From the NCBI GenBank assembly GCA_015493585.1, contig WGCW01000145.1, forward strand, positions 1 to 38,348: 38,348 nucleotides of DNA. Reading direction: 5' to 3'. The stretch comes from Acidobacteriota bacterium. Lineage in GTDB: Bacteria > Acidobacteriota > Thermoanaerobaculia > Thermoanaerobaculales > Sulfomarinibacteraceae. Both the position numbers and the translations under genes were made by a program. The notes beneath the pieces were generated by a model. That model worked only from the letters and a program-made list of their open reading frames with translations. It did not search any database and was not told the DNA's origin. Below, one piece after another: positions 1-38,348 of the stretch. Within the stretch, counting starts at the first letter, position 1. Every line of letters begins with the position of its first letter.

Positions 1-655
1 ATTCAACACTGTCCCCTACTCTCCGTTCTTCAAGACTGTGGAGCAAAGGAGTCAGAGGACAGTGTTGAATTTATGAGCCTTCCTCTGCGAACCCCTGCGG
101 TCGTTGCCCCCCGCCCAGATCCTTCGCGGTGCGCCTGCGGCACACCGCGAAGGATGACAGGGGGGAGGGAACCCCGAGTAGGGGACAGTGTTGAATTCAT
201 CTCAGCCTTGCTCTGCGAATCTCTCCGACCTCCGCGGTTGCCTTTTTCTCGCGGTCGTTCCTCCGCCCAGATTCTTCGTCGGCTGCGCCTCCTCAGAATG
301 ACATTGGGGGAAGAGCTGCGCCGTGGCAGAACACGAGTAGGGGACAGTGTTGAATAGTTGCTGCGAACGAAACGGGGTGACAGAAAGGCGATTCCCCCGC
401 CCAAATCCTTCGCGGTGCGCCTGCGGCACATCGCTCAGGATGACATGGGGGAGGGTGCGTTCGCCTTGGGTACAGCGTTCAGGATGACAGGGAGAGGGCG
501 GCTTCGCTTTCGGCACACGGCTCGGGATGACACGGAAAGTGGATGGGCTCAGGATGACAGGGGAGGTGAAGCAGCCAAGGATGACAGGGGAGGGAGTGAG
601 CGGCTCAAGAGGACAGTGGGGAGGCCATCCGAAGGAGGGGTTGCTCAGGCTGAGG
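1..655. repeat. Mosaic repeat island: ATTCAACACTGTCCCC/GGGGACAGTGTTGAAT motifs plus CGCCCAGATCCTTCG...AGGATGACAGGGG units
   Basis: ATTCAACACTGTCCCC at 1-16; reverse complement (GGACAGTGTTGAAT) at 57-70; GGGGACAGTGTTGAAT at 181-196 and 340-355. CGCCCAGATCCTTCG-like hairpin blocks near 113-160, 263-305 and 399-445. AGGATGACA-type units at 437, 481, 524, 551, 578 and 607. Confidence 0.85.
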
Positions 656-1816
656 TTAGACGAGCTCGCGGAACAGCTCGTTGGAGAGGAGCCAGCCCCG
701 GGGGGTCAGGTGAACGCCGCCGGTCTCATCGGCGACGGCCAGGCCAAGCTCGAGGAACTCGCTCAGTTTGTCAGCAAAGGTGGGAAGTGCTTGCCGGACG
801 GCGGCAACGAGCCCCCCAGGTGCGCCCTCTGCGAGCCGAAGCTGGAGCATGACCTTCTGAGCGAGCTCATCCTTGGGGCTGAGGTGGTTGGACCAGGCCA
901 AGGGCCTCGTGCCTTGGCTCAGGGAGAGCAGATACCCGTGCAGGTTGTCGAGGTTGGCCCAGTGCCGTGGGCCGTCGAGCCCGTGTGCCGCGACACCCAG
1001 GGCATGAACCGGCGCACTGCGCCAGTACCGGATGTTGTGGCGTGCCATGTGTCCCGGAAGCGCGAAGTTGGAGATTTCGTAGTGAAGGTAGCCTGCCGAG
1101 GTCAACCAATCGTGCACCTGAAGGTACAGTCCGGCGGCCTGCTCATCGGTCGGGAACGCTTCCGGATGCCGGTTTGCATAGGTCCGGAGCCGGTGCGGCT
1201 TGTCCATTTCGAGCAGGTAGATCGAAATGTGATGGGGTCTGTAGGTCAGGATCTTGTCAACGGAGATCCGGAGCGATGCAACGGTCTGACGTGGAATCGC
1301 CAGCATGAGGTCCGCGTTGACCTGAAACCTTCCGTCTGTCAGGACCATCTCGAGCGCATTGGCCGCGGTCTGAGCCGTGTGACGCCGGTCGAGCAGCTCG
1401 AGCTCGGCGGGAACGAACGACTGGATGCCCATAGACAGCCTGTTGATGCCCGCGGCTGCCCAACGCTCCAGCAAGTGGGGAGAGAGATCTTCGGGGTTTG
1501 CCTCCGCCGTCACCTCCGCACCAGAGGCCAGTGGATACCGGGCCGAGAGGGTTGCAACGAGCCGTTCAAACAGTGGGATAGGGACCTGGGACGGTGTGCC
1601 ACCGCCGAAGTACAGTGTGTCAAGGCGGGTTCCGGCTTCGAGGTCGATCAGGCTGCTCTCCTGCTCGAGCGCTTCGATGTACGGCTCGATCAACCTGCTG
1701 TGTGTCGTCACGACGAACGTACAGTAGGAACATCGCGAGGCGCAGAAGGGGAGATGGACGTACAGTCCGGTACCCCGGCCGGACGAAGACCCATGTTCGT
1801 GCCGCTCACCGGGCAT
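656..1816 (-). CDS. hemW: Radical SAM heme chaperone HemW (coproporphyrinogen III oxidase-like)
   Basis: Translation GLYVHLPFCASRCSYCTF (CxxxCxxC radical SAM motif), DTLYFGGGTPSQVP, AEANPEDL and RLSMGIQSF are HemW signatures. Confidence 0.93.
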   Translation of the reverse strand: MPGERHEHGSSSGRGTGLYVHLPFCASRCSYCTFVVTTHSRLIEPYIEALEQESSLIDLEAGTRLDTLYFGGGTPSQVPIPLFERLVATLSARYPLASGAEVTAEANPEDLSPHLLERWAAAGINRLSMGIQSFVPAELELLDRRHTAQTAANALEMVLTDGRFQVNADLMLAIPRQTVASLRISVDKILTYRPHHISIYLLEMDKPHRLRTYANRHPEAFPTDEQAAGLYLQVHDWLTSAGYLHYEISNFALPGHMARHNIRYWRSAPVHALGVAAHGLDGPRHWANLDNLHGYLLSLSQGTRPLAWSNHLSPKDELAQKVMLQLRLAEGAPGGLVAAVRQALPTFADKLSEFLELGLAVADETGGVHLTPRGWLLSNELFRELV

Positions 1817-2142
1817 ACGGCATCATCCACATGGTGGAGCCATTCTCCGTGGCGCGGGGAGGGGCGCCACCTTGGCTTCGAGAGTCTGCCACGGCGGCAT
1901 TCCAAATGCCCGGGATCGAAGGGGGCTCGTGATGGGCCTCTGCCACACCATACGCCCAGTCTACCGCACGTCATGCCAGGAAGACGTACGCGCACTGCTT
2001 TTGAGCGAGCCCGCATGAGATTGATGAGGGTTTGTGACGAAAGGGGCGATGCTGTGCGTGGCGGCGTCCTCGCACGACCAGGGAATGAAGGCGCACTCGT
2101 GGTACGTCGAGCAATCGAATCGAGAAGACGCCGCGAGGCGCT

Positions 2143-3165
2143 GTGCATCGCACCTTGCAGGAAAAGACTCATGAATCGTGCGGGCCAAGCCTGTTCCAAA
2201 TAGGCACGCGAATTGCTATTGTCGAACGCGTGCGAGATGATGCTGGCCCGTTTCGCAGGGCGTTGGAGCTCTCTGTACTCCTTCACCTCCTGCTCATTTT
2301 TCTCTTGATCCCCTCGGTGGGGAAGGTGTGGCCGGTGGCATCCGCGCTCTCGCACAAGCTTGCCTTACACCCCGTTGCCAAGGAAAAGCCGCTGAAGTTT
2401 GAGCTGGTCAACCTGCCCAACGACCGGGAAGAAAAGCCGTCTAAGCCAAAGGCGGCGTTGTCAGATAAGAACCGGCGGGCCCACGGCGGTCAAGGGCGTC
2501 CTGGCGCGGTGCGGCCTGGGACACACGGCAACACTCCCGAGATCGTCAAGTCGCAGGGTGCAAACTTTCTGGGGCGGGGGGCGCCCGCCAACCGTTCGGT
2601 CCCGCGTCCCCTTCGAAGGCGTCCGGTCCAGCCCAGGCAGGTTCCACCGCACGTGACAAAACCGCAGAGGGCGCCCAGTGAGAATCGGGCGGAGGGTGCC
2701 GGCAAGCGGGCGCAACCGGCGAGGCCGAGACCCCCGGCCATTCAGCTGCCGCCGCCAAATGCATGGGCCTTGCCGCCCGATGCAGGCGGGATCCCGGAAG
2801 CGCCGGATCGCAAGGGTGGTTCCGTCGATACGGGCGGACTCTCGTTCGACACCCAATGGTACAACTGGGGGCCGTACGCTGCCGCGATGCTGCGGAAGAT
2901 TCGCCGTCACTGGCGGATTCCGGAAATCGCGCGTCTCGGTGTTCCGGGCGTTGCGAAGATCCGTTTTTACATCGAGCGGGATGGAACCGTGACCGGTCTG
3001 AAGATCATTGGAGAATCGGGAAAGCCTCCGATGGACTTTGCAGCGCGGGACGCCATCGCCACTTCATCGCCCTTCGAGCCGCTCCCCAAGGATTTGGCTG
3101 GTGTCGACCGGGAGGGTGTGACGATTACCTTTTTCTATAACATGCGTCCTCCGGATGAGGAATAG
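2143..3165 (+). CDS. TonB family protein (energy transducer) with N-terminal TM, Pro/Arg-rich linker and C-terminal TonB domain; start may be GTG at 2230
   Basis: Hydrophobic segment LSVLLHLLLIFLLIP, Pro-rich linker, C-terminal IRRHWRIPEIARLGVPGVAKIRFYIERDGTVTGLKIIGESG; directly upstream of exbB/exbD-like genes. Confidence 0.85.
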   Translation: MHRTLQEKTHESCGPSLFQIGTRIAIVERVRDDAGPFRRALELSVLLHLLLIFLLIPSVGKVWPVASALSHKLALHPVAKEKPLKFELVNLPNDREEKPSKPKAALSDKNRRAHGGQGRPGAVRPGTHGNTPEIVKSQGANFLGRGAPANRSVPRPLRRRPVQPRQVPPHVTKPQRAPSENRAEGAGKRAQPARPRPPAIQLPPPNAWALPPDAGGIPEAPDRKGGSVDTGGLSFDTQWYNWGPYAAAMLRKIRRHWRIPEIARLGVPGVAKIRFYIERDGTVTGLKIIGESGKPPMDFAARDAIATSSPFEPLPKDLAGVDREGVTITFFYNMRPPDEE

Positions 3166-3178
3166 AAAGGACAAACAG

Positions 3179-3805
3179 ATGATTGATGTTCTCGTGTCAG
3201 GCGGCCCCGTGATGATCCCGTTGCTGCTGCTGTCTCTCCTGGCAGTGGCGATCATCATTGAGCGGTTATGGGCGCTCCGGCGGAAGAACTTTCTCGATGA
3301 ACGGACGGTTTCAACCCTTTCGCAACTCCTTGTCCAAAGGGATTTCGGCCATGCGGACGAGTTTTGCAGACGCCATCCAGGTCCGTTCACGCAGCTCGTT
3401 TCGACACTGATCCAGTACCGCGATGCGCCGTACGAGGAGGTCAAGGAAGCGCTTGAAGATACGGGCAGGAGAGAGCTCAAAGGGCTGGAACGGGGACTGC
3501 CGGCCCTTTCGACGGTGGTGGCCGGGGCGCCGCTCCTCGGTCTCCTCGGAACCGTGCTCGGCATGATCAAGATCTTTTCCGTGGTGGCAACGACGGGAAG
3601 CGGGGTTGCGGAAAAGCTCTCAGAAGGGATCGCCGAAGCCCTGATTACGACGGCGACTGGGCTGATCATCGCCATCCCCGTTCTGTTCGTCTACGCGTAC
3701 CTCGAAGCGCGCGCCGAGAACATCCTCTCGGATATCGAGGAACGAATTGCAGACTTCACACATCTCGTTCGGAAACCGGCCGGACACAACGAAGGGAGCT
3801 CGTGA
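3179..3805 (+). CDS. MotA/TolQ/ExbB proton channel family protein
   Basis: MIDVLVSGGPVMIPLLLLSLLAVAIIIERLWALRR ... TVVAGAPLLGLLGTVLGMIKIF ... GIAEALITTATGLIIAIPVLFVYAYLE. Confidence 0.93.
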   Translation: MIDVLVSGGPVMIPLLLLSLLAVAIIIERLWALRRKNFLDERTVSTLSQLLVQRDFGHADEFCRRHPGPFTQLVSTLIQYRDAPYEEVKEALEDTGRRELKGLERGLPALSTVVAGAPLLGLLGTVLGMIKIFSVVATTGSGVAEKLSEGIAEALITTATGLIIAIPVLFVYAYLEARAENILSDIEERIADFTHLVRKPAGHNEGSS

Positions 3806-4233
3806 TGCGGTTGGCAAAGCTGGGCAGGCACAGCAAGCCGGAGATCCAGATGTCGTCCCTGATTGACGTGGTCTTCTTGCTGCTGCTCTTCTATGCCGTC
3901 ACGACGCAGTTTGTCAGCAATCAGCGCCTGAAGCTCAAGCTTCCTGAGGCCAAGACATCTCAGGCGGTCGGCCGGAACGAGGCGCAGAAAATGCCCGTGG
4001 TCACCGTGGCCAAGGATGGCAGTATCTGGATCGATGGCAGGCGCGTTTCAGATGCCGATCTTGAGCGCACGCTCAAGACGGCACTGGCGAACCGGCCGAA
4101 GAAGGCCATTGTCTTGAAGGGTGACCGCGGAGCGGATTACGGAATTGTCGTGCATGTGTTGGACGTCGCCCGTTCCATTGGAGCTACGTCCATTCAGATG
4201 TCGACCGTCAAACCTCAGAAAGCGCCAGAATGA
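3805..4233 (+). CDS. ExbD/TolR family biopolymer transport protein
   Basis: KPEIQMSSLIDVVFLLLLFYAVTTQF plus C-terminal VLKGDRGADYGIVVHVLDVARSIGATSIQMST; start overlaps the exbB stop. Confidence 0.92.
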   Translation: MRLAKLGRHSKPEIQMSSLIDVVFLLLLFYAVTTQFVSNQRLKLKLPEAKTSQAVGRNEAQKMPVVTVAKDGSIWIDGRRVSDADLERTLKTALANRPKKAIVLKGDRGADYGIVVHVLDVARSIGATSIQMSTVKPQKAPE

Positions 4234-4238
4234 AGCGG

Positions 4239-4610
4239 CTAGCCTTCGTTGGCGTGAACGACGCCGGTGTCCATCAGGTGACGAACGTGCTCGTCGGCGA
4301 GGCTGTAGTGGACCATGCGTCCATCGCGTCTCGCGCGGACGAGATCACGATCGCGGAGGAGCCTCAGCTGATGGCTGACCGCCGAGACCGAGAGATCGAC
4401 GACGATGGCGAGATCGCACACGCACAGCTCCTTGGAGATTGTCAGGGCATGCAGGATCCTCAGCCGCGTCGGATCGCTCAGCGCGGAAAACAGCCTACTC
4501 AGCCGCTCGATGTTCCGGGCGGGCAAGGCGTGCTCCTTGGCATATTTGACCGCTTCAGGGTCGATCTCGTGGACAGTACAAACGTCGCCATCGAGCCTGG
4601 TCGTATCCAT
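4239..4610 (-). CDS. ArsR/SmtB family metal-responsive regulator, CadC-like
   Basis: SALSDPTRLRILHAL..ELCVCDLA..LSVSAVSHQLRLLRDRDLVRARRDGRMVHYSLADEHVRHLMDTGVVHANE: winged HTH with ELCVCD metal motif and D-x-H-x10-H-x2-E C-terminal helix. Confidence 0.9.
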   Translation of the reverse strand: MDTTRLDGDVCTVHEIDPEAVKYAKEHALPARNIERLSRLFSALSDPTRLRILHALTISKELCVCDLAIVVDLSVSAVSHQLRLLRDRDLVRARRDGRMVHYSLADEHVRHLMDTGVVHANEG

Positions 4611-4670
4611 GTGAGCATTCTTTCAGATTTGGACCGGTTCGTCAAGGAGCTCTGGGAACCTCTTGAACGG

Positions 4671-4681
4671 TCAATGATTGA
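4671..4681. promoter_or_regulatory. Small inverted repeat TCAAT-G-ATTGA between arsR and metK, candidate operator
   Basis: Perfect 5-1-5 palindrome in the divergent intergenic region. Confidence 0.3.
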
Positions 4682-4820
4682 TAGGGCCAGGACGACAGCA
4701 ATCGGTGCTGGTTCCGTTCGTTTGTTGCAGCATTTGCGCAAGTCAGTCATCGCGAGTCCAGCGGTGCTGCATCTCTCATTTCCGGAGGAAGCTGTGCGAT
4801 GTTCTGGCGCATCTGCACGA

Positions 4821-4850
4821 TTGACCACTGAGAAGAGAAGGTGCTATTTT
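4821..4850 (+). promoter_or_regulatory. Possible sigma70-type promoter of metK (TTGACC-N18-TATTTT)
   Basis: TTGACC at 4821-4826 and TATTTT at 4845-4850, shortly upstream of AAGGAGG and ATG 4871. Confidence 0.4.
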
Positions 4851-4870
4851 CGAGCGGCAAGGAGGGTCTG

Positions 4871-6022
4871 ATGGCACAGAACGGCATGCATCTCTTTACA
4901 TCTGAATCAGTTACTGAGGGTCATCCCGACAAGATCGCCGACCAAATCTCAGACGCAATTCTCGATGCGGTTCTCGAGGGAGATCCGCATGGACGTGTGG
5001 CGTGCGAGACGATGGTGACGACCGGTCTGGCGTTCATCGCCGGTGAGATTACGACCAAGGTATACGTCGACTTTCCGAGCATCGTCAGGGAGACGATCAA
5101 GAACATCGGGTACACGCGGGCGAAGTTCGGGTTCGATTACGCAACGTGCGCCGTCGTGTCATCGATTGATCCCCAGTCCCCCGATATCGCTATGGGGGTC
5201 GATCAGGGTGGAGCGGGCGACCAGGGGTTGATGTTCGGCTTTGCCTGCAACGAGACGCCGGAGCTCATGCCTTATCCGATCATGATGGCGCACAAGCTGA
5301 CCATGCGGCTGACCGAGGCGCGAAAGACCGGGGAGCTCGACTGGCTGCGTCCCGATGGCAAGAGCCAGGTGACCGTCGAATACGAGGGGAATACGCCCGT
5401 ACGGATTGAGGCGGTCGTGGTCTCCTGTCAACACTCAGACCTGATCCCGATGAACGAGCTGCGCGAGGATATCCGTGAAACCGTCATCAACCGGGTGCTT
5501 CCGGCCTCGATGATCGACGAGCACACGAAGATCTACATCAATCCAACGGGGCGCTTCGTTGTAGGCGGCCCTCAGGGCGATTGCGGTCTGACCGGGCGGA
5601 AGATCATCGTCGATACCTACGGGGGCGTCGGCTCTCATGGCGGCGGTGCCTTCTCCGGCAAGGATCCCAGCAAAGTCGACCGGTCGGCCTCGTACATGGC
5701 GCGCCATGTCGCGAAGAATATCGTTGCGGCCGGTCTTGCCGAACGGGTCGAAGTCCAGTTGGCCTATGCGATCGGCGTTGCCGATCCCGTTTCGATCATG
5801 ATCGATACGTTTGGTACGGGAAAGGTGCCAGAGGACACGCTCAAGAACGCGATTCGAAACGTTTTTCCGCTTCAGCCGCGGGCGATCATTGAGTACCTCG
5901 ATCTGTTGCGGCCGATCTACAGAAAGACCGCTTCATACGGGCATTTCGGACGTCTGGATCCTGATTTTACGTGGGAGCGGACGGATCGGATCGATGATCT
6001 TAGGACGGCATGTGGCCTGTAA
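4871..6022 (+). CDS. metK: S-adenosylmethionine synthetase
   Basis: [77 protein letters not shown] upstream of ATG. Confidence 0.97.
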
Positions 6023-6028
6023 TGGGCC

Positions 6029-7462
6029 TTGGGAACGGGGTGGATCCGGATGATGGCCCGGCTGCTTCGCCGGATGCGCCGGGTGCCGGACGGGCAGGGT
6101 GAAAGTGCGAAGTCCGGCCGTCATAGCCTGCGATTCCAACAGCAGTACATGCTGGCAGCCGGTGTCTTTGCCCTGGCCGTCGTTGCCATCATCCTGCTTT
6201 TCGGTCATCTGATCTCACGGTCTCTTTCAAAACGATACCTTGAAGATGTCCTGATTGCGGGCCGTGAGGATGCGAATCAGTTAGCAAAAGAGATGGCGAA
6301 GCAGGGCGGGACGAACGTGTACGACGTCATCGAGAAAAACCGGGAGGTTCTGCAACAGCACGTTGCGGGGCTTGCCCAGAAGCTGGTTTTCCAGTCGATT
6401 ACGGTGACGGACAAGAACGGTAAAGTCGTCTACAGGGCGTCCTTCCGGTCTCAGGAGAATATCCCGTCCAGCCTCGCGACGAAGGAGCTGGAGGTCGGTG
6501 GAAACCTCTCCGATCAGGTCGTCAAGGAAACGCAGGATAGCTATCAAATCCCGGCCCCGATCGGAAAGATCGGCGAGGTCATTCTGTCTGTCAGCAAGGG
6601 CAAGCTGGCCAAGCGCGTCGTCCGACTGCGGCGGCAACTCTTGCAACAGACGATGACCGTAGCAGGAGCCACGCTTCTGACCCTGATCGGCGCGTTCTTC
6701 TTCGTGTGGCACCTCGTCGAGCGCACCCAGAGACTCGAAGCGAAGAAGAAAGAAGCAGAAGAGCTGGCGGCTCTCGGCTCGTTGGCGGCGAATCTGGCGC
6801 ACGAGATCAGAAACCCGCTGAACTCTATCAACCTCAATCTCGAGATGCTGGAGGAGGATCTCCAGGCTCAAGACGCCGGCACGCGCGAATCGCTCGTCTC
6901 CACGCGGCGTGAAGTTGGCCGCCTCTCCCGGCTCATGACCGATTTCTTGACGTACGCACGCCCGCAGGGTGCGCTCCGGGAACAGGTCCGGCTGGCGCCG
7001 CTCCTCCACAACATGGAAGCATTCCTCCGGGCGGAGGCCGCCGAGGCGAAGGTTCATTTACGTTTGGCGCAGGACCTGCCGGATGTGACGATTCGCGGTG
7101 ACGAGGGCCAGCTGCGCCAGGTGCTGATCAACCTCGTGCTCAATGCGGTTCAGGCGGTCAAGGACCTTGAACCGGCCCGGCGGGTCGTCGAGCTGGTGAT
7201 GGAGGTTCGCGAACATGAGGTTGCACTGTTGGTCAGAGACAGGGGAGAGGGCGTGCCCAACGAGGAGCTCGGACGGATCAAAGAGGCCTTCTATACCAAA
7301 CGCCCCGGTGGAACGGGTTTGGGACTGGCCGTTGCCGAGCGGGTGGCCAGGAACCACGGCGGGCGTTTGAGCCTGCGCAACCTGGATTCTGAGGGTTTTG
7401 AAGCTGGTGTTGTGTTGCCCTTGCCCGATGAGGATGTCAAGATAGACGGGGTTGGGGGCTAA
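6029..7462 (+). CDS. Membrane sensor histidine kinase (HisKA + HATPase_c)
   Basis: Two TM segments, H-box LAANLAHEIRNPLNSINLNLEM, N-box LINLVLNAVQAV, G-box GGTGLGLAVAERVARNHGG. No adjacent response regulator. Confidence 0.9.
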   Translation: MGTGWIRMMARLLRRMRRVPDGQGESAKSGRHSLRFQQQYMLAAGVFALAVVAIILLFGHLISRSLSKRYLEDVLIAGREDANQLAKEMAKQGGTNVYDVIEKNREVLQQHVAGLAQKLVFQSITVTDKNGKVVYRASFRSQENIPSSLATKELEVGGNLSDQVVKETQDSYQIPAPIGKIGEVILSVSKGKLAKRVVRLRRQLLQQTMTVAGATLLTLIGAFFFVWHLVERTQRLEAKKKEAEELAALGSLAANLAHEIRNPLNSINLNLEMLEEDLQAQDAGTRESLVSTRREVGRLSRLMTDFLTYARPQGALREQVRLAPLLHNMEAFLRAEAAEAKVHLRLAQDLPDVTIRGDEGQLRQVLINLVLNAVQAVKDLEPARRVVELVMEVREHEVALLVRDRGEGVPNEELGRIKEAFYTKRPGGTGLGLAVAERVARNHGGRLSLRNLDSEGFEAGVVLPLPDEDVKIDGVGG

Positions 7463-7529
7463 GATTCCAAAGCCGTTGTATGATGCGTAGGATGAAAGAG
7501 GCGGGCGTGCAACCCGCTAGGAGGACTGA

Positions 7530-8657
7530 ATGAACCGATGGAAGGTAGCTTTTGCCCTGGCGGCGGTGGGATGCGTGCTCTTCGGTGGTGCGCTCTCGGC
7601 CCAGTTCATGGCGGCGGACTTGATCTATGTTCCCGCCGTTGCGCACACCGAGGGGGCGAACGGGAGCGTGTGGAAGACGGATTTGACGATTACGAACGTT
7701 GATTCGACGCCGGTCAGTGTTGGCATTTTTTTCGTGCCGACCGGACGCAGCGATCACTCGAGCTTCCTGGCTGGCCGAGACATGGCCCTTGGCGGAAGTG
7801 AAGATCAGGGTTTCGGTTTTGTCGATGACTCGCTCGCGGGCATCCCCCCCGGTGGCACAGTGACGATCCCCGACATTGTCGGTCAGTACTGGTTTACGAA
7901 GTTTGGAGCCTCAGCGGCGAACGGGGCGTTGGTTATTTTCGCATGGGAAACGGGTACGCTCGATGACGACGGCAACAGAACCTACCGGAATGTTGTCGTG
8001 ACGAGCCGGACGTACAACACGGCCAAGATTAAGATCCAGGATCCGAACGACAACACCAAGTTCATCGAAACAGATGCCACCTTTGGACAGACCATGCCAG
8101 GGGTGCCTTGGTACAACCTCGCGGATGCCAGCGTCAAGAACGATCAGCGTGATCTGACGTACGAAGTCCTTGCGGGCGGCCAGGACAACGATACCTACCG
8201 GTTCAACGTGGGCGTCTTCAATACATCTGACCTGCAGACTTCGATTGCGCTCGTTATCCAGCCATTTGATGCGACCGGTACCCAGCTGACCGATGACAAC
8301 GGCGCGCCAAAGAGCGAATTGTTGCTTCTTCCGCCTCTGGCCCACGTGCAGCTCTACCGGGTCCTGAATTCCAGCTTTGGCTTGAGCGACGTCAGCAACA
8401 TTCTCCTGCGGATCAAGTTTCTGAATTGGACAACACTGGGGACGCAACCAGTTCCAACGTTCACCTGTTACGGATCGTTGATCGACAATCGCAGCAACGA
8501 TGCGACGACGATCCTTCCATCCTTTGGGTATTCGTACGATCTTGACAAGGTTTGGGCGCCGCCGTCCACGGATACGTCGGCTCAGAGTGTTTCACGCTGG
8601 GGATTCCCCGAGCGCGGAGGTCCAGCCCGGCGGCCGGTGAGGATGCCGCGCCGCTGA
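7530..8657 (+). CDS. Secreted protein of unknown function
   Basis: Signal-peptide-like N-terminus MNRWKVAFALAAVGCVLFGGALSAQF, RBS AGGAGG upstream, beta-rich body (LIYVPAVAHTEGANGSVWKTDLTITNVDSTPVSVGIFFVPTG). Confidence 0.75.
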   Translation: MNRWKVAFALAAVGCVLFGGALSAQFMAADLIYVPAVAHTEGANGSVWKTDLTITNVDSTPVSVGIFFVPTGRSDHSSFLAGRDMALGGSEDQGFGFVDDSLAGIPPGGTVTIPDIVGQYWFTKFGASAANGALVIFAWETGTLDDDGNRTYRNVVVTSRTYNTAKIKIQDPNDNTKFIETDATFGQTMPGVPWYNLADASVKNDQRDLTYEVLAGGQDNDTYRFNVGVFNTSDLQTSIALVIQPFDATGTQLTDDNGAPKSELLLLPPLAHVQLYRVLNSSFGLSDVSNILLRIKFLNWTTLGTQPVPTFTCYGSLIDNRSNDATTILPSFGYSYDLDKVWAPPSTDTSAQSVSRWGFPERGGPARRPVRMPRR

Positions 8658-8674
8658 ATAGGAACGACAACTGA

Positions 8675-8702
8675 TTGACAACGTCAAAGCGTGTGTTAGC
8701 AT
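8675..8702 (+). promoter_or_regulatory. Possible sigma70 promoter for ferredoxin gene (TTGACA-N16-TAGCAT)
   Basis: TTGACA at 8675-8680, TAGCAT at 8697-8702. Confidence 0.45.
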
Positions 8703-8748
8703 GCGCGCGGATGAACCCCGGTTCACCCGGGGGAAAGGAGAAACAGCC

Positions 8749-8988
8749 ATGGCAGATTGTAACGACAAGGTTGAAGAAAACGTCCCAGGGAAGTACTACG
8801 TAGATTCGAACTGCATCGACTGCGATGTGTGCCGGACCACCGCGCCGGCAAACTTCAAGGCGAACGAAGAAGAAGGGTATTCGTACGTCTACAAGCAGCC
8901 GGAGAACGAAGAGGAAGAGGCTCTGTGCCAGGAGGCGATGGAGTCCTGCCCGGTCGAGGCGATCGGCGACGACGGAGAAGAGTGCTGA
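8749..8988 (+). CDS. Small acidic ferredoxin, single [4Fe-4S] type
   Basis: YYVDSNCIDCDVCRTTAPANF ... AMESCPVEAIGDDGEE: CxxCxxC plus distal CP; RBS AAAGGAGAAA. Confidence 0.9.
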   Translation: MADCNDKVEENVPGKYYVDSNCIDCDVCRTTAPANFKANEEEGYSYVYKQPENEEEEALCQEAMESCPVEAIGDDGEEC

Positions 8989-9013
8989 GCGGATCGAGCG
9001 TGAGATATTCGAG

Positions 9014-9041
9014 GCCGGCGCCTTCCGGGCGCCGGCTTTTT
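9014..9041 (+). terminator. Rho-independent terminator after ferredoxin gene
   Basis: GCCGGCGCC-TTCCG-GGCGCCGGC followed by TTTTT. Confidence 0.85.
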
Positions 9042-9103
9042 GGTATCCTGCCCGCCGTGACGGCATCGGCAGATCGGGTTATGATCCCCCGCCAGGAGGT
9101 GTC

Positions 9104-10072
9104 ATGAGGGTTTTGTCAGGGGTTCAACCGTCAGGAACGCTACATATTGGGAATTACTTCGGCGCAATCAGGCAGTTCATCGAGCTTCAGCATGAGCACG
9201 AGTGTTTCTACTTTCTTGCCGATCTTCATGCGCTGACGACGGTCCATCGTGGAGAGGATCTGACGGGCTTTACACGGGACCTGGCGGCTGGCTTTCTCGC
9301 GCTCGGGCTCGATCCCGAAAAGGCCGTGCTGTACCGCCAGTCAGATATCCCGGAGATCCCCGAGCTGATGTGGATCCTCTCGACGGTGACCTCGATGGGT
9401 CTGCTGCAACGGTGCCACTCGTTCAAGGACAAGGTGGCCCAGGGGATCGTGCCAAATCATGGTCTCTTCGCGTATCCGGTTCTGATGGCGGCCGACATCC
9501 TGATCGTCGACGCCAACCTCGTTCCGGTTGGGAAGGACCAGAAACAACACCTCGAGGTGACGCGGGATATCGTCGCCTCGTTTCATGCGACGTACGGCGC
9601 CGAGGCGTTCACACTTCCCGAGCCGCTCATTCTCGATGACGTCGCCGTCGTTCCCGGTCTCGATGGCCGCAAGATGAGTAAGTCATACGGGAATACGATC
9701 GATCTCTTCGGCCCGGAGAAGGCGGTGCGGAAACGGATCATGTCAATCGTGACCGATTCGACTCCGGTCGAAGCGCCCAAGCCGAAGGAGGGCAGCGCCC
9801 TTTATGAGCTGTTGAAACTCTTCGCGCCGGCCTCGGATCGCGAATGGGTTGAGAAGGCGTTCGATGAAGGCGGCGTCGGGTACGGGGAAATGAAGAAGCG
9901 GCTCTTCGGCTACTTCATCGAGCAATTCGGACCGGCACGAAGCCGTTTCAACGAGCTGAGGGCCGATCGTGGAGAGGTCGAACGGATCCTTTCCGCCGGA
10001 GCGGCCCGCGTGCGTGAGGTCATCGCACCGCTGATGGATCACGTCCGCCGGATCGTCGGGATCACGCACTGA
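9104..10072 (+). CDS. trpS: Tryptophan--tRNA ligase
   Basis: MRVLSGVQPSGTLHIGNYFGAIRQF (HIGH-type), GRKMSKSYGNTIDLF (KMSKS), YPVLMAADILIVDANLVPVGKDQKQHLEVTRDI. Confidence 0.96.
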   Translation: MRVLSGVQPSGTLHIGNYFGAIRQFIELQHEHECFYFLADLHALTTVHRGEDLTGFTRDLAAGFLALGLDPEKAVLYRQSDIPEIPELMWILSTVTSMGLLQRCHSFKDKVAQGIVPNHGLFAYPVLMAADILIVDANLVPVGKDQKQHLEVTRDIVASFHATYGAEAFTLPEPLILDDVAVVPGLDGRKMSKSYGNTIDLFGPEKAVRKRIMSIVTDSTPVEAPKPKEGSALYELLKLFAPASDREWVEKAFDEGGVGYGEMKKRLFGYFIEQFGPARSRFNELRADRGEVERILSAGAARVREVIAPLMDHVRRIVGITH

Positions 10073-11546
10073 GGGAAGCGAGCATCGCCTCTCGCGGGGG
10101 CGTGTGAGAGGTCATCGCTGCAAACTGAGAGATCCCTTGGTAGAAAAGAACGGTTCGGCCGCCGATATACGTCACCCCCGCCCTGGTGGCGAGTGATTCA
10201 AGGTGTGTCTGGGCCGCCGCATAGACCATGTCAACGACGGCCCGCCGGCCGGCGATCTCGTGCCCGGTGAAGGGTGATGGATCCTCGTGCCGGGAGCCGA
10301 GCGGCGTGGCGTTGACCAGGATCGTGACGCCGTTAGGCAGGTCATCCGGGCCACACGAGTGGACCTGGATCTCCCGCGCAACCTGTGCAGTACGTGTGGC
10401 ATCCCGGCCCCGAAGGAAGACGTGGGCGCCGGCGAGATCCAGGCCGATGGCGGCGCCGCGAGCTGCCCCTCCAGTCCCCTGAATCAACGCGGTCTGTCCC
10501 TGCGGATTGAGGCCGGCGGCGATGAGGGCACCGGCGATGCCATCCGCGTCGGTTGTGTCTGCGAGGATCTGGTTTTCCTTGAGGATCAGGGTGTTCGCCG
10601 CCCGTGCCCGCCACGCCCGAGGTGCGGCGATCGTCGCCTGCTCGAGCGCCAATCCCTTGTAGGGCCTCGTAACTGCGAGCGCCTGAAGCGTCAAACCGCT
10701 CTCATCGAAGAGCTCCGCACCCCCCGTGCCGAGCAGGACTCGGGCCTCGGCAGGATCCGGCACCGAGAATGGGAGCATCGCGTACGGAAGCTGCGCTGCC
10801 CGGTATCCGGCGCCGTGGAGCTGGGGGCTCAAGCTCCCCGTGACGTTCGCCCCAACGACGCCGAAGAGCCGTCGTGGAGGTCCGGAAAGATGGCCAATCG
10901 CTCCGTCGAGCTGCTCAAACGTTAACTGACCGGGGGCCGCGGCGGCATGCCGGCTCCATGCGACGTAGGTCAAGGGAGCGTTGAGCAGCGGCGACAGGTA
11001 CCGGCTCGGGACCCCGGATGGTCCCATGGCAAAGGCGATGAGCCGGGCCTCCCGGCGTGAGCGGGACCGGAAGCGTGTGTGAACCGAGAGAATGCGTGCG
11101 AGGTCAGCCAGCGACTGAGCGGTTGGAACGATCTTGACCCAGCGCGCCCGGCTTTCGAGCGCCCGCCGGACGACTGAGAAGATGTCTTCCGGAGTTTGTT
11201 GAGGATCGTGCCAGGAGAGGATGATCCGCTCCGGATCGATGCCAAGCTCGTCGATCAGGGCGAGGTCACGGTCAAGCTCGAGATCGATCAGGTGCGCACC
11301 GCTCTCCCACGCCCGCCTCAGGACGTGCCTCCGTGTTTCCGGGTCGCTGCTCCCCCGGCCACCCTCACGTTGCGATCGATAGGTCACGAGCACCGGGAGT
11401 GGGCAGAGGCTGATCGCGCGTGCGAGATCGAGATCCGGTACGAGATCTGCACGAATTTCGACGAGCGAAGGGCCAGAAGGTGGACGTTCGAGGGCGCGGA
11501 GCGGGTCGTCCGGGACGAGATCGGTGAGCGTCACGATGGCATCCAT
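10062..11546 (-). CDS. aroDE: Bifunctional 3-dehydroquinate dehydratase (type I) / shikimate dehydrogenase
   Basis: N-terminal type I DHQase: LVEIRADLVPD, ILSWHD, WVKIVPTA. C-terminal AroE: VVGANVTGSLSPQLHGAGYRA, LAVTRPYKG, DTTDADGIAGAL, IQGTGGAARGAA. Confidence 0.9.
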   Translation of the reverse strand: MDAIVTLTDLVPDDPLRALERPPSGPSLVEIRADLVPDLDLARAISLCPLPVLVTYRSQREGGRGSSDPETRRHVLRRAWESGAHLIDLELDRDLALIDELGIDPERIILSWHDPQQTPEDIFSVVRRALESRARWVKIVPTAQSLADLARILSVHTRFRSRSRREARLIAFAMGPSGVPSRYLSPLLNAPLTYVAWSRHAAAAPGQLTFEQLDGAIGHLSGPPRRLFGVVGANVTGSLSPQLHGAGYRAAQLPYAMLPFSVPDPAEARVLLGTGGAELFDESGLTLQALAVTRPYKGLALEQATIAAPRAWRARAANTLILKENQILADTTDADGIAGALIAAGLNPQGQTALIQGTGGAARGAAIGLDLAGAHVFLRGRDATRTAQVAREIQVHSCGPDDLPNGVTILVNATPLGSRHEDPSPFTGHEIAGRRAVVDMVYAAAQTHLESLATRAGVTYIGGRTVLFYQGISQFAAMTSHTPPREAMLASLSA

Positions 11547-11588
11547 TCCCGAAGGGTACCACGGGCTTGGAGGGGCTTTCGACTGGCC

Positions 11589-11612
11589 AAAAAAGTGGCC
11601 CCCGAGGGGGCC
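11589..11612 (-). terminator. Rho-independent terminator (minus strand) downstream of the glycosyltransferase gene
   Basis: Minus strand reads GGCCCCC-TC-GGGGGCC-AC-TTTTTT. Confidence 0.75.
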
Positions 11613-11716
11613 TGAGGAAGGAGGAGGTTGTCGGAAAATGCGGGCTTCTTCTGTCCCGCTCACTTCTATTACGGATCTCAATCTTCATCTGTTGATACGC
11701 CCGGGAGCCGGAAAGG

Positions 11717-13294
11717 TTACATCTGACGCCGGATGATCAGGATCTTTGTGTGACGGTAGGGGACGGCCGCAGCCACATTCCAATTCAGGTGCGTCTTCCT
11801 CCGGATTTGTCCGGCCGTCCTGATGTTGATCGCCACCGCCCGTCCGGATGCGAGGGCCTGGGAAAGTTGGGGCACCGACGTGAGGACCTTGAACGGCCGT
11901 TTCGTGTACAGCACGAAGCCCGGCTCGAACCGGCCGTAGGCCAGCCCGGGCAATGCGGGCGATCTGTCCACCTTGGCGTACGCCGCCGCAACGGGGCGGG
12001 TTGAGAGGAGGCGGTCAAACGGCGGAACGATCTGCGGGAGCCCGGCCGCGGCGAAGAGCGGAATACTCAGGGCCAAAAGCGCAGTTGCCGCCTTCATCCT
12101 GATGAGCAGCACGGCCATGATTGAGACGAGAACCGGGAGGATGAGAGCGCCCCCGGCCACCATCCGTTGCCACGGTGCCAGCGCCATGTCCGGCCTCGGC
12201 CCAACGATGAAGATGATTCCAAGACCGAGGAGGGCTGGGAGAAGCCCGGAGAGCCCGAGGACGATGCGCTGAGCGGTGTGCTCCGGACTTCCGTCAAGCC
12301 ACCACGCGGCGGCAAGACAGGCCGCCGGGAAGAGCGGGAGGGGGTAGAGGAATGTTTTTCCCGACAGGAGGGAAAGGAAGATCAGACCGGCCAGCGGATA
12401 CGCGGCGATTAATCTGAGTCCGGCATCGAGTGTTTGGTACCTGGAAAACGCGGCGATCAATCCGGCGAGCGCGAGGAGTGACCATGGCATCAGCGTCAAT
12501 GGGATCGTGGCGAGGTGGTACCACCACGGCGCTTGGTGCGCGAACGAGGACGTGATCCTCCCGGCGCTCTGATGGATGACGATCGTATTCAGCCACGTCA
12601 TCCCACCGGTCAGCGCTGCAGGAAACAGCCACGCGCACACGATGGCGACGGCCAGGAGTGGGCCCCACCCGCGAAAGATGCGCTTGAATGTGAACCATCC
12701 GTTCCTGCCGGTGAAGAGGAGCGCAATCAGGGGGAAGACCAGCGCCAGTGGGCCTTTGGTCAGAATGCCCAGAGCGATCCAGAGCCAGAAGAAGAGGTGA
12801 TGCCTCCGTTGTGGTTCGCTGGGATCGGCCAGGCGGATGAGGCGCTCGAGCGCAAGCGCGCACCAGACGGCGAAGAGCATGTCCATGCGGCAGCCGCCGG
12901 AAAGGAGCGCCGGCAGGAGCGAGGACATCAGCATGACCGGGCCCCAGCGGATGACACCGATCGAGCATCGGGCCGCCTGCGCGATTCTTCGTGTCGCCAG
13001 GCCGAGCACCAGCCACGCCAGCAGCGATGGGAGCGCGCCGGCGAGCGCCGAATCCACGCCGAAGATCATGACGAACGGAGCCAGCATCCAGAAGAAGAGA
13101 GGCGGCTTGTCCGTGTAGGGCTCGGCGTCGAATGTGAGGAAGAAAGGATTCCCGGAGTGAATCATTTCCCGGGTCACTTCGAGATAGCGGGTTTCGTCGG
13201 GATCCCAGGGGTCCCTCGACAACGATGCCCACAACGTTCCGGCGATCACCAGACAGATCAACACGAAGGTCAAACCACGAGGCGTGGACATCAT
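11717..13294 (-). CDS. ArnT/PMT-like (GT39/GT83-type) membrane glycosyltransferase
   Basis: SRDPWDPDETRYLEVTREMIHSGNPFFLTFDAEPYTDKPPLFFWMLAPF plus many TM segments. The upstream ORF extension overlaps the divergent gene and is probably not translated. Confidence 0.88.
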   Translation of the reverse strand: MMSTPRGLTFVLICLVIAGTLWASLSRDPWDPDETRYLEVTREMIHSGNPFFLTFDAEPYTDKPPLFFWMLAPFVMIFGVDSALAGALPSLLAWLVLGLATRRIAQAARCSIGVIRWGPVMLMSSLLPALLSGGCRMDMLFAVWCALALERLIRLADPSEPQRRHHLFFWLWIALGILTKGPLALVFPLIALLFTGRNGWFTFKRIFRGWGPLLAVAIVCAWLFPAALTGGMTWLNTIVIHQSAGRITSSFAHQAPWWYHLATIPLTLMPWSLLALAGLIAAFSRYQTLDAGLRLIAAYPLAGLIFLSLLSGKTFLYPLPLFPAACLAAAWWLDGSPEHTAQRIVLGLSGLLPALLGLGIIFIVGPRPDMALAPWQRMVAGGALILPVLVSIMAVLLIRMKAATALLALSIPLFAAAGLPQIVPPFDRLLSTRPVAAAYAKVDRSPALPGLAYGRFEPGFVLYTKRPFKVLTSVPQLSQALASGRAVAINIRTAGQIRRKTHLNWNVAAAVPYRHTKILIIRRQM

Positions 13295-13395
13295 GAGGAT
13301 TGTACCGCGGCCCGGCCATCGGGTATTGGCGGAAGAGTGAGGGGTTGTCCGCCCGTTCGTCATCCGGTTGCAGTACCATGCGCGCGGAGGTTGCG

Positions 13396-14634
13396 ATGGG
13401 GGATACATGGGATCTCGCGGTGATCGGCGGGGGGATCGTCGGGCTTGCGGTCGCACGTGCCTTGCTCGACGCGTTCGGCCTTCGCGTCGTGGTGCTTGAG
13501 GCCGAAGAGAAGCTCGCGGCGCATCAAACCGGCAACAACAGCGGCGTTGTGCATTCCGGCCTCTACTACCGGCCGGGATCGTTGAAGGCACGCAACTGCG
13601 TCGAGGGCCGGCTCGCGTTGGAAGCGTACTGCCAGGAACGTGGCATCGCCTGGGAACGCTGCGGGAAGGTCGTTGTGGCCACGCGTGAGGATCAGCTCGA
13701 AGAGCTCGAGAAGCTCGAGCGGCGTTCCGGAGAGAATGGGTTGGAAGGCGTCCGGAGGATCGGCCCGGCTGAGATCCACGAGCTCGAACCGCATGCGGCC
13801 GGGATCGCTGGCCTTTATGTCCCCGAGACCGGCATCGTCGATTACGTCGAGGTTGCAACGTCGTTTGCACACGATATCGAGGAAGGTGGCGGCACGATCC
13901 GGACCGGCTCCCGGGTGCTCAAGATCATCCAGAAGACGGATCACCTTGAGATCGAGACCGCCAGCGGGGCCGTCCATGCGGAATATCTCGTGGCGTGCGC
14001 CGGGCTCCAGGCCGACCGTGTCGCCCGTATGGCTGGGCTCAAGCCCGAGATCAAAATCGTGCCGTTTAGGGGGGAGTACTACACACTGGCGCCTGAAGCC
14101 CGGCACCTGGTCCGCAACCTGATCTATCCCGTACCGGATTCCAGGTTCCCATTCCTCGGGGTGCATTTCACCCGGCGGGTCAACGGAACGGTCGAGGCCG
14201 GTCCCAACGCTGTGCTGGCCTTCAAGCGGGAGGGGTACACACGGACGTCTTTCTCGCTTGGCGACACGTTCGACACGATGACCTATCCCGGCTTCTGGAA
14301 GCTTGCTCTGACGTACTGGAAGACCGGGATCAAGGAACAGTTTCGTTCGCTCAGTAAGGCGGCGTTCGTGCGCTCGCTCAAGGAGCTGGTCCCCGAGATT
14401 ACCTCGAACGACGTGACTGCGGGGGGTGCCGGCGTCCGCGCCCAGGCGATGGCGCCGGACGGAACGTTACTCGATGACTTTGCCATCCTCAGCGCGGAGA
14501 GGATGATCCACGTCCTCAACGCACCCTCGCCGGCGGCGACGGCATCGTTGGCGATCGGCAAGACGATCGCCGGGCGGGCTGGCCGTGACTTCGGCTGGCT
14601 CGATGAGACCGCCGTCGTGCAGAGCAGCCGCTGA
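13396..14634 (+). CDS. lhgO: L-2-hydroxyglutarate oxidase (FAD-dependent, LhgO family)
   Basis: DLAVIGGGIVGLAVARALL, HQTGNNSGVVHSGLYYRPGSLKARNCVEGRLALEAYC, KIVPFRGEYYTLAPE, LGVHFTRRVNGTVEAGPNAVLAFKREGY. Confidence 0.92.
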   Translation: MGDTWDLAVIGGGIVGLAVARALLDAFGLRVVVLEAEEKLAAHQTGNNSGVVHSGLYYRPGSLKARNCVEGRLALEAYCQERGIAWERCGKVVVATREDQLEELEKLERRSGENGLEGVRRIGPAEIHELEPHAAGIAGLYVPETGIVDYVEVATSFAHDIEEGGGTIRTGSRVLKIIQKTDHLEIETASGAVHAEYLVACAGLQADRVARMAGLKPEIKIVPFRGEYYTLAPEARHLVRNLIYPVPDSRFPFLGVHFTRRVNGTVEAGPNAVLAFKREGYTRTSFSLGDTFDTMTYPGFWKLALTYWKTGIKEQFRSLSKAAFVRSLKELVPEITSNDVTAGGAGVRAQAMAPDGTLLDDFAILSAERMIHVLNAPSPAATASLAIGKTIAGRAGRDFGWLDETAVVQSSR

Positions 14635-14716
14635 CTGGCATGACGAATCAGGGACGAGCTGGTATCCTCTGCGCGTTCCGGCCACCCAGTGGCCACAACA
14701 CCGGGGAGGAAATACC

Positions 14717-16447
14717 GTGCCAAATCATCTCAACCCGCCGCACGGCGGCGTTCTTGTCGATCTGATGGCCGATCCGCAGCGACAGATCGAACTGAAAACA
14801 GCATCGAGAGACTGGCCCTCGTTGGACCTCAACGAGCGCCAGCTCTGCGATCTCGAACTGCTGCTCAACGGTGCGTTCTCGCCGTTGACTGGCTTCCTGA
14901 CGAGGCGGGATTACGAACCTGTTGTCAAGAACATGCGGCTGGCTGACGGGACGCTCTGGCCGATTCCCATCATGCTCGATGCCGGACAAGAGCTGGCTCA
15001 GACCCTGTCGCCCGGAGATCACCTTGCCCTCCGTGATCCTGAAGGCGTCATGTTGGCCGTTCTCCATGTCGAGGACGTCTGGAAGCCGGACAAGCGGGCC
15101 GAGGCTACCGGTGTTTTTGGAACGGACAACCCCGAGCATCCGGGCGTGGCCTACCTGATGCAGCGCACCGGCGACTGGTACATCGGGGGGCGTTTGGAAG
15201 GGTTGACGCTGCCGGCGCACTACGACTTCAAGCCGCTGCGGTTGACACCGGCCGAGCTCCGTGCCGACCTGGCCGAGCTTGGCTGGCGCCGGGTCGTGGC
15301 GTTTCAAACGAGGAACCCAATGCACCGGGCCCATCAGGAGCTGACGCTGCGTGCCGCGCGGGAGGTCGAGGCAAACCTGCTCATCCATCCGGTCGTTGGG
15401 ATGACCAAGCCCGGCGATATTGATCACTTCACACGTGTCCGGTGCTACCAGGCGCTCCTGCCCCGCTATCCGCACAATACCGTCAAGCTCTCGCTCCTGC
15501 CACTTGCGATGCGGATGGCGGGACCGCGCGAGGCGGTCTGGCACGCGATCATCCGGAAGAACTACGGCTGTACGCATTTCATCGTGGGACGTGATCATGC
15601 GGGGCCCGGGTCCGACTCCTCTGGAAAACCGTTCTACGGCCCGTACGAAGCCCAGGAGCTCGTTCGTCAGGTTGAGAAGGAGATCGGGGTCGAGATGGTC
15701 CCGTTCAAGATGATGGTGTACGTCGAGGACAAGGACGCCTACATGCCGGTCGACGAGGTCCCGGAGGGCAGCCGTAGCTTGAGCATCTCCGGAACCGAGT
15801 TGCGCCAGCGGCTCGCAGAGGGGCGTGACATCCCCTCCTGGTTCACCTACCCCGAGGTTGCCAAAGAGCTCCGGCGGAGCCATCCTCCGCGCAACAAACA
15901 GGGTTTCACCGTGTTCTTCACGGGGCTTTCCGGCGCCGGGAAATCGACGGTTGCACGTGTGTTGATGATCCATTTTCTCGAGATGGGTGGACGTCCGGTC
16001 ACGTTGCTGGACGGCGACATCGTGCGGAAGAACCTGTCGTCGGAGCTCGGTTTCTCAAAGGAGCATCGCGACCTCAACATCCGGCGGATCGGCTTCGTCG
16101 CCTCGGAGATCACAAAGAACGGGGGTATCGCGATCTGTGCGCCAATCGCACCGTACGACGCCGTCCGGAAGGAAGTTCGTGCCATGATCGAGCCGCTCGG
16201 GGGCTTTACGCTCGTTCATGTTGCAACGCCGCTTGAGGTGTGCGAGCAACGGGACCGGAAGGGGCTTTACGCAAAGGCGCGCGCCGGCATCATCAAGGAG
16301 TTTACCGGGATTTCGGATCCGTACGAGGCTCCGGACGATGCCGAAGTCGTCCTCGATACCACAGATATGACGCCTGAGGAGGCCGCTCAGGCGGTGATCC
16401 TGCATCTTGAACGGCTCGGCTATGTTGGCTCCCGCTCGGCGGAGTAG
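14717..16447 (+). CDS. sat-cysC: Bifunctional sulfate adenylyltransferase / adenylylsulfate kinase
   Basis: ATP sulfurylase motifs VVAFQTRNPMHRAHQELTLRAA and FIVGRDHAGPGSDSSGKPFYGPYEAQEL; APS kinase FTVFFTGLSGAGKSTVARVL. GTG start with GGAGGAAA RBS. Confidence 0.94.
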   Translation: MPNHLNPPHGGVLVDLMADPQRQIELKTASRDWPSLDLNERQLCDLELLLNGAFSPLTGFLTRRDYEPVVKNMRLADGTLWPIPIMLDAGQELAQTLSPGDHLALRDPEGVMLAVLHVEDVWKPDKRAEATGVFGTDNPEHPGVAYLMQRTGDWYIGGRLEGLTLPAHYDFKPLRLTPAELRADLAELGWRRVVAFQTRNPMHRAHQELTLRAAREVEANLLIHPVVGMTKPGDIDHFTRVRCYQALLPRYPHNTVKLSLLPLAMRMAGPREAVWHAIIRKNYGCTHFIVGRDHAGPGSDSSGKPFYGPYEAQELVRQVEKEIGVEMVPFKMMVYVEDKDAYMPVDEVPEGSRSLSISGTELRQRLAEGRDIPSWFTYPEVAKELRRSHPPRNKQGFTVFFTGLSGAGKSTVARVLMIHFLEMGGRPVTLLDGDIVRKNLSSELGFSKEHRDLNIRRIGFVASEITKNGGIAICAPIAPYDAVRKEVRAMIEPLGGFTLVHVATPLEVCEQRDRKGLYAKARAGIIKEFTGISDPYEAPDDAEVVLDTTDMTPEEAAQAVILHLERLGYVGSRSAE

Positions 16448-16480
16448 GTTGCCGCTGGCCCCAGGAGGACGAGCGCAGTC

Positions 16481-18208
16481 ATGACGGTTGCGGGATGGGT
16501 GACGCTGGCCGTCTTTACGGTCATCGTGGGCCTCTCGATCTCTGACCGGGCCGATCCCGCATTTCTGCTCTCGGGTGGCGTGGGGGTTCTGTTGCTCACC
16601 GGCATTCTGACGCCGGCAAGAGCGCTCGATGGGTTCGCCAACCCCGCCGTCGTCGCCATTGGGTGCCTCTTCGTTCTCGTCCGGGCTGTGGAGCGCTCGA
16701 CGTTCCTGGAACATCTGGCACACCACCTCTACGGGGGGTGCCCGGGGGGCGTAAGGCCGTTGGGGATCATCGCCTCGATCTCGGCGTTCATCCCGAATGC
16801 GACGGTCGTCGCAGTCGTGTTACCGGCCGTCCGGCAGTGGGCACGAAAGCTGAAGCTCACACCATCCCGCCTGCTGATGCCCGCCGGTTTTGCGGCGACG
16901 CTTGGGGGGGTGCTGACACTGATCGGGACATCATCGAACCTGGTCGTCAATGGCATGCTCCAGAGCCGGGGCGATCCGGGGTTCGGGTTCTTCGAGTTGG
17001 CACGGGTGGGCCTGCCCGTCGCCATCGCCGGGATCCTCTACCTCGCCGCCGCAGGCCCCAAGCTGCTCCCGGACCGTCCTGGCCCGATTGAAGATCTGAG
17101 CCAGAACCCGCGGGAGTACGTTGGCTGGTTGCGGGTCGTGCCTGGCGGACGGTTCGATGGGGAGCGCGTCAGTGTGTTGAGGAGCCTTGAAGATCTCTTC
17201 GTTGCGGGGATCGAGCGCAATGGCCGGAGCGTGACTCCGGTCGATCCGTCGGAACGGATCCACGGGGGCGACATCTTGATGCTCGTGGGCCGCATCGGCG
17301 GGATCGCAAAACTCGCCTCGAGCGAGGGGCTCGCTCCGGTGGATGGGGAGGAGCCCGGGCTTGATCTCGTTGAAGCCGTCGTCTCGCCGTCATCCCCGAT
17401 TGTGGGCCGCAACATCCGGGAGGCCGGTTTCCGGGGGCGTTATGACGCCGTCGTCCTCGCGGTTCACCGGCACGGTGAGCATCTTCGTGAGAAGATCGGG
17501 GACATCGTGGCCCAACCCGGCGACATGGTCCTCGTCGCCGCCGGCCCCGATTTTCTCAACCGCTGGCGGTACGCACGCGATTTCTACATTGTCTCGCCGA
17601 CCGGTCAGATGCCCGCCGCTGCCGGGCGCGGTGGATGGCTGGCTCCTCTCGTGTTGACCGCAGTCGCCGTGTCGGTTGCAGCCGGCGCACTGAGCCTGCT
17701 TCAAGCAGCCGTCGCCGGCGTCCTCGTGGTCGTTCTCAGCGGACAGCTCCGGCCTTCGGAGGTCTGGGCGGCGCTTCCACTGCCAACTCTGGTGATGATC
17801 GCGGCGTCGATCTCGTTGAGCCACGCCATGGTCGACAGCGGGTGCGCACGCACGCTCTCCGGCCTGATGCTTGGCTGGATCCACCAGGCTGCCCCGGCGC
17901 TCGTCATCGCGATCATTCTGGTCGCTGCGGCTCTCGTGACCGAGATCATGGACAACCCGGCGGCTGCGGCGATCATTTTTCCGCTTGCGGCCGCAGCAGC
18001 GGCCGGCGGCCATGTACCGCTCCACGCGGCGGCGGCTGCCGTGGCCGTTGGCGTGTCGACCTCGTTTCTGACTCCGTTCGGGTACCACGCAAACCTGATC
18101 ATCGCCGGTTCCGGCGGCTACCGGTTCCGGGATTTCGTGCGTTTTGGCTTGCCGTTGAAGCTTCTCTGCCTCGGGATCGCCTCGGCGGTCATCCCGTTCG
18201 TCTGGTAG
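16481..18208 (+). CDS. SLC13 family permease with TrkA-C (RCK_C) domains; possible sulfate transporter
   Basis: Multiple TM segments; FIPNATVVAVVLPAVRQWARK; GGVLTLIGTSSNLVVNGML; two RCK_C-like blocks; EIMDNPAAAAIIFPLA. Directly downstream of sat-cysC. Confidence 0.88.
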   Translation: MTVAGWVTLAVFTVIVGLSISDRADPAFLLSGGVGVLLLTGILTPARALDGFANPAVVAIGCLFVLVRAVERSTFLEHLAHHLYGGCPGGVRPLGIIASISAFIPNATVVAVVLPAVRQWARKLKLTPSRLLMPAGFAATLGGVLTLIGTSSNLVVNGMLQSRGDPGFGFFELARVGLPVAIAGILYLAAAGPKLLPDRPGPIEDLSQNPREYVGWLRVVPGGRFDGERVSVLRSLEDLFVAGIERNGRSVTPVDPSERIHGGDILMLVGRIGGIAKLASSEGLAPVDGEEPGLDLVEAVVSPSSPIVGRNIREAGFRGRYDAVVLAVHRHGEHLREKIGDIVAQPGDMVLVAAGPDFLNRWRYARDFYIVSPTGQMPAAAGRGGWLAPLVLTAVAVSVAAGALSLLQAAVAGVLVVVLSGQLRPSEVWAALPLPTLVMIAASISLSHAMVDSGCARTLSGLMLGWIHQAAPALVIAIILVAAALVTEIMDNPAAAAIIFPLAAAAAAGGHVPLHAAAAAVAVGVSTSFLTPFGYHANLIIAGSGGYRFRDFVRFGLPLKLLCLGIASAVIPFVW

Positions 18209-18374
18209 TGTCCCGGTTCGAGGCCGGTTCCGTGAAGAAGGTTCGTGTATACTCCGCCCTTCAAGCGAGGATCGTTGATGGCCGGCGGCGCGCCGTGCCG
18301 GCGTCCAAGCAGAGATGCTTCATCATGCCGTTCCCCGAAAGAAGGACTCAGGCGCGTCAATCAAGGAGAAGACA

Positions 18375-18833
18375 ATGAGCGAAGGACAGAAGGTCGCCGA
18401 GGACATGGTGGTTTCCATTGCCTACACACTGACGGATGATGAAGGTGCCGTGATTGACAGCAGCGAGGGCGCGGATCCGTTGTCATACGTGCATGGGCAC
18501 GGTCAGCTCATCCCTGGGCTGGAGAAGGCCCTTGAAGGACACGTCGCTGGCGATTCGGCCAAGATCGACATCCCCGCGAGCGAAGGATACGGCGAGCACG
18601 ATCCGCAACGGGTCCTGACGGTTTCCCGGGAGATGTTCGGTTTTGATGTCACCGAGGGTGATTACGTGCAAGCCGAGCAGCAGGATGGAACAAAGATTCC
18701 CTTTCAGGTCGTTGGCTTAACCGACACCGAGGTCACGCTCGACGGCAATCATCCGCTGGCCGGTAAGAACCTGCACTTTGCGGTCACAGTCGTCGACGTG
18801 CGAAACGCCACCGAGGAGGAGCTCGCCGGCTGA
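18375..18833 (+). CDS. FKBP-type peptidyl-prolyl cis-trans isomerase, SlyD-like
   Basis: VSIAYTLTDDEGAVIDSSEGADPLSYVHGHGQLIPGLEKALEGHVAGDSAKIDIPASEGYGEHDP; no His-rich tail. Confidence 0.93.
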   Translation: MSEGQKVAEDMVVSIAYTLTDDEGAVIDSSEGADPLSYVHGHGQLIPGLEKALEGHVAGDSAKIDIPASEGYGEHDPQRVLTVSREMFGFDVTEGDYVQAEQQDGTKIPFQVVGLTDTEVTLDGNHPLAGKNLHFAVTVVDVRNATEEELAG

Positions 18834-18862
18834 GCGCTGCGGGTTGCCGGTTGAAGCCGGGG

Positions 18863-21280
18863 TTACAGCGTGGAGAGCGGATCGACGTCGATCACTCTGC
18901 GGACCTTGGGAGCGACGCGAACAGCCTCAATCTGTTCAAGGATTTTTCGGAGCCCGGCCCGGTTGGGCGCGCTGATGAGGATCTGCCAGCGCCAGTATCC
19001 CCGGAGCCGTTCCAACGGCGCTGGCGAAGGGCCGCGCAGGCGGATGCCAGGCGGCAGGGGACCGGCGACCTGAGCCGCGGCTTCTGCGGCCGTCCGGGCT
19101 GCCTCCGCTGCCTCAGATTCAAAACGCACCAGCGCCATCCTGACCGCCGGCGGGTAGAAGAAGCTCTTCCTGAACACGAGCTCCTCGCGGTTGAACCCAT
19201 CGACATCGTGCGACGAGGCGCACCGGATCGCCGGATGATCGGGGTAGTACGTTTGGATCACGACGTGGCCCGGGCGTAAGCCGCGGCCCGCCCTCCCCGC
19301 GACCTGGGTCAAGAGCTGGAACGTTCGTTCGCCGGCCCGGAAATCAGGCAGCCCGAGGAGGGAATCCGCTGAGATGACGCCGGTCAGCGTGACGTTTGGG
19401 AAGTGATGGCCTTTGGCGACCATCTGCGTCCCGATCAGCACCTGTGTTTTCCCCGAAGCGAACGAGCCGAGTGTCGCCTCGAGCCCGTTCTTTCGCCGCA
19501 CGGTGTCGCGGTCGAGAATGGCGGCCGTGACGTCCGGGAAGTACCTGGCGAGATGGTGGGCAACCTTTTCGGTGCCTGCCCCGACCGCGTCCAGCAACGT
19601 TCCTCCACAGATGGGGCATGCGTCGGGGACGGGCTCGAAGTGGCCGCAATAGTGGCACCTGAGCCCGCCGGTTCTCCTGTGGAGCACGAGGGGGACCGAG
19701 CATTCGGGACACTCCATCTTGTGGCCGCAGTCACGGCACAGAAGGATGGGAGCCCACCCACGCCGCTGGATCAAGAGGATGATCTGCTCGCCCCGTTCGA
19801 GCGTTTCGTGCATCAGCTCCTTCAGGCGGCGGGAGAAAATCGTGCGCCCCTGTTCTCCGGGTTCGGGTGGCTCCTGGCGCAGATCGACGACCTCCACCTC
19901 CGGGAGTGATCCACCGGCAACCCGGTGGCGGAGCACGAGGCGGCGTGCAAGTCCACGCTCAACCAAGGCAGCTGCCTCGACCGAAGGGGTCGCGGAGCAG
20001 AGCAGGACGGGGATCCGGAGACGGCTTCCGAGCACGAGCGCGAGGTCCCTGGCCTGGTACCGTGGGCTTTCACCCTGTTTGTAGGCGGCGTCGTGCTCCT
20101 CGTCGACGACGATCAGTCCAAGCCGCTCCAACGGTGCAAACAACGCGGAGCGCGGACCAATGACAATGTCCGCTCCGCCATCCTCGACCAGTTTCCACTG
20201 CCGCCAGCGTTCCGAATCGGACTGTGCTGAATGCAGCACGGCCACACGCTCGCCGAATCGCCGCTCGATAGCTCCGACCGCGGCGGGCGTCAAGCCGATC
20301 TCCGGCACGAGAACGAGGCCGGTCTTGCCAGCGGCAATGACGCGCTCCAGGCAGCGGAGATACACCTCGGTCTTGCCGGATCCGGTGACGCCTTCAAGCA
20401 GGAATGGGGCATATTCCTGCGCATCCATGATCGAAGCGATGGCGTCGACGGCCCGTTGTTGCTCGTCCGTCAGCACGGGGCGATCCGCCTCCGGACGGAG
20501 TGCCCACCGGGGACGTTCGGGGGGGAGCTGGGTAAATTTCTCCACAACGCCCTTGCGGACCATCTCGCGGATCACGCCGGTGCTACATCCAACGCGTTCC
20601 AACACGTCACGGACGAGAACCGCAGGACCCTCGGTGTGGAGCAGCTCGAGGACCTCGCGTTGGCGTGGGCTTCGCGCACAGAGAGTCTGAAGCTCGTCGT
20701 GCGGCCGGTCCGCCAGGCGGATGGCGGCGACCTCGACGTTCGGAGGGCGGTCACGACGGCGGCGCCGGATCGTGACCAGACCATCGTCGACGAGGCGTTC
20801 GAGCGGCACCCGGGTGGAGCATCCGGCCTTGACGAGGAGCGATGGGACTCGCATCGGACCCTTTTCGCTTAGAAGCTCGAGAATCGTCCGCTGACGCGCG
20901 GGCCGGGTGTCCGGCTGAGTTGCAGCGCCGCTCAGCGTGAGCGCGGCGATCTCGGCATCGGTGCGGAGCAGTTTGGCGGGCAGCATAGCCGCAAAGGTAT
21001 CGCCGGGCGGACACCTGTAGTAGGCCGAAATGAAGGAGCCGAGCGTCAGGAGGTGAGGAGGTAGCAGAGGCCGGGAATCGAGGACCTCGATGAGGTCGCG
21101 AACGATGGCAGGGTTCAGGCTGGTGGTCTCCGAGACGGTCAGCACCAAGCCCGTCACAGTGCGTCCTTTGAGCGGGACGCGGACGCGCATCCCAGGTTGG
21201 ATGAACGTTTCCAATGGGCCCGGCACAGAGTAGGTCAGCGCATCCGGAACACCACGCGGTACGGCTACCTCAACGTACAC
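18863..21280 (-). CDS. priA: Primosomal protein N' (replication restart helicase PriA)
   Basis: LLEGVTGSGKTEVYLRCLERVIAAGKTGLVLVPEIGLTP, VVDEEHDAAYKQGESPRYQARDLA, zinc-binding CRDCGHKMECPECSVPLVLHRRTGGLRCHYCG, QVAGRAGRG. Confidence 0.97.
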   Translation of the reverse strand: MYVEVAVPRGVPDALTYSVPGPLETFIQPGMRVRVPLKGRTVTGLVLTVSETTSLNPAIVRDLIEVLDSRPLLPPHLLTLGSFISAYYRCPPGDTFAAMLPAKLLRTDAEIAALTLSGAATQPDTRPARQRTILELLSEKGPMRVPSLLVKAGCSTRVPLERLVDDGLVTIRRRRRDRPPNVEVAAIRLADRPHDELQTLCARSPRQREVLELLHTEGPAVLVRDVLERVGCSTGVIREMVRKGVVEKFTQLPPERPRWALRPEADRPVLTDEQQRAVDAIASIMDAQEYAPFLLEGVTGSGKTEVYLRCLERVIAAGKTGLVLVPEIGLTPAAVGAIERRFGERVAVLHSAQSDSERWRQWKLVEDGGADIVIGPRSALFAPLERLGLIVVDEEHDAAYKQGESPRYQARDLALVLGSRLRIPVLLCSATPSVEAAALVERGLARRLVLRHRVAGGSLPEVEVVDLRQEPPEPGEQGRTIFSRRLKELMHETLERGEQIILLIQRRGWAPILLCRDCGHKMECPECSVPLVLHRRTGGLRCHYCGHFEPVPDACPICGGTLLDAVGAGTEKVAHHLARYFPDVTAAILDRDTVRRKNGLEATLGSFASGKTQVLIGTQMVAKGHHFPNVTLTGVISADSLLGLPDFRAGERTFQLLTQVAGRAGRGLRPGHVVIQTYYPDHPAIRCASSHDVDGFNREELVFRKSFFYPPAVRMALVRFESEAAEAARTAAEAAAQVAGPLPPGIRLRGPSPAPLERLRGYWRWQILISAPNRAGLRKILEQIEAVRVAPKVRRVIDVDPLSTL

Positions 21281-21283
21281 GGT

Positions 21284-22114
21284 TCACGTCCCACCGTGTC
21301 CAACGGGCAGCTGTTGCACCAGACTGAGCTCGTGAGAGATGATCGTTGAGATCTCCCGGGCTCGGGTTTTTTGCAGATGGTGACCACCCGTTTCGAACGT
21401 GTGGAGGGTGGCGCGGGGTATCGTCCCGGCCAGGCCAGCGGCAATGTCCGGTTCGACGAGGGGATCGTCCTGAGCCTGAAAGACGATCGCCGGTGCGGTG
21501 ATGGCAGCGGTTGCCCTTCTGATGGCGCCAAAGTTGATGGAGCCGGTCAACCGCAGGTGGCGATAGAGGTCGCGCCAGTTCGAGGGAAAGGGGAGCCGGC
21601 GTGACCGGTAGCCGCGCCGGGCTGCGCCGATGGCCAGATGTCTCGATGGGGGAAAGGCAACGAGCGAAGCGAACGCTCTCCAGACCCAAGGAGGTCCGGT
21701 GAGAGCGCGATGCCGTCTGATGCCCATGGACGCAATCAGGACGAGCCCGCTCAGTCTGTTGGGCAATCTCCCCGCTGCGAGCAGGGCGGCGCCACCGCCG
21801 AATGAGTGCGCCAGGAGGATGAACCGCTCGAGGCCGAGGGCATCGGCCGCAGCGTCAATCATCCGGGCCCAGCCGTCGATGGATCTGACAGGCCCGGCCG
21901 GTGCAGCGCCGAACCCCGGCATTTCGAGGCGCAGAACCCGGGAATGGTCCGCAAGCAACGGCCCAAGGTACCGGAAATCGCGGCTTGAACCAGGGAGGCC
22001 ATGAACGCAAAGGATTGCGGGAGCATTGGACGGCCCTTCTTCAGCAACGGCGCACGCTCCTAAAGGCGTGTTGAGTTGGCGTGGAGGAGGGTCCGAGGTC
22101 GGATGGTTCTTCAC
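21284..22114 (-). CDS. Alpha/beta hydrolase
   Basis: ILCVHGLPGSSRDFRYLGPLL, nucleophile elbow AHSFGGGAAL, late GGHH motif. Confidence 0.88.
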   Translation of the reverse strand: MKNHPTSDPPPRQLNTPLGACAVAEEGPSNAPAILCVHGLPGSSRDFRYLGPLLADHSRVLRLEMPGFGAAPAGPVRSIDGWARMIDAAADALGLERFILLAHSFGGGAALLAAGRLPNRLSGLVLIASMGIRRHRALTGPPWVWRAFASLVAFPPSRHLAIGAARRGYRSRRLPFPSNWRDLYRHLRLTGSINFGAIRRATAAITAPAIVFQAQDDPLVEPDIAAGLAGTIPRATLHTFETGGHHLQKTRAREISTIISHELSLVQQLPVGHGGT

Positions 22115-22144
22115 ATCTTGGATTGTAGCGCCCCCTGAAATCGG

Positions 22145-22975
22145 CTACACCAGAGATACCGTGTGGCGCGGCTGGCGCCAGGGTCGAGCGGTGGGGATGA
22201 GCCCGAGACTGGCGCACTCCCTCCAGAATCGCTCGACGGCCTCCCGTTCCCGCGGACCGATCCGGTAGCTCAGGATGTTGCCAAGATACTCGGTTGCGAG
22301 GTCGCGGGGCCACCCGGCCTGCCCGGCACGCTGGGCGGCGAGCGCAGAAATCTTCTTTCTGTTCGTTTCGAGCGTGTGGGCGAGGATCGCTGGAAGCGGA
22401 CCCAGATCCGCACCGGAGCGGGCCATCCATACGGCGAAGACGAAGGGGAGGCCGGTGAGCTCTTTCCAGGATTCGCCCAGGTCGAGCTGGTACGGATACT
22501 CGATGGAGCTGGGCTGGCGGGTGATGACTTTGTCACCGATCAGGAGCACGGCCCGGGCGCTATCGGGGAATGCTGAGGCATCGGTGGCGATGAGCTCGAG
22601 ACGCCTGCCAAAGCGCTTCTTGAAGAGGATCTGCAGCAGCGCGACGGACGTATGGCTGTCCCCGTCCACGGCAATGGCATGGATCTCGGGCAGAGGCACC
22701 CGGCTGAACACGCGAACGGTCAGTGTGGGGCCGTCGCTGCAGATGCCTCCAGCAGGAATGATCTCAAGCACCTCTGGAGACGTTTGATAGTCGATGACGG
22801 GGCAGAGGGCCAGATCGACGTTTCCGGAGATCAGGTGGTCAAGCAGGCGGCTCGGCACGTCTGGAACGAGACGGAGACGTGGATCGGCGGCCAACCCTTC
22901 GATCAGGGGAGCCGCGTTGAGGTAGCTGACGACGCCGAGGGAGAGCATGTGTGGGTCTTTGTTGATTGAAGGCAT
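22145..22975 (-). CDS. mqnA: Chorismate dehydratase MqnA (futalosine menaquinone pathway)
   Basis: LGVVSYLNAAPLIEGL, VPSRLLDHLISGNVDLALCPVIDYQ, ICSDGPTLTVRVFSRVPLPEI. Confidence 0.92.
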   Translation of the reverse strand: MPSINKDPHMLSLGVVSYLNAAPLIEGLAADPRLRLVPDVPSRLLDHLISGNVDLALCPVIDYQTSPEVLEIIPAGGICSDGPTLTVRVFSRVPLPEIHAIAVDGDSHTSVALLQILFKKRFGRRLELIATDASAFPDSARAVLLIGDKVITRQPSSIEYPYQLDLGESWKELTGLPFVFAVWMARSGADLGPLPAILAHTLETNRKKISALAAQRAGQAGWPRDLATEYLGNILSYRIGPREREAVERFWRECASLGLIPTARPWRQPRHTVSLV

Positions 22976-23140
22976 GGACGCTCCGTAGAAGGCGGCCGGC
23001 CTGTGGAAGACCGTCCTTCGCGCCGGTAGACTTTACCACTCACCGCGCCGTTCTTTGCAATACAACGGTCCTTCCCGTCATGAGCAGAACATTGTTGGCC
23101 ACCGCTCTGGCAATTTCCGGGGCCGTGATCCTGCCGGCGT

Positions 23141-24640
23141 TCAGCTGACCATCGGGAACACCAACGGGCCAAGGATCAGCACGAGGAGCACAACGATCAA
23201 TGCGGCGATCAAGTTGAGCCGGACGCCCTCACGGAACATATCCGTTGCACTGACCTTGCCCGACGCCATGACGATGGCGTTTGGAGGCGTTGCAACCGGG
23301 AGCATGAACGCGCATGAGGCAGCGACGGTAGACGCAACCATCAGGAGGTACGGAGGCTCATCGATGGCGAGGGCGAGCGCAGCCATGACCGGCATCATCA
23401 GTGTCGCGGTTGCCGTGTTCGACGTCAGGTTCGTTACGAAAATGGTAACCAGGACAACCACGAGGATGATGAGAATGACGGGAAGATGTTGGAGCCCGTG
23501 CAGCTCGTGTGCCATCCACACGTCCAGCTTTGATGCATGAACTCCATCGGCGAGGGCAAAGCCGCCACCGAAGAGGAGCAGAACGCCCCACGGAATGCCG
23601 TGCCGGACTTCGTCCCAGGTAACCAGCGGGTTCCCCGATCCATCACCGCGAGGGATCATCGTGGCTGCAATGGCGGCGGCGATGGCGGGAACGGCATCCG
23701 AGACCAGCTTAGGATTGGACAGGAGGCGGCTCCATCCTGGAATGACCAGACTCCCAAAACGAAGGTCAGCACGGAAGATCCAGAGCAATGCCGTCACGAG
23801 CAGCAGAAGGAGCGCACGCCGTTCGGCGGGCGTGACAGAGCCGAGCGACGCCGCTTCCCGTTCCAGGACCTCTCCGGCCGATCCGCCGCCACTGAGTCCA
23901 CGGGCAAGCAGCAGCCCGGCAATCGGGAGCAGACAAATCACCGCCGGCACTCCGAACAGCATCCAGCTTCCGAACGTGATTTGAGGAAGGTTTGGGACGA
24001 GATCTGGCGCCATGCCTGCGAGAACCAGGTTTGGCGGGGTGCCGACGAGGGTGCCGAGACCCCCGATCGATGCACCGAAGGCGACGGCGAGAAAGAGGCG
24101 CATCGGTCCCTTTGGATCATCGATTTTGGACGCAACTCCGGCCGCAATAGGTAACATCATGAGTGTGGTTGCGGTGTTGGAGAGCCACATGGACAATACG
24201 GCCGTTGCAATCAAGAAGGCCCAAATCAAGCGGCGCGGCGAGCTCCCGATGGCCCGTACCGTGGTAAGCGCGATGCGGCGGTGCGCACCGGAACGTTCGA
24301 TGGCCAGCGCCATGACGAAGCCGCCGAGAAAGAGGAAAATCATGTGATTACCGTAATTCGGGGCAACCAGGCGAACACCTTCGACGCCAGCCAGTGGAAA
24401 GAGGACGAGCGGGAGAAGGGATGTGACGGCGAGCGGTACGGCTTCCGTGACCCACCAGATCGCCATCCACAGCGCGACCCCCGAAACGAGCTTTGCGTGA
24501 ACGGTCATGGATGAAATCGGAATGACGAGGAGGATGATGAAGATGATGGGTCCCAAGAGACGTACAACGGTTTTTGATGAGTGCTCGCTGGGTGACGCGT
24601 CTTGATGTGCCATACTGCCCCCAATCCGTATATGACCCAT
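23141..24640 (-). CDS. SLC13/DASS family sodium:anion symporter
   Basis: ALWMAIWWVTEAVPLAVTSLLPLVLFPL, GASIGGLGTLVGTPPNLVLAGM, FVTNLTSNTATATLMMPVMAALA, MLPVATPPNAIVMASG. Confidence 0.92.
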   Translation of the reverse strand: MGHIRIGGSMAHQDASPSEHSSKTVVRLLGPIIFIILLVIPISSMTVHAKLVSGVALWMAIWWVTEAVPLAVTSLLPLVLFPLAGVEGVRLVAPNYGNHMIFLFLGGFVMALAIERSGAHRRIALTTVRAIGSSPRRLIWAFLIATAVLSMWLSNTATTLMMLPIAAGVASKIDDPKGPMRLFLAVAFGASIGGLGTLVGTPPNLVLAGMAPDLVPNLPQITFGSWMLFGVPAVICLLPIAGLLLARGLSGGGSAGEVLEREAASLGSVTPAERRALLLLLVTALLWIFRADLRFGSLVIPGWSRLLSNPKLVSDAVPAIAAAIAATMIPRGDGSGNPLVTWDEVRHGIPWGVLLLFGGGFALADGVHASKLDVWMAHELHGLQHLPVILIILVVVLVTIFVTNLTSNTATATLMMPVMAALALAIDEPPYLLMVASTVAASCAFMLPVATPPNAIVMASGKVSATDMFREGVRLNLIAALIVVLLVLILGPLVFPMVS

Positions 24641-24785
24641 TGGTGATTATAGGTCCGGGCCGGGAGCATGTCACGAAACGGCTGAGATGAGGTTGTTGCG
24701 CTGTGCGCCCCTTCTTTGCGGGACAGGTGGGAAGAGGAATGAAACGCAGAGCCGCGAGGGGGCGGCGGCGTAGCCATCCCTCTGT

Positions 24786-24866
24786 TGTCATCCTGAGCCC
24801 ATCCCTTTTTCGTGTCATCCTGAGCCTATCCCTTTTTCGTGTCATCCTGAGCCGGAGGCGAAGGAT
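24786..24866. repeat. 27-bp tandem repeat TGTCATCCTGAGCC(C/T)ATCCCTTTTTCG, ~3 units
   Basis: TGTCATCCTGAGCC at 24786, 24813 and 24840, exact 27-bp period. Confidence 0.9.
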
Positions 24867-25079
24867 CTGGGCGGGGGAACGGCCGCAGGGAGAGCGAACC
24901 TGCCTTCGCCATCGTACGCCGCATTCTGCGCGTGGGTCGGCTATTCAACACTGTCCCCATTTCGTGAAGATCCATCTGGAGCATCTAACCGGGGAGATCG
25001 CGGCAGCGCAGAGAGAAGAGGAGGAGAGAGGGACAAGGGGGGTAGAGACAGTTTGCCTGGCCGTGCGAGTTGCTCCGCG

Positions 25080-25165
25080 TGGGGTGAAAGTCGCCATCTC
25101 GGCCGCCTTCTGGGGGAAAACTTGCAATTTCGGCCATTTCTTGGGGTGAAGCCGAAGCTGCGGCC
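25080..25165. repeat. Degenerate 31-bp direct repeats beginning TGGGG(T/G)(G/A)AA
   Basis: Unit starts at 25080, 25111 and 25142; the first two units share about 20 of 31 positions. Confidence 0.55.
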
Positions 25166-25284
25166 TTCGAATCTCTCGATCCTCGTTGGCCTTAGCGGCA
25201 GCGCAATGCCCGCGAGATCTCGTCCGCATCAGCAATGAGCGAGTATCACACCGGGTGGAGGAGACCCCAGGTCTATCGCCTGGG

Positions 25285-27603
25285 CTATTCGTGTCCGAGA
25301 TCTGGAACGATCTGATTTCTGCCCTGACGTTTTGCCGTCAGGAGCCGTTCATCAGCCTCGTTGATGATCTCAAGTGGGGTCGGCATGGTTTGACCCTCTT
25401 TGGGAGACACCACAGCCACGCCGATTGAGATCGTCATCTGAAGAGTGTGCTCCGGAGAGATCACGATCCGCATTTCCTCGATGGCGACCCGCAGCTTGTT
25501 GGCGACGGCACATGCCTGGGGCAACGTGCTTTCCGGAAGCACCATGAGAAACTCCTCGCCCCCGTACCGTCCAATCGAATCGGTGCTTCGAAGATTCCGC
25601 TTCAACGCAGTCGCAACCTGCTTGAGAACCGCATCTCCAGCGAGGTGGCCGTGACGGTCGTTGACTCTCTTGAAGTGATCCAGATCTGCCATGGCAACCG
25701 AGAGGGGACGCTGGTAGCGGTCGGCACGTTCGAGCTCACGTCCTAAAACATCGAGAATAGCCTCACGGCGAAGGAGGCCGGTGAGCCCCTCATACGTCGC
25801 CGAATGAAAGAGCCGGACGTTTTGGAGAATCGTTGCCGCGTGGCGGGAAAAGAGGCTCAGCAGGTCAATTTCTTCAGCACTGAATGGCTCGTGGTCCCGT
25901 TTTTCTCCGAGTGTGAGGAGACCAACGAGCTGATTGCCGGTGACGAGCGCCGAGACGACAGCCGCATTGAGCGGTGCGAGGCGTATCCCGAGAGACGGGC
26001 TGAGCGAAGCAACATGCTGTGCCTTCAGGGGCCGGTCTGTTGTTTTGAGGAGCTGGAGACCTGGATCCTCGGAATCGATGAGGAGGGAACTTTCGAGTAA
26101 GAGATCCGCGTTGGGAGCGTCTGAAGCCAAGGCCACGACAACGCCCGACCTCGGGTCAGCGATGAAGAGGGCCGTCGACGTCACACCAAACGCTGAAGTG
26201 ACTTCGTGGACGAGGTGTTTCCCAATGGCAGAGATGTCACCCAGGGCGGGAACGTCGGCCGCCACCTGAACGAGCCTCTGACGCAACGCCATGCGCTCAG
26301 GGAAGAGACGGCGGTCGATGATTTCTTGGATTTTCTTTCGCATGGGCCAAAAGAGGAGCCCCAACAGCAGGGTTGTCGCCGAGATGACCCAAACCGACGT
26401 GACCCCCGCTGTCGTCTGGGACAGGAACATGCCTGCCAAGCTCAGCACCCCATAGAACAGGCCGATCATCAGGATGGTGAGCGTGGAATACACGAGGCTC
26501 CGCTTGATCACGAGCTCGATATCGAAAAGGTGGAGCCGGTAGATGGCGATGAAGATGGCGATGGGACAGGGGAGGAGGACGAGCAGCTGAACAATGTTCA
26601 ACCACTGGCTCGTGGTATACCCAGTTCGACCCACGAGCTCCAAAATCAACGAGAAGAGCGCCCACGGCATGAGCCCGATCAGGACCAGCATGGCATGTTG
26701 ACGTTCGATGGGTCCAACGGCGCGATGGGCCTGATACGCCAGAATCGCAATGATGGCAAATGCCCAGACCGTGATCCCAGTGTTGAACGTTTCCAAAATC
26801 TGATCAGATGTCCATGGGAGAACCTGCTTCCAAAACACCTCGGTAAACAAGGAAAGCGGCCCCAGTATGGCGAATCCAATCCCAATCCAGTAGTAGGCGC
26901 GGACAATCCAGGGGTGCCGTTTGATCCACGGGGCCGGTTTGGGAATGACGGAAGCTAGATGGAAGAGGAGGCCGATCTGCAGGCCGTTGATCAGATAGAA
27001 CCATAGATTGCCGAAAACCCACCAGGCAATAGATCCATACGCACCGGCTGGTGCAGCAAGCTCCAGGGCAACAGCGGCCGAAAAGGCAGCGAGGAGGCGT
27101 GCCCGCGGGTCCGCTGGAACTTGGAACCACGCGACCAGGGCGATCAGGAGATAGGCGAGCGTCGTCAGGAACGTGGCAAGCGCAAAGATCCAAGGGAACG
27201 GGATGCCCGGTGTAAGGGTGACGCTGATGTGCTTCTTTCCTCTTAGGATCTCCATATGGAGCGGCTTGCCGTTCTTCTCGGCTGGGATCACCGCGGCATC
27301 GTAATCCTTAAATGAATGGATCCGATGTCCGTTCACGCTGATCAGGAGATCTCCTGACCGGAGACCTGCTCGAGCGGCCGGCTGATCAGGGTTCACCGAC
27401 GAAAAGAGAAGGCCCTTGTGGGTCACGTCGATTGTTACTCCGATCCCGTGCGCATTGAACTGTGCAATTTGAAGAAACTGGATCAGAAACAGAACGAGAA
27501 CAGCCGTAGAGACGAGGATGCCGATCGCCCGATGCCATACAGCCCATCTCGCATTCTGAGAGCGTGCTGAAGTGAGACGTGCCATACCAGTGCTCTGGCT
27601 CAT
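25285..27603 (-). CDS. Membrane diguanylate cyclase: TM-PDZ-multiTM-GAF-GGDEF
   Basis: PDZ-like VNPDQPAARAGLRSGDLLISVNGHRI, multiple TM segments, GAF-like region, C-terminal GGDEF domain with RYGGEEF and upstream RSTD. Confidence 0.88.
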   Translation of the reverse strand: MSQSTGMARLTSARSQNARWAVWHRAIGILVSTAVLVLFLIQFLQIAQFNAHGIGVTIDVTHKGLLFSSVNPDQPAARAGLRSGDLLISVNGHRIHSFKDYDAAVIPAEKNGKPLHMEILRGKKHISVTLTPGIPFPWIFALATFLTTLAYLLIALVAWFQVPADPRARLLAAFSAAVALELAAPAGAYGSIAWWVFGNLWFYLINGLQIGLLFHLASVIPKPAPWIKRHPWIVRAYYWIGIGFAILGPLSLFTEVFWKQVLPWTSDQILETFNTGITVWAFAIIAILAYQAHRAVGPIERQHAMLVLIGLMPWALFSLILELVGRTGYTTSQWLNIVQLLVLLPCPIAIFIAIYRLHLFDIELVIKRSLVYSTLTILMIGLFYGVLSLAGMFLSQTTAGVTSVWVISATTLLLGLLFWPMRKKIQEIIDRRLFPERMALRQRLVQVAADVPALGDISAIGKHLVHEVTSAFGVTSTALFIADPRSGVVVALASDAPNADLLLESSLLIDSEDPGLQLLKTTDRPLKAQHVASLSPSLGIRLAPLNAAVVSALVTGNQLVGLLTLGEKRDHEPFSAEEIDLLSLFSRHAATILQNVRLFHSATYEGLTGLLRREAILDVLGRELERADRYQRPLSVAMADLDHFKRVNDRHGHLAGDAVLKQVATALKRNLRSTDSIGRYGGEEFLMVLPESTLPQACAVANKLRVAIEEMRIVISPEHTLQMTISIGVAVVSPKEGQTMPTPLEIINEADERLLTAKRQGRNQIVPDLGHE

Positions 27604-27816
27604 TGGGGAGCTCGATGAGACGAGTGCGCACGCAAACGAACCTTCGGGATTTGCAGCACTCCGTTACCTGCTTTCCGGACCGGTTTGCGGCCGCCAGAGT
27701 TTTTCGTCATTTCCCACGCTTTCGCCGCTCCTTCATGGGAAGTTTGACCGGGAACGCTGGCGATTTCAAGTGATTCGTCTCACAACTGGTGTTGATCAGT
27801 CCTGCGACACAATATC

Positions 27817-27840
27817 AAAAACCCCGCCGAAGCGGGGTTT
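27817..27840 (-). terminator. Rho-independent terminator downstream of icd
   Basis: Minus strand AAACCCCGC-TTCG-GCGGGGTTT running into TTTTT. Confidence 0.85.
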
Positions 27841-27865
27841 AGAAGAACGAGTTGAGATTCCGGTT

Positions 27866-29209
27866 CTACATGCGATCGATGATCGCCTGCCCGAATCCCG
27901 AGCACGAAACCTCGGTGACGTCCTCACGTCCCTCCCGCCGCATCAAACGTGCGAGGTCGTACGTGACGACGGCATCGTGAATGGCCTTCTCCATCCCGTT
28001 GATAATCAAGTCTCCCGCTTCGCTCCAGCCCATGTGGTTGAGCATCATGACCGCAGAGAGAATGATCGATCCCGGATTGACCTTGTCCATTCCCGTGTAC
28101 TTCGGTGCCGTGCCGTGTGTGGCCTCGAAAAGGCCGATCTCGTCGGACATGTTAGATCCCGGTCCGAGCCCGAGGCCGCCGACGAGCGCAATCGCCGCAT
28201 CTGACAGGAAGTCGCCCTCGAGGTTGGGAAGAGCCAGGACGCTGTACTCGTCGGGGCGCGTCTGGATCTGCTGGAAGATGGAGTCAGCGATCCTGTCTTT
28301 GATCAGGATCTTGCCTTCCGGAACTTTTCCGTCAAAGTTGTCCCAGACTTCCTTCTCCGTGATGGTCTTATCGCCAAACTCCTCGGCGGCGACCTCGTAC
28401 GCCCACTTTTTGAAGGAGCCTTCGGTGAACTTCATGATGTTGCCCTTGTGCACGATGGTCACCGAAGGGAGGTTCTGCTGGATGGCCCACTTGAGAGCGG
28501 CTCGCATCAGCCGTTTGGATCCAAACTCCGAGATCGGCTTGACGCCGATGCCGGAATCGGAACGGATCTCGCGGCCGGTCATGTCTTTGATGAGTTTGAT
28601 AATCGCCGTGGCGACTTCACTGCCGCGCTCGTAATCGTAGCCTGCGTATACGTCTTCGGTATTTTCACGGAAGAGGATGAAGTTGACTTTACTAGCGTAC
28701 TTGTTAGGGGAGGGAACGCCTTCGAAGTAGCGGACCGGGCGGACACAGGCGTAGAGATCGAGACGCTGGCGGAACCGGACGTTGATCGAGCGGAACCGCT
28801 TCGTGACACCATCTTCCCGGCCGCATTTGTCGCATTTGCCGCCGTGGTACTGCTGATGGGCGCAGTAGAGACAGACGTGGGTCTCTTCTCCGATCGGCGT
28901 CGTAAACGGTCCCTTGATCGCGACCTTGAGGTAACGAATCGCCTCGACGGTCTCGTCAGGGAACTCCGTTCCATAATGGTGCAGCCCTTCCAGACCGGCG
29001 TACAGAGGGCACCATGCAATGCCCCTCTGACCACCGTATGCCTTGTTGACGGCTTCATCGACGACGTGCTGCATGACGGGTGTGATGTCGAGGCCGATCC
29101 CGTCTCCCCTCAGCACCCCGATGATCGGATGGTCACCGGCTTCAATCTTCCCATTTTTCGTCTGGATGAGATCCCCTTCTGGGATCTTGACTTCTTTGAA
29201 CTGGACCAT
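27866..29209 (-). CDS. icd: Isocitrate dehydrogenase (NADP-type family) with a four-Cys insertion
   Basis: GVLRGDGIGLDITPVMQ, KGPFTTPIGE, RSINVRFRQRLDLYACVRPVRYFEGVPSPNK, FRENTEDVYAGYDYE, LFEATHGTAPKYTGMDKVNPGS. Insertion CLYCAHQQYHGGKCDKC. Confidence 0.95.
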   Translation of the reverse strand: MVQFKEVKIPEGDLIQTKNGKIEAGDHPIIGVLRGDGIGLDITPVMQHVVDEAVNKAYGGQRGIAWCPLYAGLEGLHHYGTEFPDETVEAIRYLKVAIKGPFTTPIGEETHVCLYCAHQQYHGGKCDKCGREDGVTKRFRSINVRFRQRLDLYACVRPVRYFEGVPSPNKYASKVNFILFRENTEDVYAGYDYERGSEVATAIIKLIKDMTGREIRSDSGIGVKPISEFGSKRLMRAALKWAIQQNLPSVTIVHKGNIMKFTEGSFKKWAYEVAAEEFGDKTITEKEVWDNFDGKVPEGKILIKDRIADSIFQQIQTRPDEYSVLALPNLEGDFLSDAAIALVGGLGLGPGSNMSDEIGLFEATHGTAPKYTGMDKVNPGSIILSAVMMLNHMGWSEAGDLIINGMEKAIHDAVVTYDLARLMRREGREDVTEVSCSGFGQAIIDRM

Positions 29210-29263
29210 GCCACACCTCCTGGTTTCATTGCGGCGTTCGCCACGGGGGAATGATACGCTAGG

Positions 29264-31372
29264 TTGGATGGCTTGTCACGGTTTTCACAAGCCCACGGTG
29301 GTGACGGTACCGTGATTAATCGCGCGGCGGTGACGCGCCGGATGGTGGCTTGCATGGTGATCGCCACACTGAGCCTTGCGCACATTGCATGTGTGCGGCG
29401 GTCCAACAGCATCGCCGGCCTTGCTGCCGTCAAGGCGTCCGGTCAGCTTCGTGTTCTCGTGCGTCCCGGTTTTTTTCAAAGCCGGGTCGTGATGGCTAAT
29501 GGAGAAAGCCCGCGGCTCATACTTGAGCACCTCGCCCGGCGCCTCGGCGTGCGTCTGTCGTGGGTTCAGACCTCGCGGAACGATCAGCTCCTCAACTGGC
29601 TCGCACGTGGCCGGGGCGATCTCGCCGTTGGCCGGTTCTCACCCAGCGCGTTGAGACGGCTCGGTTTCAGCTCCTCCACGGCGGTGGATTGGGCTGACGA
29701 TCTGGCCGTCGCAGCGCCGGGAAGCGGCATAAGGTCACTGGCTGACGTTGGATCGGACGATATTGATGTGCAACGTTCGAGCCTGGAGGGGCGCTTTTGG
29801 GACGAGATACCGGGGGCTTTCCCCAGGGCGCCACAGATCATGGCGGTCCCTGAAGAAACGCCGCTCGAAGAGGTTTTGAGACGGGTCGCCGGGGGCAGGT
29901 ACCGGGTGACGTTGACCGATTCAGGGCTGCTGGATGCGTTTCCAGGAAGGTACGGGCTCAAGATTCTTGGAACGCTTGGCACGTCAAGACCGGTGGTGTG
30001 GGCCGTGAGGCGGCGTGACGCGGCCTTGAGAACAGCGATTGACGATTTTCTCTTTGCAGAGAAGGTGCTGTCTCCAGGCACCGGCGTCCGGGCCTGCAGG
30101 ACTCTCCGGGAGATCCGTCAGGCGGGGGTGTTGAGGCTGATCACGTGGAACTCGCCGACGACATGCCGGATCGCGAGCGGCGGGTTAGGCGGATTCGAGT
30201 ATCGTCTCGCAACAAACTTTGCCCGGGTCCTGCGCGTGCGTTTGGGGCTGAGGATTCCGCCACCTGGGACGGATCCTCTGACGTGGCTCGACGAAGGCTA
30301 CGGAGATATCGCTGCGCTTCATCAGCCGTTGCCACCCGCAGTTAAACGAGCGTTTCCGGTGACAATGCCCTACCAACAGGTGGATCTCATTGCCGTTACC
30401 TCAACCGCTTCAGGGTTGTCGGGAGTTCCGGAAGATCTCAGCGTGGCGCCTGTCGCGGTCGACCCCCTGACTGCTGGGATCCTCCGGTTGATGCCGTTTT
30501 CCAAACCGCCCTCTCTGATTCCCCCGCAAGCGGGAAGTGACATGCTACATTCCTTGCTCGCGGTGGCGCGCGGTACGGCGGGCATCGCCGTGGTCGATAG
30601 TGACACTGCACGGCTTGAGCTCGGGGATTGGCCAAGCCTCCGGAGGGGATCTGTCATTGTGCCCGCCTGTGCGCTCAGGTGGGTCGTGGGGGCCGGAGCG
30701 CCTGCGCTGCGCCGCGCAGCGAATCGTTTTCTCAAAGAAGCGATCCACTCCGGCTTGATCCGGCAACTCAGGCAGAATGAGCTGGTTCAGGTGGGAAGCT
30801 CGTGGCACCAGAAAATTGACATTCCTCCCGGGCATCTGACGCCGTTCGATGGTCTTCTCGAGGCTGCAGGCCGTGAGTACGGCATCGACTGGCGCTTGCT
30901 GGCTTCGATCATGTACGAGGAGTCGCGGTTCAACCCGCGAGCGGTCGGCCCAGGAGGATCAGCCGGCCTGTTTCAGTTCATGCCGGCCACATGGGAAGGG
31001 TTAGGCATCCACGATCCGATGGATCCGCGGGAAGCCATCCCCGCCGCGGCCCGTTATTTGAAACAGTTGATGGACCAGTTTTCGGGCGTTCCCTTCGCAT
31101 CACGTGTGGCGATGGCGATCGCATCGTATAACGTTGGCCCACGGCACGTCGCCGACGCGAGAAGACTTGCCCTTGAGATGCACCTTGACCCCAAGCTCTG
31201 GAGCGGAAACGTGGAAACTGCGATGCTCATCCTGGACAACCCGGATGTGGCGAGCCGGTTTCCGGCCGGAGTGTGCCGCTGCCGCCGGGCGGTTGGGTAC
31301 ACGCGGAGGATCTTGCGCCGTTATCAGGCGTACCGGGAAGAGTTCTCCGTCCTGGGCGCTGCCGGGCTGTAG
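29264..31372 (+). CDS. MltF-like lytic transglycosylase with two solute-binding-like domains plus SLT domain (start may be 29312 GTG or 29342 ATG)
   Basis: Second block LRLITWNSPTTCRIASGGLGGFEYRLATNFA is MltF-like; C-terminal LLASIMYEESRFNPRAVGPGGSAGLFQFMPATWEGLGI and AIASYNVGPRHV. Confidence 0.88.
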   Translation: MDGLSRFSQAHGGDGTVINRAAVTRRMVACMVIATLSLAHIACVRRSNSIAGLAAVKASGQLRVLVRPGFFQSRVVMANGESPRLILEHLARRLGVRLSWVQTSRNDQLLNWLARGRGDLAVGRFSPSALRRLGFSSSTAVDWADDLAVAAPGSGIRSLADVGSDDIDVQRSSLEGRFWDEIPGAFPRAPQIMAVPEETPLEEVLRRVAGGRYRVTLTDSGLLDAFPGRYGLKILGTLGTSRPVVWAVRRRDAALRTAIDDFLFAEKVLSPGTGVRACRTLREIRQAGVLRLITWNSPTTCRIASGGLGGFEYRLATNFARVLRVRLGLRIPPPGTDPLTWLDEGYGDIAALHQPLPPAVKRAFPVTMPYQQVDLIAVTSTASGLSGVPEDLSVAPVAVDPLTAGILRLMPFSKPPSLIPPQAGSDMLHSLLAVARGTAGIAVVDSDTARLELGDWPSLRRGSVIVPACALRWVVGAGAPALRRAANRFLKEAIHSGLIRQLRQNELVQVGSSWHQKIDIPPGHLTPFDGLLEAAGREYGIDWRLLASIMYEESRFNPRAVGPGGSAGLFQFMPATWEGLGIHDPMDPREAIPAAARYLKQLMDQFSGVPFASRVAMAIASYNVGPRHVADARRLALEMHLDPKLWSGNVETAMLILDNPDVASRFPAGVCRCRRAVGYTRRILRRYQAYREEFSVLGAAGL

Positions 31373-31412
31373 TGGGGATCGTTGCGACAGGAACGGCCAC
31401 TGACGATCTTGC

Positions 31413-32438
31413 TTACAGCTGATTTTTCTGGAACATGTCCCGGAGGGCCAGCAGAATCTTGGCGAAATTGTGTTCCTTGAGGAAAGCTTGGAGCTCATCC
31501 TTGGCCAGCCCTTTGTGCATCCGAACGTGAATGGCATCGATCACGTCGTAGAAATCTGAAAGGGGTTGCAGTCCGAGAGGGGAAAAATTGTGTTCGTACC
31601 ACGGATGCTCACGGACCTTCAGCCACACGGCCGGCGTTGGAGGTACCTCGCGCTCCCATAGGCCTTCGGCGATGGCTGTCACCTCACGGTATAAGGCGTC
31701 GAGCACGGACTTCGTATCGCCGTCATCCATGGCGGCGACAACGGGATGCCGATCGTCGGCCGGTGGTGCGACAGGTTCGGCCTGCTTTTTTGAAACCGGG
31801 GTTGTTGGCGGGGACGCTGGCTTTGGTTCTTTCGCTGGCTTTTTTGACGTTTTGGTTTTTGGGGCCCTGGCTGTCTTTGATGCGGGGGGATGCGTGACGT
31901 CCGGAGCCGGCGGTTCGCTTCGCGACTTCTTGGGCTCATGTGCTTCCACCGGGGCCATTTCTTCCTTCGTTGCCTCTTGCGTACGACCCGACGAGCTTTT
32001 TGCGGCAGATTCCATGACTTTCCGGAACCGGAGGTGGAAGGTGCCCAGGAAAACGAGCTCGTTTTCGCTGATCATCCGTGCGAGCGCGAGTTTTTGCCGC
32101 ATCGTTTCCATCTCCATCATGCGGGCGTGAAGGAGAGGAGCGCTCGGTGCAAGTTCCCTGAGCTGGGGAAGCAGGGTTGAGTCTGATTCGAGGACCTCAA
32201 GGAGATCCTCGAACGAGGCAAAATCGATGATCTGCTGGTACTCGCTCTCGTACCAGTCGATCGCCTGCTCGTGTTCCTTTCGATCGATGAGCCGGGTGAG
32301 GACATGCTGCGGGAACCCGTTTCGAAACCACTCTTGGCCATAGTGATTCTCAAGCTCAGCATGAAGGGCGGAGCGAAGATCCAACAAGATCTGCGCGAGG
32401 ATTCGGTACGCGTCCAGATTCTGTTCGAGATTGACCAT
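31413..32438 (-). CDS. Protein of unknown function: two conserved-looking blocks joined by a Lys/Pro/Ala-rich linker
   Basis: Single 341-aa ORF, low-complexity linker SKTARAPKTKTSKKPAKEPKPASPPTTPVSKKQAEP; no overlapping better candidate. Confidence 0.75.
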   Translation of the reverse strand: MVNLEQNLDAYRILAQILLDLRSALHAELENHYGQEWFRNGFPQHVLTRLIDRKEHEQAIDWYESEYQQIIDFASFEDLLEVLESDSTLLPQLRELAPSAPLLHARMMEMETMRQKLALARMISENELVFLGTFHLRFRKVMESAAKSSSGRTQEATKEEMAPVEAHEPKKSRSEPPAPDVTHPPASKTARAPKTKTSKKPAKEPKPASPPTTPVSKKQAEPVAPPADDRHPVVAAMDDGDTKSVLDALYREVTAIAEGLWEREVPPTPAVWLKVREHPWYEHNFSPLGLQPLSDFYDVIDAIHVRMHKGLAKDELQAFLKEHNFAKILLALRDMFQKNQL

Positions 32439-32540
32439 ACCTTTCTGCCTCCAGTGTTCCCGGCGTCGTTCTCAACACCGGTTGCTCACATACAAACTCC
32501 ATCCCTGTTCATTGAATTATAAACCGGAACGAACGCAAAA

Positions 32541-33311
32541 TCACACGTCTTCCGATTCGAGGTCCTCCGATTCGACTTTTCCGTCGCCGTAACGGGGGAG
32601 ATGTGTGGGGTCGGCATGCGCCGCCCACTCCATCTGACGGCAAATCCCGTGGAGAATTGCGATCTCGTTTTCGGTTACGCCGGCTCGTCCAAGCATGCGC
32701 CGGATTTTCCGGAGGGTCCGTTCTGGGTTGACCGGGTCGAGAAACCCGATGGTCAGGAGGCTCTTCTTGAGGTGATCCATGAGCCGGCCCAGGGCCGACT
32801 GCGGTGCAGGGACGGGTCCGGTCGGAGGGCCTGGTTCGAGGGCGCTTGTCAGTGTGCCAAGTGAAATCGCGATGGCTTGCGTGAGGTTGAGAACCGGAAA
32901 CTCAGGGACGGTCGGGATCCGAACGGCCATGTCACACCGGTCCAGGTCTTCCCGCCGCATCCCCCGTGTCTCATTTCCAAAAACGAGCGCCGTTTCGTTG
33001 AGGGGGCGGGTGGAGAGAGCCGTTGCGGCCTCGGAAGGCGTCAGGACGGGAAGGTTGCTCCGGCCGCGGCCTGACGCCGTACCGACGAGCACCCGGTACC
33101 GTCCGGCTGCCGAGGCAAAATTGTCATGGATCCTGATCGAGAGATGGAGATGGGCGCCGCAGGCCCATTGGCGGACCTCGGGTGCATCGGGATCGATACC
33201 CGGCCGGACGAGATCGAGCACCGGGACCCCGAAGTTGGCGGCGACCCGCATGGCGGATCCCAGGTTGATTGGAAAAGCGGGCTCGACCAGGATGACCGAG
33301 GCAAAGGGCAT
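32541..33311 (-). CDS. SpoU/TrmJ family RNA 2'-O-methyltransferase
   Basis: MPFASVILVEPAFPINLGSAMRVAANFGV, ALVFGNETRGMRREDLDRCDMAVRIPTVPEFPVLNLTQAIAI. Confidence 0.92.
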   Translation of the reverse strand: MPFASVILVEPAFPINLGSAMRVAANFGVPVLDLVRPGIDPDAPEVRQWACGAHLHLSIRIHDNFASAAGRYRVLVGTASGRGRSNLPVLTPSEAATALSTRPLNETALVFGNETRGMRREDLDRCDMAVRIPTVPEFPVLNLTQAIAISLGTLTSALEPGPPTGPVPAPQSALGRLMDHLKKSLLTIGFLDPVNPERTLRKIRRMLGRAGVTENEIAILHGICRQMEWAAHADPTHLPRYGDGKVESEDLESEDV

Positions 33312-33433
33312 GAAGCAACTATACCCGACCTCACCTGAGGCCTGGGTTTCGGGTAGAAGAATGAGCGGCGTATACTCCCCGGAAGAAAGCTGCGGCCTCA
33401 ACGTAAGGAAGGGAAGAAGGCAAGGAGGGCCGG

Positions 33434-35413
33434 ATGATCATTCCCATTGGACCAGAGGATACGTCGGTCAGACGCCTGCCCTGGGTCACGATCACGATTA
33501 TGATTCTCTGTGTCGCCGTGTTCTTGATGACCCTTCCGGTAAAAAAACGCATCGCTCAGAAAGCAGGAGCAGAGCTGAGCCAAGCCGTCCGCTACTACAT
33601 GGAGCATCCGTACCTCGAGCCTCCCTCCGAGCTCAAGCGAATCCTTGGGAGCGGGAACAAGGAGAAGGATGCGGCCTTGCGGGAGCTGGTGAAACAGTTC
33701 GGAAAGAAGCCGCCCGAAGATTCTGCCGTCAGAAAAGAGCAGCAACAGCGGCTGGAACGGCTCGTGAAGGTCGTCTTTACAACGATTCACCAGATGCCCG
33801 CCTACCGGTTTGGCCTCATCCCGGCGAACATCAGGCCGGCATCGTTGATCACCCACATGTTCATGCACGCAGGTTGGATCCACCTGTTGGGCAACCTGTT
33901 TTTCTTGTACCTGACCGGTCCGTTCGTCGAGGATGAGTTGGGGCGGCCGATCTTTGCTGCCTTCTACCTCGTCGCTGGTGTGTTCGCGGGGCTGATGTTT
34001 GCGATCCATTACCCGAACTTTCAGGGTCCGCTCATTGGGGCTTCAGGCGCCATTGCAGGTGTGATGGGAGCGTTTGCAGTCCTTTTCTGGAAGAGAAGAA
34101 TCCGATTTTTCTACTGGATTGGTGTGATTTTCACCGGTACCTTTTCGGCGCCTGCCTGGCTGATGATCGGGCTTTGGTTCTTGAGGGAGCTCGTCTTTGC
34201 TCAGGGGATGGATGCACTTGGCATGTCCGGAGGTGGAGGCGTTGCGCATTGGGCCCATGTGTGGGGGTTCGGGCTTGGGTTCGTGACGGCGGGAGCGCTT
34301 CGTCGCTTCGGGATTCTTGAAAAGTATGTCAGCCCGGCTATCGAGTCCAAGGTGACGTTGGTGGACAACACCATCATCGACGATGCGATGGAGATGTTTC
34401 GTGCCGGCGACACCGATGGGGCGATTGCGCATCTGAAAGAGGCCATCCAGAGCGACCCCGGGAACGTCGATCTCAAGCTCGCTGCGTGGCACCTGTACGT
34501 GGAGAGTGGCAGGATCGAACAGGGCTCGGCCATCGCCGTCGATCTGATCCGCCGCAGCTTGAGACAGGGAGACGGCGAGATGGCACTGATGGTGTGGTCC
34601 GAGCTGAAGAAGTCGGGTGGAGACCTTTTTCTCGACGCCGTAAGCATCATCCGGCTTGCCGGCCTTCTCCGTGACGAAGGCCGTCTCGATGAGGCCCGCG
34701 AGACGATTCACGATCTCATGCTGGCCGGGGATCAGGCGGTGCCGGTTGGCGCTGCCGTCCGGGCAGCCCGTCTTGCCCACGATCTCAATGCGCCGGATGC
34801 CGCGGCGCTGATCGAGCGGGCACTTCGCATGCCTGAACTTGCGCCGGAGGCGCGGGCTGAACTCTCAAAAATACGTGATGAGGCCGCGGCGCCAGTTGTC
34901 CCAACTGCTGTCCCATCATCCCCTCCGGAAGCACCCGTCAAAGAAGAGGAGGCCACCCCACAGGAGCGGGCTCCCGTTGACCTTGTCGCAGCCGTTCACA
35001 CGCTCAAGGTCATGCGGGCCATCCCTCTCCGCTTCACGGCTGAAGGGCTCATGATTCGGGTAGGGGAGAAGGAGCACCAGCTTGGAAACGCACAGGTGGA
35101 AGCGGTGGCCGTCGCTGGGATCAAGGAGGGACCGCGGCCCTATCTCCTCATCGATCTGCTGCTCGACGGCCCGTGGAGCGATCAGCCGGAGCTCCGGATC
35201 GTTCGCCTCGATAGCCGGACCTTCAACCCCCGCACCGTGCTTGGCAAAGGCGAGGAAAATCCAACCCAGGCTCTGAGGGCGATCCTTGATGAGTTGCTCC
35301 GCTCAACCGGGGCCGTGCCGCTCCCCGATCCGGACGCGGCCCGTGGCAAGCCGTTTGCCATGTTCGCCAGTGAACAGGAGTACGAGCGAACCGTCTTGTC
35401 TGTGGCATCGTGA
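33434..35413 (+). CDS. Rhomboid family intramembrane serine protease with C-terminal TPR region and extra C-terminal domain
   Basis: LITHMFMHAGWIHLLGNLFFLYLTG, GASGAIAGVMGAF (catalytic Ser), VAHWAHVWGFGLGF (catalytic His), TPR-like MEMFRAGDTDGAIAHLKEAIQSDPGNVDLKLAAWHLYV. Confidence 0.9.
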   Translation: MIIPIGPEDTSVRRLPWVTITIMILCVAVFLMTLPVKKRIAQKAGAELSQAVRYYMEHPYLEPPSELKRILGSGNKEKDAALRELVKQFGKKPPEDSAVRKEQQQRLERLVKVVFTTIHQMPAYRFGLIPANIRPASLITHMFMHAGWIHLLGNLFFLYLTGPFVEDELGRPIFAAFYLVAGVFAGLMFAIHYPNFQGPLIGASGAIAGVMGAFAVLFWKRRIRFFYWIGVIFTGTFSAPAWLMIGLWFLRELVFAQGMDALGMSGGGGVAHWAHVWGFGLGFVTAGALRRFGILEKYVSPAIESKVTLVDNTIIDDAMEMFRAGDTDGAIAHLKEAIQSDPGNVDLKLAAWHLYVESGRIEQGSAIAVDLIRRSLRQGDGEMALMVWSELKKSGGDLFLDAVSIIRLAGLLRDEGRLDEARETIHDLMLAGDQAVPVGAAVRAARLAHDLNAPDAAALIERALRMPELAPEARAELSKIRDEAAAPVVPTAVPSSPPEAPVKEEEATPQERAPVDLVAAVHTLKVMRAIPLRFTAEGLMIRVGEKEHQLGNAQVEAVAVAGIKEGPRPYLLIDLLLDGPWSDQPELRIVRLDSRTFNPRTVLGKGEENPTQALRAILDELLRSTGAVPLPDPDAARGKPFAMFASEQEYERTVLSVAS

Positions 35414-35422
35414 TCGCCGTTT

Positions 35423-35989
35423 TTACCTAAGCCCTTCAGAAGCCTCTGAAAAGACTTCCGCTGAGAAGACCAGGATGCGGGTGACCGGATCCTTCCAGCA
35501 CCCGGGTCTGAGGCCGGCCTTACGGCACGTGTAGTCGAGAAATGTCTCGCGATCCCATCCATACTCTGTTGCGACCTGAGGGAGCAGGAGGCCACGATAC
35601 AGCCCCCGTTCGATCATCACGCCGTGCACCCCAACCTGGACCTCTTCCGGAGAGGCCACCTCCTGAAGCGGCGTCAGCGCTGAAACCTCAATCTCAACGT
35701 TAGGGAGCTCATTGGAGCTCAGCGGGTTGAAACGGGGGTCGTGAAAGGCCGCATTGATCGCATTGGATCGGACCGATTCCCACAACGGTTCGACGCCGGC
35801 GACGTGTCCAATGCAGCCGCGAAGCTGTCCACCCTTCTTGAGCGTGACGAACGCTCCCCGGATTTCACTCAATGGGCCAGCCGGAGGATCGAGCTCGGGA
35901 AGCGCCTCGCCGCTGAACTTCGCCTCTAGTGTCTGGCGTGCCAGGTAAAGAAGGCGGCGTTTCTCCTCACCTGTCAACGGTCTTGCCAT
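35423..35989 (-). CDS. AMMECR1 domain protein (AmmeMemoRadiSam system protein A)
   Basis: GAFVTLKKGGQLRGCIGHVAGVEPLWESVRSNAINAAFHDPRFNPLSSNELPNVEIEVSALTPLQ. Confidence 0.92.
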   Translation of the reverse strand: MARPLTGEEKRRLLYLARQTLEAKFSGEALPELDPPAGPLSEIRGAFVTLKKGGQLRGCIGHVAGVEPLWESVRSNAINAAFHDPRFNPLSSNELPNVEIEVSALTPLQEVASPEEVQVGVHGVMIERGLYRGLLLPQVATEYGWDRETFLDYTCRKAGLRPGCWKDPVTRILVFSAEVFSEASEGLR

Positions 35990-36033
35990 GGCTCACCTCC
36001 CTGTGTTGACGATGGGTCGCGGCGGCCAAGCTG

Positions 36034-36738
36034 TCAAGGCCAGGTTGGTTCTGTCGATCCGGCAATCCTGAGCAGCCCGGGAGGATCGGTGAGGGTGATC
36101 TTTCTGCGGCCGATCTTGATGATGCCGCCCTCCTCCAGCTTGCGCAGCGTGCGTGAGAGGACCTCGGGTGCCGTCCCAAGAATGCCGGCGATGACGTGCA
36201 TGGGAATGGTCAGTGGGATTTCCGTGCCTGGCTCCACTGGCCGGTCGCCGCCGAGTCCAAGGAGGAAAAGCGCGAGCCGTTCCTCGACTTTCCGGTGGGT
36301 CAGCAGCTCCATCTTCGTCACGAGGGTGCGGGTCCAGGCAGACAATGCACCCAAGAGTGCGACGCTCAGCTCGGGGGTCGCTGTCAGGAGGTGAACGATG
36401 TTGTCTCGTGGCCACAACCAGAGCGAGGTCTCTTCGAGGGCGATCGCCGTGGCCGGGTACGTCCGTTGTCCGAACAATCCGACGGCGGCGAACGTCTCAC
36501 CTCCTTCGACGAGATGGAGCACGAGCTCCTTGCCGTCTGGGGAGCTCCGGACCAGCTTGATTCTGCCGTCGAGCACGGCCCAGAGACCCTCGCACGGGTG
36601 CCCGGCCAGGAAGATCAGCTCCCCCTTGTTCGCCCGGCGTGGCAACCCGGCCTGGATCATCGCATGCCGGTCTGCCGCATCAAGCCCCGCAAGCAGGGGG
36701 AGGGAGTTGAGCTCCTGAGGGTACCCGCCGTTCGTCAT
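36034..36738 (-). CDS. Crp/Fnr family transcriptional regulator
   Basis: cNMP-binding-like GELIFLAGHPCEGLWAVLDGRIKLVRSSPDGKELVLHLVEGGETFA and C-terminal HTH IAGILGTAPEVLSRTLRKLEEGGIIKIGRRKITL; no Fnr-type N-terminal Cys cluster. Confidence 0.9.
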   Translation of the reverse strand: MTNGGYPQELNSLPLLAGLDAADRHAMIQAGLPRRANKGELIFLAGHPCEGLWAVLDGRIKLVRSSPDGKELVLHLVEGGETFAAVGLFGQRTYPATAIALEETSLWLWPRDNIVHLLTATPELSVALLGALSAWTRTLVTKMELLTHRKVEERLALFLLGLGGDRPVEPGTEIPLTIPMHVIAGILGTAPEVLSRTLRKLEEGGIIKIGRRKITLTDPPGLLRIAGSTEPTWP

Positions 36739-36789
36739 CGCCGCCGATTGTACCCTGCCTAGGGGCACCCGTTTGATCAGGCCTGTATT

Positions 36790-37012
36790 GAGGGCGTTAC
36801 GCTGTGCCGCATCGTTCGGAGACAGCCTTGGAGCGCGGACTTCAGTCCGCATCTTTTTCTGCCACAACGCGTTGAGCGCGCAATGCGGACTAAAGTCCGC
36901 ACTCCCTCAGGCGCTCTCGCCGCGAGCGATCGCCTTGGCGTTGGGGTGAGCATGCTTCGATCGTGGTTGGATCCACTGGAACCACACGGGTTCCGCACAG
37001 CGCAACGCCCTC
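36790..37012. mobile_element. Candidate 223-bp MITE with 18-bp terminal inverted repeats and 5-bp flanking duplication
   Basis: GAGGGCGTTACGCTGTGC (36790-36807) versus GCACAGCGCAACGCCCTC (36995-37012): 17/18 complementary. GTATT at 36785-36789 and 37013-37017. Confidence 0.75.
36831..36905. repeat. Pair of REP-like palindromes GCGGACT-TC-AGTCCGC and TGCGGACT-AA-AGTCCGCA in head-to-head arrangement
   Basis: Perfect palindromic stems at 36835-36850 and 36884-36901; the flanking GGAGC/CACTCC makes the two inverted copies of each other. Confidence 0.85.
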
Positions 37013-37039
37013 GTATTGCATCGCGCGGCACAGAACGCG

Positions 37040-38023
37040 TTATGACACCACGAGGGAGGGGAGGCGTGTGGCGAGAATGTCATGCGCCTCGGTCACGGTT
37101 CGTTCGATCAGCTCGGCCACGGGCGGAATGTCCTCGATGAGGCCCACAGACTGGCCGACCGGAAGCAACCCCGCCTCGAGATCGCCCTCGGAGAGGAGCC
37201 GGAGCCCGTTCTTGCCGCTGATCAGCGGAGCGAGCTGCTCGATACCTGCCCCCTCCCGTTCCATGGCAGCAACCCGCTCGGCGAGCGCGTTGCGCCAGAC
37301 ACGTTCCGTGTTCTTGAGCGACCGGAGGAGGAGGATCGTCTCGGTTTCGCTCATCTCGACGAGCTTCTGCTTGACGGCCGGATGCACCGGAGATTCTTCG
37401 GTGGCCATAAACCGCGTTCCCATGTTGATGCCATCCGCGCCGAGCGCGAGCGCAGCGGCCAGGCCACGCCCGTCGCCAAAGCCACCTGAGGCGATCACGG
37501 GCACCTTGAGCCCGGACGCGGCGAGCGGAGCCAAGATCAACGAGGTAACGTCGTCCTCGCCTGGGTGGCCCGCGCATTCGAACCCGTCGATGCTGATGAT
37601 GTCGCAGCCGATCGATTCGGCCTTCTTGGCGTAGCGCACGGCCGTGCACTTGTGAATGACCAGCGCTCCGCCTTTCTTGATCCGATCGAGCCATGGCTCC
37701 GGGTTCCGGCCGGCCGTCTCGACGACAGGGATCCCCTCACCAGCGATCACGTCGATCAGCGAACCGTAATCCTTCGGAACGAGCGTTGGCAGAAACGTCA
37801 CATTGACACCAAACGGTTTGTCCGTCAGCTGACGCGTGCGGGCGATCGCCTGCTCCAAGCCCTTCGCATCCCCAAAGGTCAGCGCGGTCATGATCCCGAG
37901 ACCGCCGGCGTTGGATACGGCCGCTACGAGCTCGGGTTGGGCGACCCACATCATCCCCCCCTGGACGATCGGATGCTCAATCTGCAGCATCTCGGTCACA
38001 CGTGTGCGAATCAGCTGTGTCAT
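37040..38023 (-). CDS. Nitronate monooxygenase / 2-nitropropane dioxygenase family
   Basis: IEHPIVQGGMMWVAQPELVAAVSNAGGLGIMTAL, IGCDIISIDGFECAGHPGEDDV, VIASGGFGDGRGLAAALALGADGINMGTRFMATEES. Confidence 0.93.
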   Translation of the reverse strand: MTQLIRTRVTEMLQIEHPIVQGGMMWVAQPELVAAVSNAGGLGIMTALTFGDAKGLEQAIARTRQLTDKPFGVNVTFLPTLVPKDYGSLIDVIAGEGIPVVETAGRNPEPWLDRIKKGGALVIHKCTAVRYAKKAESIGCDIISIDGFECAGHPGEDDVTSLILAPLAASGLKVPVIASGGFGDGRGLAAALALGADGINMGTRFMATEESPVHPAVKQKLVEMSETETILLLRSLKNTERVWRNALAERVAAMEREGAGIEQLAPLISGKNGLRLLSEGDLEAGLLPVGQSVGLIEDIPPVAELIERTVTEAHDILATRLPSLVVS

Positions 38024-38133
38024 CGTCAACGCCTCCCCGGAGCACGTTCCGAACGGCCGGTATCGCACTCCACCGTGCGACGGATCATAACGTGACGCTG
38101 AGGCGACGTCCAGGAACGCATCACGACCTGTTG

Positions 38134-38348
38134 GAGGTTGTTGCGCGGTGCGCCGCTTCTTTGCAAGATTGGTGGGAAGAGGCATGAAACGCAGAGGAGC
38201 AGCCACCCCTTCCTTGTCATCCTTCGCCTCCGGCTCAGGATGACAGCGGGAGAATATGGCGGCTGAGGATGACCAGGGAAGAGCATGGCTCAGGATGACA
38301 TTGGGGGGCGTTCCGATGATTCAACACTGTCCCCATCTCGTGAAGATC
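38134..38348. mobile_element. Second (partial) copy of the composite element, truncated by the window end
   Basis: GAGGTTGTTGCGCGGTGCGCCGCTTCTTTGC..GGTGGGAAGAGGCATGAAACGCAGAG matches 24689 onward; then AGGATGACA units and ATTCAACACTGTCCCCATCTCGTGAAGATC (one mismatch to 24943-24972). Confidence 0.75.

Follow-up and report, generated by a model that had tools for sequence, protein, structure and literature searches.

A MITE family with 5-bp target duplications and a palindrome doublet kept between genera in the Sulfomarinibacteraceae

In the window, i.e., the whole 38,348-bp stretch of DNA analysed here, a 223-bp element lies between two genes of the minus strand: a Crp-family gene with its ATG at 36738 and a nitronate monooxygenase gene whose stop codon is near 37040. 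The ends of the element were read directly in the window as GTATT, GAGGGCGTTACGCTGTGC ... GCACAGCGCAACGCCCTC, GTATT, and the two 18-bp terminal inverted repeats (TIRs) match at 17 of 18 positions (Table 1). The interior carries two 16-bp palindromes in opposite orientation. A preliminary description made from the sequence had reported the element, its TIRs and the flanking GTATT pair, all of which agree base for base with the window; the two opposed palindromes and the GGAACC-ACACG-GGTTCC hairpin beside the right TIR were likewise found where it had placed them. Moreover, the window ORFs confirmed the location between the two genes, and the ORF list contained no transposase-sized reading frame inside the 223 bp, as had been claimed.

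Table 1. Elements sharing the common TIR in the window and their parts
Feature	Position	Strand	Evidence
Left TSD GAGAT, family-2 element	24684..24688	.	Sequence
Family-2 element GAGGTTGTTGCGCTGTGC ... GCAGCGCAATGCCCGC	24689..25213	+	Ends as in family 1; no recognised transposase ORF
Right TSD GAGAT, family-2 element	25214..25218	.	Sequence
Left TSD GTATT	36785..36789	.	Sequence; TSD tally of copies
223-bp MITE, family 1, GAGGGC subfamily	36790..37012	+	Sequence; copies; congener site without the element
Left TIR GAGGGCGTTACGCTGTGC	36790..36807	+	Sequence; 103 genome matches vs 2 for control
Left palindrome GCGGACTTCAGTCCGC	36835..36850	+	Sequence; kept between genera, compensatory change
Right palindrome GCGGACTAAAGTCCGC, inverted relative to left palindrome	36885..36900	-	Sequence; kept between genera
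GGAACC-ACACG-GGTTCC hairpin, adjoining right TIR	36978..36994	+	Sequence; poorly conserved
Right TIR GAGGGCGTTGCGCTGTGC (minus-strand reading)	36995..37012	-	Sequence; genome TIR matches
Right TSD GTATT	37013..37017	.	Sequence; TSD tally of copies
Left end of another family-2 copy, stopping at contig end	38134..38348	+	Repeat match

The single-strand fold of the element was stronger than those of 200 out of 200 shuffled sequences (z = -5.6 as DNA and -7.0 as RNA). The left palindrome, together with a T-run, gave a terminator-like match on the plus strand, which is a match to a consensus only and is oriented opposite to both neighbouring genes.

At least 41 copies of this family (family 1) were found in the source genome, a 3.1-Mb draft of 194 contigs, with identities of 81-100%; the count is a lower bound, since scoring covered 40 of the 118 initial candidates. 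The 18-bp TIR had 103 matches in the genome at up to three mismatches, compared with 2 for a reversed control. Full copies measure 216-225 bp and include a subfamily beginning GAGGGCGTT..., whose other members share 91-93% identity with the window copy, and a subfamily beginning GAGGTTGTT..., for which this value is approximately 80-87%; the left and right ends vary jointly between the subfamilies. Among the 33 full copies with both flanks present, 20 are adjoined by exact repeats of at least 5 bp (15 of 5 bp, four of 6 bp and one of 7 bp), whereas approximately 0.03 would be expected by chance. The length of the target-site duplication (TSD) was read as 5 bp because longer repeats occur at about the rate of chance extension. 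Approximately 12 of the 33 copies lack a clear TSD, which is unsurprising in copies that are old or have recombined. The search for many copies with differing 5-bp duplications, which the preliminary description had proposed, was thus successful, and a single-copy sequence is ruled out.

The congener G001 has the same gene pair in the same order and lacks the element. Specifically, the matches to the flanking genes lie 62 bp apart in G001 and 297 bp apart in the window, and the element plus one TSD amounts to 228 bp. Within the source genome, copy L025 sits inside a family-2 repeat, and its empty-site model (flanks joined, one TSD kept) aligns gap-free to unoccupied family-2 copies, for example, to window 25123-25211 with 92% identity. 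Empty sites, which had been suggested as a check, therefore exist both in a relative and within the genome itself. Long spurious ORFs are common in the source genome and mask the spanning-ORF measure of intergenic preference.

A second family has the same ends. The family-2 element in the window is 525 bp long, starts with GAGGTTGTTGCGCTGTGC and finishes with a related inverted end. Other family-2 copies are approximately 525-1290 bp long and have the exact TSDs GCCGC, GGCGT, AGGTT and CAGCA, and in several further copies the TSD matched at four of five positions. Because the ends are identical and the TSDs are of equal length, families 1 and 2 appear to depend on one transposase or on two that closely resemble each other, and it is very likely that the machinery moving family 1 also moved the family-2 element.

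Diverged homologs of the 223-bp element with the same layout were found in three other genomes (G005, G001 and G007). G005 belongs to another genus, and six of its copies are flanked by exact TSDs measuring 5-7 bp. Identity to these relatives is low overall (median 0.58) and is distributed unevenly: the ends reach 0.89 and 0.78 and the palindromes 0.86 and 0.91, whereas the remainder lies at 0.36-0.53. In 11 of 32 sequences, the left palindrome has G-C in place of an A-T pair, both arms having changed so that pairing is kept; this compensatory change may represent few events because the relatives share it. Covariation between the left and right palindromes showed no excess over shuffles. The right GGAACC hairpin is poorly conserved, with 76% of cells paired. 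Since the palindromes are nearly as well conserved between genera as the ends, they would seem to matter to the element. Their conservation and pairing support their being an integral, constrained part of it, rather than a chance REP insertion. Most likely, the palindromes would act in cis as local hairpins or symmetrical protein-binding sites, and they might thereby serve transposition or insulate the element from neighboring transcription.

With a probability of approximately 0.93, we consider the 223-bp sequence to be a MITE, i.e., a DNA transposon that is non-autonomous, is mobilized in trans and generates 5-bp TSDs, because it combines multiple copies, TIRs, TSDs and empty sites with conserved ends and palindromes and the absence of an internal transposase ORF. 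A transposase made elsewhere would bind the 18-bp inverted ends, and a staggered cut at insertion would duplicate 5 bp of the target. The short TIRs and the fixed TSD length suggest that this transposase is of the DDE type.

Two other explanations concern the nature of the sequence itself. It might be a conserved intergenic sequence of ancestral origin, or the Crp/nitronate-monooxygenase locus might encode a structured RNA here, as the strong predicted fold and the TSD lying 46 bp upstream of the Crp-family start codon could suggest. However, the orthologous spacer of the congener is without the element, which excludes the conserved ancestral spacer that the preliminary description had named as the outcome speaking against an insertion; many copies occupy unrelated sites, and Rfam gave no match near the gathering score, so that the chance of this explanation being correct is negligible. 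A REPIN/RAYT origin is likewise very improbable; under this model, a Y1 tyrosine transposase would copy the doublet as the replicating unit, with the TIR/TSD shell being secondary. Movement by a Y1 enzyme would not be expected to produce TSDs, and the exact 5-bp duplications that adjoin the TIRs identify the TIR-bounded unit as the mobile one. The doublet folds strongly, and its two palindromes are inverted as in REPINs, a class of inverted REP doublets associated with RAYTs (PMC3116915). However, the RAYT-type Y1_Tnp profile (PF01797) had no match in the source genome, and none of the 96 palindromes in 307 kb of host DNA, sampled around elements, was more than 230 bp away from the end of an element. 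In addition, the palindromes bear neither of the GTAG or CGTC tags that are present in most REPs (PMC3733652). Genome-wide, 100 matches to a longer palindrome pattern were obtained, mostly as pairs approximately 54 bp apart. The palindromes had initially been called REP palindromes; the inverted doublet is indeed there, but without a tag, without copies off the element in the sample and without a RAYT, they are not demonstrably REPs. At rather less than even odds, the MITE might have taken up a REPIN-like doublet as a working cis-element that is now spread in a TIR-dependent manner and not by a RAYT; the doublet would then have been retained, compensatory change included, as the remaining sequence of the MITE diverged between genera.

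The remaining question is which transposase moves the MITE. The description of a non-autonomous element mobilized in trans was supported, except that the expected transposase gene with the common TIR on its borders was not found in the assembly; we therefore infer the mobilization in trans. Profile searches (PF01609, PF00665 and PF13701) and inspection of ORFs beside TIRs identified no autonomous partner in the 194-contig draft. Three genes matched PF01609, none of them with the common TIR on both sides. Two belong to the IS1634 family and have TIRs different from those of the MITE, which speaks against an IS1634-derived MITE as far as the assembled sequence goes; an unassembled IS1634 element with the common TIR could still exist. 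PF00665 (rve) matched one gene with no TIR nearby, and PF13701 (IS1380 transposase) matched nothing in the genome. ORFs at 16 further loci, mostly beside unpaired TIRs, showed no recognizable transposase when judged by eye, and no TIR pairs at the distance of an insertion sequence were found in G000 (the source genome), G001, G005 or G007. Plasmid sequences gave no match; TIR matches in viral contigs seem to be due to chance, being lone ends for which no convincing second end was seen.

The third PF01609 gene, an IS4-like transposase (G000:C16, L119:1388-2656), could be considered as the partner, with families 1 and 2 being its deletion derivatives. A family-2 right half ending in the common TIR starts within approximately 20 bp downstream of this gene. 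However, the gene is surrounded by its own perfect 12-bp inverted repeat, GCAACGGTGTTG, which separates it from the family-2 half, and the matching left TIR is absent. It is also a single copy, and searches of 100 relatives and genome_contigs returned only a remnant and a few weak or partial matches, none tied to the TIR GAGGKYGTTGCGCTGTGC. We thus regard this gene as an unlikely partner. For the MITE moved in trans, the partner could be missing from the draft, be located on another replicon, belong to a family outside the three profiles or have been lost. It was observed separately that all three DDE_Tnp_1 genes (L118, L119 and L120) adjoin half of a TIR element: a family-2 left half in C48, a family-2 right half in C16 and a third end type in C97. 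This three-out-of-three adjacency is curious, though repeat density is high.

Bacterial MITEs include RUP, NEMIS/Correia and ERIC, and some contain an internal functional motif, such as the IHF site in a 155-bp Neisseria element (PMC2229807). The family described here resembles them in being short and non-coding, with TIRs whose 18 bp fall in the range of roughly 15-30 bp usual for MITEs, a TSD, many dispersed copies and presumed mobilization in trans. It differs in its TIR (GAGGKYGTTRCGCTGTGC), its 5-bp TSD in place of TA, its GC-richness and the conserved inverted palindrome doublet in its core. TIMEs also have a 5-bp TSD, and Tn3 ends are approximately 38 bp long and begin with GGGG, whereas the TIR here is 18 bp long and begins with GAGG; these end features do not fit a Tn3-derived TIME. 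TIMEs are Tn3-derived miniature elements, non-autonomous and with inverted ends like the present family (PMC4133298). REPINs likewise consist of two inverted palindromic repeats with a spacer and can form hairpins (PMC3116915), whereas the doublet here lies within a TIR/TSD-bounded element. The duplication length is similar to that of IS1634 and IS1380 as well. IS1634 produces duplications of approximately 5-6 bp and IS1380 of 4-5 bp, but the two IS1634 elements found in the source genome have other TIRs, and PF13701 detected no IS1380 transposase there. No MITE with such an architecture was found in a limited literature search.

This is a new MITE family that is ordinary in kind and unusually well supported, and its palindrome doublet is kept between genera. 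It has its own end sequence and TSD, was amplified in one species and has diverged forms in other genera of the bacterial family. Because only the ends and the palindromes are kept between genera, natural variation points to a testable cis-function of the palindromes, and their conservation bears on the relation between MITEs and palindromic repeats in bacteria. For annotation, the 223-bp element and its family-2 relative should be regarded as insertions; since the former was inserted between two minus-strand genes, the leader of the Crp-family gene was lengthened by transposition.

Several minor observations were made on these elements. The G005 copies L081, L093, L109, L188, L190 and L192 are flanked by repeats of 6 bp (four copies), 5 bp (one) and 7 bp (one), so the TSD length may differ between lineages: 6 bp predominates in G005, and 5 bp does so in the source genome. 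The family-2 interior (window 24684-25218) contains the further dispersed repeats GTCATCCTGAGC and ATTCAACACTGTCCCC. Window 1-356 and 38326-38348 contain repeated GGGGACAGTGTTGAAT / ATTCAACACTGTCCCC, which fits GGGGWSAS, a motif in the TIRs of some tyrosine transposase genes termed TIRtrons (PMC3733652); no Y1 transposase to accompany these repeats was detected in the source genome. A third type of end that has the common TIR (GAGGGCGTTGCGCTGTGC TCGTCGTGGAGG...) was seen at L035:900-1537 (G000:C158), where an apparent HigB/HigA-type toxin-antitoxin pair comes after it. L120:2537 (C97) holds a second copy of the end type, and no opposite end was found. Finally, at L033:1-154 (G000:C42), the first approximately 33 bp of an element end are followed by an inverted copy of its own flank (GGCTGGCGGGCAACTCCGGATG), which may reflect fold-back rearrangement or an error of assembly.
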